Assembly: GCF_001547995.1 (NCBI RefSeq)
Contig: NZ_AP014690.1
Location: forward strand, 2,477,001 to 2,541,000
Length of the DNA: 64,000 bases
From: Asaia bogorensis NBRC 16594
GTDB lineage: Bacteria; Pseudomonadota; Alphaproteobacteria; Acetobacterales; Acetobacteraceae
Direction: 5' to 3'
The position numbers and the translations under genes were made by a program. This document shows, in pieces, positions 1 through 64,000 of the stretch (the stretch's first letter is position 1; every line of letters begins with the position of its first letter). Below the pieces are notes generated by a model that saw only the letters and a program-made list of their open reading frames with translations, had not been told where the DNA came from and searched no databases.

Positions 1-2
1 AA

Positions 3-956
3 AACGCGGCGCTGGCAGATATGCCCACGCCCCGCACCCTGCATTGTGCGCCGCTTGGATGGCCCGGCATACGGCAGGCTATGGGGCAGATAGTGGCGTG
101 GTTTGTCGAGGCAGACCCGGCCCTGATGATTTGTGATGTTTCGGCCGAAATTGCCCAGCTTTGCCGCCTGTGCAGTGTGCCGCATATCAAGATCCTGCAA
201 CACGGCGACCGTGACGACGAGGGGCATCAGGCAGCTTATGATGGCGCAGTCGGTCTGCTGGCGCCGTTTTCGGCCCAGCTAGCACAACCTGAATGGACGA
301 CCTCACGGCTGCAGCAGATTTTCTTTGCCGGTGGCCTCGGCAAGCCCGAGATCCTGCCTGAAAAGGAAGTGGCCCGACAACGCATCGGCATCGCCCCAGA
401 CAGGGAAATGATCCTTGTCATGACAGGCGGCGGCGGATCGGGTTTCACTCTGGCCCCCATCACAGTCGGCGCACGCCACCGCCCCGATGCCCTGTGGGTC
501 ACAATCGGCGCGCTGGAACGCGACTGGCACGCAACAGAGCCTGGCAATATTCTTCATCGCGGGTGGGTATCCAACGCGACAGACTATATCGCCGCGGCCG
601 ATTGCATCATTGCGAGCACAGGCAATACGACCTGCCAGCAAATTCTCGCCGCCGGCAAGCCATGGCTTGCTATCCCGGAATGGCGCTATTTCGATGAACA
701 GCGTCGCAAGGCCGAGTGCCTCGAAGCCGCCCATATGGCCGTCATACGCCAGCACATGCCTGCCTCGGCGCTCGCCTGGGCAAAAGCGCTGGAAGAGACC
801 TATTTGAACCATCGGCCCGGCATCCAGCGCAGCGCCATAGATGATCGTCCCGCCGAGGGTGTTGCGCACTGGCTTGAGACCCTGATTGCCCGCCTCTGGA
901 ATGAGCCCCCTTCCACCATGACCGGCGCCACCGCGCATGAAAGTTTCCTGCCATGA
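3..956 (+). CDS. MurG-like glycosyltransferase (5' partial)
   Basis: The reading frame is open to the left edge, so the ATG at 21 is probably internal and the true start lies outside the window. The C-terminal half has the look of a GT-B (family 28, MurG-like) acceptor/donor domain: a glycine-rich turn MTGGGGSG near residue 130, then HRGWVSNATDYIAAADCIIASTGNTT, the usual nucleotide-sugar-binding end of such enzymes. It would transfer a sugar from a nucleotide donor, most likely on a lipid or polysaccharide intermediate at the inner membrane. The stop overlaps the ATG of the next glycosyltransferase (ATGA), so the two are translationally coupled. Substrate unknown. Confidence 0.6.
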   Translation, partial: NAALADMPTPRTLHCAPLGWPGIRQAMGQIVAWFVEADPALMICDVSAEIAQLCRLCSVPHIKILQHGDRDDEGHQAAYDGAVGLLAPFSAQLAQPEWTTSRLQQIFFAGGLGKPEILPEKEVARQRIGIAPDREMILVMTGGGGSGFTLAPITVGARHRPDALWVTIGALERDWHATEPGNILHRGWVSNATDYIAAADCIIASTGNTTCQQILAAGKPWLAIPEWRYFDEQRRKAECLEAAHMAVIRQHMPASALAWAKALEETYLNHRPGIQRSAIDDRPAEGVAHWLETLIARLWNEPPSTMTGATAHESFLP

Positions 957-1972
957 ATACGCTTTCGGTTCTGACCCTTGCCAGAGGGCGCGCCAGCCAT
1001 CTGGCCAATATGATGCTCGGTCTGTCGCGCCAGAGCGTCCAGCCTGACGAATTCATCGTTATCGTGATGCAGGATAAGCCCTATGAAAACCTGCCAGAGG
1101 TGGATTTTCCCGCGCGTCAGATCCTTGCCCCTGCCGGGGTGATGAATCTGTCTGCCGCGCGTAATCTTGCGGCGTCGCAAGCCATTGGTGAGGCTCTCGT
1201 ATTTCTCGATATCGATTGTATCCCGGCACCGCATTGCCTGCGGGATTATCGGGATGCGCTGGAAACCTGCGACGGGCTGCTGATGGGTGAGGTCATGTAC
1301 CTCCCCGCCGGGGCAAATGATGAAGGTTGGACCTACGCTGCTTTCGAGGCCGTCAGCGAGCGCCATTCCGACCGACGCGGCCCCCCGGCCTACGGGGTGG
1401 AATCCTGCCCGGATTATCGCTGCTTCTGGTCGCTCAATTTCGCTATTCGCGGGACACGCTTCGCGAGTTCTGGCGGGTTCGACGAAGGATTCATCGGCTA
1501 TGGCGGTGAGGACACGGATTTTGCCAAGGGTTTCACTCTTGCCGGCAATGCCTTGGCCTGGGTCAATGGCGCACGCGTCTACCATCAGCACCACACGCAT
1601 CATATGCCGCCCGTTCACCATCTTGAGACGGTTGTTCGGAACGCCGAGATTTTTCAGAGCAAATGGGGCTACCGGACCATGGGCCACTGGCTTCACGCCT
1701 TCCGGCTCATGGGGCTGATCGATGACACGCCCGGACAACCTATCCGTATCCTGCGTGCCCCCAATGCAGACGATCTGGCCCTGACAGGACAGCAGGCTCA
1801 TCAGCCCTATGCCAATACGGCTTCGGTCATCAGAATTCTTGAGCAGCGTCAGGCAACACGTGAAGCCGCTTTCGCTGCGCTGCGACCGACTGAAACTGCC
1901 CCGCCCCTGCCAGTACCTCATGGCTCTTTACGCCCCGACGCGGTGAACCCTGTCGCCATCGCGGCTGAGTGA
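953..1972 (+). CDS. Family 2 glycosyltransferase
   Basis: A 339-residue GT-A fold enzyme. The N-terminus (LSVLTLARGRASHLANMMLG) is the family 2 nucleotide-binding strand, FLDIDCIP near residue 84 supplies the DxD metal site, and GFDEGFIGYGGEDTDF near residue 180 is the galactosyltransferase-like motif with the presumed catalytic acidic pair. No membrane segments, so cytosolic. It starts inside the end of the preceding transferase and is followed after 12 bases by a GT-B enzyme, which fits one operon for an exopolysaccharide or lipopolysaccharide side chain. Donor and acceptor cannot be told. Confidence 0.8.
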   Translation: MNTLSVLTLARGRASHLANMMLGLSRQSVQPDEFIVIVMQDKPYENLPEVDFPARQILAPAGVMNLSAARNLAASQAIGEALVFLDIDCIPAPHCLRDYRDALETCDGLLMGEVMYLPAGANDEGWTYAAFEAVSERHSDRRGPPAYGVESCPDYRCFWSLNFAIRGTRFASSGGFDEGFIGYGGEDTDFAKGFTLAGNALAWVNGARVYHQHHTHHMPPVHHLETVVRNAEIFQSKWGYRTMGHWLHAFRLMGLIDDTPGQPIRILRAPNADDLALTGQQAHQPYANTASVIRILEQRQATREAAFAALRPTETAPPLPVPHGSLRPDAVNPVAIAAE

Positions 1973-1984
1973 CGGGTCGTCATC

Positions 1985-3103
1985 ATGAACCGCCCGCTCC
2001 GCATTGCCCTGGTGGCGCATCCGCGCCACCCGATTGCCGAACCATTCAAGGGTGGGATGGAGGCGCATAGTTTTCATCTCGCGCGAGGCCTGATGGCGCG
2101 GGGGCATGACGTCACGCTTTTCGCTGCGGGTGACAGCGATCCCGCCTTTACGATCGATTCTTTGCTGCCTGTTCACTATGACCGCGACTACCCTTGGGAA
2201 AATACGACCCCCCATCCGGAGCTCTACACCGTTCTCGACAAGGCCTTTGGCGCGGCCCGCCACCGGATTTTTTCGGGACACTATGACATTGTTCACAACA
2301 ACTCCCTCCATCGTTTTGTGATGCAGGAAGCAAAACGTACCGGCCTGCCTTGCGTGACGTCGCTGCATGTCCCGCCATTTGACGCCATACACGGCGTGGT
2401 GCGCGACACACTGAGTGATACCCATCATGTCACAGTGACATCCGCCCGACAGAACATCTCATGGTGGGGGCAGGCCGTCCCGCCCGAGAGCATGGTTGTG
2501 CATAACGGGATCGATGTGGCCTGCTGGCCCTTCGGTGCCGCGGGAGGCGATCACGCCATCTGGTGCGGGCGGATAACACGCAACAAGGGTCCGCATCTGG
2601 CCATCGCAGCGGCAAAACGCGCCAATATGTCGCTTCGTCTCTTCGGGTATCTGGAGGACAGAGCCTATTTCGATCAGGAGATCGCACCTGAGTTGAGCGA
2701 GGGCATCAGTTATGGCGGCGTTCTGGAAGGCGCCGCCTTGTCGAACGAGATGCAGCGGGCCGCGCTTTTGCTATTCACGCCCTGCTGGGATGAGCCTTTT
2801 GGCCTGATTGCTGTCGAGGCCATGGCGAGCGGATTGCCTGTGGCATCGTTCGATCAGGGTGCTGCAAGAGAGATCATCGGCGAGACAGCCGGACGTTATG
2901 CGTCACCGGGGGATGTTGACGGCCTTGCTCTGGCGATCCGGGAGGCGTCACGCATCGACAGGTCGCTTCCCCGGTACAGGGCAGAGGCTTTCTATAGCCG
3001 CGAGACGATGATCGACAATTACGAGGCGATCTATCGCCGCGTCATGGCCGCCTCGTCGCGCGTAAGAGAGGGTGAGCGCCCTTACGAGACGCTCATGTTG
3101 TAA
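1985..3103 (+). CDS. Family 4 (GT-B) glycosyltransferase
   Basis: 372 residues with the two-domain GT4 layout. The N-terminal domain opens with IALVAHPRHPIAEPFKGGMEAH, the glycine-rich acceptor loop, and the C-terminal domain contains FTPCWDEPFGLIAVEAMASG (about residues 265-285), the E-x7-E motif that binds the nucleotide-sugar phosphate. A retaining transferase acting on a glycan intermediate is the natural reading. It is the third of three same-strand transferases. Its 3' end overlaps by 22 bases the 3' end of the small membrane protein on the other strand. Confidence 0.85.
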   Translation: MNRPLRIALVAHPRHPIAEPFKGGMEAHSFHLARGLMARGHDVTLFAAGDSDPAFTIDSLLPVHYDRDYPWENTTPHPELYTVLDKAFGAARHRIFSGHYDIVHNNSLHRFVMQEAKRTGLPCVTSLHVPPFDAIHGVVRDTLSDTHHVTVTSARQNISWWGQAVPPESMVVHNGIDVACWPFGAAGGDHAIWCGRITRNKGPHLAIAAAKRANMSLRLFGYLEDRAYFDQEIAPELSEGISYGGVLEGAALSNEMQRAALLLFTPCWDEPFGLIAVEAMASGLPVASFDQGAAREIIGETAGRYASPGDVDGLALAIREASRIDRSLPRYRAEAFYSRETMIDNYEAIYRRVMAASSRVREGERPYETLML

Positions 3104-3318
3104 ACCGCATACATGGCCCAGAACAACGTGGCGCCAAGAGCCCAGTAATTGGTGTGGAAGTGGTCCTGCATGTCGACCGAAGTGCCCGCGATGGCCCAGG
3201 CAAGACAGACGTGGAACATAAGCACGCCGACCACCATGGCAATCATACGGTAGCGCAGACGGCGCTGCGCCTTCGCTTCTCTTATTTCCAGCGACATGTT
3301 GGCGACTTCTGCGGTCAT
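3082..3318 (-). CDS. Small two-helix membrane protein
   Basis: A 78-residue protein of unknown function. A longer frame runs upstream to 3558, but the ATG at 3318 is chosen because GGAGAG lies six bases before it and the residues upstream look non-coding. After a charged N-terminus (MSLEIREAKAQRRLRYR) there are two hydrophobic segments, about residues 25-45 and 58-75, separated by a polar loop. No family recognised. The gene lies tail-to-tail with the glycosyltransferase on the other strand. Confidence 0.55.
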   Translation of the reverse strand: MTAEVANMSLEIREAKAQRRLRYRMIAMVVGVLMFHVCLAWAIAGTSVDMQDHFHTNYWALGATLFWAMYAVYNMSVS

Positions 3319-3665
3319 TCTTACTCTCCCTGACGGAGAGGCGTCGACGGTGGAGCGAATATCCCCGGCGCCATCCCGTTGCTGGTTTTCCTGGAGAGGG
3401 CCACCCAGCCCCGCCGCGTATGGCAGAACCGGAACACCCTGTTCCCTCCTCGCACCATGACCGAAACTGACTGCAAATGCAAAATATTGTATGGACCAAA
3501 AGGCCATACAAAAGAAGCTATTGACGATTTTCGGGAACATTATCCGATACAACACCAAACAATATACCGATCATTCAATGACAAACCATTGCGACAACCC
3601 CATACCATTGAAAACTTGTGGTTTTTCGCTCTCTTTTTCGTGAACGACAGAACGCACTGTCTCGG
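3319..3665. other. Intergenic region
   Basis: About 350 bases between the small membrane protein and the 3' end of the MocR gene. It becomes clearly AT-richer between 3470 and 3640, consistent with promoter DNA for the leftward membrane-protein gene. An open frame from 3379 on the plus strand has no ribosome binding site and odd composition, and was not called. Confidence 0.4.
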
Positions 3666-5069
3666 TCACACAATATCGGAAAATCCGCTGGCGGGGCGAT
3701 AATCCAGCACTGAACGCAGATTGATAAGCGAGTCCCGCAGCCCGGAGAGGTCAGGGGCGCTTCCAAGTGCGATCCTCACCGCCGGGGGTGCATGCCCGGT
3801 CACCGCAAAGACAGAGCCGGGCACAAGAGCCAGCCCCTGCCGCCTCGCGAACGCCACGAAATCGGCACTGGTCCACCATTCGGGCAAAGGCAGCCATACA
3901 TGAGGGCTGGGTGAACGGTCATGAAAATGATCGCTCATTACCTGCCGCAGCACATGATGACGCTGTGTCAGTTCTTCGCGGATGCCGCGCAGGCATTGCT
4001 GGGCAATACCGGTCTCGATCCAGCGTGACACGAGCGCGTCCAGCAGGCCTGCCTTGGCCTGACAGATGGCCCGCACGCCCGAGGTGATGCGGCGGGTCAT
4101 CTCCGCGCCGGGCAGGACGATGTAAGCCGTGCGCAAACCGGGGCTGAGCACCTTGGACAAGGTGGCGACATAGATGACACGTGTCGGATCGAGCATTGCC
4201 AGTGTCGGCGGGGGCGCCTTGAGGAGGAGACTATAGGGATCGTCCTCGACAATCTGCACCTGATAGCGTCTGGCGATGCCAAGTATGGCCTCACGCCGGG
4301 CGACTGACCATGTGGCAGCGGTCGGATTGTGAAGGGTCGGGGTGCAATACAGAACCCGGGGTCTGTGCTGCGCGCAGAGTTCGTCCAGTGCCTCGGGATT
4401 CATTCCCTCCTCATCATGATCGACCCCAAGCAGCACATAGCCAAACTGGGCGGCAATCGACCTCATGCCCGGATAGGTCAGATAATCCGTGACAATCGCC
4501 TCACCCGGCCTGACGAGAGAACTCATGATGGCCGACAGCGCAACCTGGGCGCCCGGCACAATCAGCAGTTCACCTGCCCGCCTGCGCCCCAGAACGGGAG
4601 CCAGCCAGTTGATCCCGAGCTGGCGATCCTGCTGCGTTCCGCCAGTCACGCGGTATGACATCAGGGACTGCACATCCTGATGGCGAAATATGGAGGCGAT
4701 CTCGCCCTGTATCATGGCCTGTAGGGACGGGTCGCGGGGAAGAGGCGGTGAGTTCATGGTGAGATCGATCACGCTGGCGCCGGTCTGACGCCACGAACCA
4801 TCGCCCGCGTTGATCCTGACGAATGTACCGCGTCCGACCGTTGCATCGAGCAGGCCGCGCTTTTGCGCCTCGCCAATGGCGCGGGTTACCGTGCTGAGAT
4901 TGGTGCCCAGACGGGCAGCCATCTCGCGCTGAGGGGGGAGCCTCTCACCCTCCTGCAAATCCCCCTTGCGGATCGCATGGGCAATACATTCGACCATGAC
5001 GAGATAGAGCGCACCCGTCGCCCGGCTGAGCGCTGCTTTCCATTCATCGAGATAAGCTTCGCCTGCCAT
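3666..5069 (-). CDS. MocR-family transcriptional regulator (GntR HTH + aminotransferase fold)
   Basis: 467 residues. Residues about 20-85 are a GntR winged helix (ERLPPQREMAARLGTNLSTVTRAI, ending GRGTFV). Residues 100-460 are a fold-type I aminotransferase domain with the usual PLP contacts: HNPT near 247, EDDPY near 276 and the Schiff-base lysine in TLSKVLSPGLR at about 306. Such proteins use PLP or a PLP adduct as effector and commonly control a divergent operon. Here it is divergent from a six-gene organosulfur cluster, with about 280 bases between them containing two matching palindromes. Family members such as TauR control taurine use; the ligand here is unknown. Confidence 0.88.
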   Translation of the reverse strand: MAGEAYLDEWKAALSRATGALYLVMVECIAHAIRKGDLQEGERLPPQREMAARLGTNLSTVTRAIGEAQKRGLLDATVGRGTFVRINAGDGSWRQTGASVIDLTMNSPPLPRDPSLQAMIQGEIASIFRHQDVQSLMSYRVTGGTQQDRQLGINWLAPVLGRRRAGELLIVPGAQVALSAIMSSLVRPGEAIVTDYLTYPGMRSIAAQFGYVLLGVDHDEEGMNPEALDELCAQHRPRVLYCTPTLHNPTAATWSVARREAILGIARRYQVQIVEDDPYSLLLKAPPPTLAMLDPTRVIYVATLSKVLSPGLRTAYIVLPGAEMTRRITSGVRAICQAKAGLLDALVSRWIETGIAQQCLRGIREELTQRHHVLRQVMSDHFHDRSPSPHVWLPLPEWWTSADFVAFARRQGLALVPGSVFAVTGHAPPAVRIALGSAPDLSGLRDSLINLRSVLDYRPASGFSDIV

Positions 5070-5208
5070 TTGCCGCCCCTGCCCCGCTATTCGCCATGCT
5101 GCATCAACTGGCCCCGTTTCTACCCCTCAGGCGACAGTGCAGGAAGAGCCGTCAAGTGCGGAGCACGGATCACCCAGACCAGGCAGGACGCCTAACCGTC
5201 GGCTATAC

Positions 5209-5226
5209 ATTATAACGATCTATAAT
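5209..5226. promoter_or_regulatory. 18-bp inverted repeat, candidate MocR operator 1
   Basis: ATTATAACGATCTATAAT: perfect 6-bp arms around a 6-bp centre. On the minus strand it supplies a TATAAT-like -10 for the regulator gene. It has the same arm and spacer lengths, and the same CGAT core letters, as the repeat at 5281-5298, with centres 72 bp apart. Confidence 0.5.
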
Positions 5227-5256
5227 AGTGATTAACGAATTTAACGTGATTCACCG

Positions 5257-5286
5257 TTGACAAAAAATATCATTCCATTCTGTTAT
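5257..5286 (+). promoter_or_regulatory. Putative sigma-70 promoter of the organosulfur operon
   Basis: TTGACA at 5257-5262 is a consensus -35. TGTTAT at 5281-5286, after an 18-bp spacer, is an acceptable -10. Transcription would start near 5293, leaving a leader of about 60 bases before the first gene. Confidence 0.5.
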
Positions 5287-5298
5287 GTCGATATAACA
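5281..5298. promoter_or_regulatory. 18-bp inverted repeat, candidate MocR operator 2
   Basis: TGTTATGTCGATATAACA: perfect 6-bp arms around a 6-bp centre. It covers the proposed -10 and start site of the rightward promoter, a typical position for a repressor site. It pairs with the similar palindrome at 5209-5226. Confidence 0.5.
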
Positions 5299-5352
5299 AC
5301 TATTTTTTGTTGTTGAATTCACTAAATTCAGTCCTTCCTTAGGGATTTTGTC

Positions 5353-6546
5353 ATGGTTTTCACAGAGATTTTTCGCGTTATTGCTCGAGATGCCGCGCAG
5401 CGCGACTGTGAAAGAGCCCCTGCGCATGACGCTGTTGCCGCTCTGGCTCAGGCCGGATTTGGTCGGTTGCGTCTGGACAAGGCGGCAGGCGGGGCAGGTT
5501 TGAGCCTGTCTCAAAGCTTCAGGGTCCTGCGTGACCTCGCCAGCGCGGACTCCAATATTCCACAGATTTTCCGGGCGCATTTTGCCTTCGTTGAAACGCT
5601 GCGCGCCGGATTGCCGGATGCCGAACGGTGGCGCGGCCTGATACGCGAAAACCGGGTTCTGGGCGCGGCCATGGCCGAGCGCAATAACGAGACGAGCGTC
5701 ACCACCCAGGTTACCGAGGCCCCTGAGGGGCTGCGGCTGAACGGACGCAAATACTACTCGACCGGAACGCTCTATGCTGACTGGATTATCGTCTGGGCCA
5801 CTTTCGGCAGTGACAGGGTGCGCGTGCTCGTGCCTGCAGACGCCCCCGGCGTTACCCGACTGGACGACTGGGACGGGTTTGGCCAACGCCTGACCGGCAG
5901 CGGCACCACAATTTTCGAGCAGGTCCCGCTGCAGCCCTGGCAGATTGTCGAACGCTCACCATCTGACGCCCCGCCAAGCCAGCCTTTCCTTGGGGCCTAT
6001 TACCAGCAATTCCACAACACGACCCTCGCAGGCATCGCCCAGGCCGTGCTGCGCGATGCGATGGATTTTGTCCGCCCGCGCGAGCGGGTATTCGGCGTGC
6101 CGGGCAAGGTGGTCCAGAAGGATGACCCGATCGTGCAGAGCGTCGTGGGACGTCTGTCCTCTCTTGCCTACTCGACCGCTGTGCTTGCTGATCGCGGAGC
6201 ACAGGCGCTTGAGGAGATCGAGCCGCTCTTCCTTGCCGGGCAGCATGATGACGATGCCATCGAAAAGGCCCAGGAGGAAATCTTCAAGGCGCAGCAGATC
6301 ATCGCGCAGCAGACGCTTGAAGCTGCCACGGCCCTGTTCGAGGTTGGCGGTGCCTCGGCCACTTCCGAAACGCGGCGTCTCGATCGGCATTGGCGCAATG
6401 CCCGCACACTGGCCTCGCATAATCCCGCCGCACAGCGTCAGCGCGAACTGGGCGATGTGGCGCTCAACGGCACCAGATTATGGACACCCTATCGCGACGG
6501 GCTGCGCCGCCTTGCGGCAGACGCAAACCGGGAGAACGCAGCATGA
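5353..6546 (+). CDS. SfnB/DszC-like acyl-CoA-dehydrogenase-fold monooxygenase
   Basis: 397 residues with the acyl-CoA dehydrogenase fold. The N-terminal helical domain has AGFGRLRLDKAAGGAGLSLSQ, the flavin-binding middle domain has AERNNETSVTTQV and NGRKYYSTGTLYADWIIVWA, and the C-terminus reads EVGGASATSETRRLDRHWRNARTLASHNP. This combination is typical of the SfnB / DszC / isobutylamine-hydroxylase branch, which uses reduced flavin and oxygen for S- or N-oxygenation rather than CoA-ester dehydrogenation. AGGGA lies eight bases before the ATG. It is the first gene of the cluster and overlaps the next by ATGA. A role in oxidising an organosulfur compound is inferred from the neighbours. Confidence 0.75.
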   Translation: MVFTEIFRVIARDAAQRDCERAPAHDAVAALAQAGFGRLRLDKAAGGAGLSLSQSFRVLRDLASADSNIPQIFRAHFAFVETLRAGLPDAERWRGLIRENRVLGAAMAERNNETSVTTQVTEAPEGLRLNGRKYYSTGTLYADWIIVWATFGSDRVRVLVPADAPGVTRLDDWDGFGQRLTGSGTTIFEQVPLQPWQIVERSPSDAPPSQPFLGAYYQQFHNTTLAGIAQAVLRDAMDFVRPRERVFGVPGKVVQKDDPIVQSVVGRLSSLAYSTAVLADRGAQALEEIEPLFLAGQHDDDAIEKAQEEIFKAQQIIAQQTLEAATALFEVGGASATSETRRLDRHWRNARTLASHNPAAQRQRELGDVALNGTRLWTPYRDGLRRLAADANRENAA

Positions 6547-8084
6547 GCCCTGCACCCCACCCCGATCGGCAGGGCGCGGCACCGCCCGGCAAACGCAAGA
6601 CCCTTCACGTCAATCTGTTCGAGATGGCCTGCGTCAGTCACATCGTCCACGGCATGTGGCGCGAGGAAGGCAACCAGCGCCATCGTTTCGGCGAGATGGC
6701 GTTCTGGCTTGAGACAGCCCGCAAGGCCGAGGCTGCGGGGATGGATGCCATCTTCCTGGCGGACGTGATCGGCATTTATGACCGGTTTGGCGGGCTCGAT
6801 GCGTCATTGCGTCTTGGTTTGCAGATTCCGAATCTCGATCCGCTCTCGCTCATTCCGGCAATGGCCGCCGTTACCACCACGCTCGGCTTTGCCGCGACAT
6901 TTTCCACGACCTACGAACCACCTTTTGCCTTTGCGCGGCGCATGAGCACGCTCGACCTGCTGACGAATGGCCGCGTGGGCTGGAACGTCGTCACCTCCTA
7001 CCTGCCCAATGCCGCACGCAATTTCGGTCTGGATGGCGAGCTGGAACATGACAGCCGTTACGACCGCGCCGATGAATATCTCGAAGTGCTCTACAAGCTC
7101 TGGGAAGGCAGCTGGGAGGAGGAGGCTGTCATTGCGGATCGCGAAGGTGATCGCTTCAGCGATCCCGCTCGTGTGCGCCACATCAATCATGACGGCACGC
7201 ATTTCCGTGTCGAGGGGCCGCATCTTGTGCAGCCCACACCGCAGCGCACGCCGGTTCTGTTTCAGGCCACCGGTTCGCCACGCGGGCTGAAAACGGCATC
7301 ACGCCATGCCGAGGCCGTATTCATTGGCGGTCGCACACAGGATGAGGTGCGCAACCATATTGCCCGCACCCGCGCAGCGGCCGCAGCGGAAGGGCGCGAT
7401 CCTTCGGAGCTGAAATTCTATGTGATGGCCGGTCTCATTGCAGGCCGCACAACCGAGGAAGCCGAGGCCAAACTGGCGCGCTACCGGGCTCTGTATTCCG
7501 TGGAGGGCGCACTGGTCCATGCTCAGGCTGAAATCGACCTGCGACAGTTCGACCCGGCGCTTACCATCGGTCAGGCCCTTTCTCAAAGCGGGCGTGAATT
7601 GGGCAATATGGGGCGTCGCTTTGGTGCCGATCAGACAGTCGGTGCGGCACTCGCGCAGATCGCAAGCTTTGACGAGGGGCGCTTTTTCATCGCCGGCACG
7701 CCGGAGCAGATTGCCGATGCCATCGAGACCTGGCTCGATGAGGACGGCATCGATGGCATCAATCTGCGGCAATATCACAGTCACGAAACGCTGGACGATT
7801 ACGCCACCCTGATCGCGCCCGAATTGCGCCGCCGCGGAAGGCTGCCGCCTGCCCCGGCAGAGGGTGAAACGCTGCGCCATCGCCTGACAGGGCGTGACCG
7901 CCTGCCCGACACCCATCCCGCCTCCGCCTATCGCAAGCCCCCGGCCTTCTGGGCCACCCCGCCAGCGCCCGGCGCACATCCCATAAGCACGTCCCCGCCA
8001 ACTCGGCGCACGCCAGAGCCCGCATCGGGACCACAGACCAGCCCACGGCAAGAGACCGTGCAGAAAGAAAGCGCCCTGCCATGA
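6543..8084 (+). CDS. NtaA/SnaA/DszA-family FMN-dependent monooxygenase
   Basis: 513 residues from the ATG at 6543, which overlaps the upstream stop (ATGA) and follows GGGAGA; a frame start at 6480 lies inside the upstream gene and is not preferred. A luciferase-like TIM barrel: [20 protein letters not shown] at the N-terminus, [19 protein letters not shown]-like substrate/flavin strands, GWNVVTS and [14 protein letters not shown]. This branch oxidises sulfones, aminocarboxylates or similar with FMNH2 from a separate reductase. The last 80 or so residues form a proline-rich tail with no recognised fold, longer than is usual. Sits between an SfnB-like enzyme and SsuD. Confidence 0.85.
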
Positions 8085-9328
8085 CCCGCCCCCCTTTCTC
8101 CCTTCCGTTCGCACCGGTAGACAGCACCTCTTTCGGGGGGCGTTCAGGTGATGGTGGTGCAGCCCACACGACCCCGGACAAGATCAACGTCCTGTGGTTC
8201 CTGCCCACGCATGGTGACAGCCGTTATCTTGGCACCAGCGAGGGCGGTCGCGCGGTCGATCTGCCCTATCTGCAACAGATTGCCCGCGCCGCTGATTCGC
8301 TGGGCTATTATGGGGTGCTTCTGCCCACCGGGCGCAGCTGCGAGGATTCCTGGGTTGTTGCCTCCGCGCTGGTCACCTCGACCGAGCGTCTGAAATTCCT
8401 TGTGGCTGTGCGTCCGGGGCTCCAGTCACCCACGCTCGCCGCGCGCATGACCTCGACGCTCGACCGCCTGTCCGGAGGGCGTCTGCTGATCAACGTCGTA
8501 ACAGGGGGTGACCCGCGCGAAAATGGCGGCGATGGGCTGTTTCATGACCATCCCACGCGCTACGCCATTACCGACGAATTTCTGGATATCTATTCGCGCC
8601 TTCTGCGTGGCGAGACGATCGCCCATGAAGGGCCGCATTTCCGCATCGAGGATGGTCGGCTGCTCTTTCCGCCCCATCAGGAAAACGGCCCGCCGCTCTA
8701 TTTCGGCGGCTCTTCCGATGTCGGGATCGATATTGCGGCAAGACGGGTACAGAAATACCTGACCTGGGGCGAGCCGCCCGCCCTTGTGCGCGAGAAGATC
8801 GCCCGAGTGCGCGAGGCTGCTGCGAAAGCGGGGCGCGAGGTCAGCTTTGGCATACGCTTTCACGTCATTGCCCGCGAAACGACGGCAGAGGCCTGGGCAG
8901 AGGCAGATCGGCTGATTTCGAAACTCGATGATGCCACGATTGCCGAGGCGCAATCTGTTTTTGCGCGGCTTGATTCCGTGGGGCAGTCACGCATGAGCGC
9001 CCTGCATGGCGGCCGGCGTGACAAACTCGAGATCAGCCCAAACCTCTGGGCCGGTGTCGGGCTGGTTCGCGGTGGCGCGGGAACGGCGCTCGTGGGCGAT
9101 CCGGCCACCATTGCCGAGCGTATGGATGAATACCGCCGCGCAGGGTGCGACAGCTTCATTCTCTCGGGTTATCCACATCTTGAGGAAGCCTATCGCTTCG
9201 GTGAACTCGTACTGCCGCTGCTGCCAACCGCCCATCCCGTGCGTACGAAGCAGGCCAGCAGCAATATGGGCCCGTTTGGCGAAACCATTGCCGGAAGCCA
9301 CAGGCCCGGACGGATCGCGGCGTCATAA
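8081..9328 (+). CDS. ssuD: FMNH2-dependent alkanesulfonate monooxygenase
   Basis: 415 residues that align closely from memory with E. coli Ssu[93 protein letters not shown] and [12 protein letters not shown]. The enzyme cleaves C-S bonds of C1-C4+ sulfonates to an aldehyde and sulfite, using FMNH2 and O2 in the cytosol. It has an N-terminal extension of about 25 residues before the family start, and overlaps its upstream neighbour by four bases and the next gene by one. No SsuE-type NADPH:FMN reductase or SsuABC importer is adjacent. Confidence 0.93.
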
Positions 9329-10761
9329 TGGGCAGCGCATCCCCCTCCTACCCGGTCGCCATTATCGGCGGCGGCGCCTCAGGTGCGATGGTGGCCTATC
9401 ATCTGCTCAGGCTGCGCCCTGACCTCGCTGCCGGCCAGGTGGCAATTATCGAGCCACGTGCCCAGCTTGGTGCGGGGCTCGCTTATGGCACGCAGGACCC
9501 GGAGCACCGGATTAATGTGCCCGCGTCGCGCATGAGTCTCGATACCAGCGTGCCGGGAGATTTCCGCGCATGGCTCGATCTTGATGCCCTGTCCGCCACC
9601 GATCCTGACGCCTTTCTACCCTCGGGCGATCTCTACCCCTCACGGACGCAGTTTGGCCGTTATGTTGCGGCCCGCCTCGCCCCCGAAATCACATCGGGGC
9701 GGTTGCGGCATATCCGCGCCGAGGCGCTCGATATCACGCGCGACAGGCTTTGGCGTATCGCTCTCAGCGATGGGCCGCCCATCCTGGCGGAACGGCTTGT
9801 CATCGCCCTGACCCATCCCGCACCCGCCCTGCCGGTGCCGCTCAGGGCGCTCGCCCACGACCGACGCGTGATTGCCAACCCGTGGCGTGACGACGCGCTG
9901 TCGCGCATCGGGGTGCAGGATCGTGTGGCCATTATAGGAACGGGCCTTACCATGGCCGATGTCGTGGCCAGCCTGACCGCACGCGGCCATCAAGGACCCA
10001 TCGTCGCCTTCTCGCGGCGTGGGCTACGACCGCGCGCTCATGCTGCCGAGGCCTCGGCGCTCTCCGAACTTCTCCCCATTGCGCCGGCCCCGACCGCAAG
10101 GGGCCTGCTGCGCCATGTGCGGCAGGCACTGCGCGATCATGCCGATCTGTCATGGCACGAAGTGATCGACGCCGTGCGCAAGCAAGGGCTTGTTCTGTGG
10201 TCGGCACTTTCTCTTTCAGAACGTCGACGGCTGATACGTCACCTGCGCCCCTTCTGGGATGTGCATCGCTTCCGTATCGCCCCGCAGATCGACGCCATCC
10301 TCACACAGCGTCTGGCCGAAAAAACCCTCAGCCTGCGTGCTGCACGCCTCGTGTGTGCAGAAATCTCGGAAGGTGGTGTGCGCCTGCGCATCCAGCCCCG
10401 GGACAGGACAAAGCTGGGGGAGCCCTCCTTTCCCCTTGTGGTGGATCACGTGATCAATACCACCGGCCCCGACCATGCAGGCATTGTCGCACATATGCCT
10501 GTGCTGCGGTCGCTCGCAGCACAGGGCGCCCTTGCCCCGGACCCGACCGGCCTTGGACTGCACACCAGCCTTGATCATCACGCGCTGTCTGATGGCCACA
10601 AGGTGGACTCGGTGCTTATTGCGGGTCCGTTGTCACGCGGCACCTTTGGCGAATTGATGGGCCTGCCCGAAGTGACCGAAAACGCGCAGTCGGTGGCCCG
10701 CCATCTCGCAGCCCTCCTCTCTCCTGCAACGCAACGTCTGCCCGATGAGGTCCGATCATGA
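9328..10761 (+). CDS. FAD/NAD(P)-binding oxidoreductase
   Basis: 477 residues. The N-terminus VAIIGGGASGAMVAYHLLR is a GxGxxG dinucleotide-binding fold, followed by EPRAQLGAGLAYGTQDPEHRINVPASRMSL, the hallmark of the PF13454-type FAD/NAD(P)-binding family. VAIIGTGLTMADVVASL near residue 203 is a second Rossmann turn. The start codon shares one base with the SsuD stop (TAATG). Inside an operon of reduced-flavin monooxygenases, a role in electron supply or in oxidising the carbon skeleton is possible, but the biochemistry of this family is poorly known. Confidence 0.75.
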   Translation: MGSASPSYPVAIIGGGASGAMVAYHLLRLRPDLAAGQVAIIEPRAQLGAGLAYGTQDPEHRINVPASRMSLDTSVPGDFRAWLDLDALSATDPDAFLPSGDLYPSRTQFGRYVAARLAPEITSGRLRHIRAEALDITRDRLWRIALSDGPPILAERLVIALTHPAPALPVPLRALAHDRRVIANPWRDDALSRIGVQDRVAIIGTGLTMADVVASLTARGHQGPIVAFSRRGLRPRAHAAEASALSELLPIAPAPTARGLLRHVRQALRDHADLSWHEVIDAVRKQGLVLWSALSLSERRRLIRHLRPFWDVHRFRIAPQIDAILTQRLAEKTLSLRAARLVCAEISEGGVRLRIQPRDRTKLGEPSFPLVVDHVINTTGPDHAGIVAHMPVLRSLAAQGALAPDPTGLGLHTSLDHHALSDGHKVDSVLIAGPLSRGTFGELMGLPEVTENAQSVARHLAALLSPATQRLPDEVRS

Positions 10762-12245
10762 GTGCCGCCCCCTCTCATGCGCCCGAACGCCCGATCATTC
10801 GCTCGGCCGATGATATTGCGGCCCTGATCAATCGCGGGCCGAGCGGCAAGGGTCATGCCAATATCATCGTGCTGCTGGCTTTGGGCGGCGTGTTTCTTGA
10901 CGCCTATGACCTGACGACCCTCTCCTATGGCATTGGCGATGTGCAGAAGCATTTCGGCCTGTCCGGCTCACAAACCGGAATTGTAGCGGCCGCCATGAGC
11001 GCAGGAACAATTATTGGCAGTATCATGGGCGGATGGCTGACTGACCGTATCGGCCGCTACGCTGTATTCATGGCGGACATGGCATGCTTCGTGATTGCGG
11101 CCCTTGTTGCCGCTGCTGCACCAAGCGCGAGCATTCTCATCTTGGCCCGTTTTGCCATGGGGTTTGGCGTTGGTATGGATCTGCCCGTTGCCATGGCGTT
11201 TCTCTCCGAGTTCTCGAAGCTCTCGGGCAAGGGAAGCAAGGCCGGGCGGGCCGCCGCATGGTGCCCCACCTGGTATGCGGCCTCCTCAGCCTGCTTCATA
11301 CTCGTGTTTGCGCTTAACGCCATTGTGCCAACCAGCCACCCGGACTGGCTGTGGCGTGCCTCGCTCGGCTTTGGCGCAGTCCCTGCCCTGATCATCATTC
11401 TGGTGCGCAGCCGCTACATGAGTGAATCGCCGCTCTGGATTGCCCGCCACGGTGATCTGGAAAAAGCCGCCGCCATCCTGCGCGCCACACATGGGGTGGA
11501 CCCAGTTCTGCATATCACGGTAGCGCCGCCGCGCCAGACGCCGCCCAGCCTGTTTGCCCTGCTGCGCAAGCCCCTGCTCAAGCGCACCACGCTTGTCATT
11601 GGCATGAAGATCGTGAGCGCCACCTCCTATGCAGCGATTGCCTTTGGTCTGCCGGGGCTTCTGTCGTCCATGCTGCACCTGCAACGCACCGAAGTGCTGG
11701 GTGTGTCCATCCTGCTCAATCTGGTCTTTGCCTTCAGTGGCGGCCTGCTTGGCGTCAGGTTGACCCGCAGCTTCGGATCGCGACCGATCACCCTCGCCGG
11801 TTATGCCATGCAGGTGGCGGGCATTCTACTGCTTGCCCTGACCGGCACGCCGCATAGTAGTCTGGGCATCGTGTCGGTGATGAGCGGTTTTGCCCTCTTC
11901 CTGTTTGCTCAGGGTTTCGGGCCAGGATGCCAGCAGATGGTCTATCCAACGCTCAGCTACCCGACCGAATTGCGCGGCACAGGCATCGGCTTCACCAACT
12001 TCGTAGCCGGATTCAGTGGCACACTGAGCATGTGGGCCCTGCCCACGCTCTATACAGCACTCGGTATGCAGATCTTCTGGGTCATCCTGATTGCCCCCTT
12101 GTTCGGCATTGCGCTGCATATGGCGCTTCGATGGGAGGTGTTCGGCTATGACGCCGATGCTGACCCGACCCTGTGTCATGCCCTGTATCGCACACGGGAC
12201 GGAAACAGGGGGCAGACGCTCTGCCCCTCAAACCAGGCCCCGTGA
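10758..12245 (+). CDS. Major facilitator superfamily transporter
   Basis: 495 residues with about 12 hydrophobic segments. After a 40-residue cytosolic N-terminus comes ILLALGGVFLDAYDLTTLSYG, with an aspartate in TM1, and GGWLTDRIGRYAVF, the loop 2-3 MFS motif. The layout resembles the sugar-porter or aromatic-acid branches. ATGA coupling to the upstream flavoprotein puts it in the organosulfur operon, so it probably imports the substrate across the inner membrane in place of an ABC system. The exact substrate is not readable. Confidence 0.82.
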   Translation: MSAAPSHAPERPIIRSADDIAALINRGPSGKGHANIIVLLALGGVFLDAYDLTTLSYGIGDVQKHFGLSGSQTGIVAAAMSAGTIIGSIMGGWLTDRIGRYAVFMADMACFVIAALVAAAAPSASILILARFAMGFGVGMDLPVAMAFLSEFSKLSGKGSKAGRAAAWCPTWYAASSACFILVFALNAIVPTSHPDWLWRASLGFGAVPALIIILVRSRYMSESPLWIARHGDLEKAAAILRATHGVDPVLHITVAPPRQTPPSLFALLRKPLLKRTTLVIGMKIVSATSYAAIAFGLPGLLSSMLHLQRTEVLGVSILLNLVFAFSGGLLGVRLTRSFGSRPITLAGYAMQVAGILLLALTGTPHSSLGIVSVMSGFALFLFAQGFGPGCQQMVYPTLSYPTELRGTGIGFTNFVAGFSGTLSMWALPTLYTALGMQIFWVILIAPLFGIALHMALRWEVFGYDADADPTLCHALYRTRDGNRGQTLCPSNQAP

Positions 12246-12439
12246 GCGCCCCCTCTTTCACCCTCCGAGCATGAAGGGCTTCTCCCTCTGCGCCCGGACG
12301 ATCCGCGACGTAATTCAACGATTATAAATGAGTGAAATAATGAACAACGAAAATATACCGTTTATCCCCTCACACGACCGATGTCCGCCTTCTCGCACGC
12401 TCTCCAGTTTATTCATCACCCTCCCCGGATATCGCCCTT

Positions 12440-14755
12440 ATGAAACACCGCCACCGATCTGAATTGCCCCTCCCGCGTCGCAACACGCTTGGCCCCCACT
12501 CCCTCGCCCTTCTGGCCGGGGTGAGCCTTGTTCCCGTCTCGACGGCATTTGCCGCCGTCTCACCGAGCCGCAACCCTGCTCCCGTGCAGCCCGGTCACAC
12601 GGCCACTCAGCCTGGCTCAAGCGCTGAGTCGCCGTCAACTTCAGCATACGCAGCATCGGCAAAAGCCACCGATCGAGCCAAAAGGGGCGTCCAGACGCCC
12701 GATCGACGCAGTGGCGCGAAATCTGTCATCGGCAAAGCGGAATCGATCACCGTTTCGCAGCATCGTCTCTCCCCGGCCGCAGCAGCGAGCCGCCAGCTCG
12801 AAACCGTGCCGGGTGGGGTATCCGTCATCAGTTCGAAGGAAGTCCTTCGCAGCCGTAATCTGACCAATGCCGATCTTCTGGCTTTCCAGCCCGGCGTCTT
12901 TGCCCAAAGCTCTGGCGGCGGCGACGGGTTGCGCCTCTCCATTCGTGGTTCCGGCATCCAGACAGGCACCAACTACTTCCGCTCCGGTATTCTGCTGATG
13001 TTCGACGGGCTCCCCGTCACCACCCCTGCCGGCACGCCCTATGAGCTATTCGAGACGCTAGGCATCCAGTACACCGAGGTTCTGCGCGGCGCGAATGCGT
13101 TCGATTATGGCGGGTTGCAGCTTGGGGGTGCCATCAATTACGTGGCGCCCACGGGCTATACGGCCGATCATTTCCAGGCGCGTGTCGAGGCAGGCAGCTT
13201 CAACTACAACAAGCAGCAGATCAGTTCTGGCGCCGTCATCGGCAAGTCCGATTATTATATCAGCCTCACCAAATCCTATCGCGGCGGGTATCAGGCCCAG
13301 ACGGCAGCGAGCAGCTTCGGCGTCAATGCCAATTACGGCTATCGCTTCAATGACAATGTCTCGACACGCCTCTTCTTTCGCTATCGCCAGACGCAGAACG
13401 GCTATCCGGGCTATCTGACCCGCGACCAGATCGAAACCAACCCCAAACAGGCTCAGGCGCTTTACGCTTCGCTGCACGGGCATCGCATCCAGCCCGGCAG
13501 CAAATTCTATGGCGACATGACCACGATCCGTATCGATGACCGCTCGAAGCTCGAACTCGGTTTCGATTATCAGGATGCGCCGATCGATATCCAGAATACG
13601 GCGACCGCCCAGCGCTGGGGCTACAAGACAGTCGCGGGGGTGCTGCGTTACAGCCGCAACGATACTGTTTGGGGCCACAAGAGCGAAACGCTGTTCGGCA
13701 TCGATACCTATACCGATCTGGAGGCGTGGCAAACCAACCGGTCGCGCACCAATACGGGCATTTATGCCAAAATCCCCTTTGGCACCGTGCTGCGCCATTC
13801 GAATTACGGCGGCACCGATAACTACTTTCACATCCGGAACAATTTTGAGTTGTTTCATAATTTCTGGCTGACAGCAGCTGGCGCTCTGGATTTCGTGCAG
13901 CGTTCGACCGAGGTCACCTATCCCACGCGGAGCTCTGTTGGCACCTCCGGGCTCGGCTTTACGCCCCGTGGCGGCTTTCGCTACGTGATTTCGCCCCATG
14001 CCTCGATTTACGGCAATGTCAGCCGCAGCTTCCAGCCGCCCAATGACTGGCAATTGCTCTCCGGCGCGCTCTACACTTCCGGCCCGGCGCAGGGCCTCAA
14101 TGCCTCGGGGGTAAAGCTCGATAACCAGACCGCCACGACCTATGAAGTCGGCACACGGGGAGAGTGGAAAAACAATCGCTGGAGCGTCTCCTATTACTAT
14201 TCAGACGTACGCAATGAGCTGCTCTCGGTCATGACGCCGCTCTCCCAGCTTTACGGTGCGGCCACCTATTCCAATGCCAGCCCGACGACGCATCAGGGTG
14301 TCGAGGCCTCGCTGGAAACCGATCTCATCAAATGGTCAGGGGGCAAGCTTGGCCTGCGCCAGTCCTATACCTGGCAGGATTTCCACTTCAAGCATGACGC
14401 GGTGTTCGGCCATAACGCCCTGCCGGGCATACCGGCGCATTTCTATCAGGGGGAAATACGCCTCGACCTGAAGAACGGGCTTTATGCCAATTTCAATACA
14501 CAGGTCTCGTCAAAAGTCTCCGGCTCCTATGATGACACCTATTACGCACCGTCCTACCACATCTTCAACACCACCATCGGGTATGAGTGGCCGCACAAAC
14601 ACCGGCAGGTCTTCCTGTCCTTTAACAACCTCGCCAACACGCATTACGCCTCGATCGTCGTGCCGGGCTACATCGCCGCAGGCAAGCAGCTCGCGGTGTT
14701 TCAACCCGGCGACGGCTTTGGCGTTTTCGCCGGTGTTTCGGCGGGCTTTAACTAG
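12440..14755 (+). CDS. TonB-dependent outer-membrane receptor
   Basis: 771 residues. A signal peptide (SLALLAGVSLVPVSTAFAA) precedes an Ala/Ser/Thr-rich linker, then a plug domain: LETVPGGVSVISSKEVLRSRNLTNADLLAFQPGV, IRGSG and the barrel start GGLQLGGAINYVAPTG. The remainder alternates beta-strand and loop to a C-terminal FN, as in outer-membrane barrels. It lies 194 bases after the MFS gene on the same strand. With no clear terminator between them it may be co-transcribed and act as the outer-membrane gate for the same substrate; a siderophore or other ligand cannot be excluded. Confidence 0.88.
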   Translation: MKHRHRSELPLPRRNTLGPHSLALLAGVSLVPVSTAFAAVSPSRNPAPVQPGHTATQPGSSAESPSTSAYAASAKATDRAKRGVQTPDRRSGAKSVIGKAESITVSQHRLSPAAAASRQLETVPGGVSVISSKEVLRSRNLTNADLLAFQPGVFAQSSGGGDGLRLSIRGSGIQTGTNYFRSGILLMFDGLPVTTPAGTPYELFETLGIQYTEVLRGANAFDYGGLQLGGAINYVAPTGYTADHFQARVEAGSFNYNKQQISSGAVIGKSDYYISLTKSYRGGYQAQTAASSFGVNANYGYRFNDNVSTRLFFRYRQTQNGYPGYLTRDQIETNPKQAQALYASLHGHRIQPGSKFYGDMTTIRIDDRSKLELGFDYQDAPIDIQNTATAQRWGYKTVAGVLRYSRNDTVWGHKSETLFGIDTYTDLEAWQTNRSRTNTGIYAKIPFGTVLRHSNYGGTDNYFHIRNNFELFHNFWLTAAGALDFVQRSTEVTYPTRSSVGTSGLGFTPRGGFRYVISPHASIYGNVSRSFQPPNDWQLLSGALYTSGPAQGLNASGVKLDNQTATTYEVGTRGEWKNNRWSVSYYYSDVRNELLSVMTPLSQLYGAATYSNASPTTHQGVEASLETDLIKWSGGKLGLRQSYTWQDFHFKHDAVFGHNALPGIPAHFYQGEIRLDLKNGLYANFNTQVSSKVSGSYDDTYYAPSYHIFNTTIGYEWPHKHRQVFLSFNNLANTHYASIVVPGYIAAGKQLAVFQPGDGFGVFAGVSAGFN

Positions 14756-14796
14756 GTTTCAACACGGTTTTTACCTTTTCCGATGTGACATTTTCA

Positions 14797-14824
14797 GGTT
14801 GGGAGGAGCGCCCGTCTCCCAACC
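14797..14824. terminator. Stem-loop after the TonB receptor
   Basis: A perfect 9-bp stem, GGTTGGGAG and CTCCCAACC, with a 10-base loop, 41 bases past the receptor stop. No T-tract follows, so termination is plausible but not certain. Confidence 0.4.
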
Positions 14825-14962
14825 GGGAAATCTCCAGAGGCCGACCTCGAATGCCTGCAACATTCCGACGCGGCGAATTCATGGAACGGTCACACACCGG
14901 CTCTCGGGAATCCTTTATCGAGGCGCCGTAACCCGGCACTCTTCTGGAAAAGGAGCAGGTCA

Positions 14963-15133
14963 ATGGAACTTCAGCTTCAGCACGACAGATCCTCAGCCCC
15001 TTCAGATCGCTGGCGCCAGACGCTTGTTGCGGCATGGCGTGAGCACCGTCTGACAGCCATTTCCCTGCAATCGCGTCGCGGCGCGCTCATGGCTCTCGAT
15101 GAAGAGCCCCTGCGTGAGGATGACCAGACCTGA
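14963..15133 (+). CDS. Small 56-residue protein, unknown
   Basis: A short frame of 56 codons beginning MELQLQHDRSSAPSDRW and ending EEPLREDDQT. The ribosome site AAAAGGAG ends about eight bases before the ATG, better than at most long genes here. The middle is basic and helical-looking (RWRQTLVAAWREHRLTAISLQSRRGALMAL) and the tail is acidic. No signal or membrane segment, no known family. It precedes the secreted phosphoesterase gene by about 85 bases, same strand. Confidence 0.5.
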   Translation: MELQLQHDRSSAPSDRWRQTLVAAWREHRLTAISLQSRRGALMALDEEPLREDDQT

Positions 15134-15218
15134 GGCGTGACCCGCTTTACATCCGGCCCCACGCTTCAGACAAAAGGCCGCTTCTCTCCTCGCTGAACAG
15201 ATGTTATCGCCGTTGATC

Positions 15219-16931
15219 ATGACTCGTCCGACACGTTCTCTCGCCGCAGCCCTCCTTGCCCTGACCTGCCTGAGCCCAAGCCTCGTTGCGAAACCGGCGC
15301 AGGCGCAGACTGTCCGTGATGCGGCGGAGGGATTCCGAACCAGGACACCCATCAAGCATGTGGTCGTCATTTTCGATGAAAACGTTTCCTTCGATCATTA
15401 TTTCGCCACCTATCCCCAGGCAGCCAATCTCGAAGGTGAGCCGATCTTTCTGCCGCAGCTTGGCACACCGCCTGCCAATACCCTTCTGCGCGCCAATCTC
15501 CTGACCCATAACCCCAACACCAACCCGGCCAATGGTGCGGACGCAGCGCTACCCTTCCGGCTGGACCGGACGCAGGCCAGCACGGCCGACCAGAATCACG
15601 GCTACACGGCCGAACAGATGGCCTATAATGGCGGCAAGGCCGATCTGTTTCCGCTTCACACTGGCAGGGCCTCACCCGGCGGTGTCGGGGCTTTTTCCAC
15701 GCGCGGTCAGGTCATGGGCTATTTTGATGGCAACACGGTTACCGCCCTCTGGCGCTACGCACAGCGTTTCGCCATGAGCGATAATGCCTTTACCGATACC
15801 TATGGTCCCTCCACGCCCGGCGCGCTCGAAATCGTTTCGGGTCAGACCAACGGTCTACATGTCACTGCCTCGGCCGAGAAACGGAGCACGCGCGAGCATC
15901 CCTCGCCCTTCATCCCGGATGGGTCAGGCAATGGCGGGCCGGGAGCGGATGATCAGGGGCGTATGACCATGATCAACGATATCGACCCCAGCGGAGACGT
16001 CTGTTCGCTTCCCGGTGAGCAGGTCTGGATGGAAGGCCGCAATATCGGTGATCTGCTGACGGCGAAAGGCGTAAGCTGGGGCGGCTTCATGGCCGGGTTT
16101 GATCTGTCTGCCCGCAACCGCAACGGGACAACCGGGTGCCAGCGCGCCACCTATTCGAGCGTCGTTGCCCAGACAGTGGTGGATTACATTCCTCATCACA
16201 ACTGGTTCCAGTATTATCCCTCCACCGCCAATCCCAAACATCTGCGCCCTTCGGGTGTTGCGGCCATCGGTCAGACGCTTGGCATGGACGGCAGGACGAA
16301 AGACCCCGCCAACCACCAGTATGATCTTGAGGATTTCATCACCGCCACACGGGCCGGTCATATGCCTGCGGTGTCGTTCCTCAAACTTCCCGCCTTTCAG
16401 GATGCCCATGCGGGCTATTCCAACCCGCTGGACGAGCAGGAGGGCGTGGTACGTCTGGTCAATTTCATCCAGTCCCGTCCTGAATGGAAAGACACGGCCA
16501 TCATCATTGCCTATGATGATTCCGATGGCTGGTATGACCATGCCTTCGTCAAACCCCAGCACAGCTCTCATGACCCGCAGGCCGATCAGCTGGATGGCCC
16601 TGGCCAGTGCGGCAACGCGCCTGCCCCTGCCGGGCTGAAGGGCAAACCGGTCAACGGGCGATGCGGTCCGGGCACGAGGACGCCGCTTCTGGTTCTCTCC
16701 CCCTGGGCACGCCGTAATGCGATTGACCATACCCTGCTGACCCAGAGTTCAGTCCTGCGCTTCATCGAGAATAACTGGCTTGCCGGGGCGCGCCTGGGTG
16801 GCGGATCATTCGATCAGGACGCGAACGACCTCGATACGCTGTTCGACTTCAAGGGACAGCCTGACCTGTCGCCGCTCTATCTTGCCCCCAGAGACGGCTC
16901 GATCCTGCATGATGCGCCGACGGTCTTCTGA
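15219..16931 (+). CDS. Secreted phosphoesterase (phospholipase C / acid phosphatase family)
   Basis: 570 residues from the ATG at 15219; an in-frame ATG at 15201 is an alternative. A signal peptide (RSLAAALLALTCLSPSLVAKPAQA) sends it to the periplasm or outside. IKHVVVIFDENVSFDHYFATYP matches the metal/nucleophile strand of the PF04185 phosphoesterase family (phosphatidylcholine phospholipase C, AcpA), and IIIAYDDSDGWYDHAFV is a second active-site block. It hydrolyses phosphoesters; lipid versus small-molecule substrate cannot be decided. The last 23 bases overlap the peroxidase start. Confidence 0.82.
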   Translation: MTRPTRSLAAALLALTCLSPSLVAKPAQAQTVRDAAEGFRTRTPIKHVVVIFDENVSFDHYFATYPQAANLEGEPIFLPQLGTPPANTLLRANLLTHNPNTNPANGADAALPFRLDRTQASTADQNHGYTAEQMAYNGGKADLFPLHTGRASPGGVGAFSTRGQVMGYFDGNTVTALWRYAQRFAMSDNAFTDTYGPSTPGALEIVSGQTNGLHVTASAEKRSTREHPSPFIPDGSGNGGPGADDQGRMTMINDIDPSGDVCSLPGEQVWMEGRNIGDLLTAKGVSWGGFMAGFDLSARNRNGTTGCQRATYSSVVAQTVVDYIPHHNWFQYYPSTANPKHLRPSGVAAIGQTLGMDGRTKDPANHQYDLEDFITATRAGHMPAVSFLKLPAFQDAHAGYSNPLDEQEGVVRLVNFIQSRPEWKDTAIIIAYDDSDGWYDHAFVKPQHSSHDPQADQLDGPGQCGNAPAPAGLKGKPVNGRCGPGTRTPLLVLSPWARRNAIDHTLLTQSSVLRFIENNWLAGARLGGGSFDQDANDLDTLFDFKGQPDLSPLYLAPRDGSILHDAPTVF

Positions 16932-18345
16932 AAAATCGCCTGCACCCACTGCATCCCGCACTGACGCACCAAGGCCTTTGCAAGGCTGGCGTGCCCGTCT
17001 GATCAAGCGGGTTTTCCCGCTTTGGATCGGGGCCGTCTGGATGCTGGGATGTCATCCCGGTCTGGCCCTTGCCGCCTCGCAAAACGTCGCCCCTGAGTGC
17101 AGCATACGTGCCGATGGCAGCAATCCCTGCCCCGTCACGCTCCTGCGTCCGGCAACAGCGCCCCTTTCCGCGATGGCCCGACTGGGCCGCGATCTGTTCA
17201 ACGACCCTAAACTCTCGGGGTCGGGGCAGCTTTCCTGCGCTTCGTGCCATGTGCCAAAGGCTCATTACGCGCCCGATGATGACCGTGTATTTGCCCGCGG
17301 TGGACGGACGATGCAGGCTGCGGGCGTGAGGGCGGTGCCGTCTCTCACCTATCGGGAGCGCCAGCCCCCCTTCAGTGTCGGGCCGGATGATGCCACCAGC
17401 GAGGCCGCACCCCCTGCTCCTGCGCAGACAGGCCCAGAGACGCCGCGCGCGGCCAAATCTGCAGACAACACGGCGGCCTCTGCCCTGGCCCTCGTGCCTC
17501 AGGGCGGATTATTCTGGGACGGCCGGGCCGATACGCTACAGGCGCAGGCAGCGGGTCCACTTTTCGATCCGCGCGAAATGGCTGCCACGCAGGCTGATGT
17601 CGTGCAGCGCCTGCGCCATGCACCCTACACGAATTCATTGATGGCGCTGGTCGGTGGCTCAGCCTCCGATGACATGCTGGTCGCTGAAGCCCTCTTTGCT
17701 CTTGCCCGATATCAGATCGAATCCCCCGGCTTTCACCCTTACTCCAGCCGCTATGATGCCTGGCTTGAGGGCAAGGCGCGTCTGACACCCCATGAAGCGG
17801 AGGGTCTGGCACTCTTCAATGATCCGGAAAAGGGAAATTGCGCCGCCTGTCATCTCAGCACGGTCGATGCGGAGGGGCGACCACCGCTTTTCACCGATCA
17901 TCAATACGAGGCCCTTGCCGCGCCACGACAGAAACTCGCCCTGCCCGGCAGTGTGGATCTGGGTCTGTGCGCTGCCGGCCGGACCGATATCGGCGCCGCC
18001 TCTGGCTATTGCGGGTTCTTTCGCACCCCCTCACTGCGCAACAGCGCCACGCGTCGGCATTTTTTCCATAATGGCGTGTTCACCTCCCTGCGTGAGGTAA
18101 TGGATTTCTATGTGCTGCGCGATATCGAGCCCGCGCGCTTCTATCCTCGCAACAGAGACGGAACGGTCGCCCTTTATGACGATCTGCCCAGGCAATACCG
18201 CGCCAATGTCGACAGGAATGACGCGCCTTTCGGGCCTCGTGACAAACCTGCCCTGACGGAGGCCGAACGCGACAGGATTGTGGATTTTCTCAACACCCTG
18301 ACCGACGCCCCTGCTGACGGTCAGGGGCGCCTTACACCCCCATGA
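16909..18345 (+). CDS. Di-haem cytochrome c peroxidase / MauG family protein
   Basis: About 478 residues if the paired ATG at 16909/16912 is used; the frame is open further upstream but that part lies inside the phosphoesterase gene. An arginine-rich start and a hydrophobic run (VFPLWIGAVWMLGCHPGLALA) give a signal peptide. Two haem sites are visible: CASCH near residue 110 and CAACH near residue 311, with RGGRTMQ and FRTPSLRNSATRRHFFHNGVF, typical of the family. It is longer than simple CcpA enzymes, partly through an Ala/Pro-rich insert near residues 160-195. It would reduce H2O2 or oxidise a partner in the periplasm. Confidence 0.85.
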   Translation: MMRRRSSEKSPAPTASRTDAPRPLQGWRARLIKRVFPLWIGAVWMLGCHPGLALAASQNVAPECSIRADGSNPCPVTLLRPATAPLSAMARLGRDLFNDPKLSGSGQLSCASCHVPKAHYAPDDDRVFARGGRTMQAAGVRAVPSLTYRERQPPFSVGPDDATSEAAPPAPAQTGPETPRAAKSADNTAASALALVPQGGLFWDGRADTLQAQAAGPLFDPREMAATQADVVQRLRHAPYTNSLMALVGGSASDDMLVAEALFALARYQIESPGFHPYSSRYDAWLEGKARLTPHEAEGLALFNDPEKGNCAACHLSTVDAEGRPPLFTDHQYEALAAPRQKLALPGSVDLGLCAAGRTDIGAASGYCGFFRTPSLRNSATRRHFFHNGVFTSLREVMDFYVLRDIEPARFYPRNRDGTVALYDDLPRQYRANVDRNDAPFGPRDKPALTEAERDRIVDFLNTLTDAPADGQGRLTPP

Positions 18346-18366
18346 TCCGCATTTATCGCGTTCAGA

Positions 18367-19317
18367 TCAGACGATTGATGAGACGAATCGCCCTGACGTG
18401 GCCGCGGCGATCTGACCAACATTCATGTCGGTCGGAACAAAGATGACGGTTGCCTTGCCTGAGCGGCTGGCGGTCACCACCATATCGGCCTGATTGACAT
18501 TCTGCATGAGGGTCAGGATTGCCTCTTCACTCACACCCGGCACGCTCTGGCGAAACAGCTCCGCCGCCTCGGCAAACCCTGCCGCAATCGCCTTGCGTTC
18601 ATTGGCGATACCCTCACCCTGCAGCTTCTTGCTCTCGGCCTCGGCGCGGGCAATACCGACGCGCCGCACCATTTCGGCCTCGGCTTCAGCCTGCGCGGCG
18701 TCCTTGCGCGCAATGGCGGCCAGCTTGTTATTCATGGCCTCCTGAATCTCGCGTGGTGGCATGGGCTGCTCGATCGTAACGCCATGGATATCGAGACCCG
18801 ATTCAAGGGCATCGGCCACCTGATCGGCAATGACGCGGCGGGCAATCTCGTTGCGTTGCGAGTAGAGCGCGGCCAGCGTCATCGTGGACGCAATCTGCCG
18901 GATTTCATTCTCTACCCGAAAGACCAGACGCTTGACGGGCTGCGATACCTTGTAGGCGTAGTTGAACACGGCCTCGCTGTCATCACGGACACTGTAAAGC
19001 AGCACCCAGCGTATCTCGATGAACACGTCATCCAGCGTCTTGACCTCGGAAGAGGTCTCTACCTGCATCTGCTGGAGGGACACCTTGTACGAAACGCGTG
19101 TCAGCAACGGAATACGGAAGTGAAGGCCGCTTTCGAGAAGCTTGCGCTGCGGCTTGCCGAGAAACTCGGTGACGTAAACCATCCGCCCCGGCACGATCAT
19201 GATCCCGCCGAACAACAGGCAGAAGACAAGGAAGAGAGCGAGAACCACAACAATGGTGAGAAGAACGGGCGCGGGAATGGTCAGTGTTTCCTTCTTGCAG
19301 GAGAAGCCCCCAACCAT
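18367..19317 (-). CDS. SPFH/Band 7 (stomatin-like) membrane protein
   Basis: 316 residues. One N-terminal membrane helix (VLLTIVVVLALFLVFCLLFGGIMIV) is followed by an SPFH domain (LESGLHFRIPLLTRVSYKVSLQQMQVETSSEVKTLDDVFIEIRW). An Ala/Glu-rich coiled coil follows (KLAAIARKDAAQAEAEAEMVRRVGIARAEAESKKLQGEG), as in stomatin/HflC relatives. Such proteins form large ring assemblies at the inner membrane and modulate proteases or lipid domains. It converges on the peroxidase gene with a 21-base gap and is divergent from cbiD; no partner protease gene is adjacent. Confidence 0.85.
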   Translation of the reverse strand: MVGGFSCKKETLTIPAPVLLTIVVVLALFLVFCLLFGGIMIVPGRMVYVTEFLGKPQRKLLESGLHFRIPLLTRVSYKVSLQQMQVETSSEVKTLDDVFIEIRWVLLYSVRDDSEAVFNYAYKVSQPVKRLVFRVENEIRQIASTMTLAALYSQRNEIARRVIADQVADALESGLDIHGVTIEQPMPPREIQEAMNNKLAAIARKDAAQAEAEAEMVRRVGIARAEAESKKLQGEGIANERKAIAAGFAEAAELFRQSVPGVSEEAILTLMQNVNQADMVVTASRSGKATVIFVPTDMNVGQIAAATSGRFVSSIV

Positions 19318-19533
19318 AGCCGTGTTATCCAGCCAATACAGAGAGAATTGTTACGTCCGCATTATTGAGCGCCCCAGACAAGCGCTGCGTGCCCGCACGC
19401 ACAAGGCGTGCGCCTTTCCGTTGCCGTCGCTCCACCACGCCGCACTGGCGGCGCGGGGCCGTCTATGTAAAGAACACACAGACCTGCAACAGGAGGTATT
19501 TCCTCCCACGCGATGAGAGGAGCCAACGCCGTC

Positions 19534-20604
19534 ATGACGCAAGCCACGGCCCTGCGTCGCGGATGGACAACCGGAAGCTGCGCTACGGCCGCAGCCAAGG
19601 CAGCCTGGTCTCTGCTGCGGCACGATATCTGCCCCGACCCGGTGACGATCAGCCTGCCCGGCGGCAAGGAAGCGTGTTTTGCGCTCAACGGGCATGGGAA
19701 AGACGGCCGAACCGCATGGGCCAGTGTGATCAAGGATGCCGGTGACGACCCGGATGTAACCCATGGCGCCATAATGCGTGTGACAGTGGAGCAAGCCTCT
19801 GCGGGCACGGGTGTCGCCTTTCGCGCTGGCGAAGGCGTTGGCACCATCACACAGCCCGGCCTGCCCCTGCCGCCGGGAGAGCCCGCCATCAACCCCGTGC
19901 CCCGACAAATGATCCGCGCAGCACTCCTGCAGGTCACGCCAGAAGGGGCGGATGCCATCGTGACGGTCTCGATTGCCGATGGTGAGGTGTTGGCCAGACA
20001 GACGCTCAATGCTCGCCTTGGCATCATTGGCGGTCTCTCCGTTCTGGGAACGACCGGCATTGTCATACCCTATTCCTGCTCGGCCTGGATCCATTCGATC
20101 CATCGCGGCATCGATGTCGCACGCGCTCTCAATCTCCCCCATATCGTGGCGAGCACCGGTGCGACCTCGGAAAATGCTGCGCGGTTGCGCTACAGAGTGA
20201 GTGAGGCCGCCCTCATCGAGATGGGTGATTTTGCGGGTGGCTTGCTGAAATATCTCCATCGGCATCCGGTGCCGCGCCTGACTCTCGCTGGCGGTATTGC
20301 GAAGATGACCAAGCTAGCCGAGGGCCATCTCGATCTGCATTCCAGCCGTACCCTGGCCAATCCGGCCGCGCTGCGCAGCATCGCCGCGCCTTTGGGCTTA
20401 TCCGCCTCCCGCATGGCACAACTCGATGCAGCCAAGACTATTGCGCAGGGCTATGCCGCCCTCGCTGATGAAAGGCTGGGCAAACTCATTGCCGAAGCGG
20501 CCTGCGCCACCGCGCGCAAGACGCTCGCTTGTCCAGACTGTGAAATCGGGGTGCTGGTGGTGGACAGGCAAGGCCTGATTGTCGGTGCCAGCGAGAGAGC
20601 GTGA
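19534..20604 (+). CDS. cbiD: Cobalt-precorrin-5B C1-methyltransferase
   Basis: 356 residues from the ATG at 19534, chosen because GAGGAG lies ten bases upstream; an ATG at 19513 is in frame. LRRGWTTGSCATAAAKAAW is the CbiD N-terminal motif, and VGTITQPGLPLPPGEPAINPVPRQMI, GLSVLGTTGIVIPYSCSAWIHSI and GDFAGGLLKYL continue the family pattern. It methylates C1 of the corrin ring in cobalamin synthesis. No other cob/cbi gene is in the window, and I could not find a cobalamin riboswitch in the 200 bases upstream. Confidence 0.9.
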   Translation: MTQATALRRGWTTGSCATAAAKAAWSLLRHDICPDPVTISLPGGKEACFALNGHGKDGRTAWASVIKDAGDDPDVTHGAIMRVTVEQASAGTGVAFRAGEGVGTITQPGLPLPPGEPAINPVPRQMIRAALLQVTPEGADAIVTVSIADGEVLARQTLNARLGIIGGLSVLGTTGIVIPYSCSAWIHSIHRGIDVARALNLPHIVASTGATSENAARLRYRVSEAALIEMGDFAGGLLKYLHRHPVPRLTLAGGIAKMTKLAEGHLDLHSSRTLANPAALRSIAAPLGLSASRMAQLDAAKTIAQGYAALADERLGKLIAEAACATARKTLACPDCEIGVLVVDRQGLIVGASERA

Positions 20605-20673
20605 CGCAGGCGCACTTGCCTGAGCCCCCGGCACGAACCTGAAAATTTGGTGACTTTCCGTAACGAAAAGCGA

Positions 20674-20703
20674 TTGACCATTTCGATATCGTCATTTTAT
20701 CGT
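20674..20703 (+). promoter_or_regulatory. Putative promoter of a TonB receptor
   Basis: TTGACC at 20674-20679 and TATCGT at 20698-20703, 18 bp apart, before the receptor gene. A fair sigma-70-type match only. Confidence 0.35.
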
Positions 20704-20725
20704 AATCAGAAAGAAACTGATTACG
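20701..20725. promoter_or_regulatory. Inverted repeat before a TonB receptor
   Basis: Perfect 9-bp arms CGTAATCAG and CTGATTACG around AAAGAAA, ending 12 bases before the proposed ATG. It overlaps the end of the putative -10 and the leader, so it could be an operator or a hairpin that covers the ribosome site. Confidence 0.45.
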
Positions 20726-20736
20726 GAAAAGCGGTC

Positions 20737-23217
20737 ATGCGTCGATGGAAAGTGATGATACCAGAAAACAGACTCCGTTCTGGCGCTTTCCTCATGGTAT
20801 TCATATCTATCGGCTACAATCCTTCTCTTGTCATGGCCGCGTCTCACGCCAGCCAGAAGGCGGAAAAATCCGTTTTGGCACGCAAAAAGACACCCGGAAC
20901 GGCCAGAAAGACTGCTGCCCTGGCCGTCCTTGCGCAGAAAGAGTCGATCTCTGTCAGCGGCAAGCGCCTGCGCAGCCATGCTGCCGAAGTCGCGATCTCG
21001 CGCAGCGTCATGGATCGTTTCATTCCCGGCACGAACCCGATGCAGGTCCTTTCTCTCACTACACCGGGAGCCAATTTCACGTCGTCCGACGCTTTCGGCC
21101 TCGATACCGCCGCCAATACCTTTTACGTGCGCGGCTTCACGCAGACACAGATCGGCGCAACGCTTGACGGCATACCGCTCGGCACGCAGGGCTTTACCAA
21201 CCAGAACGGCGTCTCGATCACCCAGGCCATGATTCAGGATGATCTGGCGGGGATGACCATCTCGCAGGGCGCAGGCTCGCTCGATACGTTCTCGGGGCAG
21301 CTTTTGGGCGCCGCCATGACGTACACATCCTCCGACCCTGCGGACAAGGCCGGCGGTCGGGTGAGCCAGAGCTTTGGCAGTTATAACGCCTTTCGCACCT
21401 ATGGAAGGGCCGATAGCGGCATCCTCAACCCGAGCGGTACGAAATTTTATGCGTCCTTCGCCCGCACCGAGAGCAAACTCTGGAAGGGCGAAGGCTATCA
21501 GCGCGAATTACAGGCCGATGCCAAACTCGTGCAGCCTGTGGGAGACCACGGCAAGATCACCGGGTTCTTCGGGTTCGGCAATTTCACCCAGGCCAATTAT
21601 CTGAGTCTGACGAAAAACATGTGGGAGCGTCTCGGACGCGATACCACCTACCTCAAACCCGATTACGAGAAAGCGAAGCTCTGGGCCTATTATGCCCAGT
21701 TCACCGATGATGTGCCGCCCGGCTATGAGGGTGTTCTTTCCAACAGCGAGGTGGGGAATTACGCATGGGATGGCTCCCAGATCCAGCGTAGCTACCTGTC
21801 CTCGGTCAACGGTCATTTCGATATCTCTACGCGCCTGCATTCTGACACGGTGGCCTATGGCAATGTGGCCAGCGGTGTTTATGGCGGCACCAATAATTTC
21901 GTGACGTCCCCAAGCTACGGTGTGCCCATGCTTCTGGCGGATGGTACGGTAAGTGGTGTTCCCATGGCGCTGCAAAGGGCCCATGCCGGCATGCAGCGCA
22001 TCGGCTTTACGCAGAAGCTTTCCTACGAAGCGCCCCATCATAATCTCGTTGAGGGCGGGCTCTGGTATGAAAACAATCGCTGGATCTACAACGCACGCCT
22101 GTACGAGGACACCCCAACCAGCGCCCACAACATGATGTCCGACCTCAGGAAGGGAACAGGGGCCACGTGGTTCGAGGACACTTATAACTCGAACAGTTTC
22201 CAGTTCTTCCTGCAGGATCGCTGGACCATCATCAGGGGTATGACACTGCTGGCGGGTTTCAAATCACTCACCCAAACCACGCATGGCGGCACGAAAAATG
22301 ACTATACGCAGCGCCTCAAGGCCGAGGGCTGGAACACCTATTATCGACGCCCTGCCAGTGGCTCCCTGACGGCATCAGGCGCCTTCCTGCCCCATTTCAG
22401 CTTCGATTACCATTTCCTCGATCATCATGAGATCTACTGGGATATTGCCGAAAACCTGCGCGCCTATGACTACTACTCGCAGGTTGCTTCCGGCACGGCC
22501 TGGGGTGGGCTCGGCAATGCCTCGCAGCCCGCGCAACAGGTGTTTGACGCGAACAAGAAAATCCTCAAGCCCGAACGGACATGGAATTACGTCGTGGGCT
22601 ATCGCTACGACACCAGATTTTTCACCGGCACAGTCGATTACTATCACACAGATTACTATAATCGTCTGGCTTCGATCACCGAAGGGACGTCGAACAACAC
22701 GCGTAATGCCTATATGAATGTCGGCCGCGAAACCATGGATGGGGTCGATATCCTCGGTGCCATCCGTCCGGTCAAGGGGCTCGAAATCACCAACAGCTTC
22801 AGCTGGAACAACGCGCGATATCAGGGCACGGGCATCAATTACGGCGGTCAGATCTACAGCCTGAAAGGCAAGCGTCAGGTGTATTATCCAGCCTATATGT
22901 ACAAGGCCAATCTGGCCTACACATGGCGTGCGACACAGTTCAATTTCAACGTGAACTATATCAGCTCACGACCCATGACATTTCTCAATGATCTGAACAT
23001 TCCGTCCTACTGGCTCGCCAATCTGACTCTTGCTCATGATTTCGGCCGTATCGGCTTTGCCGAGCATTTCAAGGCAAGCTTTGGCGTCACCAACCTCTTT
23101 GACAAGAATTACATCGGTGGCGTTTATGGCGCGGCATCGGTGTCGGGCGATAACAACAGCAATCTCTTTGTCGCATCGCCCAGGCAGTTCATCGGGTCGA
23201 TCGCCGCAGCCTTCTGA
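20737..23217 (+). CDS. TonB-dependent outer-membrane receptor
   Basis: 826 residues from the ATG at 20737; the frame extends to a TTG at 20647, but that would place the promoter and inverted repeat inside the gene. A signal-like stretch (SGAFLMVFISIGYNPSLVMAAS) and a Lys/Ala-rich linker come first. The plug follows: ISVSGKRLRS, NTFYVRGFTQTQIGATLDGIPLGTQGF and LDTFSGQLLGAAMTYTSSDP. The barrel ends PRQFIGSIAAAF with a terminal Phe. Ligand unknown; a xenosiderophore or sugar-acid complex are both possible. It sits between cbiD and idonate dehydrogenase, converging on the latter. Confidence 0.88.
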   Translation: MRRWKVMIPENRLRSGAFLMVFISIGYNPSLVMAASHASQKAEKSVLARKKTPGTARKTAALAVLAQKESISVSGKRLRSHAAEVAISRSVMDRFIPGTNPMQVLSLTTPGANFTSSDAFGLDTAANTFYVRGFTQTQIGATLDGIPLGTQGFTNQNGVSITQAMIQDDLAGMTISQGAGSLDTFSGQLLGAAMTYTSSDPADKAGGRVSQSFGSYNAFRTYGRADSGILNPSGTKFYASFARTESKLWKGEGYQRELQADAKLVQPVGDHGKITGFFGFGNFTQANYLSLTKNMWERLGRDTTYLKPDYEKAKLWAYYAQFTDDVPPGYEGVLSNSEVGNYAWDGSQIQRSYLSSVNGHFDISTRLHSDTVAYGNVASGVYGGTNNFVTSPSYGVPMLLADGTVSGVPMALQRAHAGMQRIGFTQKLSYEAPHHNLVEGGLWYENNRWIYNARLYEDTPTSAHNMMSDLRKGTGATWFEDTYNSNSFQFFLQDRWTIIRGMTLLAGFKSLTQTTHGGTKNDYTQRLKAEGWNTYYRRPASGSLTASGAFLPHFSFDYHFLDHHEIYWDIAENLRAYDYYSQVASGTAWGGLGNASQPAQQVFDANKKILKPERTWNYVVGYRYDTRFFTGTVDYYHTDYYNRLASITEGTSNNTRNAYMNVGRETMDGVDILGAIRPVKGLEITNSFSWNNARYQGTGINYGGQIYSLKGKRQVYYPAYMYKANLAYTWRATQFNFNVNYISSRPMTFLNDLNIPSYWLANLTLAHDFGRIGFAEHFKASFGVTNLFDKNYIGGVYGAASVSGDNNSNLFVASPRQFIGSIAAAF

Positions 23218-23228
23218 GGGGATCAGGC

Positions 23229-24251
23229 CTAGAGCGTAAGCAGCACTTTCATGGCCTCCTTGCGGTTCGAGGCCAGATCGAATGCCTCTCTCGCTCTCTC
23301 GAGCGCGAAGCGGTGCGTGACGAGGGCCGAGAGGTCAGCCTTGCCGTTATCGATGAGCTCGACTGCAAGGGCAAACTCCTCACGGAACCGGAATGACCCC
23401 ACCCAGTTCAGCTCGCCTGCCACGATACGGCTTTGCGGCAGAGTCACATCATCCCCAAGACCAAGCTGAACGATCGTCCCGCAAGGGCTCATCAGATCAA
23501 TACCATTTCTGAGCGCCTGCTCATTGCCTGAGCACTCGATCATCACATCCACCTGCCCCTTGAGCGCCGCCAGCGCATCAGGCTCTTCCCGCCCGTTGAT
23601 CACCTCATCTGCGCCAGCCTTGCGCGCTATTTCGAGCGGCTCGGAGAGGATATCGGTCACAATCACCCGCCTCGCACCATTCAGTCGGGCTGCAACCGCC
23701 ACGAGTGTTCCGATCGGCCCTGCCCCCGTAATCAGCACCTTTTTGCCAAGCAGTGCGCCCGCCCGTCTGACAGCGTGGAGCGCAACGGCGAAGGGCTCGG
23801 CCAGGGCGAGATCGGCAGGTGATTTGTGATGTCCCCTGACGCATTGAACGGCCTTGCAGACAAGGTTCCGCCTGAAGGCACCATCCACATGCGGGTTGCG
23901 CATGGCACTGCCATAAAACCGCATATCGGTGCAGTGATTGGACAGTCCAGCCAGACACATGGCGCAATGGCCGCAGGCCAGACCCGGATTGACGGCCACG
24001 ACATCACCGATTTCGAGCCCCTGCACATCCGGTGCCTTTTGCGCAATGCGCCCAGCTACTTCATGACCAAGCACCATCTTGTGCCTGATGCGCACCGCGC
24101 CAAAGCCGCCGTGATGATAATAATGCAGGTCCGAACCGCAGATACCCCCTGCCTCGACCCGCACCATGACTTCACCGGCCTGGAGGGGCTGCGTCTCGAA
24201 TGTCTCAAGGCGCAGATCATGGGGCGCGTGGATAATGAGAGCCTGGCTCAT
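23229..24251 (-). CDS. idnD: L-idonate 5-dehydrogenase (zinc MDR family)
   Basis: 340 residues resembling E. coli IdnD: GGICGSDLHYYHHGG holds the catalytic zinc cysteine, GHEVAG the next ligand block, GLACGHCAMCLAGLSNHC the four structural-zinc cysteines, and CTDMRFYGSAMRNPHVDGAF is strongly IdnD-like. GAGPIGTLVAVAA is the NAD(P) Rossmann turn. It interconverts L-idonate and 5-ketogluconate in the cytosol, fitting the ketogluconate metabolism of acetic acid bacteria. The idnO/idnK partners are not in the window. Other sorbitol/xylitol dehydrogenases are related, so the substrate is likely rather than proven. Confidence 0.82.
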   Translation of the reverse strand: MSQALIIHAPHDLRLETFETQPLQAGEVMVRVEAGGICGSDLHYYHHGGFGAVRIRHKMVLGHEVAGRIAQKAPDVQGLEIGDVVAVNPGLACGHCAMCLAGLSNHCTDMRFYGSAMRNPHVDGAFRRNLVCKAVQCVRGHHKSPADLALAEPFAVALHAVRRAGALLGKKVLITGAGPIGTLVAVAARLNGARRVIVTDILSEPLEIARKAGADEVINGREEPDALAALKGQVDVMIECSGNEQALRNGIDLMSPCGTIVQLGLGDDVTLPQSRIVAGELNWVGSFRFREEFALAVELIDNGKADLSALVTHRFALERAREAFDLASNRKEAMKVLLTL

Positions 24252-24350
24252 GGGTCGGAACAGCCTTTCGCAGTGATTGCCAAAAGAAAGGCTGCGACGC
24301 GCCGCATGTTCCGCATGCAGGCTCTCACATCGCCGTGTTCCGTCTGCCTT

Positions 24351-26741
24351 TCACTCGAAGGTAGCAGACACGGTCGCGATGGCTGCAAAGCCGGTCCCTA
24401 CGGCATAGGCAGGCTGAGACCCGACAAGCGTCTTGCCCCCCAGCCCCTTGATCTGGCTCGCAGCGCTCGGCGTGAAACCCGTGATGGATGACAGATAATG
24501 CACATCGCCGATGTTAATCAGGCTGAGCATCGCCTTGGGTCTTACATGCCCGAAGCGGGGCAGATAACGGCCGATCGAGGCATCGGCCGTGAAATAGGAC
24601 GGGATGCCCTGATCGTTCATAAGGGTTGAATACTGAGAGTCGGAGTAACGGAAATTGAAATTGCCGAATGTCGTGCCGTCATCGAAGGTCAGCCCGAGCG
24701 CTCCGAGAAATTTGGGAGAAGCCACCTCCTGCTTCCCCTTGGTGGGCAGAATGTCGCCCATATAGGCGATATTATTGCCAATACGGGTGTGCATGTACTG
24801 GCCCGAGGCATAGGCGCTGAAATGATGCCAGGGACGGGTCGAAAGCTCAGCCTGCACGCCTTGTGCTGATTCACCCCCGGCATCGATAGGTTGCGAGGTG
24901 AGAATGCTGGTCCCAGGAATATAGGATACAGAACTGATCTGGTGATGGGTAAGATTATAGTTGAAGCCCGCCACACTCAGCATGACCGGCCCATAATGCC
25001 GGAAGCCGATTTCCTCGCCAATCATGTATTCGGGCGTGAAATTTGCCAGAGGTTGCGTGACAGGTACGGGCGTCGTGAAGGTATAGACCGGCACCTGCGC
25101 CTGAAACGATGAGGGGGCGCGATAACCTGTGGTGCCGTTCACATAGATCTGGTCATCGGGGTTGATCTGATAGCTGATGAGCACCTGCGGCGCAGGGATG
25201 AACATGTTCTTGATCGATTTGTACGGGGTCGATCCGGGTAGATCTTCAGTGAACTGGCGCGAGATCATATTGGCGCGCAAACCCGCATCGATGGTCAGGC
25301 GGTCATGAAACAGCTTGATCTGATCCTCGATACCGAGCGCGTTGAGCTGCTGGAAGCCATTGATGTCATACTGGGTGACCGCTTTTCCACCCACGGTCAG
25401 ATAGCTGTTATTCTGCGTGTACTGCCCCATGGCATTCACCGGATAATGGTTCTGAAACTCGGTATGAACGGCGTAGGAATACCAGTAGGAGAATTTCAGC
25501 GTATTGATGCCACGGTGCCAGGCAGCGATCATGTTCAGCCCGCTTGAGGTCTGTACCCAGGGGTGAATGCTGATGGCCGTGACCGTGCCGGATTGCGGCG
25601 TATAGCCATCGAGAACGGCATATTTCTCGGTACCCCGATACCCGTTCGTCACAGGGATATTCGCGCCATAATTATTGGGGCCATAGGTCTCAACGGCGTA
25701 GGGCTGGGCATCGAGCGACCAACCGCTCCCCAGATCGAAATGGTTCTTGATGGTGCCGACCACGGCATTGGTGGCCTTGGTATTCAGCTTGTAATACAGC
25801 GTGTCTCCCGGTGTATACTGACCATGCGTATTATAGCCCGTACCATATTGATGCCATTGCGCGAGATTGGGATAGACCCACTCCGTCTGGTTCGCATAAT
25901 TATATCCGAAAATTACCTCGGAGCTGCTCTTAGGCGTCCAGTGTTTCAGAAGCGCTCCGTCCAGATGCCAGCGATACAGGCTTCCGGGGCCACGCCACAG
26001 ATTGCCGCTGGAATACGAGCCGGAAACGAAACCAGTCACACCACTATGGCCCAGCTCGCCCGTATCGACGCGTACAAATTCCTTGTTGGTGCTGTGCGTT
26101 CCACCGGAGCCTTCGGCGTATAGAGCGAAATGGTCCGAGGGATGACGCAGGCTCATGGTCATCTGGGCGCCATCGGCATTATAGGTTGGCGCCGTGAGGT
26201 CCGATGATCCCTGGCTGACCGAGACATTTGCCAGATCCTCGTTATCCACCATCGCCGATGTGTAAGCGCTATAGGTGAAAGGATCAGCCAGTGGCATGCC
26301 CTCATAGATCATGCCGATCTGGGTCTGGTCGAGACCACGGATATGAACTGTCTCCGAGCTCGTGCTGAGTGGTCCCTCGTTATTTCCCTGTACGCCCGGC
26401 AGGCTGGAGACCAGCACGCCCGGATTGACCAGCGGCGACTGCCTCGCGATATATTCCTGCGTCACCGTACTGATCGAACGCGCAACGGTTTGCCGCGCCA
26501 TCAAGCCGCCCCCCAGAACGGCACGACGCCCTGAGACACTGACGTTTTCATCCTGGCCTTTTACCGGCTCATGCCGTTTGGCCCGGCTTGCGGCAGGCCG
26601 TGAGCCTGAACTGACAGGCATGCCCTTGTGCGCCGAGTGGGGGGCATGATGCACCGCCCAGGCGGGTCGCGGCGGAAGCAGGGCCACAAGAGCGCCAGAC
26701 GCGAGCAGAGAAGCCATTTTGCAGGAAATAGGACGCGACAT
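24351..26741 (-). CDS. TonB-dependent outer-membrane receptor
   Basis: 796 residues from the ATG at 26741, which gives a clean signal peptide (CKMASLLASGALVALLPPRPAWA); the frame is open to 26828. The plug has ENVSVSGRRAVLGGGLMARQTVARSI, VHIRGLDQTQIGMIYEGMPLADPF and SQGSSDLTAPTYNADGAQMTMS. The barrel ends IATVSATFE. It is on the same strand as idnD, which lies 99 bases downstream of it, so the two could share a transcript and the receptor might serve sugar-acid or complexed substrate uptake. That link is inference from position. Confidence 0.87.
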   Translation of the reverse strand: MSRPISCKMASLLASGALVALLPPRPAWAVHHAPHSAHKGMPVSSGSRPAASRAKRHEPVKGQDENVSVSGRRAVLGGGLMARQTVARSISTVTQEYIARQSPLVNPGVLVSSLPGVQGNNEGPLSTSSETVHIRGLDQTQIGMIYEGMPLADPFTYSAYTSAMVDNEDLANVSVSQGSSDLTAPTYNADGAQMTMSLRHPSDHFALYAEGSGGTHSTNKEFVRVDTGELGHSGVTGFVSGSYSSGNLWRGPGSLYRWHLDGALLKHWTPKSSSEVIFGYNYANQTEWVYPNLAQWHQYGTGYNTHGQYTPGDTLYYKLNTKATNAVVGTIKNHFDLGSGWSLDAQPYAVETYGPNNYGANIPVTNGYRGTEKYAVLDGYTPQSGTVTAISIHPWVQTSSGLNMIAAWHRGINTLKFSYWYSYAVHTEFQNHYPVNAMGQYTQNNSYLTVGGKAVTQYDINGFQQLNALGIEDQIKLFHDRLTIDAGLRANMISRQFTEDLPGSTPYKSIKNMFIPAPQVLISYQINPDDQIYVNGTTGYRAPSSFQAQVPVYTFTTPVPVTQPLANFTPEYMIGEEIGFRHYGPVMLSVAGFNYNLTHHQISSVSYIPGTSILTSQPIDAGGESAQGVQAELSTRPWHHFSAYASGQYMHTRIGNNIAYMGDILPTKGKQEVASPKFLGALGLTFDDGTTFGNFNFRYSDSQYSTLMNDQGIPSYFTADASIGRYLPRFGHVRPKAMLSLINIGDVHYLSSITGFTPSAASQIKGLGGKTLVGSQPAYAVGTGFAAIATVSATFE

Positions 26742-26981
26742 AACCCGATTCCGATACTGTGACGGCATGCGTGTCGTTACGCTTGCGATATCGGGCGGCA
26801 CTTTGTGCGAGGGGTTCCTGCGTATCAAACTACAGTTTGATGACTATTTTTGGTCTGATTTGTTAATATTTCAGCGACATGAATTTCTACTGACAATAGC
26901 GAGAAATCGTCGCATCTCCAGCCTTATGACTCACGGTACGGTCAGAGTTGCGCCGCTGATCATGAAGACCGGCTGAAGCAA

Positions 26982-27008
26982 GGCCGGCAGCCTGCGCGAA
27001 CGCCGGCC
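26982..27008. terminator. GC-rich stem-loop after the small lipoprotein
   Basis: GGCCGGC and GCCGGCC arms with a 13-base loop, 17 bases past the stop of the leftward lipoprotein gene. No clear T-tract. Confidence 0.35.
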
Positions 27009-27025
27009 AGCCGGGAAATTCTGGG

Positions 27026-27169
27026 TCAGTTGCAGGTATGCAGAACCGATTTTGCGCTCGTCACCTGATAGGAGGTGGCCGTCGGATCATTGGCGCAAGC
27101 CGCATGATCGATCCCGTTACAGGAAGTGAGAGCGAGTGCGCCCACCAGAAATGCCATCAATTTGCCCAT
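27026..27169 (-). CDS. Small lipoprotein (47 residues)
   Basis: A short gene reading MGKLMAFLVGALALTSC then NGIDHAACAND and ending SVLHTCN. LALTSC is a good lipobox after a Lys-containing hydrophobic signal, so signal peptidase II would leave a 31-residue lipid-anchored peptide with two further cysteines that could form a disulfide. AAAGGA lies about 11 bases before the ATG. It is similar in size to entericidin-type lipoproteins but without their motif. Unknown function. Confidence 0.6.
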   Translation of the reverse strand: MGKLMAFLVGALALTSCNGIDHAACANDPTATSYQVTSAKSVLHTCN

Positions 27170-27312
27170 GCTCGGTCCATCCTTTGTTACAGGTCATCAA
27201 CGCACCAGCCTGGACAGAGTGTCAATCGGGGTTAGCCGGGATCCGCATCACGCCTTGGGGATGGCTGGACTGACACGATGAAAGAACGCGCAGACCCACT
27301 CCTGAAATCCCA

Positions 27313-28509
27313 TCAGCGGGTGAATGCCCCTCCAAGAACCGACGATGGAACGAGCGCTGAGCAACTCAGCCTGCCCCCCGAGCCGAAACCGGGCGCCCCT
27401 GTGATGCCGGGCGATGAGAGCGGCAAGCCGCGCAAGCTGCGCATGGCAAGAAAGGCAAAGCACTCGGCCTCGACCATATCACCATTCCACCCCAGCGCTT
27501 CCACCGCCGCGACCGTGCCCGGCAAAGCATGGCTCAGCGCCTGCATGATCGACGGATTGTGCCGCCCGCCCCCGCACACGAACCAGCCACGCGGCACCTC
27601 CGGTAGGGCGCTCTGGGCGATACTGCGCACCGTGAAGGCCACAAGGGTCGCCGCGCCATCCTCTGCCCCCAGTCCCGACACGCGCTCCAGCGCCATCGCA
27701 AAAGCTTGCCGATCCAGCGATTTGGGCAGGGGCCGTGCGAAAAAAGTATCGGCCATCAGACCGGCCAGAATAGCCTGATCGACCTGCCCCGCACGCGCCA
27801 GAGCGCCATTCCGGTCGCACGCCACGCCTGTATGGCGCAGGGCCCAGTCATCAAGCAGCGCGTTCCCCGGGCCAGTGTCGCCTGCCAAAATGGTCCCATC
27901 CGCCCCAACGAAGGTGACATTGGCCACGCCGCCGATATTGAGGATCGCCACTGGCCCCTGCATATCGCCCAGACAGGCCGCATGATACCAGGGCGCCAAA
28001 GGGGCGCCCTGCCCGCCTGCCGCGACATCGGCCGAACGAAAATCATGGATGACCGGCAGCCCGGTCAGGTGGGACAGACGAGAGGCATCGCCCATCTGCC
28101 ATGTCCGCCCCTTTTCCGGCGCGTGATAAAGTGTCTGGCCATGAAACCCGACAAGATCGGCCGTACCTTCCTGCTTCAGCACTTGCTGCACAGCCCGCAC
28201 ATGGGCATCGGTCAGTTCGCGCTCGACCGCCCTGAATTCTTCCGGCAGGGCGTCGAGCGTCTCACCGGCAAAGGCGGCTGCCTGGCCGAACAGGGCATAA
28301 ACACGCTCACGCAATGAGGCCTCATAGGGCAGACTAACCGCAGCGCCGCGATACCGTACGCTCACGCCATCCGTCTCGATCAGGGCGGCATCCACCCCAT
28401 CGAGCGATGTACCGCTCATCAGACCGATCACGCGCAGAAATCTGCCCGTGCCTTCATATCTGCCGTCATGCCCCGTTGGGGGCCCGTCATCCTGTCGGGA
28501 CGAGATCAT
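27313..28509 (-). CDS. anmK: Anhydro-N-acetylmuramic acid kinase
   Basis: 398 residues. VIGLMSGTSLDGVDAALIETDG is the AnmK phosphate-binding start, VGFHGQTLYHAPEKGRTWQMGDA the substrate block, ILAGDTGPGNALLDDW the catalytic aspartate region and GWFVCGGGRHNPSIM the second phosphate loop. The enzyme opens 1,6-anhydroMurNAc and phosphorylates it to MurNAc-6-P. It overlaps the upstream murQ by ATGA, so the two sequential steps of muramic acid recycling are coupled. The N-terminus carries about 25 extra residues before the usual start. Confidence 0.94.
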   Translation of the reverse strand: MISSRQDDGPPTGHDGRYEGTGRFLRVIGLMSGTSLDGVDAALIETDGVSVRYRGAAVSLPYEASLRERVYALFGQAAAFAGETLDALPEEFRAVERELTDAHVRAVQQVLKQEGTADLVGFHGQTLYHAPEKGRTWQMGDASRLSHLTGLPVIHDFRSADVAAGGQGAPLAPWYHAACLGDMQGPVAILNIGGVANVTFVGADGTILAGDTGPGNALLDDWALRHTGVACDRNGALARAGQVDQAILAGLMADTFFARPLPKSLDRQAFAMALERVSGLGAEDGAATLVAFTVRSIAQSALPEVPRGWFVCGGGRHNPSIMQALSHALPGTVAAVEALGWNGDMVEAECFAFLAMRSLRGLPLSSPGITGAPGFGSGGRLSCSALVPSSVLGGAFTR

Positions 28510-29450
28510 GAGCCGGTCTTTGTCTTGCGGCCCAGTATCGCATGCAGATCACCCCCATGCGTCTTCAGGGCGAGTTCGGCTTCTTCCAGCGTCATGCCGT
28601 GACGGAGCAGCACAGCACGTTTGACGTTGCCATCGGCCTGTTTCAGCGCATTCCCGATCTCCGCATCGGTTCCCCCGGCGATGCGGCGCACCATGCCGAT
28701 CGCTCGCCGTGCCAGCTTGGCGTTGGTGACACGCATATCGACCATCAGCCCCTGATAGACATGCCCGAGACGGATCATGAGCGTGGTTGAGAGCAGGTTG
28801 AGCGCTGCTTTCTGCGCTGTCCCTGCCTTGAGCCGTGTCGAGCCCGCGACCGCTTCGGCGCCTGTTGGCAGTGCAATGCCAAGCTCGGCCTCACGCAGCA
28901 GGCGACCCTCTGCCACGCAGCTTATGCCAATGGTAAGCGCCCCCTTGCTGCGCGCGAAACCGAGCGCCGCGCAGCTGTAAGGTGTGTTGCCGCTCGCCGC
29001 GATGCCAAACACCACATCATCGGGACCCACATGGTTGGCGTTCATCTCCGCACAGGCCGCCTGCTCATCATCCTCGGCCCCCTCGGCAGCCTGCGATACG
29101 GCGGCACTGCCTCCTGCCAGCAGCATCACCAGCTTCTCCGGCGGCCAACCATAGGTGGGGGTCAGTTCCACCCCGTCCTGCATACCTACCCGGCCCGCCG
29201 TGCCGGCACCGACATAAAAGAGCCTTCCTCCCCGCCGTAAACGCGGCAGGGCCGCCTCAATGACCGCTTCAAGCGATGGAACAGCCTCCCGGACAAGCGC
29301 CGTGGCCGCCATCTGCGCTTCAGCCAGCGCATCGAGGATCGATGCCGTTGGCCAAAGCTCGATCGTGGCGTAGCGCGGGTCCTGCTGCTCCGTCTGGAGT
29401 TTCTCCACAGCATGCGTCTGCGGAAGGATATCTGACGGTGTTTCAGTCAC
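28506..29450 (-). CDS. murQ: N-acetylmuramic acid 6-phosphate etherase
   Basis: 314 residues from a GTG at 29450, chosen because AGGAG lies just upstream and the family starts here (TETPSDILPQTHAVEKLQTEQ); the frame runs open to 29594. GGRLFYVGAGTAGRVGMQDGVELTPTYGW is the SIS sugar-phosphate site and VFGIAASGNTPYSCAAL the second phosphate loop. A C-terminal UBA-like helix bundle ends the protein. It removes the lactyl ether from MurNAc-6-P to give GlcNAc-6-P. The start overlaps the end of the symporter gene by eight bases. Confidence 0.93.
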   Translation of the reverse strand: MTETPSDILPQTHAVEKLQTEQQDPRYATIELWPTASILDALAEAQMAATALVREAVPSLEAVIEAALPRLRRGGRLFYVGAGTAGRVGMQDGVELTPTYGWPPEKLVMLLAGGSAAVSQAAEGAEDDEQAACAEMNANHVGPDDVVFGIAASGNTPYSCAALGFARSKGALTIGISCVAEGRLLREAELGIALPTGAEAVAGSTRLKAGTAQKAALNLLSTTLMIRLGHVYQGLMVDMRVTNAKLARRAIGMVRRIAGGTDAEIGNALKQADGNVKRAVLLRHGMTLEEAELALKTHGGDLHAILGRKTKTGS

Positions 29451-31017
29451 GTTGGGGCTCCTGACTGGCAGCTTCTGGGCGAGCGGCGCGCTGTCCCGCC
29501 AAAGCGCGATACAGCCCCGCAGCACCAAGGTGAAACAGGATGCCCAGTGGCACAAGCCATGAAAAGGCAATCGCGACACCACGCAGCTGACCAACGATCA
29601 GTACAAGCGCCATGCAAGCAAGGGATGCGACATATCCCGCCATGACCGCCCGAGCCCCGAGGCCGGGCAAAAACAGCGCGCAGAGAAACGCCCCCAGTGT
29701 CGGCCCATAGGACCACCCGGCGATGGTAAGCCCCAGAACAACCGCCGATTTGCTTCCCATCGTGAACAGGGCCGCCCCGACAAGCAGCACAGCCCCCCAT
29801 AAAAGTGTCATGAAGCGTGGCGCAGAGAGCGGGCCAGGCCGATAGCCGATATGCTGCACCGCCTGTTCGATCCAGCGACGGGGCCTCGGACCGAAATCAG
29901 TCAGGCTTGCCCCGGCCATCGCGTTGAGTGTGGAAGAGAGCGACCCCATCGTGGCGCTTAGCACCCCGGCGATAAGCAGACCGGCAATCCCGGCGGGTAA
30001 CGCTTCAATCATGAAATGAGGAAAAAGCGCGTCGGAAGACATCATATGATCCGCAGCAAGGCTGCGCCCTGCGCGGGCAACCCAGAGCTGAACCCCGAGA
30101 AGGGAGAGAAGCCCGAACAGGGCCGCCACCACAACAGCGCTGCCAATCAGGGCCATGCGGGCTTCCCGCAATGAACGCGCTGCCAGAATACGCTGCACCA
30201 TGAGTTGGTCTGTGCCGTGAGAAGCAATGGAGAGCACAGCCCCGCCAAAAAGGGAGGCGGCGAGGGTGAAGGGGTCACCCAGCCAGTTCTGTGCGGTCAG
30301 GGGATGAAAGACCGCGAGCTTGCCCGACTGAACGGCCATGGACCAGCCCTGCCCTGCTGCACCAGATCCCGGCGCGCCATGCCCCGGCGCGCCATGTCCC
30401 ACCATGCCGAGCCAGACATACACCACACAGAACACGGCCCCGAAACCGTAAATGCCGAGCTGGATCGCGTCTGACCACACAACCGCACGAAGCCCGCCGA
30501 GAATTGTGTAGAACAACGTGAAAACCAGAATGGCGGACAGAACGCTCCAGCGGCCCACAGGCAACCCGCTTTGCGTGAACAGCCAGACGATGGGCAATGC
30601 GCCGGCAAGCAGGCGGATACTCTCGGCCATGAAACGCGTGACCAGAAATGCACCGGACGCCAGACGCTGCATGGGGGCCCCGTAACGGGCGCCCAGCACG
30701 GTGTAGGCGCTCGTCATCGAGCCCTCGACATAGCGCGGCAGAAACCACAGGGCGACCAGGCCACGCCCGATGAAATATCCCCCGGCGATACCGAGGAAAA
30801 CCATCCCCTGCGTATAGCCGATACCCGGGATACTGATGAATGTCAGGGTCGATGTCTCGGTCGCCACAAGGGAGAGACACAGGGCCCACCAAGGCAGGTC
30901 ATGATGCGCAGAGAGAAAATCCCGCGACGACCCTGCGGAGCGGCGGCTGACACGCCAGACCAGAAAACATAGCCCTGCAAAATAAAGCAGGATGACAAGA
31001 CGATCGAGCGGATGCAT
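29443..31017 (-). CDS. Sodium:solute symporter (SSS family)
   Basis: 524 residues with about 13 hydrophobic segments. The N-terminus (LYFAGLCFLVWRVSRRSAGSSRDFLSAHHDLPWWALCLSLVATETSTLTFISIPG) is typical of SSS carriers, including the sodium-site residues of TM1. SIASHGTDQLMVQRILAARSLREAR is a further family block. It is the first gene of a unit with murQ and anmK, so it most likely brings in (anhydro)muramic acid or a related amino sugar. A loop near residue 207 contains a GHGAP repeat. No membrane ABC or PTS alternative is present nearby. Confidence 0.82.
   Translation of the reverse strand: MHPLDRLVILLYFAGLCFLVWRVSRRSAGSSRDFLSAHHDLPWWALCLSLVATETSTLTFISIPGIGYTQGMVFLGIAGGYFIGRGLVALWFLPRYVEGSMTSAYTVLGARYGAPMQRLASGAFLVTRFMAESIRLLAGALPIVWLFTQSGLPVGRWSVLSAILVFTLFYTILGGLRAVVWSDAIQLGIYGFGAVFCVVYVWLGMVGHGAPGHGAPGSGAAGQGWSMAVQSGKLAVFHPLTAQNWLGDPFTLAASLFGGAVLSIASHGTDQLMVQRILAARSLREARMALIGSAVVVAALFGLLSLLGVQLWVARAGRSLAADHMMSSDALFPHFMIEALPAGIAGLLIAGVLSATMGSLSSTLNAMAGASLTDFGPRPRRWIEQAVQHIGYRPGPLSAPRFMTLLWGAVLLVGAALFTMGSKSAVVLGLTIAGWSYGPTLGAFLCALFLPGLGARAVMAGYVASLACMALVLIVGQLRGVAIAFSWLVPLGILFHLGAAGLYRALAGQRAARPEAASQEPQRD
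30368..30396. repeat. 15-bp tandem repeat inside the symporter gene
   Basis: CCCGGCGCGCCATG occurs twice with a 15-base period, adding five residues (GHGAP) per unit, with a degenerate third unit beside it. Copy-number change would keep the frame and only alter loop length. Confidence 0.6.
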
Positions 31018-31145
31018 GGCGTCGGACCCGGCAGAAAGGCAAATAAATACCTATGATGGCGAAGAACACCATCATGGCAAGCACGTGGCCTGAGCTTTGT
31101 GCCAGTTCAGCCTGTCCGGCCCTGCATCCCGTGTCCCGGGGCGGG

Positions 31146-31862
31146 TTATTTCTCGATACGGTGGATCATGTCATCAAGCTTGTCCGTCTCGATGGTTCGA
31201 TTCCGGAACGAGTTGCTTTGCGGGTTGGTAATCTCGATGGTCGGTTTTTCCTCCGCGCTGAGCGTTGCATGACGGGCGGCAAATTCCAGCACATGCCCGC
31301 TTATCTGGCGTTCATCGTCGAGGAAATGGAAATGAAAGCCGGGAACTGAAATGCGACCGAACAGGGCGGGCGTCCAGAAACCGATCAATCGACCCCGCAT
31401 CCCCTCGAACCTGTCGATTTTCTGGCTCGCGGCAACAGCTTCAACATCGCGATGCTGATCGCTCTCGCCTGCGGCGCGATGGGGGCGGCGAAGCACGAGA
31501 TGCTCGAACAGCCCCGTCACGCTGACTGCCATGAAGATATTATCGGGCGCGATCAGGGTGCACAGCCTATCATAGGCCGTCTCATGGGTAATGTTCTCGA
31601 CTTCGACCTGAAACTGAGGCCGAAACGCCGTGATCTGCATGAAAGGAACTGCGTCGTGCTGCGGCAACTCATGCAAGGGCTCACCCGCCGTTGCTTCATA
31701 AACACGGCCATCGCAGATCGTGAGTTCGCTATTGAGCCCGGCAGAGCAACCGAGGCCGAACCCGGTTTCGTGGCAGGCGCATAGCGATGCGATTTTCTGC
31801 TCAGCCCGCAGATTTCCGGCCATCAGGGCCCCAATGGTCGAAAACTGGGTAATACAGCTCAC
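31146..31862 (-). CDS. budA: Alpha-acetolactate decarboxylase
   Basis: About 238 residues from the GTG at 31862, chosen for AAGGAG ten bases upstream; an in-frame GTG at 31895 is the alternative. CITQFSTIGALMAGNL, GFGLGCSAGLNSELTICDGRVYEA, GRLIGFWTPALFGRISVPGFHFHFLDDERQISGHVLEF match BudA, the last block holding the zinc histidines. It converts acetolactate to acetoin in the cytosol, a pH-neutral overflow route for pyruvate. It lies about 70 bases after glutaminase on the same strand, an unusual pairing. No acetolactate synthase or BudR is adjacent. Confidence 0.88.
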   Translation of the reverse strand: MSCITQFSTIGALMAGNLRAEQKIASLCACHETGFGLGCSAGLNSELTICDGRVYEATAGEPLHELPQHDAVPFMQITAFRPQFQVEVENITHETAYDRLCTLIAPDNIFMAVSVTGLFEHLVLRRPHRAAGESDQHRDVEAVAASQKIDRFEGMRGRLIGFWTPALFGRISVPGFHFHFLDDERQISGHVLEFAARHATLSAEEKPTIEITNPQSNSFRNRTIETDKLDDMIHRIEK

Positions 31863-31930
31863 GACGGTAACTCTCCTTCCATTCCTCAGCGCCACTGTTC
31901 AGCGCCATCCTGTCAGGCCTAACGCGTGAA

Positions 31931-32890
31931 TCAGGGAATGGTCTGAACCGAGAGGGGGAACGGGTTGAACACCGACCAGCCGGTTCGCTGCACCAGACGC
32001 TCAAGCGCGAGCGTTCCCAGCAGGGAATTTCCCTGGCTGTTCAGCCCCGGCGACCACACGGCAACCGAAGCCAGCCCGGGCGCGATGGCCATAATACCGC
32101 CGCCCACGCCGGATTTGCCCGGCAGCCCCACCCGGATGGCAAAGGCACCAGACCCATCATAATGGCCGCACATCATCATGAGGGCCATGGTGGTACGGGC
32201 ATCGGGCACAGAGGTGATCATCCGCCCGGAGCGCAGATCCACCCCGCCCGTCATGAGGTAACAACCGATTTCAGCCAGTTGACGGCACGACATGGTAAGC
32301 GCGCATTGGTGGAAATACAGATCGAGCGTGTCCTCGATCGGATTTCTGATATTGCCGAAAGTACGCATGTAATTGGCGAGGGCGGCATTGCGAAACCCCG
32401 TATCGCGCTCCTGGCGGGCCATGTTCTCATCGATATGCAGCCCCTCTGGCGCGCCGGACTGCGAAAGCGCAAAATCGAGCAACGCCTGACGCGCACCCAG
32501 ACGACCCAGCCGGGAGACCAGAATATCGGAAATGACGATGGCCCCGGCATTGATGAACGGATTGCGGGGGATACCGTGCTCGCTCTCCAGCTGGACAATC
32601 GAGTTGAAGGCACTTCCCGACGGCTCCTGACGCACGCGGCTCCAGAGCTCGCTTCCCTCCAGCGTGAGGGCGAGGGTCAGGCCGAATACCTTCGAGAGAC
32701 TCTGGATCGAGAAGGCTTCATCCGCATCGCCCGCCACATGAGCGGTGCCTCCAGCGTCAATGATTGCAATACCGAACTTGGCAGGATCGACGCAGGCAAG
32801 CGGCGGAATGTAATCTGCCACATGGCCACGCTCGGTGATCATCTGCATGTCACGCGCGATTTCGGCAACGATGCTGTCGAGATCGGCCAT
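31931..32890 (-). CDS. glsA: Glutaminase
   Basis: 319 residues of the serine-dependent beta-lactamase-fold glutaminase family. [12 protein letters not shown] holds the Ser-x-x-Lys catalytic pair, [11 protein letters not shown] and SDILVSRLG follow, and [18 protein letters not shown] is the C-terminal signature. It hydrolyses glutamine to glutamate and ammonia, which in enteric bacteria supports acid resistance. GGAAGGACAG-like sequence lies just before the ATG. The likely two-gene unit with budA suggests a shared pH-control role, which is inference. Confidence 0.92.
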
Positions 32891-33159
32891 ATCCTGTCCT
32901 TCCTGCCTTTACCTGTTCCGTCGTGGGGCCCGCCTTCGTCACGAGACATCGGCCCTTCATCACCCGGTCCAAACAGCCGGCTGAGGCCAGAGACATGACA
33001 TGCACGAGGGCGGCGCACAATGCCGGATCAGGCGGGCCGCGGTCAGGCACCGTGACGTGATCACAGGACGGCTATGGCCCTATGACACCGCCTCTTTTCT
33101 GACTGTGCCATATCGGCGCCACGGTTGAGCTTGCCCGCCTAATCTGCGATGAGAAACCC

Positions 33160-33723
33160 ATGAATGGCGGCAAGACACGATCGGGTAAGGATGCAGGCGG
33201 GACGGCAAATGTAAAGCCGGGCGAGAAGGCGTTTGCCTCGCCGGGTCTGCCTGATAGCGGCGCAGGTGACATGACCCTGCCCGATATCGACACGCAGTCC
33301 GAAGGCTTTCGTCTCAATCGGGCGGCGCGGCGCAATGCCCTGATAGAAGACTATGTGGAACTCATTGCCGATCTTCTGGCTGAAGGCCATGAGGCGCGGC
33401 AGGTGGATATCGCAACCCGCCTGGGGGTTTCACAGCCAACAGTCGCCAAGATGCTCACCCGCCTTGCCAATGAGGGCTACGTGCATCGCCGCCCCTATCG
33501 CGGCGTGTTCCTGACCGAGATGGGGCAGGATGTCGCCAATCAGGCCAAGAACCGTCATCAGATCGTCGAGAATTTCCTCCGCGCTCTGGGTATCAGCGAA
33601 GAGACGGTGCGGGTCGATGCAGAGGGGATCGAGCATTATGTCAGTGACGAGACCCTGGCCGCTTTCCACAAGGCGCTTGAAGCAGGCCTGACCGCTTTCA
33701 TGACGCCATCCCCTCGGTCCTGA
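33160..33723 (+). CDS. mntR: Manganese-responsive regulator, DtxR/MntR family
   Basis: 187 residues. After a 40-residue low-complexity N-terminus comes [65 protein letters not shown], a winged helix typical of E. coli-type Mnt[40 protein letters not shown] is the metal-binding dimerisation domain with His, Glu and Asp ligands. With Mn(II) bound it represses manganese importers. The mntH gene lies 445 bases downstream, same strand, preceded by a site resembling the MntR box. Confidence 0.9.
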
Positions 33724-34120
33724 CCACGCTTTCTGGCGGCCCCGCGACGGGGGCGCGGTGGCGCCAGCGCTCCAGTCATCGCATGCCTGTCTTCACCGCC
33801 CGCAGCAGCCTTGCGCGGCAGATCGACTGAACGAACACCCTCCCCTTCAGCAGTCCGCGCGTTGCTCGCAGTACAACCCGCCCTGACACGGTAGACGAAG
33901 CGTGCATCTCGTTTGGGGTATGGACGGCTGACAACATCCTCTACCGAACGACATCGCTTCGCCCGCCGCGTATCCCTTCTATTCTGCCTGTCTCCCCCCA
34001 TGACGAGGCTGCGTGATCGGTCCAGACGTTGCCGCTCGCAGTCTCATCGACCCGCGAGGAAATACCCGGTCAACTTCGCGCCATCAGGACCGTTAGCATC
34101 CACAAAACCGTTCACTCGTG
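33724..34120. other. Intergenic region between mntR and mntH
   Basis: About 400 bases with no supportable gene. Short frames on both strands have poor codon character and no ribosome sites. GC content falls toward mntH, where the putative operator begins at 34121. Confidence 0.4.
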
Positions 34121-34140
34121 AATATAGTATATTGCATATT
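34121..34140. promoter_or_regulatory. Candidate MntR box upstream of mntH
   Basis: AATATAGTATATTGCATATT, 28 bases before the mntH ATG. It has AATAT/ATATT outer arms and agrees at 12 of 20 positions with the E. coli MntR box as I recall it (AACATAGCAAAGGCTATGTT). Confidence 0.45.
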
Positions 34141-34168
34141 TCTAAGCCTTGGGTTTGAGTAACGCATC

Positions 34169-35554
34169 ATGTCCTCTCTTCCACCTGCTCGCGGGACGCA
34201 TCCCGACCCGGCTCCTCCCGGGCCCAAAGCCCGGCGGTTCGTCCGCGCATTGGGCAGTGAGGGACAAAGCCTGCCTGAGGTTTTCTCATCCGTGCGTCTT
34301 GCGCCGGAAGGGTCGGGCTGGATACGTCGTTTCCTCTCCTTCGTCGGTCCGGGCTACATGGTGGCTGTGGGCTATATGGACCCCGGCAACTGGGCGACCG
34401 ATCTGCAGGGTGGCGCGCAGTTCGGCTACACGCTGCTTTCGGTCATCATGATCTCAAACCTGATGGCCATTCTCCTTCAGGCCCTTGCAGCGCGTCTGGG
34501 CATCGTCACCGGACGCGACCTGGCGCAGGCCTGTCGTGACCATCTTCCGCCCGCTCTGAACCTCGTGCTCTGGCTCACCTGCGAGCTTGCGATCATTGCC
34601 TGCGATCTGGCCGAAGTGATCGGCACGGCCGTGGCCCTGCAACTCCTGTTCCATATCCCGCTACTGGCAGGCGCGCTGATTTCGGCCTTTGACGCGCTGA
34701 TCGTCCTGTTTCTGATGAATCGGGGCTTTCGCTATCTCGAATCCTTCATCATCGCGCTTTTAAGCATCATCGCCCTGTGTTTTACAGCGCAGATCGTGGC
34801 GGCAGCCCCCCCTGTGGCAGAAGTGCTGGCCGGTTTCATCCCACGGGCTGAAATCGTCACGCATCCCGCCATGCTTTATATCGCGATCGGTATCATCGGC
34901 GCGACGGTCATGCCGCATAATCTCTATCTGCACTCATCCATCGTGCAGACCCGTGATTACCCGCGTACCGAGACCGGGCGGCGTGAGGCCCTGCGATGGG
35001 CGACACTCGACAGCACAGTGGCGCTCATGCTGGCGCTTTTCATCAATGCCGCCATTCTGATCGTTTCGGCCGCCGCTTTCCATAATACCGGCCATCAGGA
35101 CGTGGCGGAAATCGAGGACGCCTATCGCCTGCTTTCGCCCATTTTGGGCATGGGTATGGCCTCGACCCTGTTTGCGGTCGCGCTTCTCGCCGCGGGCACC
35201 AACTCGACAGTTACCGGCACACTTGCCGGGCAGATCGTGATGGAGGGGTTTCTTCATCTTGGCCTGCCCCACTGGGCCCGGCGCCTCGTCACACGCGGCC
35301 TCGCCATTCTGCCCGTCGTGGTGGTCACGGCACTCTATGGCAATCATGGCGTGGGCACGTTGCTGATTTTCAGCCAGGTCGTCCTGTCGCTCCAGCTACC
35401 CTTTGCGGTCATCCCACTCGTGATGTTCGTTTCTGACAAGCGCAAGATGGGTCAATTCACGATTGGCACACCCATGAAGCTGCTCTCCTGGGGCGTCGCT
35501 GGCGTGATCCTGCTGCTTAATTTCAAGCTGCTCTACGATACACTCATGAGCTGA
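34169..35554 (+). CDS. mntH: Nramp-family Mn(II) transporter
   Basis: 461 residues with about 11 hydrophobic segments. [23 protein letters not shown] carries the DPGN metal-binding motif of TM1, and [19 protein letters not shown] the MPHN motif of TM6. It drives proton-coupled Mn(II) (and Fe(II)) import across the inner membrane. The N-terminal 50 residues are cytosolic and variable. Flanked by mntR upstream and a TonB receptor with its own MntR-like box downstream, so this is a manganese module. Confidence 0.94.
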
Positions 35555-35571
35555 GTCCGGCACTTTCCGCA

Positions 35572-35610
35572 GCGTCATGGCGCAGCCTGCAACGCAGCGA
35601 GCCATGACGC
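35572..35610. terminator. Hairpin after mntH
   Basis: Perfect 10-bp arms GCGTCATGGC and GCCATGACGC around 19 bases, starting 18 bases past the mntH stop. No T-tract; could terminate mntH transcription before the receptor's own promoter. Confidence 0.4.
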
Positions 35611-35701
35611 CTCGGCAATCCAGCATCTTACCACCTCCATTCGTCTATTGGCCTCTCAACCCTGCTCAGGACCCTTTCATGCCTCGTCTCAAGTTTGAAA
35701 T

Positions 35702-35713
35702 TAGCAAATGCTA
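35702..35713. promoter_or_regulatory. Candidate MntR box before a TonB receptor
   Basis: TAGCAAATGCTA has perfect 5-bp arms around AA and differs at one base from the core TAGCAAAGGCTA of the E. coli MntR box; over 20 bp 14 positions agree. It overlaps a TATAAT at 35712-35717, ten bases before the proposed ATG, where repressor binding would block transcription. Confidence 0.6.
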
Positions 35714-35726
35714 TAATAATGAGTAT

Positions 35727-38033
35727 ATGGAATTCAGTAGAGCACTCACTCATAATGCAGGCTTTTTTCGTCGTCCTGCGTTCTGGCTTGGTCTGCCCAC
35801 GGCCCTCCTTCTTATGTCGGGTACAACCCTTGCCGATCCCGCACGAAAATCCCCATTGGTATCACCGCCGGAACCGCCTGCGCATCGGGATCCCGCGGCA
35901 CCGTCTGCCACGCATGCAGGCCGCCAATCTGTTGCGACGTCAAAGGACAGGGCAAAGCCGTCGAAAGCAGGCAGCGAGCCTGCCGTGGCAAGTGCCGCCC
36001 CTCCCCCGCATCGGGAGGAAATTACTGTCACTGCCCATATGGATCAGGCCCGTGGCCGTCTCGCACCGGGGTTGGGGGCCGTTTCCTATGGCATCGACCA
36101 GCGGCAGATACAGGTCACACCGGGTGGTGAAAACGCCGCATTCAGCCAGATCCTGCTCCGGCTCCCCGGTGTCGTGATGGACAGCTATGGCGAGGTGCAT
36201 GTGCGTGGCGAGCATGGTGGCCTCACCTATCGCGTGAACGGCGTGCTGTTGCCTGAGGGGCTGAACGGCTTCGGGCAGGAACTCGACAGTCGTATCATCC
36301 AGTCGGTGGACCTGCTGACAGGCACGCTACCCGCCCAGTTCGGTTTTCGCACGTCGGGCGTCATCGACGTCAAGACCAAGAGTGGCGCAACGCTCAAGGA
36401 GAACCAGATCTCGCTCTATGGCGGGAGCTACAACACATTCATTCCGTCGCTGCAACTGGGAGGATCGAAGGGCCGGTGGGACTACTTCGTGACGGCCTCC
36501 TACAACCGCAATGACATCGGTATTGAAAACCCGACGAACAGCTTTCGCGCCACCCATGACACGACCCAGCAGGGCAAGGCCTTCGGTTATGCCGCCTATC
36601 AGATTGACGATGAAAGCCGGCTGAGTTTCCTGACCAGCGCTTCCTACGCCGATTTCGAGCTGCCCAACACAACCGCCCTGCCCATTCTCTATCAGTCCTC
36701 CACCATTGCACCCGATGATCCGGACATCCAGTCGCGTCTGTTGCGCGACGGCCAAAGCGAGCAGAACTACTATGCCGTGATGTCCTACCAGCGCAGCACA
36801 GAGAAATCGAACCTCCAGATCTCGCCCTATTTCCGCTACGGACGCATCGGCTATCGCAATGACCCCAGCAGGGATCTCGCTTTTTCAGGCATATCGCAGC
36901 ACGAAGTGAATGATTTCACCACGGGCGGTCTGCAAATCGACAATTCCTACGATATTGCCCCGCATCACGTGCTGCGCTTTGGCCTGCTCGCGCAATATAC
37001 CTCAGAGAAGCTCGATACCGACACGCTGGCCTTTCCTGTTGATGAGACCGGTGCCCAAAGCACGATCGACCCGAGGCGCATCATCGATCATAGCGGAAAC
37101 TGGGCCGTCGAGGCCGGGGCCTATATCCAGGATGAATTTCATATCACGCCGCGCCTGACGTTCAATTACGGGTTGCGTTATGACCGCTTTGCCTCGTCTT
37201 TCAATAGCGAGGGACAGGTCAGCCCGCGCGCCAACATGGTCTGGAAAGCCAGCCCGTCGACCACGGTACATTTCGGCTATTCCCGTTACTTCGCGCCGCC
37301 CTCGCCGCAATACATATCGGATGCGACGCTTCAGAAATTCGCGGGCACGACCAATGCGCCCGATACGATGCTGAATATACCCACACGGGTCGAGAAATCG
37401 CATTACGTCGATGTCGGCATTCTCCAGCATGTCACGCGCGACTATCAGATCACGATCGATGCGTTTGGCAAATGGGCACATGACCAGGGCGATCTGGGGC
37501 AGTTCGGGCGCGCGGTCATTCTTGCACCGTTCAGTTATCGCCGCGGCCGCGTTTACGGGGCGGAAATCGGCAACTCATGGCGTCACGGAGGCTGGTCGGT
37601 CTATGGCAATTTCTCCTTCGTCAAGACCTGGGCGAAGGACATCAACTCGGCGCAATACCAGTTCGAGGCAGCAGAGCTGGCCTATATCCAGCGCCACGGC
37701 ATACAGCTCGACCATCAGGGAGAGTTCACCTCTTCAGCCGGGGTTTCCTATGCCAACAAGCATGATATGGCCTATCTCGACTTCCTGTATGGCTACGGCC
37801 TGCGCAGCGGCTTTGCCAATCTCGAGAAGCAGCCTGCCTATGCCATTTTCAACATTGGCTATGCCCATACCTTCACGAGGGTGCCGGTTGGGCATTCCCT
37901 CAAGGTCAGGGCCGATGTGGTCAATCTTTTCGACCATCGTTACCAGCTGCGTGACGGCAGCGGCGTGGGCGTCACCCAGGCCCAGTACGGCCAGCGGCGG
38001 GGCATGTTCTTCTCAGTGGTCAGCAGTTTCTGA
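35727..38033 (+). CDS. TonB-dependent receptor, probably for manganese
   Basis: 768 residues from the ATG at 35727; in-frame codons reach back to 35577 but that would put the promoter inside the gene. A signal peptide (RRPAFWLGLPTALLLMSGTTLA) and a Pro/Ala linker lead to the plug: EITVTAHMDQARGRLAPGLGAVSYGIDQ, VHVRGEHGGLTYRVNGVLLPEG and LTGTLPAQFGFRTSGVIDVKTKSG. The barrel ends RRGMFFSVVSSF. The MntR-like box and the position after mntH suggest outer-membrane Mn(II) uptake, analogous to MnoT-type receptors known elsewhere. If TATAAT at 35712 is the -10, the mRNA is nearly leaderless. Confidence 0.85.
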   Translation: MEFSRALTHNAGFFRRPAFWLGLPTALLLMSGTTLADPARKSPLVSPPEPPAHRDPAAPSATHAGRQSVATSKDRAKPSKAGSEPAVASAAPPPHREEITVTAHMDQARGRLAPGLGAVSYGIDQRQIQVTPGGENAAFSQILLRLPGVVMDSYGEVHVRGEHGGLTYRVNGVLLPEGLNGFGQELDSRIIQSVDLLTGTLPAQFGFRTSGVIDVKTKSGATLKENQISLYGGSYNTFIPSLQLGGSKGRWDYFVTASYNRNDIGIENPTNSFRATHDTTQQGKAFGYAAYQIDDESRLSFLTSASYADFELPNTTALPILYQSSTIAPDDPDIQSRLLRDGQSEQNYYAVMSYQRSTEKSNLQISPYFRYGRIGYRNDPSRDLAFSGISQHEVNDFTTGGLQIDNSYDIAPHHVLRFGLLAQYTSEKLDTDTLAFPVDETGAQSTIDPRRIIDHSGNWAVEAGAYIQDEFHITPRLTFNYGLRYDRFASSFNSEGQVSPRANMVWKASPSTTVHFGYSRYFAPPSPQYISDATLQKFAGTTNAPDTMLNIPTRVEKSHYVDVGILQHVTRDYQITIDAFGKWAHDQGDLGQFGRAVILAPFSYRRGRVYGAEIGNSWRHGGWSVYGNFSFVKTWAKDINSAQYQFEAAELAYIQRHGIQLDHQGEFTSSAGVSYANKHDMAYLDFLYGYGLRSGFANLEKQPAYAIFNIGYAHTFTRVPVGHSLKVRADVVNLFDHRYQLRDGSGVGVTQAQYGQRRGMFFSVVSSF

Positions 38034-38168
38034 ACCGACGGGCAACGCCGGGGCTTCGGTGTAAGGGGTTTCGTGCTTTCCCTCACGCAGAAATGAGACC
38101 GCGATTTCGACGCTGGCAAGGTTCATGCGTTTAAGATGAGGTTCTGCCCCCTCACCGGAGACCCGTCC

Positions 38169-40448
38169 ATGTCCGAACGCAAGACCGTTTATCGCCCTTA
38201 TCACCATCCTGCGGGTGGCTGGGGTGCGGTCAAGGCAACGGCCAAGGCCCTGCTGGAGCAGAGCGTGGTGGGCAAGGGATCGCGGGCGCTTCTGGCCATG
38301 AACCAGCCGGGCGGTTTCAAATGTCCGAGCTGCGCCTTTCCGGACCCCACGCGGCACAAGAAGATCGAGTTCTGCGAAAATGGTGTGAAGGGTCTGGCGG
38401 TCGAGGCCACCAAGCGACGCGTCACACGGGAGTTTTTTGCGCAGCATAGCGTCAGCGATCTTGCCGCACAGAGCGATTACTGGCTTGAGGAACAGGGCCG
38501 CCTGACGGAACCCATGCGCTATGATGCCCAGACGGATCACTATGTTCCGTGCAGCTGGCCCGACGCCTTCGCCCTGATCGGGCAGCATCTGCGGGGCCTC
38601 GCCTCGCCACATCAGGCCGAATTCTACACCTCGGGACGAACCTCGAACGAGGCAGCGTTTCTGTATTCAGTCTTTGTGCGGGCCTATGGCACCAACAATT
38701 TCCCCGACTGCTCCAACATGTGCCATGAGCCGACAAGTCGCGGCCTTCCGGGTGCCATTGGCATTGGCAAGGGCACAGTGGTCATGGATGATTTTGACCA
38801 TGCCGAGGCCATTTTCATTGTCGGGCAGAATACCGGCACCAATTCACCGCGCATGATGGGGCTTCTGGCCCATGCCCGCAAACGCAACGTGCCGATCGTT
38901 GTGGTCAACCCCATGCCGGAGCGATCGCTCATACGCTTTACTGAACCACAGGATGCCGTGCAGATGGCAACCGGGGGATCGACAGCGATTGCGACCGAAT
39001 TTGTTCATATCCGGATCGGCGGTGATCTCGCTTTCTTCAAGGGCATGATGAAGGCATTGTTCGAGCGGGATCAGGCAGGCGAGAGCGTGCTGGATCATGA
39101 CTTCATCACCACCCACACTGAAGGTTTTGCGGCCCTGCGCCAGGAGGTGATGCAGCAGGATTGGTCGGAAATCGAGCGTATTGCTGGCATCGACAAGGCC
39201 CAGATCGAGCGCGCAGCCGACATCTATGCCCGGTCGAATGCCACGATCATCTGCTTTGGCATGGGCATTACCCAGCATCAGCAGGGTGCCCGCATGATCC
39301 AGCAGATTGCGGCCTTTCTCATGCTGCGGGGCAATTTTGGCAAGAAGGGCGCAGGGATTGCGCCGATCAGGGGCCATTCCAACGTTCAGGGCGATCGCAC
39401 CGTCGGCATCGATGAAAAGCCAAGCCAGGTCTATCTCGACCGACTGCGCGATGTCTTTGGTTTCGAGCCTCCGCGGGACCATGGCCATCATGCTGTTGAT
39501 TCGGTCGAGGCAATGCTTGCCGGTACGGCCCGCGTCTTTATCGGCATGGGCGGCAATTTCGTGCATGCCATCCCGGACACACCGCGCGCCTATGAGGCCA
39601 TGCGCCGTCTGGACCTGACCGTGGGTATCGCAACCAAGCTCAACAGAGGCCATATCGTCCACGGGCGCGATGCGCTCATCCTGCCGGTCGTGGCCCGCTC
39701 GGAGATCGACCGTCAGGCGACCGGCGAACAGTTCGTGACGATCGAAGACGCCATGTCGAATGTCACCGCCTCGCGCGGCGTGCTCGAGCCCGCCAGCCCG
39801 GACCTGCTTTCGGAAGTCGCCATTGTCTGTGGCATGGCGCAGGCTACCCTGCCGGACAGCACCATCCCATGGGCCTTGTTCCCCACCGATTACAGTCTGA
39901 TCCGCGACAGGATTGCGGCGGTCTATCCCGACATCTATGCCGATTTCAACGCGCGCATACGCAACCCTCAAGGGTTTCATCTCGACATTCCACCGCGTCG
40001 TCGCGCGTGGAAAACCCCGACCGGCAAGGCGCAGTTCCTGCTCTTTCCGGGCCTCGCCGTCGATGATGCGGTCGATGATCCTGCCATGCTGCGTCTTTCC
40101 ACCATACGCTCTCATGACCAGTTCAACACGACCATTTACAGCATGAATGATCGCTATCGGGGCATCTACAACACCCGCATGGTCGTGTTCATGAATGATG
40201 AGGACATGGAAGAGCGCGGCATTACACAGGAAATGGTTGTCAGCCTGGAAACGATCTCGACAGACGGCATCCATCGCCGCGTGAACGATCTCGTGGCAGT
40301 GGCCTATCCCATGCCGCGCGGCGCAATTGCGGGCTACTACCCCGAACTTAACCCCTTGCTGCCTCTCAACCATTTCGACGAGATCAGTGGCACACCCGCC
40401 GCCAAATCGATCCCGGTGCGTGTTTTCCTCGCGGAGGGGACGTCATGA
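38169..40448 (+). CDS. ydeP: YdeP-family molybdopterin oxidoreductase
   Basis: 759 residues from the ATG at 38169 (GGAG upstream), the same length as E. coli YdeP; an ATG at 38136 is in frame. FKCPSCAFPDPTRHKKIEFCENG near residue 50 supplies cysteines for an iron-sulfur site, and FYTSGRTSNEAAFLYSVFVRAYGTNNFPDCSNMCHEPTS begins the molybdopterin domain. Reaction unknown; in E. coli ydeP is tied to acid resistance under EvgA. No signal peptide, so cytosolic. It overlaps fdhD by ATGA, in line with a need for sulfuration of the cofactor. Confidence 0.9.
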   Translation: MSERKTVYRPYHHPAGGWGAVKATAKALLEQSVVGKGSRALLAMNQPGGFKCPSCAFPDPTRHKKIEFCENGVKGLAVEATKRRVTREFFAQHSVSDLAAQSDYWLEEQGRLTEPMRYDAQTDHYVPCSWPDAFALIGQHLRGLASPHQAEFYTSGRTSNEAAFLYSVFVRAYGTNNFPDCSNMCHEPTSRGLPGAIGIGKGTVVMDDFDHAEAIFIVGQNTGTNSPRMMGLLAHARKRNVPIVVVNPMPERSLIRFTEPQDAVQMATGGSTAIATEFVHIRIGGDLAFFKGMMKALFERDQAGESVLDHDFITTHTEGFAALRQEVMQQDWSEIERIAGIDKAQIERAADIYARSNATIICFGMGITQHQQGARMIQQIAAFLMLRGNFGKKGAGIAPIRGHSNVQGDRTVGIDEKPSQVYLDRLRDVFGFEPPRDHGHHAVDSVEAMLAGTARVFIGMGGNFVHAIPDTPRAYEAMRRLDLTVGIATKLNRGHIVHGRDALILPVVARSEIDRQATGEQFVTIEDAMSNVTASRGVLEPASPDLLSEVAIVCGMAQATLPDSTIPWALFPTDYSLIRDRIAAVYPDIYADFNARIRNPQGFHLDIPPRRRAWKTPTGKAQFLLFPGLAVDDAVDDPAMLRLSTIRSHDQFNTTIYSMNDRYRGIYNTRMVVFMNDEDMEERGITQEMVVSLETISTDGIHRRVNDLVAVAYPMPRGAIAGYYPELNPLLPLNHFDEISGTPAAKSIPVRVFLAEGTS

Positions 40449-41296
40449 CGACGAGACCGGATAGTCTTGCAGCGGCCCATGTGCTGCGCCACGCCATCGA
40501 AATTGGCCCCGAGGGCGTTCAGGAGCGGATCGAGCTTGGCATTGCGGAAGAGATACCGCTTACCCTGATTTTCAATGAATTCCATGTTCATGCGGTCATG
40601 ATGGTCACACCGCTGGATCTGCATGATTTCGTGCTTGGTTTCGTGCTTACCGAGAAAATCATTGCGGCACCAAGCGATATGATCTCCTGCCATATTGAGC
40701 GTCATGAAGAACAGCTAACGGCGCATATACGCATCACCGGTGCCGATTTCAGCCGATTGATCCGTCGGGGTCAGCGCCTGCTGACCGGGGGCAGTTCGTG
40801 CGGGCTTTGCGGCGTGACCTCGCTTGACGATATTGCCACTGCAACACCGAGCCTTCCCGCGCACAGTATTCCGGTGTCATCCATACGCGCGGCGCTCAAT
40901 GCCCTGCCAGACCAGCAGGTCCTGAACCAGCAGGTTCATATGGTGCATGCTGCGGCCTGGGCCTCACCCGATGGCATTATCCATTATGTGCGGGAGGATG
41001 TCGGGCGTCATAACGCGCTGGACAAGCTGATCGGCATACTAAGCCAGTCACCAAGGGATCCGGGGCGAGGCTTTTGCCTGCTGACCAGCCGTTGCTCATA
41101 CGAAATGGTTGAGAAGGCACTGACCCTGGGTATCTCGACACTGGTCGCGGTCTCCTCTCCAACCGATCGCGCCATCCAGATTGCCCGCAAGGCAGATATG
41201 ACCCTGATCGGCAATGCGCGGCGGGACCGCTTCTCTGTATTCTGCGGCGGCCATCGCCTTGTCAGACCCGAAACCCTGGAAATGATGACCACATGA
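40445..41296 (+). CDS. fdhD: Formate dehydrogenase accessory sulfurtransferase
   Basis: 283 residues. EEIPLTLIFNEFHVHAVMMVTPLDLHDFVLGFVLTE is the FdhD N-terminal block, GGSSCGLCGVTS carries the CxxC sulfur-carrying cysteines, and HYVREDVGRHNALDKLIG and LTSRCSYEMVEKA finish the family pattern. FdhD passes sulfur from IscS to the molybdenum cofactor of formate-dehydrogenase-type enzymes. Coupled on both sides by ATGA overlaps to ydeP and the next gene, so YdeP is its likely client. Confidence 0.95.
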   Translation: MTTRPDSLAAAHVLRHAIEIGPEGVQERIELGIAEEIPLTLIFNEFHVHAVMMVTPLDLHDFVLGFVLTEKIIAAPSDMISCHIERHEEQLTAHIRITGADFSRLIRRGQRLLTGGSSCGLCGVTSLDDIATATPSLPAHSIPVSSIRAALNALPDQQVLNQQVHMVHAAAWASPDGIIHYVREDVGRHNALDKLIGILSQSPRDPGRGFCLLTSRCSYEMVEKALTLGISTLVAVSSPTDRAIQIARKADMTLIGNARRDRFSVFCGGHRLVRPETLEMMTT

Positions 41297-41787
41297 TCCC
41301 TAATTCCTCACCAGCTTCACAGGGAATTTTCGGTTTCGAGCAGGATTTTGCAGGATCGTTACGCTGCATACCGATGTGTGTGCGAATGAAGCTCGATCTG
41401 ACAGGTATCAAGCTAAGCCTGCGCCAATGGAGCCAGTTTCTTCCAGACGAACGTCGTGAATTGCTGGAACGCGCCTGTGTCACGCCAGACGAGCAGAGCC
41501 GCTATCACGCTCATCTTCTGTCCCTTATCGCGCAACGCTGTGATGCGCCACCCAAGCCCCTTCCGGCAAATGAGGATCATCTCTGGCGTGATAGCGCGGC
41601 GATTCCTGACTGTGTCCTTCAGCAGGCCGCCTCAGATGACGTCTCACCGCCAACACGCGAGGCATGGGGCTCGCTGACGTCGCTGCAACGCTTCGCCTTG
41701 GTCAAGCTTGCCCGCTCACGCCATGAAAACGAGAATTTTGTTCCGGCATTGCGTGAGTTTGGGCTGTTGATGACTGAGTCCGCGTAA
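41293..41787 (+). CDS. Nitrate reductase-associated protein family (PF09655-like)
   Basis: 164 residues. FGFEQDFAGSLRCIPMCVRMKLDLTGIKLSLRQWSQFLPDERRELLE resembles the small nitrate-reductase-associated family I recall from cyanobacteria and proteobacteria, whose function is not established. The C-terminus (AWGSLTSLQRFALVKLARSRHENENFVPALREF) fits as well. No nitrate reductase is present; coupling to ydeP-fdhD suggests it helps a molybdoenzyme in general. Its stop abuts the mobA stop on the other strand with no gap. Confidence 0.7.
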   Translation: MIPNSSPASQGIFGFEQDFAGSLRCIPMCVRMKLDLTGIKLSLRQWSQFLPDERRELLERACVTPDEQSRYHAHLLSLIAQRCDAPPKPLPANEDHLWRDSAAIPDCVLQQAASDDVSPPTREAWGSLTSLQRFALVKLARSRHENENFVPALREFGLLMTESA

Positions 41788-42378
41788 TCACGCCTCAATC
41801 AGCGTTGTCAGAGCCAGCAGATCATCTGGCGTATTGACGTTGAAGAACGGGTCCGGCCCCTCATCATCGAACGCGATTGGGGTCATATCGATATGTCGTG
41901 CAAAGCTCCAGACGGCCAAGTGTCGGTGATCGCCCGATGCCACGCCTGCGCTCAGGTAGTCATCCAACAGGGGTAGAGACGACACGGGCCACAACGCAAC
42001 GAGAGGATGAGGGCGCCCTCGGCTCATGGCGCAACAAGGCGGCGCTTTCAGCCGTCTGAACAGATCGTTCGGGACGAGCGCCGTATCGACCGGTACCGTC
42101 AATACGGCCGTCTCGCCAAGATCCTGCGCCCATTCAAGTGCCGCAAGCACACCGCAGAGCGGGCCTGCCCCGGTATGTCGATCCTGAAGCTGTGTCAGGT
42201 TGCGGCCATAGGCTGTTTCGCAATCGCGTCGTGTCGAGAGCGCAACCGGACCGACCTGTGGCCGTAACCGGTCGAGGAGCAGATCGAGCAAAGCCCCCCT
42301 CCCGGCTGGGATAAGTGCCTTGTCCCGATACCCCAGCCGACTGCCTTGTCCCCCTGCCAGAATGACAACAGGGGTCAT
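41788..42378 (-). CDS. mobA: Molybdenum cofactor guanylyltransferase
   Basis: 196 residues. VVILAGGQGSRLGYRDKALIPAG is the nucleotidyltransferase signature, VLTVPVDTALVPND the metal-binding region and FFNVNTPDDL the C-terminal motif. It attaches GMP to molybdopterin to form the guanine dinucleotide cofactor used by DMSO-reductase-family enzymes such as YdeP. It converges on the ydeP operon, so cofactor synthesis and client lie together. Confidence 0.92.
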   Translation of the reverse strand: MTPVVILAGGQGSRLGYRDKALIPAGRGALLDLLLDRLRPQVGPVALSTRRDCETAYGRNLTQLQDRHTGAGPLCGVLAALEWAQDLGETAVLTVPVDTALVPNDLFRRLKAPPCCAMSRGRPHPLVALWPVSSLPLLDDYLSAGVASGDHRHLAVWSFARHIDMTPIAFDDEGPDPFFNVNTPDDLLALTTLIEA

Positions 42379-42391
42379 GGGCAGGGCCTGC

Positions 42392-42724
42392 TCAGCGTGG
42401 ACCGCCGGGGGGAACAGGTTGCATGGGTCCGGGAGGTACCGGATGCGGGCGATGATGATGCCTGTGCGGGCGTACAGGGGGTGGCGGCGGCTGCACCTGC
42501 ACGGGCCTGAACGGCGGCGGTGCCTCTCCGCGGTTGTAATACGGCCCCTTGTAATTGTTATTCAGCTGGGATGAATTCAGCTGCTCAATCATGTTGTTGC
42601 CAGTCCCGTCCGCATAGCGGTGGGGTGCCGGGCCTTGCTGCGCGAACGCAAGCGAGGGGGCAGCCAGAGAGAGCGCCCCGAGGGCCACCCCCAGAATACG
42701 CTTTGACCCGAAATGACGAATCAT
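42392..42724 (-). CDS. Secreted proline/histidine-rich small protein
   Basis: 110 residues: a clean signal peptide (ILGVALGALSLAAPSLAFA) and then a low-complexity mature part, with NNMIEQLNSSQLNNNYKGPYYNRG followed by a Pro/His-rich tail (PPPPPVRPHRHHHRPHPVP). The histidine cluster could bind metal; no family recognised. The ATG overlaps the stop of the upstream amidohydrolase (ATGA), so they are co-translated, and mobA starts 13 bases further on. Confidence 0.6.
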   Translation of the reverse strand: MIRHFGSKRILGVALGALSLAAPSLAFAQQGPAPHRYADGTGNNMIEQLNSSQLNNNYKGPYYNRGEAPPPFRPVQVQPPPPPVRPHRHHHRPHPVPPGPMQPVPPGGPR

Positions 42725-44151
42725 AATGTCTTCCCTTTAATGACGAGCCCATCCGAGACCGGCTTGCCGCGCTGCCAGACCTGAGAGATCAGGTCGATAT
42801 CAGATATGGTGCGGTCTGGCGCGCCGTCAATGACGAGAAAATCAGCTCGTTTCCCGACAGCCAAGACGCCGCGATCCTGCAGCCCCAGAAGAGCCGCTGC
42901 TTTCTGAGTCGCCAGATTGATAGCCTGCAACGGCGTAAGGCCTGATTCCGTCAGCAGGACAAGTTCGCGATGCTCGGCGTAGCCGGGCAGGCGAAGCGGC
43001 GTCGCCCCGGAGTCAGTCCCGAACCCGATCTTCGCGCCGGCACGATACAGGGCAAGAACATTGCGTTCGTTCATTGCCAATGCGGCGCGTGCCGCGCTGA
43101 CCGAAGGCTTCGCCAGACTATCCTTGCGCCATTGCTCATCGGCAATCCTGTCGCGAAGGGCCGGTGACATGGCATCATGCGCCACAGGCTGCCCCAGTGT
43201 TTCCGGATGCTCGGCAAAATAATAAGTCGACTCATCCAGCGACAATGTCGGGATATACCAGGCTCCGGTGGATCTGATCTGGGTGATGAAGCTCTGATCG
43301 ACCGGCTTGTCCCGCACACCATGCGCCAGAATATCGGCCCCATGTTGGAGGGCCGTTTTGGCGAGGTCCAGATCATGGATATGGACCGCCACGCGCAGAT
43401 GACGTCGGTGAGCCTCCTTGATGGCTGCATCCCAGACAGGCGCACCGAGCAGCGGCAAGGGCGGTTTGCCCGGATTGGTCAGACGCAGATCATCGAGCCA
43501 GATCTTGACGAAATCCGTCCCCTCATCGGCCATCAGGTCTACCGCCTGTCGTGCCTGTTGCGGGGTGGACGGGCGGAAAATCTGGTCACGCCCCATGCCG
43601 TCAATCATGGCTTCGGGCGGCATCCCGGCAGGCGCACCGATACCCTGATCGACACCGAAAAGATCCGCCCCATCATTGGCCCCTTCATGCTGCTCGTGAC
43701 GCAGCTGATCGAACAGGGGGGATTTGTTCAACCCGAGCGCCGTCACGGTCAGAACCCCATAGCGTACGTACTGGTTAAGCGCTGCGAGAATATTGGCGCG
43801 TGTGTAGTTGGCCGAAGCCGCACTCATCCCGTCTACCAGCCCGACATGACTGTGGTCACTGATCAACGCGGGCATGATTGTCTTGCCCTGAAGGTCGATG
43901 ATCCTGCCCCCCGCAGGCGGTGTCGTGGCCAGACCGATGATCTGGCCATGATCGACCACCATCGCAAGATCCGTGCGTGCCGGTGCGCCTGTGCCATCGA
44001 CAACACGCGCATGGATCAGCGCAACCGGCTCGGCTCGTGCTGGTTCGCCGCTGGCAAATGACACACCGAGGACTGCAATGAGGGAAACTACTGGGACCGC
44101 GAGCCTGCTGCGCCTGACCGGTAATAGCGGGACCTGACCGGAATATCGCAT
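42721..44151 (-). CDS. Secreted amidohydrolase
   Basis: 476 residues from the ATG at 44151, chosen for AAAGGAG just upstream; the frame is open to 44259. A signal peptide (RLAVPVVSLIAVLGVSFASGEPARA) precedes an amidohydrolase barrel: ALISDHSHVGLVDG with the H-x-H metal pair, LRVAVHIHDLDLAKTALQHGADILAHGV with the next histidines, and IGFGTDSGATPLRLPGYAEHRELVLLTESGL with the catalytic Asp. The family includes imidazolonepropionase-like and prolidase-like enzymes; substrate unknown. Located in the periplasm. Confidence 0.82.
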   Translation of the reverse strand: MRYSGQVPLLPVRRSRLAVPVVSLIAVLGVSFASGEPARAEPVALIHARVVDGTGAPARTDLAMVVDHGQIIGLATTPPAGGRIIDLQGKTIMPALISDHSHVGLVDGMSAASANYTRANILAALNQYVRYGVLTVTALGLNKSPLFDQLRHEQHEGANDGADLFGVDQGIGAPAGMPPEAMIDGMGRDQIFRPSTPQQARQAVDLMADEGTDFVKIWLDDLRLTNPGKPPLPLLGAPVWDAAIKEAHRRHLRVAVHIHDLDLAKTALQHGADILAHGVRDKPVDQSFITQIRSTGAWYIPTLSLDESTYYFAEHPETLGQPVAHDAMSPALRDRIADEQWRKDSLAKPSVSAARAALAMNERNVLALYRAGAKIGFGTDSGATPLRLPGYAEHRELVLLTESGLTPLQAINLATQKAAALLGLQDRGVLAVGKRADFLVIDGAPDRTISDIDLISQVWQRGKPVSDGLVIKGKTL

Positions 44152-44402
44152 GAAAGCTCCTTTATTGCCCACATAGACCCACCGCGCCGCGACAATCCGG
44201 GTCGCATACAGGCCATTTGAAGCCACCTCCCGAACGCGGCAGAGCGGCACAGGATCCATCGTCCGTGCAAACGATATCGCATCTGTGAAGAGTTGTTGAC
44301 GCTACGAAAGAAACGGAGCGCCCGCGCATTAGTTAAACAGCGGTATGATGGTCGCCCGGAAGCTCAAAAATGACGGGCATGGCAGTAAAACAGGAGCGTT
44401 GC

Positions 44403-45317
44403 ATGTCACTTACGCCGCAGGTCAAAGCGATTCTTGCCAACTACGAGTCAGATAATCCCGGCACCAAGGCCAATCTTGTCCGTCTGATGAACACAGGTGT
44501 GCTGGCTGGGACCGGCAAACTTGTCATTTTGCCCGTCGATCAGGGGTTTGAGCACGGACCTGCCCGCTCCTTTGCGGCGAACCCTCCGGCCTATGACCCG
44601 CATTATCATTTCTCGCTGGCGATCGAGGCCGGACTGAATGCCTTCGCCGCCCCCCTCGGGATGCTTGAGGCAGGTGCTTCGACCTTTGCCGGTCAGTTGC
44701 CGCTCATCCTCAAATGCAACAGCTCGAACTCGCTGGCCACCGAGAAGAACCAGGCCGTCACCGGCACGATTGCCGATGCCCTGCGGCTGGGCTGCTCGGC
44801 CATCGGCTTCACCATCTATCCCGGCAGCGAGTACTGCTTCGATCAGATGAACGAGCTGCGTGAACTGGCCCAGGAGGCCAAGGCCGCGGGTCTTGTTGTC
44901 ATCGTCTGGAGCTACCCACGCGGCCCGATGCTCGACAAGGCCGGAGAGACCGCCATCGATATCTGCGCCTATGCCGCGCATATGGCCGCTGAATGTGGAG
45001 CGCACATCATCAAGGTCAAACCGCCGACAGACGCGCTTTCCCTGCCGGCCGCCAAAAAGGTCTATCTCGAGCAGAAGATCGACATCTCGACCATGGAGGC
45101 GCGTGTACGCCACGTCGTGCAGTCAACCTTTGCCGGGCGCCGCATCGTGATCTTCTCGGGCGGTGAACATGAGAGCACCGAGGCCCTGCTGGATACCATC
45201 CGTGGCATCCATGCTGGCGGCGGGTTTGGCTCGATCATCGGTCGCAACACGTTCCAGCGCCCGCGTGAGGAGGCTCTGTCGCTCCTCTCGACCATCACGG
45301 GCATTTTCAAAAGCTGA
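44403..45317 (+). CDS. Class I fructose-bisphosphate aldolase (DhnA/archaeal type)
   Basis: 304 residues from the ATG at 44403, which has CAGGAG upstream; an ATG at 44370 is in frame. GKLVILPVDQGFEHGPARSF and IGFTIYPGSEYCFDQM are family blocks, and CGAHIIKVKPPTDAL carries the Schiff-base lysine. IFSGGEHEST and GSIIGRNTFQRP form the phosphate sites. It cleaves or makes fructose 1,6-bisphosphate; in organisms with incomplete glycolysis it mainly serves gluconeogenesis. Followed by a strong hairpin. Confidence 0.9.
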   Translation: MSLTPQVKAILANYESDNPGTKANLVRLMNTGVLAGTGKLVILPVDQGFEHGPARSFAANPPAYDPHYHFSLAIEAGLNAFAAPLGMLEAGASTFAGQLPLILKCNSSNSLATEKNQAVTGTIADALRLGCSAIGFTIYPGSEYCFDQMNELRELAQEAKAAGLVVIVWSYPRGPMLDKAGETAIDICAYAAHMAAECGAHIIKVKPPTDALSLPAAKKVYLEQKIDISTMEARVRHVVQSTFAGRRIVIFSGGEHESTEALLDTIRGIHAGGGFGSIIGRNTFQRPREEALSLLSTITGIFKS

Positions 45318-45340
45318 GACGAATTGATCCGATCAAGGCA

Positions 45341-45374
45341 CCGCTGCCCTTCAGGATTGTCTGAAGGGCAGCGG
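45341..45374. terminator. Strong hairpin after the aldolase gene
   Basis: A perfect 14-bp stem (CCGCTGCCCTTCAG / CTGAAGGGCAGCGG) with a 6-base loop, 24 bases past the aldolase stop and before the converging ABC gene. No long T-tract, but position and stability favour a bidirectional terminator. Confidence 0.65.
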
Positions 45375-45422
45375 CTCTGGTTCATCCTTTCCATCGCCCC
45401 CCCTTACAGGGCACGGTGGCGT

Positions 45423-46199
45423 TCAGGCTTGCCCCGCAGCCTTGTAGGCCTCGATGACCTCGCCTGGCGACCCATCCATCCTGATGCGTCCGCCCTCCAT
45501 CCAGATGATGCGCGTGCACCACTTTTGCAGGATGGGCAGGGAATGCGAGGTGACTACGAGGATGCGGACATATTCGATCAAACGGCTCAGCCTGTCGCGG
45601 GCCTTTTCCTGAAAATGACTATCCCCTGCCATGAACCACTCATCCATGAGCAGGATCTCGGGGCGTGGCGAGGTTGCCAGACCAAAGCCCAGACGAATAG
45701 CCATGCCTGAGGAATAGTGCCTGACAGGAAGATCCAGAAAAGCGCCCAGTTCCGCAAAAGCCTCTACATCTGTTTCGAGAACCTTCGCTTCCTGCTCATT
45801 CATTCCAAGAATGCGAGCGTAGAGGCGAATATTCTCCCGCCCGGTCAGCTCGGTATTCATCCCGGCCTGAGGGCTGAGGAGCGAGTGAACCTCACCCTGC
45901 ACGTCAAAATGGCCACTTGACGACTCATAGATCCCGGCCAGAGCCCTTAGCAAGGTGGACTTGCCAGCGCCGTTATGGCCGATCAGGCCAACACGTTCAC
46001 CTGTGCTGATCGAGAGCGTGATTGTGTCAAGCGCCACGATGATGGTCGTATCGTCCTGACTGACGATACTGCCGCCCACCGCCTGCCTGTTCTGGATCTT
46101 CTGCCGAACACCCTTGAACAGGCTCTTCTTGAACGACCGTGCGCTCCCATGAAACATGGGATAAATCAGGGAGTAATCCCGAAGGGTAATGGAGGCCAT
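45423..46199 (-). CDS. Polysaccharide ABC exporter ATPase (Wzt/KpsT-like)
   Basis: 258 residues with intact motifs: Walker A GLIGHNGAGKSTLLRAL, signature HYSSGMAIRLGFG, Walker B EILLMDEWF and H-loop VTSHSLPIL. HSLLSPQAGMNTELTGRENIRLYARILGM is the typical polysaccharide-exporter loop. It powers export of an undecaprenyl-linked or lipid-linked glycan across the inner membrane. Lacks the C-terminal carbohydrate-binding domain of long Wzt proteins. The permease gene ends five bases upstream. Confidence 0.9.
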   Translation of the reverse strand: MASITLRDYSLIYPMFHGSARSFKKSLFKGVRQKIQNRQAVGGSIVSQDDTTIIVALDTITLSISTGERVGLIGHNGAGKSTLLRALAGIYESSSGHFDVQGEVHSLLSPQAGMNTELTGRENIRLYARILGMNEQEAKVLETDVEAFAELGAFLDLPVRHYSSGMAIRLGFGLATSPRPEILLMDEWFMAGDSHFQEKARDRLSRLIEYVRILVVTSHSLPILQKWCTRIIWMEGGRIRMDGSPGEVIEAYKAAGQA

Positions 46200-46204
46200 C
46201 GTCT

Positions 46205-47002
46205 TTACACCCAGAACGCAAGGCGCTCACGGGTTCTGACAAAGGTCAGAAAGCCCAGTACGCACCATACGAGACTGACACAACAGGAGACCGCGATGAC
46301 GCTGAGGCTGGGTAAATGGCCCAGTATGGGCCCCCGAACCAGCTCCATCATGTCATAAAACGGGTTGAACACGAGATACCGGCCACGTGGGCCCAGCTGT
46401 TCTGGCTGCCAGATGATCGGTGTCACGTAGAAGGCAATCTGCATGAAAGCTCCGATCACGGATGTGATATCACGGAACCGGGCGCAGAAAGGCCCCAGCA
46501 GCAGGCAGGCCGCATAACCGTTCAGCGCCCACAGAACGAGGCCCGGCAAGGCCGCAACGCTGATGATTCCCGGCCAGACACCGTAGACAACAAAGACGCC
46601 GATGGGGACAATGATACTGTGACCAAACACGATCAGGTTGCGCACCAGCAGCCTGATGGCGTGAAGGGTGTAGGGCAGTTTCATTGCATGGATCGTCCCT
46701 TCCGCTTCAACGAAGCAGGTACAGGACTCCGTCAGCAGACTGGCGATCCCGACCTGCCAAAGCGCCATGGAAAGCGAGAGGTAGGGCAGATAATCGCGAA
46801 GCACCATATGGAAGAGACGCGCATAGATCACACCCATCGAGGCGATCATGACAAGCGCAGAGAGCGTGAGCCAGAATGGCCCCAGTACCGAGCCACGATA
46901 ACGCAGGCGAATATCGGTCCAGCCCAGCGTGGCGCCTAGGCGCCACATGCGCAGCCCTGACACGATATCATTCCATGCGAGGGCATAACGACTCTTGCTC
47001 AT
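46205..47002 (-). CDS. Polysaccharide ABC exporter permease (Wzm/KpsM-like)
   Basis: 265 residues from the ATG at 47002, chosen because CGGAGAG lies upstream; the frame is open to 47197. LGWTDIRLRYRGSVLGPFWLTLSALVMIASMGVIYARLF is the ABC-2 amphipathic entry and first helices, and TPIIWQPEQLGPRGRYLVFNPFYDMMELVRGPILG a further family block. Six membrane helices. Forms the exporter with the ATPase downstream; the three transferases at the left end of the window may feed it, though they are 42 kb away. Confidence 0.88.
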   Translation of the reverse strand: MSKSRYALAWNDIVSGLRMWRLGATLGWTDIRLRYRGSVLGPFWLTLSALVMIASMGVIYARLFHMVLRDYLPYLSLSMALWQVGIASLLTESCTCFVEAEGTIHAMKLPYTLHAIRLLVRNLIVFGHSIIVPIGVFVVYGVWPGIISVAALPGLVLWALNGYAACLLLGPFCARFRDITSVIGAFMQIAFYVTPIIWQPEQLGPRGRYLVFNPFYDMMELVRGPILGHLPSLSVIAVSCCVSLVWCVLGFLTFVRTRERLAFWV

Positions 47003-47247
47003 GTCTCTCCGGGGAGTGCTGACAGTCTCTTGTAGGACAGGCGCCTGAAAACACCCCAGGCACAGGACAATTCGCGTAGCTGATAAGGTTCTTTTCCGCA
47101 ACCGGGACACAATGTTGCCAGCGAAATCACTCGCCACCCTATTATCTCGTGATTTTAGGCTTTCTTTCTCTTGATCGGCTCCGTAGTTTTGCCTCAATCC
47201 TGCCCCATATTACGGATCAAGCTCGGTTGCATCAGGTGAAATCCATC

Positions 47248-48588
47248 ATGGCTCCTCCCCGTCATTCGACTTTCCAGACCGGACAGCAAGAAGCCGGCCG
47301 GTCCCGTCTTGCGGGGGCACCGCCCAATCGTCTCCTGCTGATCACAGGAATGACAGCCCTGCTCTCCGCCTGCGCCAGCACCCCGCAGCGCCCTCAGGTA
47401 CCGGTTGCACAGGAAGCCGCCCATTACCGCGAGCACGCCAAATCCTACTACGCCCCGCCAGGTCCGGCAGATGACCCATGGGGACCGTATATCGAGGAGG
47501 CATCGCAGCGTTTTGACGTCCCGAGCACCTGGATTCGCTCCGTCATGATGCAGGAATCGGGAGGCAGACTGTACGATCGCAACGGACAGTTCACGACGTC
47601 GGCACCGGGTGCAATGGGGCTCATGCAGCTCATGCCGCCCACCTATGACGATATGCGCATGCAGTACAGCCTCGGCGACGACGCTTATGACCCGCATGAC
47701 AACATCATGGCGGGCACAGCCTATATCCGGCAGATGTACGACATCTATGGCTCTCCGGGCTTCCTCGCTGCCTATAATGACGGTCCCGGCAGTCTCGACT
47801 CCTATCTTCGCCGGGGCCGCGCCCTGCCGCGCGAAACCCGCCGCTATGTTGCTCATGTCGGGCCGCAGATCGCAGGGATCTGGCCGCGCAATCGCTCGGC
47901 GGCCGATCTGCTGGTAGCCCAGCACGACCCCTCGGCTGCGACCATGGTCGCCCAGAATGACAGTGAAACGGCAACTGTCCGGGCAGCATGGCGACATCAG
48001 GCGCAGGCAGCCACTTACAGTGCCGACCAGCAGGACATGCAGGTGGCAGAAGCGCCTGCGCCCGCATCGAACCGCGCTTCCGTCAGTTCGGCCTGGGCCG
48101 CACGCGGTATCGTGGCGACTCCCGCCCCGGTCCAGATGGCAAGCCTGACAAGTTCGGCGTCGGATTCGTCTTCTGACTCATCGACCGATAATGTGGCGCA
48201 GGCCTGGGCGGGACGGGCACCTGTACAGCCTATCCCGGTCGGACGGCGTCTTTCTGCCGAGCCGGTACTGGCTGTCATGACGCCGCGCCCCGCTCGCCAG
48301 ACAGCCCCATCCCGCGCGGCCCCGGCCATCACACCCGGCAACTGGGCTATCCAGGTAGGTGCCTATAATTCTGCCGTGCAGGCCACCCGCGCCGTGGCTC
48401 AGGCCCAGAATCATGCAGGAACTTCGCTTTCCGGTGCGCGTAGTCAGGTTTCCACGGTGCAGTCGGGCCGGGCGCATCTGTATCGGGCGCGTCTGGTCAA
48501 TCTCTCCCATGACAATGCCGTGGCCGCCTGCCGGAAGATGGGCCGCGACACACCCTGCGTCGTCGTCTCTCCGGGATCATCATTCTGA
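47248..48588 (+). CDS. Lytic transglycosylase lipoprotein with SPOR domain
   Basis: 446 residues from the ATG at 47248; the frame extends to 47149. A lipobox (LLITGMTALLSAC) anchors it to a membrane. The SLT domain has STWIRSVMMQESGGRLYDRNG with the catalytic glutamate, SAPGAMGLMQLMPPTYDDM and AGTAYIRQMYDIYGSPGFLAAYNDGPG. A long disordered Ala/Ser/Gln middle leads to a C-terminal SPOR domain (NWAIQVGAYNSAVQATRAVAQAQ), which binds denuded glycan at the septum. It cleaves peptidoglycan, releasing anhydromuropeptides, probably during division. Confidence 0.9.
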   Translation: MAPPRHSTFQTGQQEAGRSRLAGAPPNRLLLITGMTALLSACASTPQRPQVPVAQEAAHYREHAKSYYAPPGPADDPWGPYIEEASQRFDVPSTWIRSVMMQESGGRLYDRNGQFTTSAPGAMGLMQLMPPTYDDMRMQYSLGDDAYDPHDNIMAGTAYIRQMYDIYGSPGFLAAYNDGPGSLDSYLRRGRALPRETRRYVAHVGPQIAGIWPRNRSAADLLVAQHDPSAATMVAQNDSETATVRAAWRHQAQAATYSADQQDMQVAEAPAPASNRASVSSAWAARGIVATPAPVQMASLTSSASDSSSDSSTDNVAQAWAGRAPVQPIPVGRRLSAEPVLAVMTPRPARQTAPSRAAPAITPGNWAIQVGAYNSAVQATRAVAQAQNHAGTSLSGARSQVSTVQSGRAHLYRARLVNLSHDNAVAACRKMGRDTPCVVVSPGSSF

Positions 48589-48610
48589 CCCAGCTCCCTG
48601 TGGAGACATC

Positions 48611-49177
48611 ATGAAACGCTGTTTTATCCCCGTTTCCGCCGCTCTCCTGTCACTCTCGATAGCAGCGGCGGTCCCCTCGGCACATGCTGCGCTTAAGCAA
48701 GGGGGTGAAGCACCGGATTTCACGCTTCCCGCCACGCAGAATGGGCAGGAAACCAGCTATACGCTGCACGACGCCCTCAAGAACGGCCCCGTGGTGCTTT
48801 ACTTCTACCCGGCGGCCTTCACCAAGGGCTGCACGGCCGAGGCGCATGGTTTTGCGGACGCCATGCCCCAGTTCAAGGCGCTTGGCGCCAGTGTCATCGG
48901 CGTGTCGATGGACAACATCCACAAACTGGATGATTTCTCGGTCAGCCAGATCAAGGGACAGTTCCCCGTAGCGTCCGATACCGATGGCAAGGTCACGCGC
49001 CTGTATGATGCCAAGATGCCTATGCTCGATATTGCGCAGCGGATTACCTACGTGATCGCGCCTGAAGGGCAGATTATCGACACAATCAGCACGGACTCTC
49101 CGGGCAATCATGTCAGCAAGGCGCTGGCAGCGCTGAAGAGTTTCAAGGCAGATACCATGAAGAACCGCCGCAAATAG
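48611..49177 (+). CDS. Periplasmic peroxiredoxin (AhpC/TSA, Bcp-like)
   Basis: 188 residues with a signal peptide (FIPVSAALLSLSIAAAVPSAHA). GGEAPDFTLPATQNGQETSYTL and VVLYFYPAAFTKGCTAEAHGFAD carry the peroxidatic cysteine in an FxKGCTxEA context typical of Bcp/PrxQ. The usual start is the ATG at 48611 after GTGGAG. A second cysteine is not obvious, so it is probably of 1-Cys type. It would detoxify peroxides outside the cytoplasm. Follows the transglycosylase by 22 bases and may be co-transcribed. Confidence 0.87.
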   Translation: MKRCFIPVSAALLSLSIAAAVPSAHAALKQGGEAPDFTLPATQNGQETSYTLHDALKNGPVVLYFYPAAFTKGCTAEAHGFADAMPQFKALGASVIGVSMDNIHKLDDFSVSQIKGQFPVASDTDGKVTRLYDAKMPMLDIAQRITYVIAPEGQIIDTISTDSPGNHVSKALAALKSFKADTMKNRRK

Positions 49178-49201
49178 GGATCGGGCCACGCGCTGTGACG
49201 G

Positions 49202-49804
49202 GTGGCCACTTCATTCATGACTTCATCAGACAAGACCCACCATGTCGGTGCGTCGCGTCCCCTGCGCCTGCAGGGTGACGTGACCAGCACCGCCCTCTAC
49301 GATGGCCCCGGTGACTGCTATCGCTACCGCCTGCACAGGGTATGGGCGCCGGAAAAGCCCAGCATCATGTGGCTTATGATGAACCCGTCTGTGGCCACCG
49401 AGTATGGCGACGACCGGACCGTTGCCAAATGCCAGCGCTATGCCCGCGAGTGGGGGTATGGCGCGATGTTTGTCGGCAATAGCTTTGGCTATCGCTGCAC
49501 AGACCAGAAACGTCTGCTTGAAGTCGAGGACCCTGTGGGGCCAGGCAATGATGCGGCGCTGCTCGATATGGCGCGGCAGGCCGACAAGGTGATACTGGCC
49601 TATGGCTCACCCACCCACCCTTCATTACGGGCACGCGGCAACCATGTCGCGCAGACCCTGCACGCCGCCGGGATTCCCCTGTTCGTTCTGAGGCTGAGCA
49701 AGGGAGGCCGACCCGAGCACCCCCTCTACCTTCCGTCTGCCCTGAAACCGGTCCGGTTAGACGACGCCTTCTTCGAGGCGCTGGACGGTCAGCCTGCCCC
49801 TTGA
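49202..49804 (+). CDS. DUF1643 domain protein
   Basis: 200 residues from a GTG at 49202, or 195 from the ATG at 49217. YRYRLHRVWAPEKPSIMWLMMNPSVATEYGDDRTVAKCQRYAREWGYGAMFVGNSFGYR is a clear DUF1643 signature. The family is often seen near mobile elements and defence genes and its function is not established. No signal or membrane segment. Same strand as the peroxiredoxin, 24 bases on, and followed by a bidirectional-looking terminator. Confidence 0.85.
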   Translation: MATSFMTSSDKTHHVGASRPLRLQGDVTSTALYDGPGDCYRYRLHRVWAPEKPSIMWLMMNPSVATEYGDDRTVAKCQRYAREWGYGAMFVGNSFGYRCTDQKRLLEVEDPVGPGNDAALLDMARQADKVILAYGSPTHPSLRARGNHVAQTLHAAGIPLFVLRLSKGGRPEHPLYLPSALKPVRLDDAFFEALDGQPAP

Positions 49805-49822
49805 CGGGAAAGGTCGGGTGAT

Positions 49823-49856
49823 CCGGCAGGCAGGGTACCGCGGCACCCTGCGCCGG
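49823..49856. terminator. Bidirectional terminator
   Basis: Nested GC-rich stem: outer CCGGC/GCCGG and inner GCAGGGT/ACCCTGC, followed by TTTAT on the plus strand. It lies between two converging genes (DUF1643 and the POTRA protein). Confidence 0.6.
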
Positions 49857-49885
49857 TTTATAGCGAGAGACGATATCGGACCGCC

Positions 49886-50512
49886 TTACTTCTCGGTGAT
49901 CTGATAGGTCAGCACGACATGGTTGTCGTGATTGGGTTGGGTGGCAACTGGCTGGATCTGCACGCCCAGATCATGCTTCTGATAGACCTTCTGGATAGCC
50001 ACCGTATCAGCGGTTGCGGCCTCTGCTGTCACAGTGGCACCGGGACGCAGCTTCGTCACAGCTTCAAGTTCGGCGGTCGGCACTTTTTTGTTGCCGACGA
50101 ACTCGACCTTGTCGAGCACGAACGGCGCGGGGGCTGCGGCGGCCTGTGGTGCCTGCTCTTCGATCACGAGATAGAACTGCACCGTGTTTTTGACAAAGCG
50201 CTCCTTCTCGCTGAACTTGGCACCCATATTCTTGGCCTTGTAGAGATCCGCCACTTTCTGCACGCCTGCATCGAGCTGATCGCGCGTGACGGTATCACCC
50301 ACATGATAGGGGAGCGCTGCCATGATTTCGTCAGTCGAGACGGCCTTGTTGCCCTCGACCTTGAGAATCTTGAGCGTCAGCAGCGCGTCGGCAGCCGGGG
50401 CACTGGCAGCCAATGCCGGTGAAACGAGCCCTGTGACGGGCAGGCAGGGCAGAGCTGCCGTACCGGCCATGAGAGCAAGACCGGCGAGAGCGAGACGGGA
50501 GTTCGGCTTCAT
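49886..50512 (-). CDS. Secreted POTRA-domain protein
   Basis: 208 residues from the ATG at 50512, which has AAGGA upstream; the frame is open to 50614. After the signal peptide (LALAGLALMAGTAALPCLPVTGLVSPALA) two POTRA-like repeats appear: LKILKVEGNKAVSTDEIMAALPYHVGDTVTRDQLDAGVQKVADLY, and FVLDKVEFVGNKKVPTAELEAVTKLRPGATVT. No beta-barrel follows, unlike BamA or FhaC. It is therefore a free periplasmic POTRA pair, possibly a chaperone or adaptor for an outer-membrane assembly or secretion system. Confidence 0.7.
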   Translation of the reverse strand: MKPNSRLALAGLALMAGTAALPCLPVTGLVSPALAASAPAADALLTLKILKVEGNKAVSTDEIMAALPYHVGDTVTRDQLDAGVQKVADLYKAKNMGAKFSEKERFVKNTVQFYLVIEEQAPQAAAAPAPFVLDKVEFVGNKKVPTAELEAVTKLRPGATVTAEAATADTVAIQKVYQKHDLGVQIQPVATQPNHDNHVVLTYQITEK

Positions 50513-50927
50513 GTTGTCGTCCTTCTGAACAGGGTCATTCTGAACGGCAGGATCATAGGCATCATGCGAAGCAATTGGCAAAACCCGAGCGTGCGGTGGC
50601 ATTCTGCTTCTCATCGTTTAGGGATATCAGGATGTTGGAAACAGGCCTGAAGCAGGTTGCATGGTCAGCGCTCGACCTCGCACGCGCCGGAGGCGGCGTA
50701 TCGAGAGCAAGGGGCGCTTGCAAGAAACGCCTGCTCTCAAAAGCATTAGAGCGGCACGTTTCGGCCTTGCACCCATAATCAGGTGACAAATAACCGCCTC
50801 TGCCGGGGGGTGTAGACGACGCACCGCAGCAAAGCATCAAGTGTTCCTGTCGTCCCCTGCGACCTGCAAAACCGGATCACAGCTGCGGGTCGAGGCGGCC
50901 CAGAGAGACCGCCCCGACCCGGGAGGA
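50513..50927. other. Intergenic region
   Basis: About 415 bases between the POTRA and POT-transporter genes, both leftward. Short frames exist on both strands but lack ribosome sites. No repeats or RNA gene seen. Confidence 0.4.
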
Positions 50928-52460
50928 CTAGCCTTCCATTTCGGCAGGCATGGCGGGGCGGGCATCAGGATTGGCGTGCAGGCCTGTCGCCAGAACATGC
51001 TCACGATCCCAGCGCTTCGCCAGCGGCAAGAGGCATACGAGAACACCTGTCAGGATCAACCCTGCCACGAACAGATCGCGGAAGAGAGGCACATAGAGCG
51101 CCGCCGCAGCAGCGCCCGTCGCCGGTGTGCCTGTGGCCGCAGCGAAATTGGCAACCAGGCTGCCAGCGTACATGGCCACGCCCCATAGCAGATAGAGCGA
51201 CCCCATCATGAAGCCACTGCTCTCGGGCAGGGTATAGCGGGCGATAATCGCCAGCCCCAGCGCCATAGTCAGAAGCTCGGCAATCGAGATCAGACCGTAA
51301 CCCAGAACCATGACCCAAGCCGAAACCAGAGGCTGGGCATGAGAAGCGGCAATCCACCAGATGAGAAAGCCCAGCGTCACGAGGCCGAAGCCAAGCACCA
51401 TCTTGTGCGCAAGGGACAGGTCGCGCCCCTGACGGGCCAGACGGTTATACAGCGCTGCCAGAACCGGGCTCGCCAGCATGATCCAGATCGGATTGAGCGC
51501 CTGAAACTGGCCCGCGCTGAGATGCACCAGGGTGACGCCACCGATACGAAGATCACCATCGACAGCACGCAGCGCAAAAAGCGTAAGCGATGTCATCATC
51601 TGCTGATAGAAAATCAGATAGGCCATGCTCTCCAGACAGAGCAGGAAAGTCAGGCGTAAACCGGGTCGGGCTGCATTGCCCGAGCGCCAGTAGAGACGCC
51701 CCCACAGGAAGGCAATGGCCGCCGTGGCGCACCAGACGCAGAGCCGTGCGATCCCGGGACTCGCGATGATGCCTGTCAGCACAAGCACGGTCAGTACAAA
51801 CCCGCCAAACACAGTCAGAAACGGTTTCAGCTGGAAAGGCCCCTGATCCAGCGCTGAGCCAGCGTGATGGATCCAGCGGCGACGCCAGAAATAATAGGCC
51901 AAACCCACGACAAGACCGCCCGAACAGGTCAGGAAGGCGCTTGCAGGTCCATAGCGATCCTGCAGCAGCGGGGTAATGAGCATTGAGACGGTCGAGCCCA
52001 CATTGACCGACATGTAATAGATGGTGAACGCGGCATCGAGCGCGGCGTCGTCGCCCTCATAGATGCGACGTACCAGATTGGCCGCATTGGGCTTGAACAG
52101 GCCATTCCCTGCCGAGATCAGGGCCATGGCGAAAAACAGCAATGAGCGATGCTGGTCAGCAAGCGCAAGCGCTGCATAACCGAAGACCAAGGCAAACGCA
52201 CCCATCAGCATGGTGCGCCTTGGGCCAAGGATGCGATCGCCCGCAAAGCCGCCAAGAACCGGGGTGATGTAGGTAAGACCAACAAAGGCGGCGATCATGA
52301 CATTGGCTGCCACGTCGCTCAGCCCCAGACGCTGAACCAGATAGAGCGTCAGTACGGCCTGCATGCCGTAATAGCCAAAACGTTCCCAGAGTTCGATCGC
52401 GAAGACGACCGAGAAGGCCTGTCGTCGCGTCGGAAGCTCTGTGAGAGAGGATGCGCTCAT
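50928..52460 (-). CDS. Proton-dependent oligopeptide transporter (POT family)
   Basis: 510 residues, about 14 hydrophobic segments. ELWERFGYYGMQAVLTLYLVQRLGLS is the POT TM1 signature (ExxERFxYY), and GGFAGDRILGPRRTMLMG and FTIYYMSVNVGSTVSMLITPLLQDRYG are two further family motifs. It imports di- and tripeptides with protons across the inner membrane. The dtpA/dtpB/yjdL subfamily cannot be chosen from sequence alone. It lies 70 bases from the small membrane-protein gene upstream, same strand. Confidence 0.92.
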   Translation of the reverse strand: MSASSLTELPTRRQAFSVVFAIELWERFGYYGMQAVLTLYLVQRLGLSDVAANVMIAAFVGLTYITPVLGGFAGDRILGPRRTMLMGAFALVFGYAALALADQHRSLLFFAMALISAGNGLFKPNAANLVRRIYEGDDAALDAAFTIYYMSVNVGSTVSMLITPLLQDRYGPASAFLTCSGGLVVGLAYYFWRRRWIHHAGSALDQGPFQLKPFLTVFGGFVLTVLVLTGIIASPGIARLCVWCATAAIAFLWGRLYWRSGNAARPGLRLTFLLCLESMAYLIFYQQMMTSLTLFALRAVDGDLRIGGVTLVHLSAGQFQALNPIWIMLASPVLAALYNRLARQGRDLSLAHKMVLGFGLVTLGFLIWWIAASHAQPLVSAWVMVLGYGLISIAELLTMALGLAIIARYTLPESSGFMMGSLYLLWGVAMYAGSLVANFAAATGTPATGAAAAALYVPLFRDLFVAGLILTGVLVCLLPLAKRWDREHVLATGLHANPDARPAMPAEMEG

Positions 52461-52529
52461 GAGGAGGGGTCCGGGTCAAGAAATCAGATCAGTGGACCCG
52501 AGATATCACACTCCCCCGTGATGGAAAGA

Positions 52530-52673
52530 CTAAAGTCCGGCCCAGATCCCCGAGATCCTCATGCCGCCATAGCACAGGACCACGAGCAATGCGGTGGAAA
52601 GAAGGGCGACAATGGCCCCCATCACCTCACGGGTGAAGATCAGCTTCCAGTCGAAAAAACCGGGCCTCGCCAC
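52530..52673 (-). CDS. Small 47-residue membrane protein
   Basis: A short frame from a GTG at 52673: VARPGFFDWKLIFTREVMGA, then one hydrophobic segment (IVALLSTALLVVLCYGG), and MRISGIWAGL. AGGAGG lies ten bases before the GTG, at the end of the upstream J-domain gene whose stop is only six bases away, so translation is probably coupled. No family recognised. Confidence 0.55.
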   Translation of the reverse strand: MARPGFFDWKLIFTREVMGAIVALLSTALLVVLCYGGMRISGIWAGL

Positions 52674-52678
52674 CGTTA

Positions 52679-53590
52679 TCAGGCCTCCTCAGCCTGCTGC
52701 GCGCGCTGTTCGGCAAAGAACGCTTCGAGCTTGGGATCGACGTCACCAATCCTGACCTGGAGTGTGACGTACAGGTTTCCCGCCTTGTGCTGGCCGCGCT
52801 CGGCGACACCACGGCCACCCAGCCGCAGCACCGTACCGGTATCGGAATGGGGAGGCACCTTCATGGTCACCTGCCCCTTGGGCGTCGGGATCACGATCTT
52901 ACCGCCAAGAATGGCTGTTTCCAGATCAACCGGCACATTTGCCCTGAGATCGCGACCATCGCGGGTATAGGTCGTGCTTGGCGTCACCGAAATCGTAATG
53001 AGCGCATCACCGGCAGGGGCATTCTCTCCCATACCGGCACCACCCTTGCCACTCAGGCGCAAGGTCTGACCATCCTCGATTCCGGCAGGAATCTTGACCT
53101 CAACCGTTCCTGCCTCGGGCAAGGTCACACGGCTCGTCGTGCCCAGTACGGAATCCTCGAACGAGACTGTCAGCGTATAGGATCGGTCTGCCCCGCGGCG
53201 CGTCCGACGACGCCCGCCAAATGGCCCCCCACCAAAATCGGCGCCGGTGCCACCGCCGCTGAACATCTCCGAGAAAAAGGCCCCCAGATCTTCCTGATTG
53301 AACTGGTTACCGCCGCCATGGAAACCCTGGCCGCCACCAAAGCCACCGCCACCGAAGGGCCCTCTCTCGTTCCCCTCGGCATCGATTTCACCGCGATCAA
53401 AGCGCGCGCGCTTCTCCTTGTCGCCCAGAATGGCATAGGCGGCACCAACGGCCTTGAAGGCCTCCTCAGCCTTCTTGTTGTTCGGATTATGGTCCGGATG
53501 ATGTTCCTTGGCGAGCTTGCGATAGGCGCTGCGGATCTCCTTATCCGTGGCGCTGCGCGTCAGGCCAAGCGCTGCATAAGGATCTTTCAC
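52679..53590 (-). CDS. CbpA/DnaJ-class co-chaperone without zinc finger
   Basis: 303 residues from the GTG at 53590, which has AAGGAG upstream and begins exactly at the J domain (KDPYAALGLTRSATDKEIRSAYRKLAKEHHPDHNPNN, with HPD). A Gly/Phe-rich linker (GPFGGGGFGGGQGFHGGG) follows, then two C-terminal beta domains (ADRSYTLTVSFEDSVLGTT; DLRANVPVDLETAILGG). The cysteine-rich zinc domain of true DnaJ is missing, placing it with CbpA. It stimulates DnaK in the cytosol. No CbpM modulator beside it; a 47-residue membrane protein follows. Confidence 0.9.
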   Translation of the reverse strand: MKDPYAALGLTRSATDKEIRSAYRKLAKEHHPDHNPNNKKAEEAFKAVGAAYAILGDKEKRARFDRGEIDAEGNERGPFGGGGFGGGQGFHGGGNQFNQEDLGAFFSEMFSGGGTGADFGGGPFGGRRRTRRGADRSYTLTVSFEDSVLGTTSRVTLPEAGTVEVKIPAGIEDGQTLRLSGKGGAGMGENAPAGDALITISVTPSTTYTRDGRDLRANVPVDLETAILGGKIVIPTPKGQVTMKVPPHSDTGTVLRLGGRGVAERGQHKAGNLYVTLQVRIGDVDPKLEAFFAEQRAQQAEEA

Positions 53591-53670
53591 GCCTGTTTCT
53601 CCTTGCTTTCCGTGAATACTACAGAATTCATAAGTTGTATATTGTGACCATTGCCAGCAATTCAAGTGAG

Positions 53671-55194
53671 CTAGCGCGAGAAGGCCTTTGCAAGGATACT
53701 TTGCTTTGCCGCATCGATGGGCAAGGCCGTATCGAGCATCGCCACACCCTGCCACCCTGCGCCCATCGCCGTGTAGAGCGCCACGGAATCGTGCAGTCTG
53801 GCCGTACGGGCCACTGCCTCACGGTCCTGAGCCCCCAGCAAGGTGCGCTGCGTCGTAAGGACATTCAGATAATCGGTCAGACCCGCTGCATAGAGCCGCC
53901 TTGCCCTGTCAGCTGCCAGACCACTATCGGTTGCTGCCTGATGCAGCTGGGCGACATAATGGTCGTTATGCAGCCATGACGTCATGGCGTCCTCGACCTC
54001 GCGGAAAGCATTGAGCACGGTCTTGCGATAGGTCAGACGGCTGGCCTCGGCCCGTGCGCGCGCCTCGACCACCTGCGAGGTGAAACGCCCCCCGTGCATG
54101 ACCGGCAAGGTTGCCAGCATCATGAAGGACCAGCTCATCGCATTGACCTGAAACGCCTGATACATGGCGGAGGCATTCGGGTTGAATGTCAGGGGAATCG
54201 AGAATTTGGGGTAGAGCTGGGCTACGGCCACGCCGATGCGAGCCGTTGCTTCGGCATAGCCCCGCTCGGCGGCACGAATATCGGGGCGATTGGCCACGAC
54301 GATTGAGGGCAATGTGGCCGGAAAGCGCGGCATGACCGGCAGGGAGGCTGTCCCATTGGGCAATGCCTCAAGTTCTGCCTTGAGATCGCCCGGCATATCG
54401 CCCAGCAGGACGCTTACCCCGTGGCTCAGCGTGTCGATCTGGGCCTTGAGAGGTTCGAGCGAAGCCAGTTCGCTATCGAGCTCGCTCTGCGCCTGTGCGG
54501 TCTGAAGCGTGTTGCCTATGCCTTCCAGATAGAGACGTTTGGTCAGATCGACCTCGCTCTGGGCATTCTTGACGTTGGCCTGCGCGATCGAGAAACGCAA
54601 TTGCGCCCCCCGGAGCGAGATATAGGCGCGTACCAGATCCGAAAGCAGCGTCATCAACGTGGCGCGTCGGTCCTCGATGCTCACATCGATGGCGCGTTCG
54701 CTCGCCTCGACCTCGCGCCTGATGCGTCCGAACGCATCGATCTCCCAGCTGGCCTGGGCACCATAGGTCAGGACCGATGCCTCTGGCCGGTTCTGAGGAT
54801 TGCCGGGTCTGATCGGCCAGTTGTCGATATTTATGGAATACCGACTTGAGCCACCGCCTGCGTTGACATCAAGCTGCGGGTACCAGGCGGAGGCTGCCTC
54901 TTCACGCATGGCGCGACCGGCGATAATACGCTGGTCGGCAATGAGGAGGTCATAATTGCCCTTGATGGCCTGCGCCACGAGCCGGTTGAGCAGCGGATCG
55001 TTATACTGCCCCCACCACTCCTTCATCTCGGCCTCAGTGCGGGCGATTTCCTCTGCGGTGGCCGCGTGATCGGTCTCGACGAAGCCATCGGGCAGTTTCA
55101 TGCGGTCGGGCTTGTAGGCGGGCCCGACCGTGCATCCGGCAAGAAGCGAGGCAGCAAAAGTGAAGGCGCAAAGCCTGCGGGGGAGAGACACCAT
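53671..55194 (-). CDS. Outer-membrane efflux lipoprotein, NodT/OprM family
   Basis: 507 residues with a lipobox (AFTFAASLLAGC) and the usual N-terminal TVGPAYKPD. WWGQYNDPLLNRLVAQAIKGNYDL and YGAQASWEIDAFGRIRREVEASERAID are family hallmarks, and long coiled-coil stretches fit the TolC-like tunnel. Forms the outer-membrane exit for the adaptor encoded two bases upstream. The partner pump would normally be a FUSC or RND protein, which is not adjacent. Confidence 0.92.
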   Translation of the reverse strand: MVSLPRRLCAFTFAASLLAGCTVGPAYKPDRMKLPDGFVETDHAATAEEIARTEAEMKEWWGQYNDPLLNRLVAQAIKGNYDLLIADQRIIAGRAMREEAASAWYPQLDVNAGGGSSRYSINIDNWPIRPGNPQNRPEASVLTYGAQASWEIDAFGRIRREVEASERAIDVSIEDRRATLMTLLSDLVRAYISLRGAQLRFSIAQANVKNAQSEVDLTKRLYLEGIGNTLQTAQAQSELDSELASLEPLKAQIDTLSHGVSVLLGDMPGDLKAELEALPNGTASLPVMPRFPATLPSIVVANRPDIRAAERGYAEATARIGVAVAQLYPKFSIPLTFNPNASAMYQAFQVNAMSWSFMMLATLPVMHGGRFTSQVVEARARAEASRLTYRKTVLNAFREVEDAMTSWLHNDHYVAQLHQAATDSGLAADRARRLYAAGLTDYLNVLTTQRTLLGAQDREAVARTARLHDSVALYTAMGAGWQGVAMLDTALPIDAAKQSILAKAFSR

Positions 55195-55196
55195 GA

Positions 55197-56108
55197 TCAG
55201 AGATGGTTCTGCAGCCAGGTGGTCAGACGGCCCCGCTGCCCCTGTGGCGGGGTGCCTACCGTGACCGTGCAGGTCATTCCGGCCGCCAGAATGACCTCGG
55301 GCGGCACGCGATCAAGATGGATACGCACGGGAATACGCTGCGCCAGACGGACCCAGGTGAAGATGGGATTCACATCCTGCAGTCCCAGCTTGTCCGGCGA
55401 TCCGTTCTGGTCGTTGATACCGCGGGCAATGGAAACGACATGGGCCGGAATGATCTCGCGGTAGCCCATGAGCTTCACGCGGGCGACGTCGCCCACATGC
55501 ACGCCCCACATCTTCGTTTCCTCGAAATAGGCGTTGATCCAGAAACTGTCAGCATCGATGACCGCCATGCGGGACTGCCCCTCATGCGCATAGTCACCCA
55601 CGCGCAGATTGAGGTTGGTTACGTAACCTTCAACCGGCGAGTAGACGATGGAGCGTTGGAGATTCAGCCTCGCCACATCGAGCGTGGCACGCGCTGCATT
55701 GACCGCATCCTCCTGCGTCTCGACATTGGAATTGTAGATTTCCTGCTCTTCAGCCGAGACGATACCGCTTAATCCCATGCGACGCTTGGCATCGTTGCGA
55801 CGCAGCTTCAGATCTTCCTCCGCGCTCGCCAGATGGGCCTCCGCCTCCTTGATCGCGAGGCGGAACCGCACCGGGTCGATCACGAAAAGCGGGTCGCCAC
55901 GATGAACGAAATCATTGTCGTGCACCGGCACACTCACCACCGTCCCCGACACTTCAGGCGCTGCATCGACCACATACACGCGAACGCGCCCATCACGCGT
56001 CCAGGGTGCGATCATGTAAGTCTCCCACAGCGTGTAGCCCAGCAGGATCGTCACCCCGAGCACCGCGAATGTCAGAAAGACCCGGATCAGTGTACGAGCG
56101 AGCAACAC
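55197..56108 (-). CDS. HlyD/AaeA-type membrane-fusion protein
   Basis: 303 residues. One N-terminal membrane helix (LIRVFLTFAVLGVTILLGYTLW), a lipoyl half-domain (AAPEVSGTVVSVPVHDNDFVHRGDPLFVIDP), a helical hairpin, the second lipoyl half (GYVTNLNLRVGDYAHEG) and a beta-barrel domain. Closest in layout to AaeA, the adaptor for aromatic carboxylic acid efflux. Two bases separate it from the NodT gene. About 140 bases upstream lies the DUF1656 gene that normally accompanies it. Confidence 0.9.
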   Translation of the reverse strand: MLLARTLIRVFLTFAVLGVTILLGYTLWETYMIAPWTRDGRVRVYVVDAAPEVSGTVVSVPVHDNDFVHRGDPLFVIDPVRFRLAIKEAEAHLASAEEDLKLRRNDAKRRMGLSGIVSAEEQEIYNSNVETQEDAVNAARATLDVARLNLQRSIVYSPVEGYVTNLNLRVGDYAHEGQSRMAVIDADSFWINAYFEETKMWGVHVGDVARVKLMGYREIIPAHVVSIARGINDQNGSPDKLGLQDVNPIFTWVRLAQRIPVRIHLDRVPPEVILAAGMTCTVTVGTPPQGQRGRLTTWLQNHL

Positions 56109-56249
56109 GGAGGAATTTCCTTGTAAGAGGCCAGGTTATTCGGGGCGGGAAAGCAGGCAGCATGCATGGGAGATCGCCAGACACCACAGGCGACATAACC
56201 CATCATACGCCTCTGTGAGGCGGGCGGGGTGCCACGTTGCCTCTCGACC

Positions 56250-56444
56250 TCACACATAGAGCACCACCAGGCAAAGCACGCAGACATAGAGCGCCACTTC
56301 GAACAGGGCGACATGCCAGAACCACTCGATGGCGCCTGTGCGCCAGAGGAGGAACCGGATGAAAAGCGTTACGGGGATAGCGGCAAGAGAGTAGACGGCG
56401 ATGGGAGATATGAACACGCCGAAAAGATCGAATTCCGCGAGCAT
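56250..56444 (-). CDS. DUF1656 / AaeX-like small membrane protein
   Basis: 64 residues from the ATG at 56444 (AGGAGGGAGG upstream). MLAEFDLFGVFISPIAVYSLAAIPVTLFIRFLLWRTG is the DUF1656 signature, with two membrane helices in all. The family nearly always sits with an AaeA-like adaptor and an AaeB/FUSC pump. Here the adaptor and NodT channel follow, but no FUSC gene lies on either side. Confidence 0.88.
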   Translation of the reverse strand: MLAEFDLFGVFISPIAVYSLAAIPVTLFIRFLLWRTGAIEWFWHVALFEVALYVCVLCLVVLYV

Positions 56445-56706
56445 CAGCCTCCCTCCTCCTTCCAGTATCAACCTTGCGGGATCAGAAGGGAGAGAGCCAA
56501 GCCCGAAAGCATAAGGTGCGGAATTTCCCGCAATGCTATCGGGGCGCAGACACCGGACGACCTGACCGAACCCGGATGAGCCCCGGACCTGACGCCTGAG
56601 GCAACTAACGGAAGGTCATAGGGGAAAGCCAGGTTCGCCGCCAGAAGGCAAACCTGAATTTTGCATTAGATTCGAGGCAACAAACCTCACAACGCGGTTA
56701 GCAGGT

Positions 56707-57138
56707 TTACCGCCGGGTGAAAATATTGCGCAGAATCTCGAAGAGTTGCTTGCCTGTAAAGCGACCAATAGGGCCGACAAGTAACCCGGCAATGGTCGAC
56801 AGAGCCAGTGTCTGCTTGAATTCGATCATCTTGCGATCACGACGCAGTCTGGCCTCGAATTCGACAGGATCAGCGATATTGCGCGTGCCGAGCAAGCCAA
56901 AGATGATGACAAAGAGCAGGTCGAGCCCCAGCACCGAACACGCTGAGGCGAAAGCCGAGAAGTGGAGCACGCTGAAAGCGAAGGCCCACAGGACAGCGTG
57001 GAATGACACAAGCGCGAACAGCCCGAAGATGGCAGCGATGATGAAGTAGGCCACGCGGCGGCCGATACGCATTGCGACGCGCTGCAGAACTTCGCCCTGA
57101 GCCTGAAGGGCTTCCTGCCCGACATCAATGACCTTCAT
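56707..57138 (-). CDS. Small membrane protein (phage-holin/DUF-like)
   Basis: 143 residues from the ATG at 57138. Two long hydrophobic segments (VAYFIIAAIFGLFALVSFHAVLWAFAF and ACSVLGLDLLFVIIFGLLG) separated by a short loop, then a basic C-terminal half (EFEARLRRDRKMIEFKQTLALSTIAG). It resembles the superfamily annotated 'phage holin family' that often lies next to DUF883 proteins in proteobacteria, and this is so here. Not evidence for a prophage. Function unknown. Confidence 0.6.
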   Translation of the reverse strand: MKVIDVGQEALQAQGEVLQRVAMRIGRRVAYFIIAAIFGLFALVSFHAVLWAFAFSVLHFSAFASACSVLGLDLLFVIIFGLLGTRNIADPVEFEARLRRDRKMIEFKQTLALSTIAGLLVGPIGRFTGKQLFEILRNIFTRR

Positions 57139-57291
57139 GGAGATTCGCAAGCCTTTACGGTGTGGTCGTGCCAGTGCTGGACGTGCCAGAGGCGAACCCG
57201 CCAGAGATCAACCCGGGCAGGGTAGCCGCCGAACATCCAACCCTGAAACGGATTGGAACAGGAGGCCGCCTTGCCCGAGAGAGAAGACAGC

Positions 57292-57570
57292 CTATTTGGA
57301 GACACGTCCTGCAATAAAGCCAATGACGGCAGAAATCAAAACTGCAGCGATGGGGCGGGCGCGTACACGAGCCTCGGCATTGTGAAGCTGCACGTCAGTG
57401 ATTTCTCGTGCATTGGCCACGGCCTGATCGGCCCGTCCGGCAACATCCAGCAGTGCGGGGTTGATACGATCCTTGAGCAGCTGCTCCAGCTGGTCCTTCA
57501 GGCTGTCGATCTGTTCCTGAGCCGATTTGCTGGCATTGTCGACAGACTTCTTGACGTCAGTTTTGCTCAT
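57292..57570 (-). CDS. DUF883 (ElaB/YqjD-like) protein
   Basis: 92 residues from the ATG at 57570, after GAGGAG. A soluble coiled-coil part (SAQEQIDSLKDQLEQLLKDRINPALLDVAGRADQAVANAREI) is followed by RARPIAAVLISAVIGFIAGRVSK, the single C-terminal membrane helix and RVSK-type end typical of ElaB/YqjD. Those E. coli proteins tether ribosomes to the membrane in stationary phase. Same strand as the holin-like gene, 150 bases apart. Confidence 0.78.
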   Translation of the reverse strand: MSKTDVKKSVDNASKSAQEQIDSLKDQLEQLLKDRINPALLDVAGRADQAVANAREITDVQLHNAEARVRARPIAAVLISAVIGFIAGRVSK

Positions 57571-57644
57571 GTCACAACTCCTCATACGGTCTGAACCGCA
57601 TCTTATGGTTTCGGATATAACGTTCTGAGTTCAGGCGAGGTTTC

Positions 57645-58754
57645 ATGTCAGGTTCATCGGGGGACAATCGGTCGCCCCTGTCGGTTCATTCGCTCGCGCT
57701 CACCCCGGGGGCCGACGGCTTTTCGCTCAACCTCGTGAAGGGCGAGGCTTTGAGCCTGCTTGCTGAAACCCCCGGAACACTGAGCCTCTTCTGCGATATC
57801 CTGGGCGGGTTTGTCGCACCTGCCGCCGGACGCGTGGCGTTTGCAGGTCTGGACGCCAGCGATACCCTTCCGGGGCAGCGCCCTATCGTGCTTGTTTCCC
57901 GTCGCGAGCCTGCTTTTGGTCATCTCGGGGTCGCTGCCAATATCGCTTTTCCGCTTCGTGTACGTGGCATGGCCGCCCATGAGATCCGTGCAAGCGTGAG
58001 CCATTTTCTCGCCCTGCTCGGTCTCGATGGCTTTGCCTCGACGCGAGCCGACACCCTGCCACCGGAATATGATGTCAGGCTCAGACTGGCGCGCGCGCTC
58101 GCATGCAACCCATCTGTGCTGGTGCTTGACGATGTCCTGTCCGGCCTTGATCTGCGTGCGATTGGCCGGACACGGCAATTGATCGCGAAGCTTCACAAGG
58201 CTCTCGGACTGACCTTGATCTACGCCGCCAATGATCGTGAGGACGCTGTATGGCTTGGGGGACGCATTGCCCTGTTCGATCGCGAAACCCTTGTTCAATG
58301 TGCCAGTGCCAGCACCCTGCTTGACCGTCCGGCAACCCCATGGGTCGCCTCCCTCTTTACAGAAGCCAATCTGCTGACAGGTCGCGTTCTGTCGATTGAG
58401 GACGATATCGCCACGATTCATCTTGCCTGTGGCGGCGTGGTGGAAGCTCTGGCCGATGCCGATCTGCAAGATGACAGCCTTTGCGTGCTGTGCATCCGCC
58501 CTGATCGTATGACGCCTCTTTTCGCCGCATCCGGCGGGGATGAAGAAGGCCCCGCCCCTCTTGTTGCAACGCTCCAATCGGTACTGCATACCGGCGAACA
58601 GATGCGCTTGCGGCTACGCCTTTCTGACGGGGTAGAAATCGAAATGCGGCGTCCGCTCATCCAGTCGACGCGGCAGATGACCCCCGGCGCAACACTACAA
58701 CTCGCATGGCAGGCCAGTCAGGCTGTGGCCTTTCCCATGAAAGACGATCTATAA
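57645..58754 (+). CDS. PotA-like ABC ATPase lacking all catalytic motifs
   Basis: 369 residues that follow the PotA/MalK frame from end to end, including a C-terminal TOBE-like domain after residue 240. Yet every nucleotide-handling motif has been lost: the Walker A position reads LLAETPGTLSL (no GKT, about residues 38-48); the Q-loop LVSRREPAFGHL has no Gln; the LSGGQ signature is LPPEYDVRLRLARAL; Walker B is LVLDDVLSGLD with the catalytic Glu replaced by Asp; the H-loop His is Asn in AANDREDA. The frame is intact, with no stop or shift. It is likely unable to hydrolyse ATP and could act as a structural or regulatory protein. It begins a tightly packed cluster. Confidence 0.8.
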   Translation: MSGSSGDNRSPLSVHSLALTPGADGFSLNLVKGEALSLLAETPGTLSLFCDILGGFVAPAAGRVAFAGLDASDTLPGQRPIVLVSRREPAFGHLGVAANIAFPLRVRGMAAHEIRASVSHFLALLGLDGFASTRADTLPPEYDVRLRLARALACNPSVLVLDDVLSGLDLRAIGRTRQLIAKLHKALGLTLIYAANDREDAVWLGGRIALFDRETLVQCASASTLLDRPATPWVASLFTEANLLTGRVLSIEDDIATIHLACGGVVEALADADLQDDSLCVLCIRPDRMTPLFAASGGDEEGPAPLVATLQSVLHTGEQMRLRLRLSDGVEIEMRRPLIQSTRQMTPGATLQLAWQASQAVAFPMKDDL

Positions 58755-59866
58755 GAGGCGTTCCGATCAATTTCCCTCAACAGGAAGGCTGTTTCCTGCA
58801 CGCGTCACTCTCCCCTTCCAGACCTGACCGCCGGTCCCATGCTGCCTTGAACAAGGCCGCGTGGATGCTGCTCGTGACGCTGTGCCTGCCCGTACTGTCG
58901 ACCGCTTTTCCCCTTCAGGCTGCCGCAGCAGGGCACCATGTCCATCATGCTGCCCATCATGCCAAGACCAGAAAGCTCTCCCACGCAGCCACGTCACAAC
59001 TCGGTCTGGCCGTGCTGTCAGGCAGTCTTGATGCCCATTCCCTGCTGATGCCCGACCAGCCCTATCCGCTCAAGGAATGGGATGGCAGCCTAACGACGCT
59101 GCGTGACGCTGCTCTGGCACACAAGCCGGTATGGCTTGCAGCCATGATCGACAACACCACCCTGTATGCCGCCTGTCGTGACGGTATAGTGCAGACGCTT
59201 CCAGCGCTCCCCATCAGCGATCGGTCACGCAGCACACCGGGCTCACCCTGCGGCATTGCCGCCGGGGAGGAGAGTATCGTCCTGGCGTGGGACCGAGGCA
59301 GACTTGGTGACGACGCGCCAAACTGGGCCGATTTCTGGGATATTGCCCGCCATCCGGGCAAACGTGCCCTGCGTCTCGACCCCAGAGGCACGCTTGAGAT
59401 AGCTCTGATGGCTGATGGTGTTGCACCCGGCGACGTCTATACCGTTCTGGCCTCTCCCGCAGGGACAGATCGCGCATTTCGCAAGCTCGATCAATTGCGC
59501 CCCTATCTTGTCTGGTGGCGCACACCCGCAGAGGCGACCCGCATCATGAGCAGCGGCGCTGCCCTGATGCTTTCAACCCCCCATGACCGCTTGGCCGATC
59601 TGGGAGAGAAAGCCACCTTCGCCGCGCAATGGCGTCAGTCCCTTCGCCAGAAAGTGTCGTGGGCCATACCGCGCAACGTACCTCCCGAGCAGGCAGAGGC
59701 TGTGATCAGGATGCTGCGCGACCAGACCCCGCTGCATGACGACACGCAGGATGCCCCGCAGGATGGACGCGACATTCGCGCTTTGTCCGTGAGCGACAGT
59801 TTCTGGGCCATCAATTATTATGCGCTTCAGAAACGCTTTCAGACCTGGCTGACCGCAGCGCCATGA
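58706..59866 (+). CDS. PotD-like periplasmic binding protein
   Basis: Up to 386 residues; the start is uncertain. The ATG at 58706 overlaps the upstream gene by 49 bases, while the signal peptide (AAWMLLVTLCLPVLSTAFPLQAAAAG) suggests a TTG at 58850 or the ATG at 58865. WADFWDIARHPGKRALRLDPRGTLEIALMADGVAPGDVYTVL, LVWWRTPAEATRIMSSGAALMLSTP and the terminal SFWAINYYALQKRFQTWL are those of polyamine-type (PotD/PotF) binding proteins. The N-terminal lobe is short and atypical. Paired with a dead ATPase and a permease stub. Confidence 0.75.
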   Translation: MAGQSGCGLSHERRSIRGVPINFPQQEGCFLHASLSPSRPDRRSHAALNKAAWMLLVTLCLPVLSTAFPLQAAAAGHHVHHAAHHAKTRKLSHAATSQLGLAVLSGSLDAHSLLMPDQPYPLKEWDGSLTTLRDAALAHKPVWLAAMIDNTTLYAACRDGIVQTLPALPISDRSRSTPGSPCGIAAGEESIVLAWDRGRLGDDAPNWADFWDIARHPGKRALRLDPRGTLEIALMADGVAPGDVYTVLASPAGTDRAFRKLDQLRPYLVWWRTPAEATRIMSSGAALMLSTPHDRLADLGEKATFAAQWRQSLRQKVSWAIPRNVPPEQAEAVIRMLRDQTPLHDDTQDAPQDGRDIRALSVSDSFWAINYYALQKRFQTWLTAAP

Positions 59867-60291
59867 GTCTCGCCGCTCTCGCCCTTGTTGCCGGATGGGC
59901 CACCTGTTTGATCCTGCTGGCTGTCCTGTCCAGAGGAGCGTCCCGTCTCACCGGATTTTTCCATCTGAACACAATTTTTACCCATAGCGCCTACGCCGCA
60001 GCCATAGCGGCACTCTGGCTTGGAAGCGAAGCTTCACACTGGCCCCACTATTCGGGATGGTTTCTGAGCGGCTTTCTGACTGCGCCATTTTGCATCCTGC
60101 CCATATGCCAGCGCCTGGCAGGAAAGGTGGCAGGACTGACGCGGGCTGCCTCCGGCCTTGGCGCTGGCCCGCGCGCGCGCTTGCGTCTGCTCTGGTTTCC
60201 CTTGCTAAGAGGCCCTATCCTGCTCTCTGGCCTGATTTCCCTTGCCACCCTGACCTCTTGCCTCATTCTCGGCAGGTTCACTCATGTCTGA
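59863..60291 (+). CDS. Truncated ABC permease-like membrane protein
   Basis: 142 residues, half the length of a PotB/PotC permease. Four hydrophobic segments are visible. Residues about 93-125 (TRAASGLGAGPRARLRLLWFPLLRGPILLSGLI) align with the EAA loop that permeases use to contact the ATPase (EAAxxLGAxPxxxFxxVxLPLLxPGIL), though the leading Glu is now Arg. The ATG overlaps the upstream stop (ATGA), and its own end overlaps ycgN by eight bases. It could be an eroded permease or a small membrane adaptor kept for another purpose. Confidence 0.55.
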   Translation: MSLAALALVAGWATCLILLAVLSRGASRLTGFFHLNTIFTHSAYAAAIAALWLGSEASHWPHYSGWFLSGFLTAPFCILPICQRLAGKVAGLTRAASGLGAGPRARLRLLWFPLLRGPILLSGLISLATLTSCLILGRFTHV

Positions 60292-60787
60292 TCCCGAGCA
60301 TCCTTTCTGGCAGGTGATCCCCTTGTCTGAGATGACAAAGGCGCAGTGGGAATCGTTGTGTGATGGCTGCGGCAAATGCTGCCTGCACAAGCTGCGCGAC
60401 GAAGAGACCGACGCGATCCATTTTACAAATGTCGCGTGTCGTCTGCTCGATCTGGAAACCTGCCAGTGCTCGCAATATCCCACGCGGTTTCGCAAGGTGC
60501 CTGACTGTGTCTCGCTTACACCGGAAATTCTCGCCGATATCGACTGGCTGCCGCCAAGCTGCGCCTATGTGCTGATCCGTGACGGACAGGACCTCCCCGC
60601 CTGGCACCATTTGCGCACGGGCTCGGCTGACTCTGTGCACGAAGCGGGAATCTCGGGAAAAGGCCGCATGATTAGCGAGCGCGAAGCCGGGATGCTGGAA
60701 GACCATATCGTTGAGTGGCCGGCGGAAATTCCCCCCGGCGTGGCGAAAAAACGGCGCAAGCGGCCTTCAACCAAACGACGCTGGTGA
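60284..60787 (+). CDS. ycgN: YcgN-family cysteine-cluster protein
   Basis: 167 residues. WESLCDGCGKCCLHKLRDEETDAIHFTNVACRLLDLETCQCSQYPTRF holds the CxxCxxCC cluster and further cysteines of the UPF0260/YcgN family, likely a zinc or iron-sulfur site. C-terminal basic tail (KKRRKRPSTKRRW). Function not known. It overlaps the permease-like gene before it and the protease gene after it (GTGA). Confidence 0.92.
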   Translation: MSDPEHPFWQVIPLSEMTKAQWESLCDGCGKCCLHKLRDEETDAIHFTNVACRLLDLETCQCSQYPTRFRKVPDCVSLTPEILADIDWLPPSCAYVLIRDGQDLPAWHHLRTGSADSVHEAGISGKGRMISEREAGMLEDHIVEWPAEIPPGVAKKRRKRPSTKRRW

Positions 60788-61455
60788 CAGAACCCGCCTA
60801 CCCGGTGACGTGGCGACACTCTGCGCGTGCCAAGCGCATTTCGCTTCGCATCGACGGAGCCAACCGCCAGGTCGTGGTGACATGCCCCCGCCATTTACCG
60901 CTGTCCCATGCGCGACGCTTTCTGCTCACTCATGACAGCTGGGTGCGCGAACGACTCAATGCCCTGCCAGCTGTGACCGCCCTTGTTCCGGGAAGCACCA
61001 TCCTGCTTGATGATTACCCGGTCACCCTGATTCATGCGCCGGAGCAAAGACAGAGCGCCGTTATGGAAAAGGGTAGCCTACGGATCAACGGTCCCATTGA
61101 GCGCTTCGAGCAACGTGTTCTGGTTTTCCTCAGGCATCGGGCCGGGTTGATGCTCCCTGCCGAACTCGCTCATGAGGCAGAACGAATGTCGTGCCAGATC
61201 TCGCGTTTCGCTTGCAGCAATGCCCGCACGCGCTGGGGGAGTTGCACACGAACCGGACGGATTATGCTGAACTGGCGCCTCATTATGATGCCCGAATCTG
61301 TTCGCCGTTACGTGATGGTGCACGAACTCGCCCATCTGACGCATTTCGACCATAGCCTGGCTTTCTGGACTTTGGTGGAGCGGTTTCATGAACACCGCAA
61401 GCCGGCACAAGCCTGGCTCAGGCAGCATGGTGCAGCGCTGATGGCGCTGGGATAA
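60784..61455 (+). CDS. YgjP/SprT-like zinc metalloprotease (DUF45)
   Basis: 223 residues from a GTG at 60784 that overlaps the ycgN stop; a frame start at 60715 lies inside ycgN. RAKRISLRIDGANRQVVVTCPRHLPLSHARRFLLTHDSWVRERL is the family's N-terminal part, and CSNARTRWGSCTRTGRIMLNWRLIMMPESVRRYVMVHELAHLTHFDHSLAFWTLVE carries the HExxH zinc motif plus the third ligand. Probably a cytosolic M48-like protease. It ends the five-gene cluster, about 65 bases before the tRNA. Confidence 0.9.
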   Translation: MTEPAYPVTWRHSARAKRISLRIDGANRQVVVTCPRHLPLSHARRFLLTHDSWVRERLNALPAVTALVPGSTILLDDYPVTLIHAPEQRQSAVMEKGSLRINGPIERFEQRVLVFLRHRAGLMLPAELAHEAERMSCQISRFACSNARTRWGSCTRTGRIMLNWRLIMMPESVRRYVMVHELAHLTHFDHSLAFWTLVERFHEHRKPAQAWLRQHGAALMALG

Positions 61456-61520
61456 TGGCCAAGCAGCCCGCAAGGGATTTTCACCCCCTCCCCCACGTGC
61501 TAGAGCCTGAGCCGTGCTGT

Positions 61521-61606
61521 GCGAACTTGGCGGAATGGTAGACGCACGAGACTTAAAATCTCGAGTCCGTAAGGGCGTATGGGTTCGAGTCCCATAGTTC
61601 GCACCA
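61521..61606 (+). tRNA. tRNA-Leu(UAA)
   Basis: 86 bases including an encoded CCA. Acceptor stem GCGAACT / AGTTCGC, D-arm beginning GGCGGAATGG, anticodon stem CGAGA/TCTCG with loop CTTAAAA (anticodon TAA, 61554-61556), a long variable arm as in class II tRNAs, and TTCGAGT in the T-loop. An integrase follows 88 bases downstream, so the 3' end is a probable attachment site. Confidence 0.95.
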
Positions 61607-61693
61607 CTATCTCATTGAAATTAATGGTTTTTTTGGCTCTCAACGCGTCAAACCGGGGTTTTTCCGGATTTCTTCCCAGAATGGGAAATTTTG

Positions 61694-63337
61694 ATGCTGC
61701 GTCTGATAGGGTCCCGCTACCATTTTCGCAGGGCCGTGCCGAAGGATATCCAGCCTCTCCTGAGGCGGTCCGAGATCTCCCTTTCGCTTGATACTTCGGC
61801 TAAACTCGAGGCTCGCAGACGGGCGGCACAGCTATATGACCGGACCGGACAGTTCTTCGATAAGGTGCGCGCCATGAGTGACTCGAAAGCCCGACCGCCC
61901 ACACCAGACGAGATCATCACTTTTTATGAGAGCTTCGTTCGCGATACCGAGTCTGCCCATGCCATCGAAATGCGCCTGCTCGAACTCAAGCATGAGAGGG
62001 AAATGACAGAGGTTCAGGTACGTTTCCTCGAGTTCAACAACCTCGTGACGCGTTTTCTCTCCATCATCGGCCCCTATCTTGCCAAGGATACAGAGCGGCT
62101 CGAAACGATGCGGAAAATCGTGAAGAAGGATCTGCCTGAAGCGCGTGCGGAGGCCGCTAATCTGGCCGCTCAGGTCAATCTCCTGAAAAGCATCGTCGTC
62201 GACATTGGAACCGCCACGAAGAGCGAACCTATCGCCCCAGTGCCGCTGACTGCTGAACCAGACCCACGCAAACTATCCATGCCGAGGAAAAAGCTTGCAA
62301 GCTCTGGTTCCCGCTCGAAGCTTCTTACAGTAAGCATGGCTGCGGAGCGTTTTATCTATCCAGATACCAATCGCTCAGAGGATACGAAACGCGGCACGCG
62401 CAAAGCGCTTAACCTGTTCATCGATGCCTTCGGCGACATGGAGGTCGAACGGATTACCGGCGAGACGGCAGGCGAGTTCCGTGATCTCCTCTTCCGCCTT
62501 CCCTCCACCCATGGCAAGGAACGCAACGGCCGCTCGATCCGTGACGAGGTCGCTCGCGCTGAAACCGAGAAGCTCGAGACCATCAGCGCCAAGACGGTCA
62601 AGAACCACTTCTCTCGTCTCTCCGCTCTTTGGGCGCTCCTGTTGCAGCGTGATCTGGTGTCACGCAATATCTGGGCAGGCTGGGACTACCATGTCACGAA
62701 GAAGGTCGAACGACGCTGCTTCAGCGACGCTGAGCTGGCGCAGCTCAGCGCGACACCATGGCCGAGCCGCATGCCCTCTGCACGCACGGCAGCCGCAATC
62801 ATCAATATTGCTGCCTATACAGGTATGAGACTGGGTGAGATCTGCAACCTGCGATGCGCCGATATCGAGATGATGGAAGGTATCGCCTGTTTCCAGGTCC
62901 GCCCGCACAGCGAGAGCGGGTGGTCCCCAAAGACACAAGCTGGCACACGCATTGTACCAATCCACCCTGAGCTGATTGCAAAGGGTATTCTGTCTTTCAT
63001 GAAGCCCGATCAGGTCTGGCTGTTCCCGGATCTGGTCGTCACAAAAACGGGCGACCGCTCAGCGAGCTTCTCTCAGGCCTTTGCGCGTCTGCGAAGCAGA
63101 GCCGGTCTCCCCAGGGAAGTCTGTTTCCACAGCTTCCGGCACACAGTCTCGACCAAGCTGCGTAATACCGGGCATGAACTACGCGAAATCTGGATTGATC
63201 GTCTCCTGGGGCATGAAGCGACGCATCGCAGCCAGGGGACCATGAACTACACCTCCGCAATTGACGTCCCTAATCTCAAGCGTGTTGTCGAGGCAATCAG
63301 TTACGAGACGCTTGATCTAGCGATTACCGACAGGTGA
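61694..63337 (+). CDS. Tyrosine recombinase / phage-type integrase
   Basis: 547 residues from the ATG at 61694. The N-terminus (RLIGSRYHFRRAVPKDIQPLLRRSEISLSL) is the DUF6538-type arm-binding start. The catalytic domain shows TGMRLGEICNLR with the first Arg near residue 379, HSFRHT (His-x-x-Arg, about 479-482), LGHEATHRSQG and the nucleophile in MNYTS near 519. All active-site residues are present. Integrates DNA at tRNA 3' ends; direction and distance from tRNA-Leu fit an island whose left end is here. Confidence 0.94.
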   Translation: MLRLIGSRYHFRRAVPKDIQPLLRRSEISLSLDTSAKLEARRRAAQLYDRTGQFFDKVRAMSDSKARPPTPDEIITFYESFVRDTESAHAIEMRLLELKHEREMTEVQVRFLEFNNLVTRFLSIIGPYLAKDTERLETMRKIVKKDLPEARAEAANLAAQVNLLKSIVVDIGTATKSEPIAPVPLTAEPDPRKLSMPRKKLASSGSRSKLLTVSMAAERFIYPDTNRSEDTKRGTRKALNLFIDAFGDMEVERITGETAGEFRDLLFRLPSTHGKERNGRSIRDEVARAETEKLETISAKTVKNHFSRLSALWALLLQRDLVSRNIWAGWDYHVTKKVERRCFSDAELAQLSATPWPSRMPSARTAAAIINIAAYTGMRLGEICNLRCADIEMMEGIACFQVRPHSESGWSPKTQAGTRIVPIHPELIAKGILSFMKPDQVWLFPDLVVTKTGDRSASFSQAFARLRSRAGLPREVCFHSFRHTVSTKLRNTGHELREIWIDRLLGHEATHRSQGTMNYTSAIDVPNLKRVVEAISYETLDLAITDR

Positions 63338-63540
63338 ACGCAGAGAAGCCTAGACATTTCAGGACGTCCGCTTCCGCTTTATATCGGGCGTACCGCTGCC
63401 CAGATCGCTTTCCGCAAAGCGAACATGACCAGCGCAAATCTTTATTGCTATTCGAAGGCAGTGCGCGGACCGGGCCGGATCTGGGACGAACACTGCTGAC
63501 AACGGCCAATTGCCCGGCCGTCCGGATGTAGGGTAAACTT
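63338..63540. other. Region after the integrase
   Basis: About 200 bases with a short open frame from 63334 that overlaps the integrase end and has no clear ribosome site. No convincing gene; nothing else seen. Confidence 0.35.
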
Positions 63541-63685
63541 GTTTTGTGCGCCAGCTACCTGTCTGGCTGCGGCCGACAATGAGCTGATCAGCTTCCGAGT
63601 TGGCGGCGCGCTGCGGTTTCAGCGCGTGGATATTAAGGACTGGATCAAGCGTAAAGCCGGTCCAAAGAGGGATAAAGAGAGATGA
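63541..63685 (+). pseudogene. Frameshifted excisionase/HTH remnant
   Basis: The C-terminal part of an excisionase-type DNA-binding protein is split between two frames: AADNELISFRV ends in frame 1, and after one extra T at 63599-63601 frame 2 continues GGALRFQRVDIKDWIKRKAG and PKRDKER to a TGA at 63683. The N-terminal helices are missing or scrambled and an in-frame stop lies upstream. The TGA overlaps the hsdM ATG, as in intact HTH-hsdM operons. Confidence 0.6.
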
Positions 63686-64000
63686 CCGGCCAGGAACAAC
63701 GCGCAGTGCTACAACGGAAAATCTGGGACATCGCGAACGATGTGCGTGGCTCGGTCGATGGCTGGGACTTCAAACAGTATGTCCTTGGCACGCTCTTCTA
63801 TCGGTTCATCAGCGAAAATTTCGCCTCATATATCGAGGCGGATGACGAGAGCATCGACTATGCGGCTTTATCCGATGATGTCATCACTGATGACATTAGG
63901 GACGACGCTATCAAGACCAAGGGCTATTTCATCTACCCTAGCCAGTTATTCGCCAATGTAGCGGACAACGCCAACACCAATGACAGCCTGAACACCGATC
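63682..64000 (+). CDS. hsdM: Type I restriction-modification methylase subunit, 3' partial
   Basis: The first 106 codons only; the frame is open to the window edge. RKIWDIANDVRGSVDGWDFKQYVLGTLFYRFISENFASYI is the N-terminal helical domain of HsdM, followed by an acidic linker (DDESIDYAALSDDVITDDIRDD). AAAGAGAG lies before the ATG, which overlaps the stop of the HTH remnant. hsdS and hsdR should lie to the right of the window. Methylates adenine in a bipartite site to protect from the cognate nuclease. Confidence 0.92.
   Translation, partial: MTGQEQRAVLQRKIWDIANDVRGSVDGWDFKQYVLGTLFYRFISENFASYIEADDESIDYAALSDDVITDDIRDDAIKTKGYFIYPSQLFANVADNANTNDSLNTD

Follow-up and report, generated by a model that had tools for sequence, protein, structure and literature searches.

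A conserved importer-derived locus of acetic acid bacteria encodes a pseudo-ATPase and probably serves a purpose other than pumping

Introduction

PotABCD-type ABC importers take up polyamines, opines, GABA or 2-aminoethylphosphonate through two full permeases of about six helices each. Each ATP site of an ABC protein is built from the Walker A motif of one subunit and the signature motif of the other. The EAA or coupling loop of an importer permease docks into a groove of the ATPase that includes the segment behind the Q-loop, and the TOBE domain of MalK docks regulatory proteins.

Pseudokinases and pseudoproteases are well known, and among ABC proteins altered catalytic residues are kept in working subunits of the heterodimeric exporters TM287/288, BmrCD, TAP and MRP1. 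These exporters have one impaired site out of two and continue to use ATP. In SUR1 with Kir6.2 and in CFTR a transporter fold is employed for gating or regulation instead of pumping; both proteins still bind nucleotides, and they are likened here by function and not by sequence kinship. Exporters with a single degenerate site, like regulators of ABC origin, have been described before, and these proteins still use nucleotides. The accessible part of the open-access literature contained no described case of an ABC importer in which a loss of almost every ATP-site motif, along with the permease, was selected. It also held no description of the locus analyzed here, an absence that is not proof, and the available part of PMC12041372 contains nothing on its three central genes.

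Results

Three open frames form the core of a gene block

The window is a stretch of 64,000 nucleotides from Asaia bogorensis NBRC 16594. A sequence-only reading had described a PotA-like protein, a PotD-like binding protein and a 142-residue permease stub in it as open frames, and all three were confirmed at their coordinates. They are called A, B and C and are listed here with their neighbors.

56707..57150, minus strand: membrane protein of the Holin-X superfamily, presumably YqjE-like (Pfam PF07332 at 27.8, just below the cut-off of 28.4)
57292..57585, minus strand: small membrane-anchored protein, which we take to be ElaB/YqjD-like, divergent to A (no Pfam family above cut-off)
57645..58754, plus strand: A, PotA/PhnT-like ABC ATPase homologue with a TOBE domain and lost catalytic motifs, a pseudo-ATPase (Pfam, NCBIfam, alignment, predicted fold)
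58706..59866, plus strand, true start maybe 58847 or 58865: B, PotD-like exported solute-binding protein (Pfam, PDB relatives)
59863..60291, plus strand: C, permease stub of 142 residues with four helices in a weak model and the EAA/coupling loop kept (profiles, NCBIfam, model)
60284..60787, plus strand: YcgN-like CxxCxxCC protein, putative zinc/iron-chelating domain (Pfam PF03692), conserved beside C and linked to the locus in 78 cases
60715..61455, plus strand: YgjP-like metallopeptidase, the next gene of the block (Pfam PF01863)

The ElaB/YqjD-like gene lies about 60 bases upstream of A in divergent orientation. The C start overlaps the B stop by 4 bases, and the YcgN-like start at 60284 overlaps the C end by 8 bases. 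The coupled starts that had been proposed for the three genes hold for B and C; the annotated B start at 58706, which overlaps A, is doubtful. Two other in-frame starts, 58847 (TTG) and 58865 (ATG), lie after the A stop and just 5' of a signal-peptide-like stretch, all as judged by eye. In the relatives' loci L034, L035, L037 and L042 the match to the first residues of B is in a different frame from the rest of the gene.

A has the ABC fold and lacks the catalytic residues

Pfam ABC_tran and TOBE_2 both score above cut-off in A, a domain pair shared with PotABCD-type importers. The best NCBIfam matches, PhnT (TIGR03258) and PotA (TIGR01187), fall far below their cut-offs (148 versus 499 for PhnT). 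In the AlphaFold model residues ~10-200 are confidently predicted as an ABC nucleotide-binding domain (NBD) with a core that matches CysA/PotA, and the TOBE half has a pLDDT below 50.

Alignment to intact relatives places AETPGTLS at the Walker A position of A in place of GPSGSGKT, LVSRR in place of VVFQS at the Q-loop, LPPEY in place of LSGGQ at the signature, LVLDDV in place of VLLDEP at Walker B and AAND in place of VTHD at the H-loop. Unlike the ATPases of PotABCD-type importers, A therefore lacks the Walker A lysine, the Q-loop glutamine, both signature glycines, the catalytic Walker B glutamate and the H-loop histidine. The statement that every catalytic motif is gone was correct for these residues and went too far for Walker B, where the aspartate is still present. 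The joint loss of lysine, signature and glutamate in an importer-type subunit also sets A apart from the heterodimeric exporters.

Because A has neither a Walker A motif nor a signature, it could not build a complete site, whether as a homodimer or paired with an intact subunit. As far as sequence can exclude them, ABC-type ATP binding and hydrolysis by A, and with them an ATP-driven pump, would be ruled out. This bears on the alternative that A, B and C serve as spare components of a functional transporter, with A paired to an intact ATPase or B and C serving a permease encoded elsewhere. The window's genome holds 17 other ABC ATPase matches (the best 25-30% identical), and dead sites are known in heterodimeric exporters. 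A role for A as the ATPase subunit of a mixed dimer is nevertheless disfavored, since both halves of the composite site are missing.

The motif losses are common to 17 genera

The comparison covered 101 loci, the window plus 100 loci from relatives picked by similarity to A. The closest named relatives of A are those of A. bogorensis GD-01 (74% identity), other Asaia (63-66%) and Swaminathania (59%). Of loci L054-L062, eight are from Asaia or Swaminathania; the ninth, a distant match in Roseburia, was left out. Loci with a YcgN-like gene within 3.5 kb downstream were classed as block-linked (78 of 101), and every one of the 78 also has an ElaB-like or YqjE-like gene upstream. The conserved block thus consists of YqjE-like/ElaB-like genes upstream, A-B-C, and the YcgN-like CxxCxxCC gene downstream, a member overlooked in the first reading, and it extends over 17 Acetobacteraceae genera.

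The Walker A lysine and the Walker B glutamate are found in 0 of 78 block-linked copies, whereas the other 23 loci keep them in 21 and 20 cases, respectively. The lysine position is most often leucine (65/78). Few block-linked copies keep the Q-loop glutamine (2/78), the H-loop histidine (2/78) or the first (1/78) or second (2/78) signature glycine, and 21/78 keep the signature serine. Scored over seven catalytic residues, 54 of the 78 copies keep none, 20 keep one and 4 keep two. The Walker B aspartate is kept in 55/78. The 23 loci outside the block-linked set comprise 20 copies intact at the counted residues, two dead ones (L045, where the contig ends, and L165) and a partial one (L051). The losses in the window are therefore shared by all 78 block-linked copies, and the 78 loci rule out chance or a single-strain event. 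The isolated decay that would have spoken against retention was not seen; intact copies among the loci read come from other Acetobacteraceae genera, some with adjoining permease-like genes.

Among 397 genomes of the family, 227 match A at 1e-55, a threshold that takes in intact paralogues, so the count of carriers is limited to the loci read. Of the best 78 matches (E up to 5.1e-83), 77 were read and G364, at a contig edge, was left out. Every one of the 77 is dead, and all but L045 (76 loci) are block-linked. A search of 289 genomes sampled from the class, with just four Acetobacteraceae among those listed, gave the window as the only match at 1e-72, a threshold that would miss divergent dead copies such as L052 (3.3e-69 in the family search). 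Five Acetobacteraceae genomes of 1.9-2.7 Mb (G021, G061, G063, G064 and G072) gave no match at 1e-55, which indicates that the block is dispensable in part of the family.

A, B and C are under selection

The dN/dS ratios were calculated with YN00. Of 97 pairs among the 78 loci with A identities of 78-98.5%, the 45 closest (84-98%) were run; pairs share species and are not independent, and those lacking a value, for example where the C frame was uncalled, were left out. The median for A is 0.067 (44 pairs, range 0.03-0.16), for B 0.071 (45 pairs, range 0.04-0.26), for C 0.177 (25 pairs, range 0.06-0.33) and for the YcgN-like gene 0.044 (38 pairs, range 0.01-0.11). C, at about 2.6 times the A value, is the least constrained of the three importer-derived genes.

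These values bear on whether the locus is simply a decaying importer, a pseudogene set with frames open by chance. Such decay would fit the missing catalytic motifs and the short permease, and two draft genomes show damaged frames: A is split over two frames in G001, and G007 has an apparent frame break near the B N terminus. However, G001 and G007 are also frame-broken in adjacent conserved genes, and the draft G006 is broken in its YqjE-like gene, so these breaks are attributed to assembly errors. In all 78 loci the A and B matches are free of internal stops and C is present, and the dead copies common to 17 genera belong to one clade (see below). A stop lies inside the YcgN-like match in four loci (L094, L109, L149 and L153). 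The dN/dS of A, far from 1, together with the breadth of the block refutes decay, which is barely credible as an explanation. Retention, as the sequence-only reading had proposed in place of a pseudogene, is well supported by the shared losses and the dN/dS, and A is almost certainly both catalytically dead and under selection.

Weighted column conservation was used to compare 80 dead copies (the 78 block-linked copies, L045 and L165) with 20 intact copies. Over all A positions it is 0.55 in dead versus 0.75 in intact copies, and the corresponding values are 0.39 versus 0.99 for Walker A, 0.56 versus 1.00 for the signature, 0.47 versus 1.00 for the H-loop and 0.59 versus 0.91 for the Q-loop. 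The Walker B strand (0.71 versus 0.95) has the highest value of the compared NBD stretches in the dead copies, and residues 88-110 after the Q-loop (0.65 versus 0.84) are second. The well-kept Walker B strand and the aspartate found in most copies indicate that the ATP site was freed only in part and count against a simple freeing of the whole site. Conservation of TOBE residues 241-275 is about equal in dead (0.62) and intact (0.60) copies. A has this C-terminal domain in common with MalK, but there is no maltose-system context at the A-B-C locus. Newly conserved residues in the dead copies are R87 (0.80), P89 (0.94), G126 (0.94), A186 (0.98), C283 (0.93) and F293 (0.94).

C is derived from a permease and keeps the docking loop

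C has no Pfam match, and its NCBIfam matches are far below cut-off (PhnV 0.0019, PotC 0.052). When 17 intact loci were scanned with a profile built from 67 C proteins, 13 gave matches to permease-like frames (best 5.5e-8, weakest 2e-3), which identifies C as permease-derived. The profile aligns to the middle of the permeases of intact transporters and leaves out their N-terminal part and last helices. C is the single permease-derived gene between B and the next gene, in contrast to the full permease pair of PotABCD-type importers, which is absent there. C is present in 78/78 block-linked loci, 11 of them recovered by the profile only after being missed by a cruder frame search, and is 109-190 residues long among the 67 called frames. 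The structure model is weak (mean pLDDT 66.9). Comparison of the model with the PDB gave no significant fold match, the top two being MalFGK2 and PotABC chains (E 1.0 and 1.2), and a profile of nine C proteins had no match among PDB sequences.

Besides P75 (0.99), the strongest conservation in C is in the EAA-type loop. L99, G100 and P113 occur in 67/67 aligned proteins, and R94, A96, A101 and W111 are conserved at 0.90 or above, in agreement with the EAA-like loop noted in the first reading. With the coupling loop of C and the post-Q-loop surface of A both conserved, the parts that would touch each other are kept. Judged from this conservation, an A-C complex has likely been retained.

The same docking-type surfaces would also suit the spare-parts alternative raised above. 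Beside the intact A-B genes of L048, L125, L126 and L129 the C profile found no permease-like match, and such A-B pairs may use permeases encoded elsewhere. However, C corresponds to the mid-permease only, and A could not complete a site with an intact partner; service to a working transporter is considered unlikely. Another possibility is a passive channel or facilitator, in which B and C let a solute through independently of ATP, with A as a gate or plug. CFTR, an ABC protein turned channel, provides a parallel, C is a selected membrane protein with four predicted helices, and B is conserved. Yet C is small and the least constrained of the three proteins, and apart from P75 its conservation peaks in the cytoplasmic coupling loop and not along a membrane path, so that this possibility is quite unlikely.

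B is a conserved PotD-like binding protein

Pfam SBP_bac_8 matches B at 3.8e-16, and the best solved relative is 4i1d (3.8e-26). The solved relatives are by name polyamine, mannopine, agropine and GABA-sensor binding proteins, and an exported PotD-like protein is a further feature shared with PotABCD-type importers. Many B columns have a weighted frequency of 1.00 over the 78 loci, including W207, R220, R227, E231, D237, Y245, W270 and W271. W211, R227 and Y267 are stricter in the 78 dead loci than in the 15 loci used for comparison, L051 and L165 among them.

The dead copies form one clade with partial relatives beside it

The main tree was a quick IQ-TREE of 95 rows, after removal of the motif columns and of 23 rows (17 dead, 6 intact) from the original 118. 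The 63 dead copies form one clade with an SH-aLRT of 99. L051, L173/L175 and L176-L179 branch beside it, with a support of 87 for the whole group, and the intact copies lie outside. FastTree of all 101 loci gave the same dead clade with a support of 0.70, or 0.99 with L051 added.

Seventeen further loci were read, of which 10 are intact and seven depart from the motifs. Six of these seven keep Walker A (GPAGAGKS, GPAGAGKT and alike) and five of the six keep the Walker B glutamate, whereas all six have lost the signature glycines and the H-loop histidine. Alignment gaps left Walker A of L179, the seventh, unscored. A glutamine persists at the Q-loop position of L177 and L178, and L177 contains one internal TGA.

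The gene neighborhoods of these relatives are also mixed. An ElaB-like or YqjE-like gene is near L051, L175, L176, L178 and L179 and absent near L173, L177 and L183, where L177 and L183 are at or near contig ends. B is near L051, L175, L178 and L183. A C-like stub follows B in L175 (5.9e-6), the only one of seven intermediates scanned (L051, L173, L175, L176, L178, L179 and L183). Intact A and B in L184 are followed by permease-like frames and have an adjoining ElaB-like gene. L184 and L048, both next to an ElaB/YqjD-like gene (29% match), were considered as the ancestral state and rejected, as the tree places both among other intact copies; the shared neighbor may be an old linkage or a coincidence. 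L183, which is partial, falls outside the group of dead copies and intermediates, and partial loss may therefore have occurred twice.

These relatives suggest that ATP binding disappeared last, after the permeases had been truncated or separated and after the signature and H-loop had gone, an order that is tentative given the long branches and quick support values. They also bear on the view that each protein acts alone, with A binding a ligand or regulating as a soluble TOBE-domain protein, B being an orphan binding protein and C an accessory membrane protein. No B match lies beside A in the partly lost L173, L176 and L179, and the intact A and B of L048 lack an adjoining permease-like match, as separate functions would allow. 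On the other hand, A, B and C occur together in 78/78 dead-clade loci, and what A and C have kept corresponds to their contact surfaces in importers, making separate functions decidedly unlikely.

Discussion

The interpretation favored here, with modest confidence, is that A, B and C make up a non-hydrolyzing, ligand-binding complex derived from an importer, in which A is docked on C and which would likely serve as a sensor or scaffold. The three proteins would be what selection has kept of a PotABCD-type importer after it ceased to work as an ATP-driven pump. In A, the ABC fold is kept along with the TOBE domain and the post-Q-loop surface on which the permease loop would dock, and C is a short membrane piece with this loop. 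B may capture a small ligand in the periplasm and then engage C, and the state would be passed through the coupling loop to A. A would act as a cytoplasmic docking or TOBE platform that signals to a partner. The candidate partners, by position only, are the YcgN-like, ElaB-like and YqjE-like proteins. The conserved docking loop, docking surface, TOBE domain and B core fit a complex that relays ligand binding outside the cell to A.

More tentatively, a whole ABC importer may have been turned once into an ATP-independent signaling complex in acetic acid bacteria, with the stages preserved in living relatives: an intact pump, a form with Walker A kept and the signature and H-loop lost, and a form with all motifs lost. 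With relatives at graded stages, the order of loss can be tested, the signature and H-loop apparently going first and ATP binding last. The block is kept under strong selection in many genera, probably for a job other than pumping, such as sensing. Annotators may take this as a warning: a gene at this locus in acetic acid bacteria that carries the name spermidine/putrescine ABC transporter ATPase probably does not encode a transport ATPase.

Genes flanking the pseudo-ATPase block

The block that carries the PotA-like pseudo-ATPase gene (A) and the PotD-like binding-protein gene (B) lies between the following features:

53671-56108, (-): adjacent genes for an outer-membrane efflux protein and a HlyD/CusB-type membrane-fusion protein
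61521-61606: tRNA-Leu (taa)
61691 (start): tyrosine-recombinase gene, with matches to Phage_integrase and DUF6538

The upstream gene pair encodes an efflux system. Downstream, the tRNA-Leu followed by the tyrosine recombinase (61521-63337) resembles the beginning of an integrated element extending toward the end of the window.

Features of B and the YcgN-like gene

B contains a histidine-rich stretch (58928-58990) past its signal-like region. This stretch is present in Asaia and some other genera, not in all of them. Metal binding is a possible role for it, and one worth noting given the neighbouring YcgN-like CxxCxxCC gene. In four loci from relatives (L094, L109, L149, and L153), a stop codon falls within the tblastn match to the YcgN-like protein.

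Intact pairs and intermediates among relatives

No permease-like match was detected in the stretch fetched around the PotA-like/PotD-like pair with intact motifs in L048, L125, L126, and L129, and these pairs may use permeases from genes located elsewhere. The signature and H-loop are lost and Walker A is kept in L051, L173, L175-L179, and L183 (L179 was not scorable at Walker A), with the Q-loop glutamine still present in L177 and L178. The A-B pair of L175 and L183 is followed not by a YcgN-like gene but by a different gene, apparently of the MlaE/STAS lipid transport type. All the loci named here with partly lost motifs are living intermediates, well suited to the study of ATP binding without hydrolysis.
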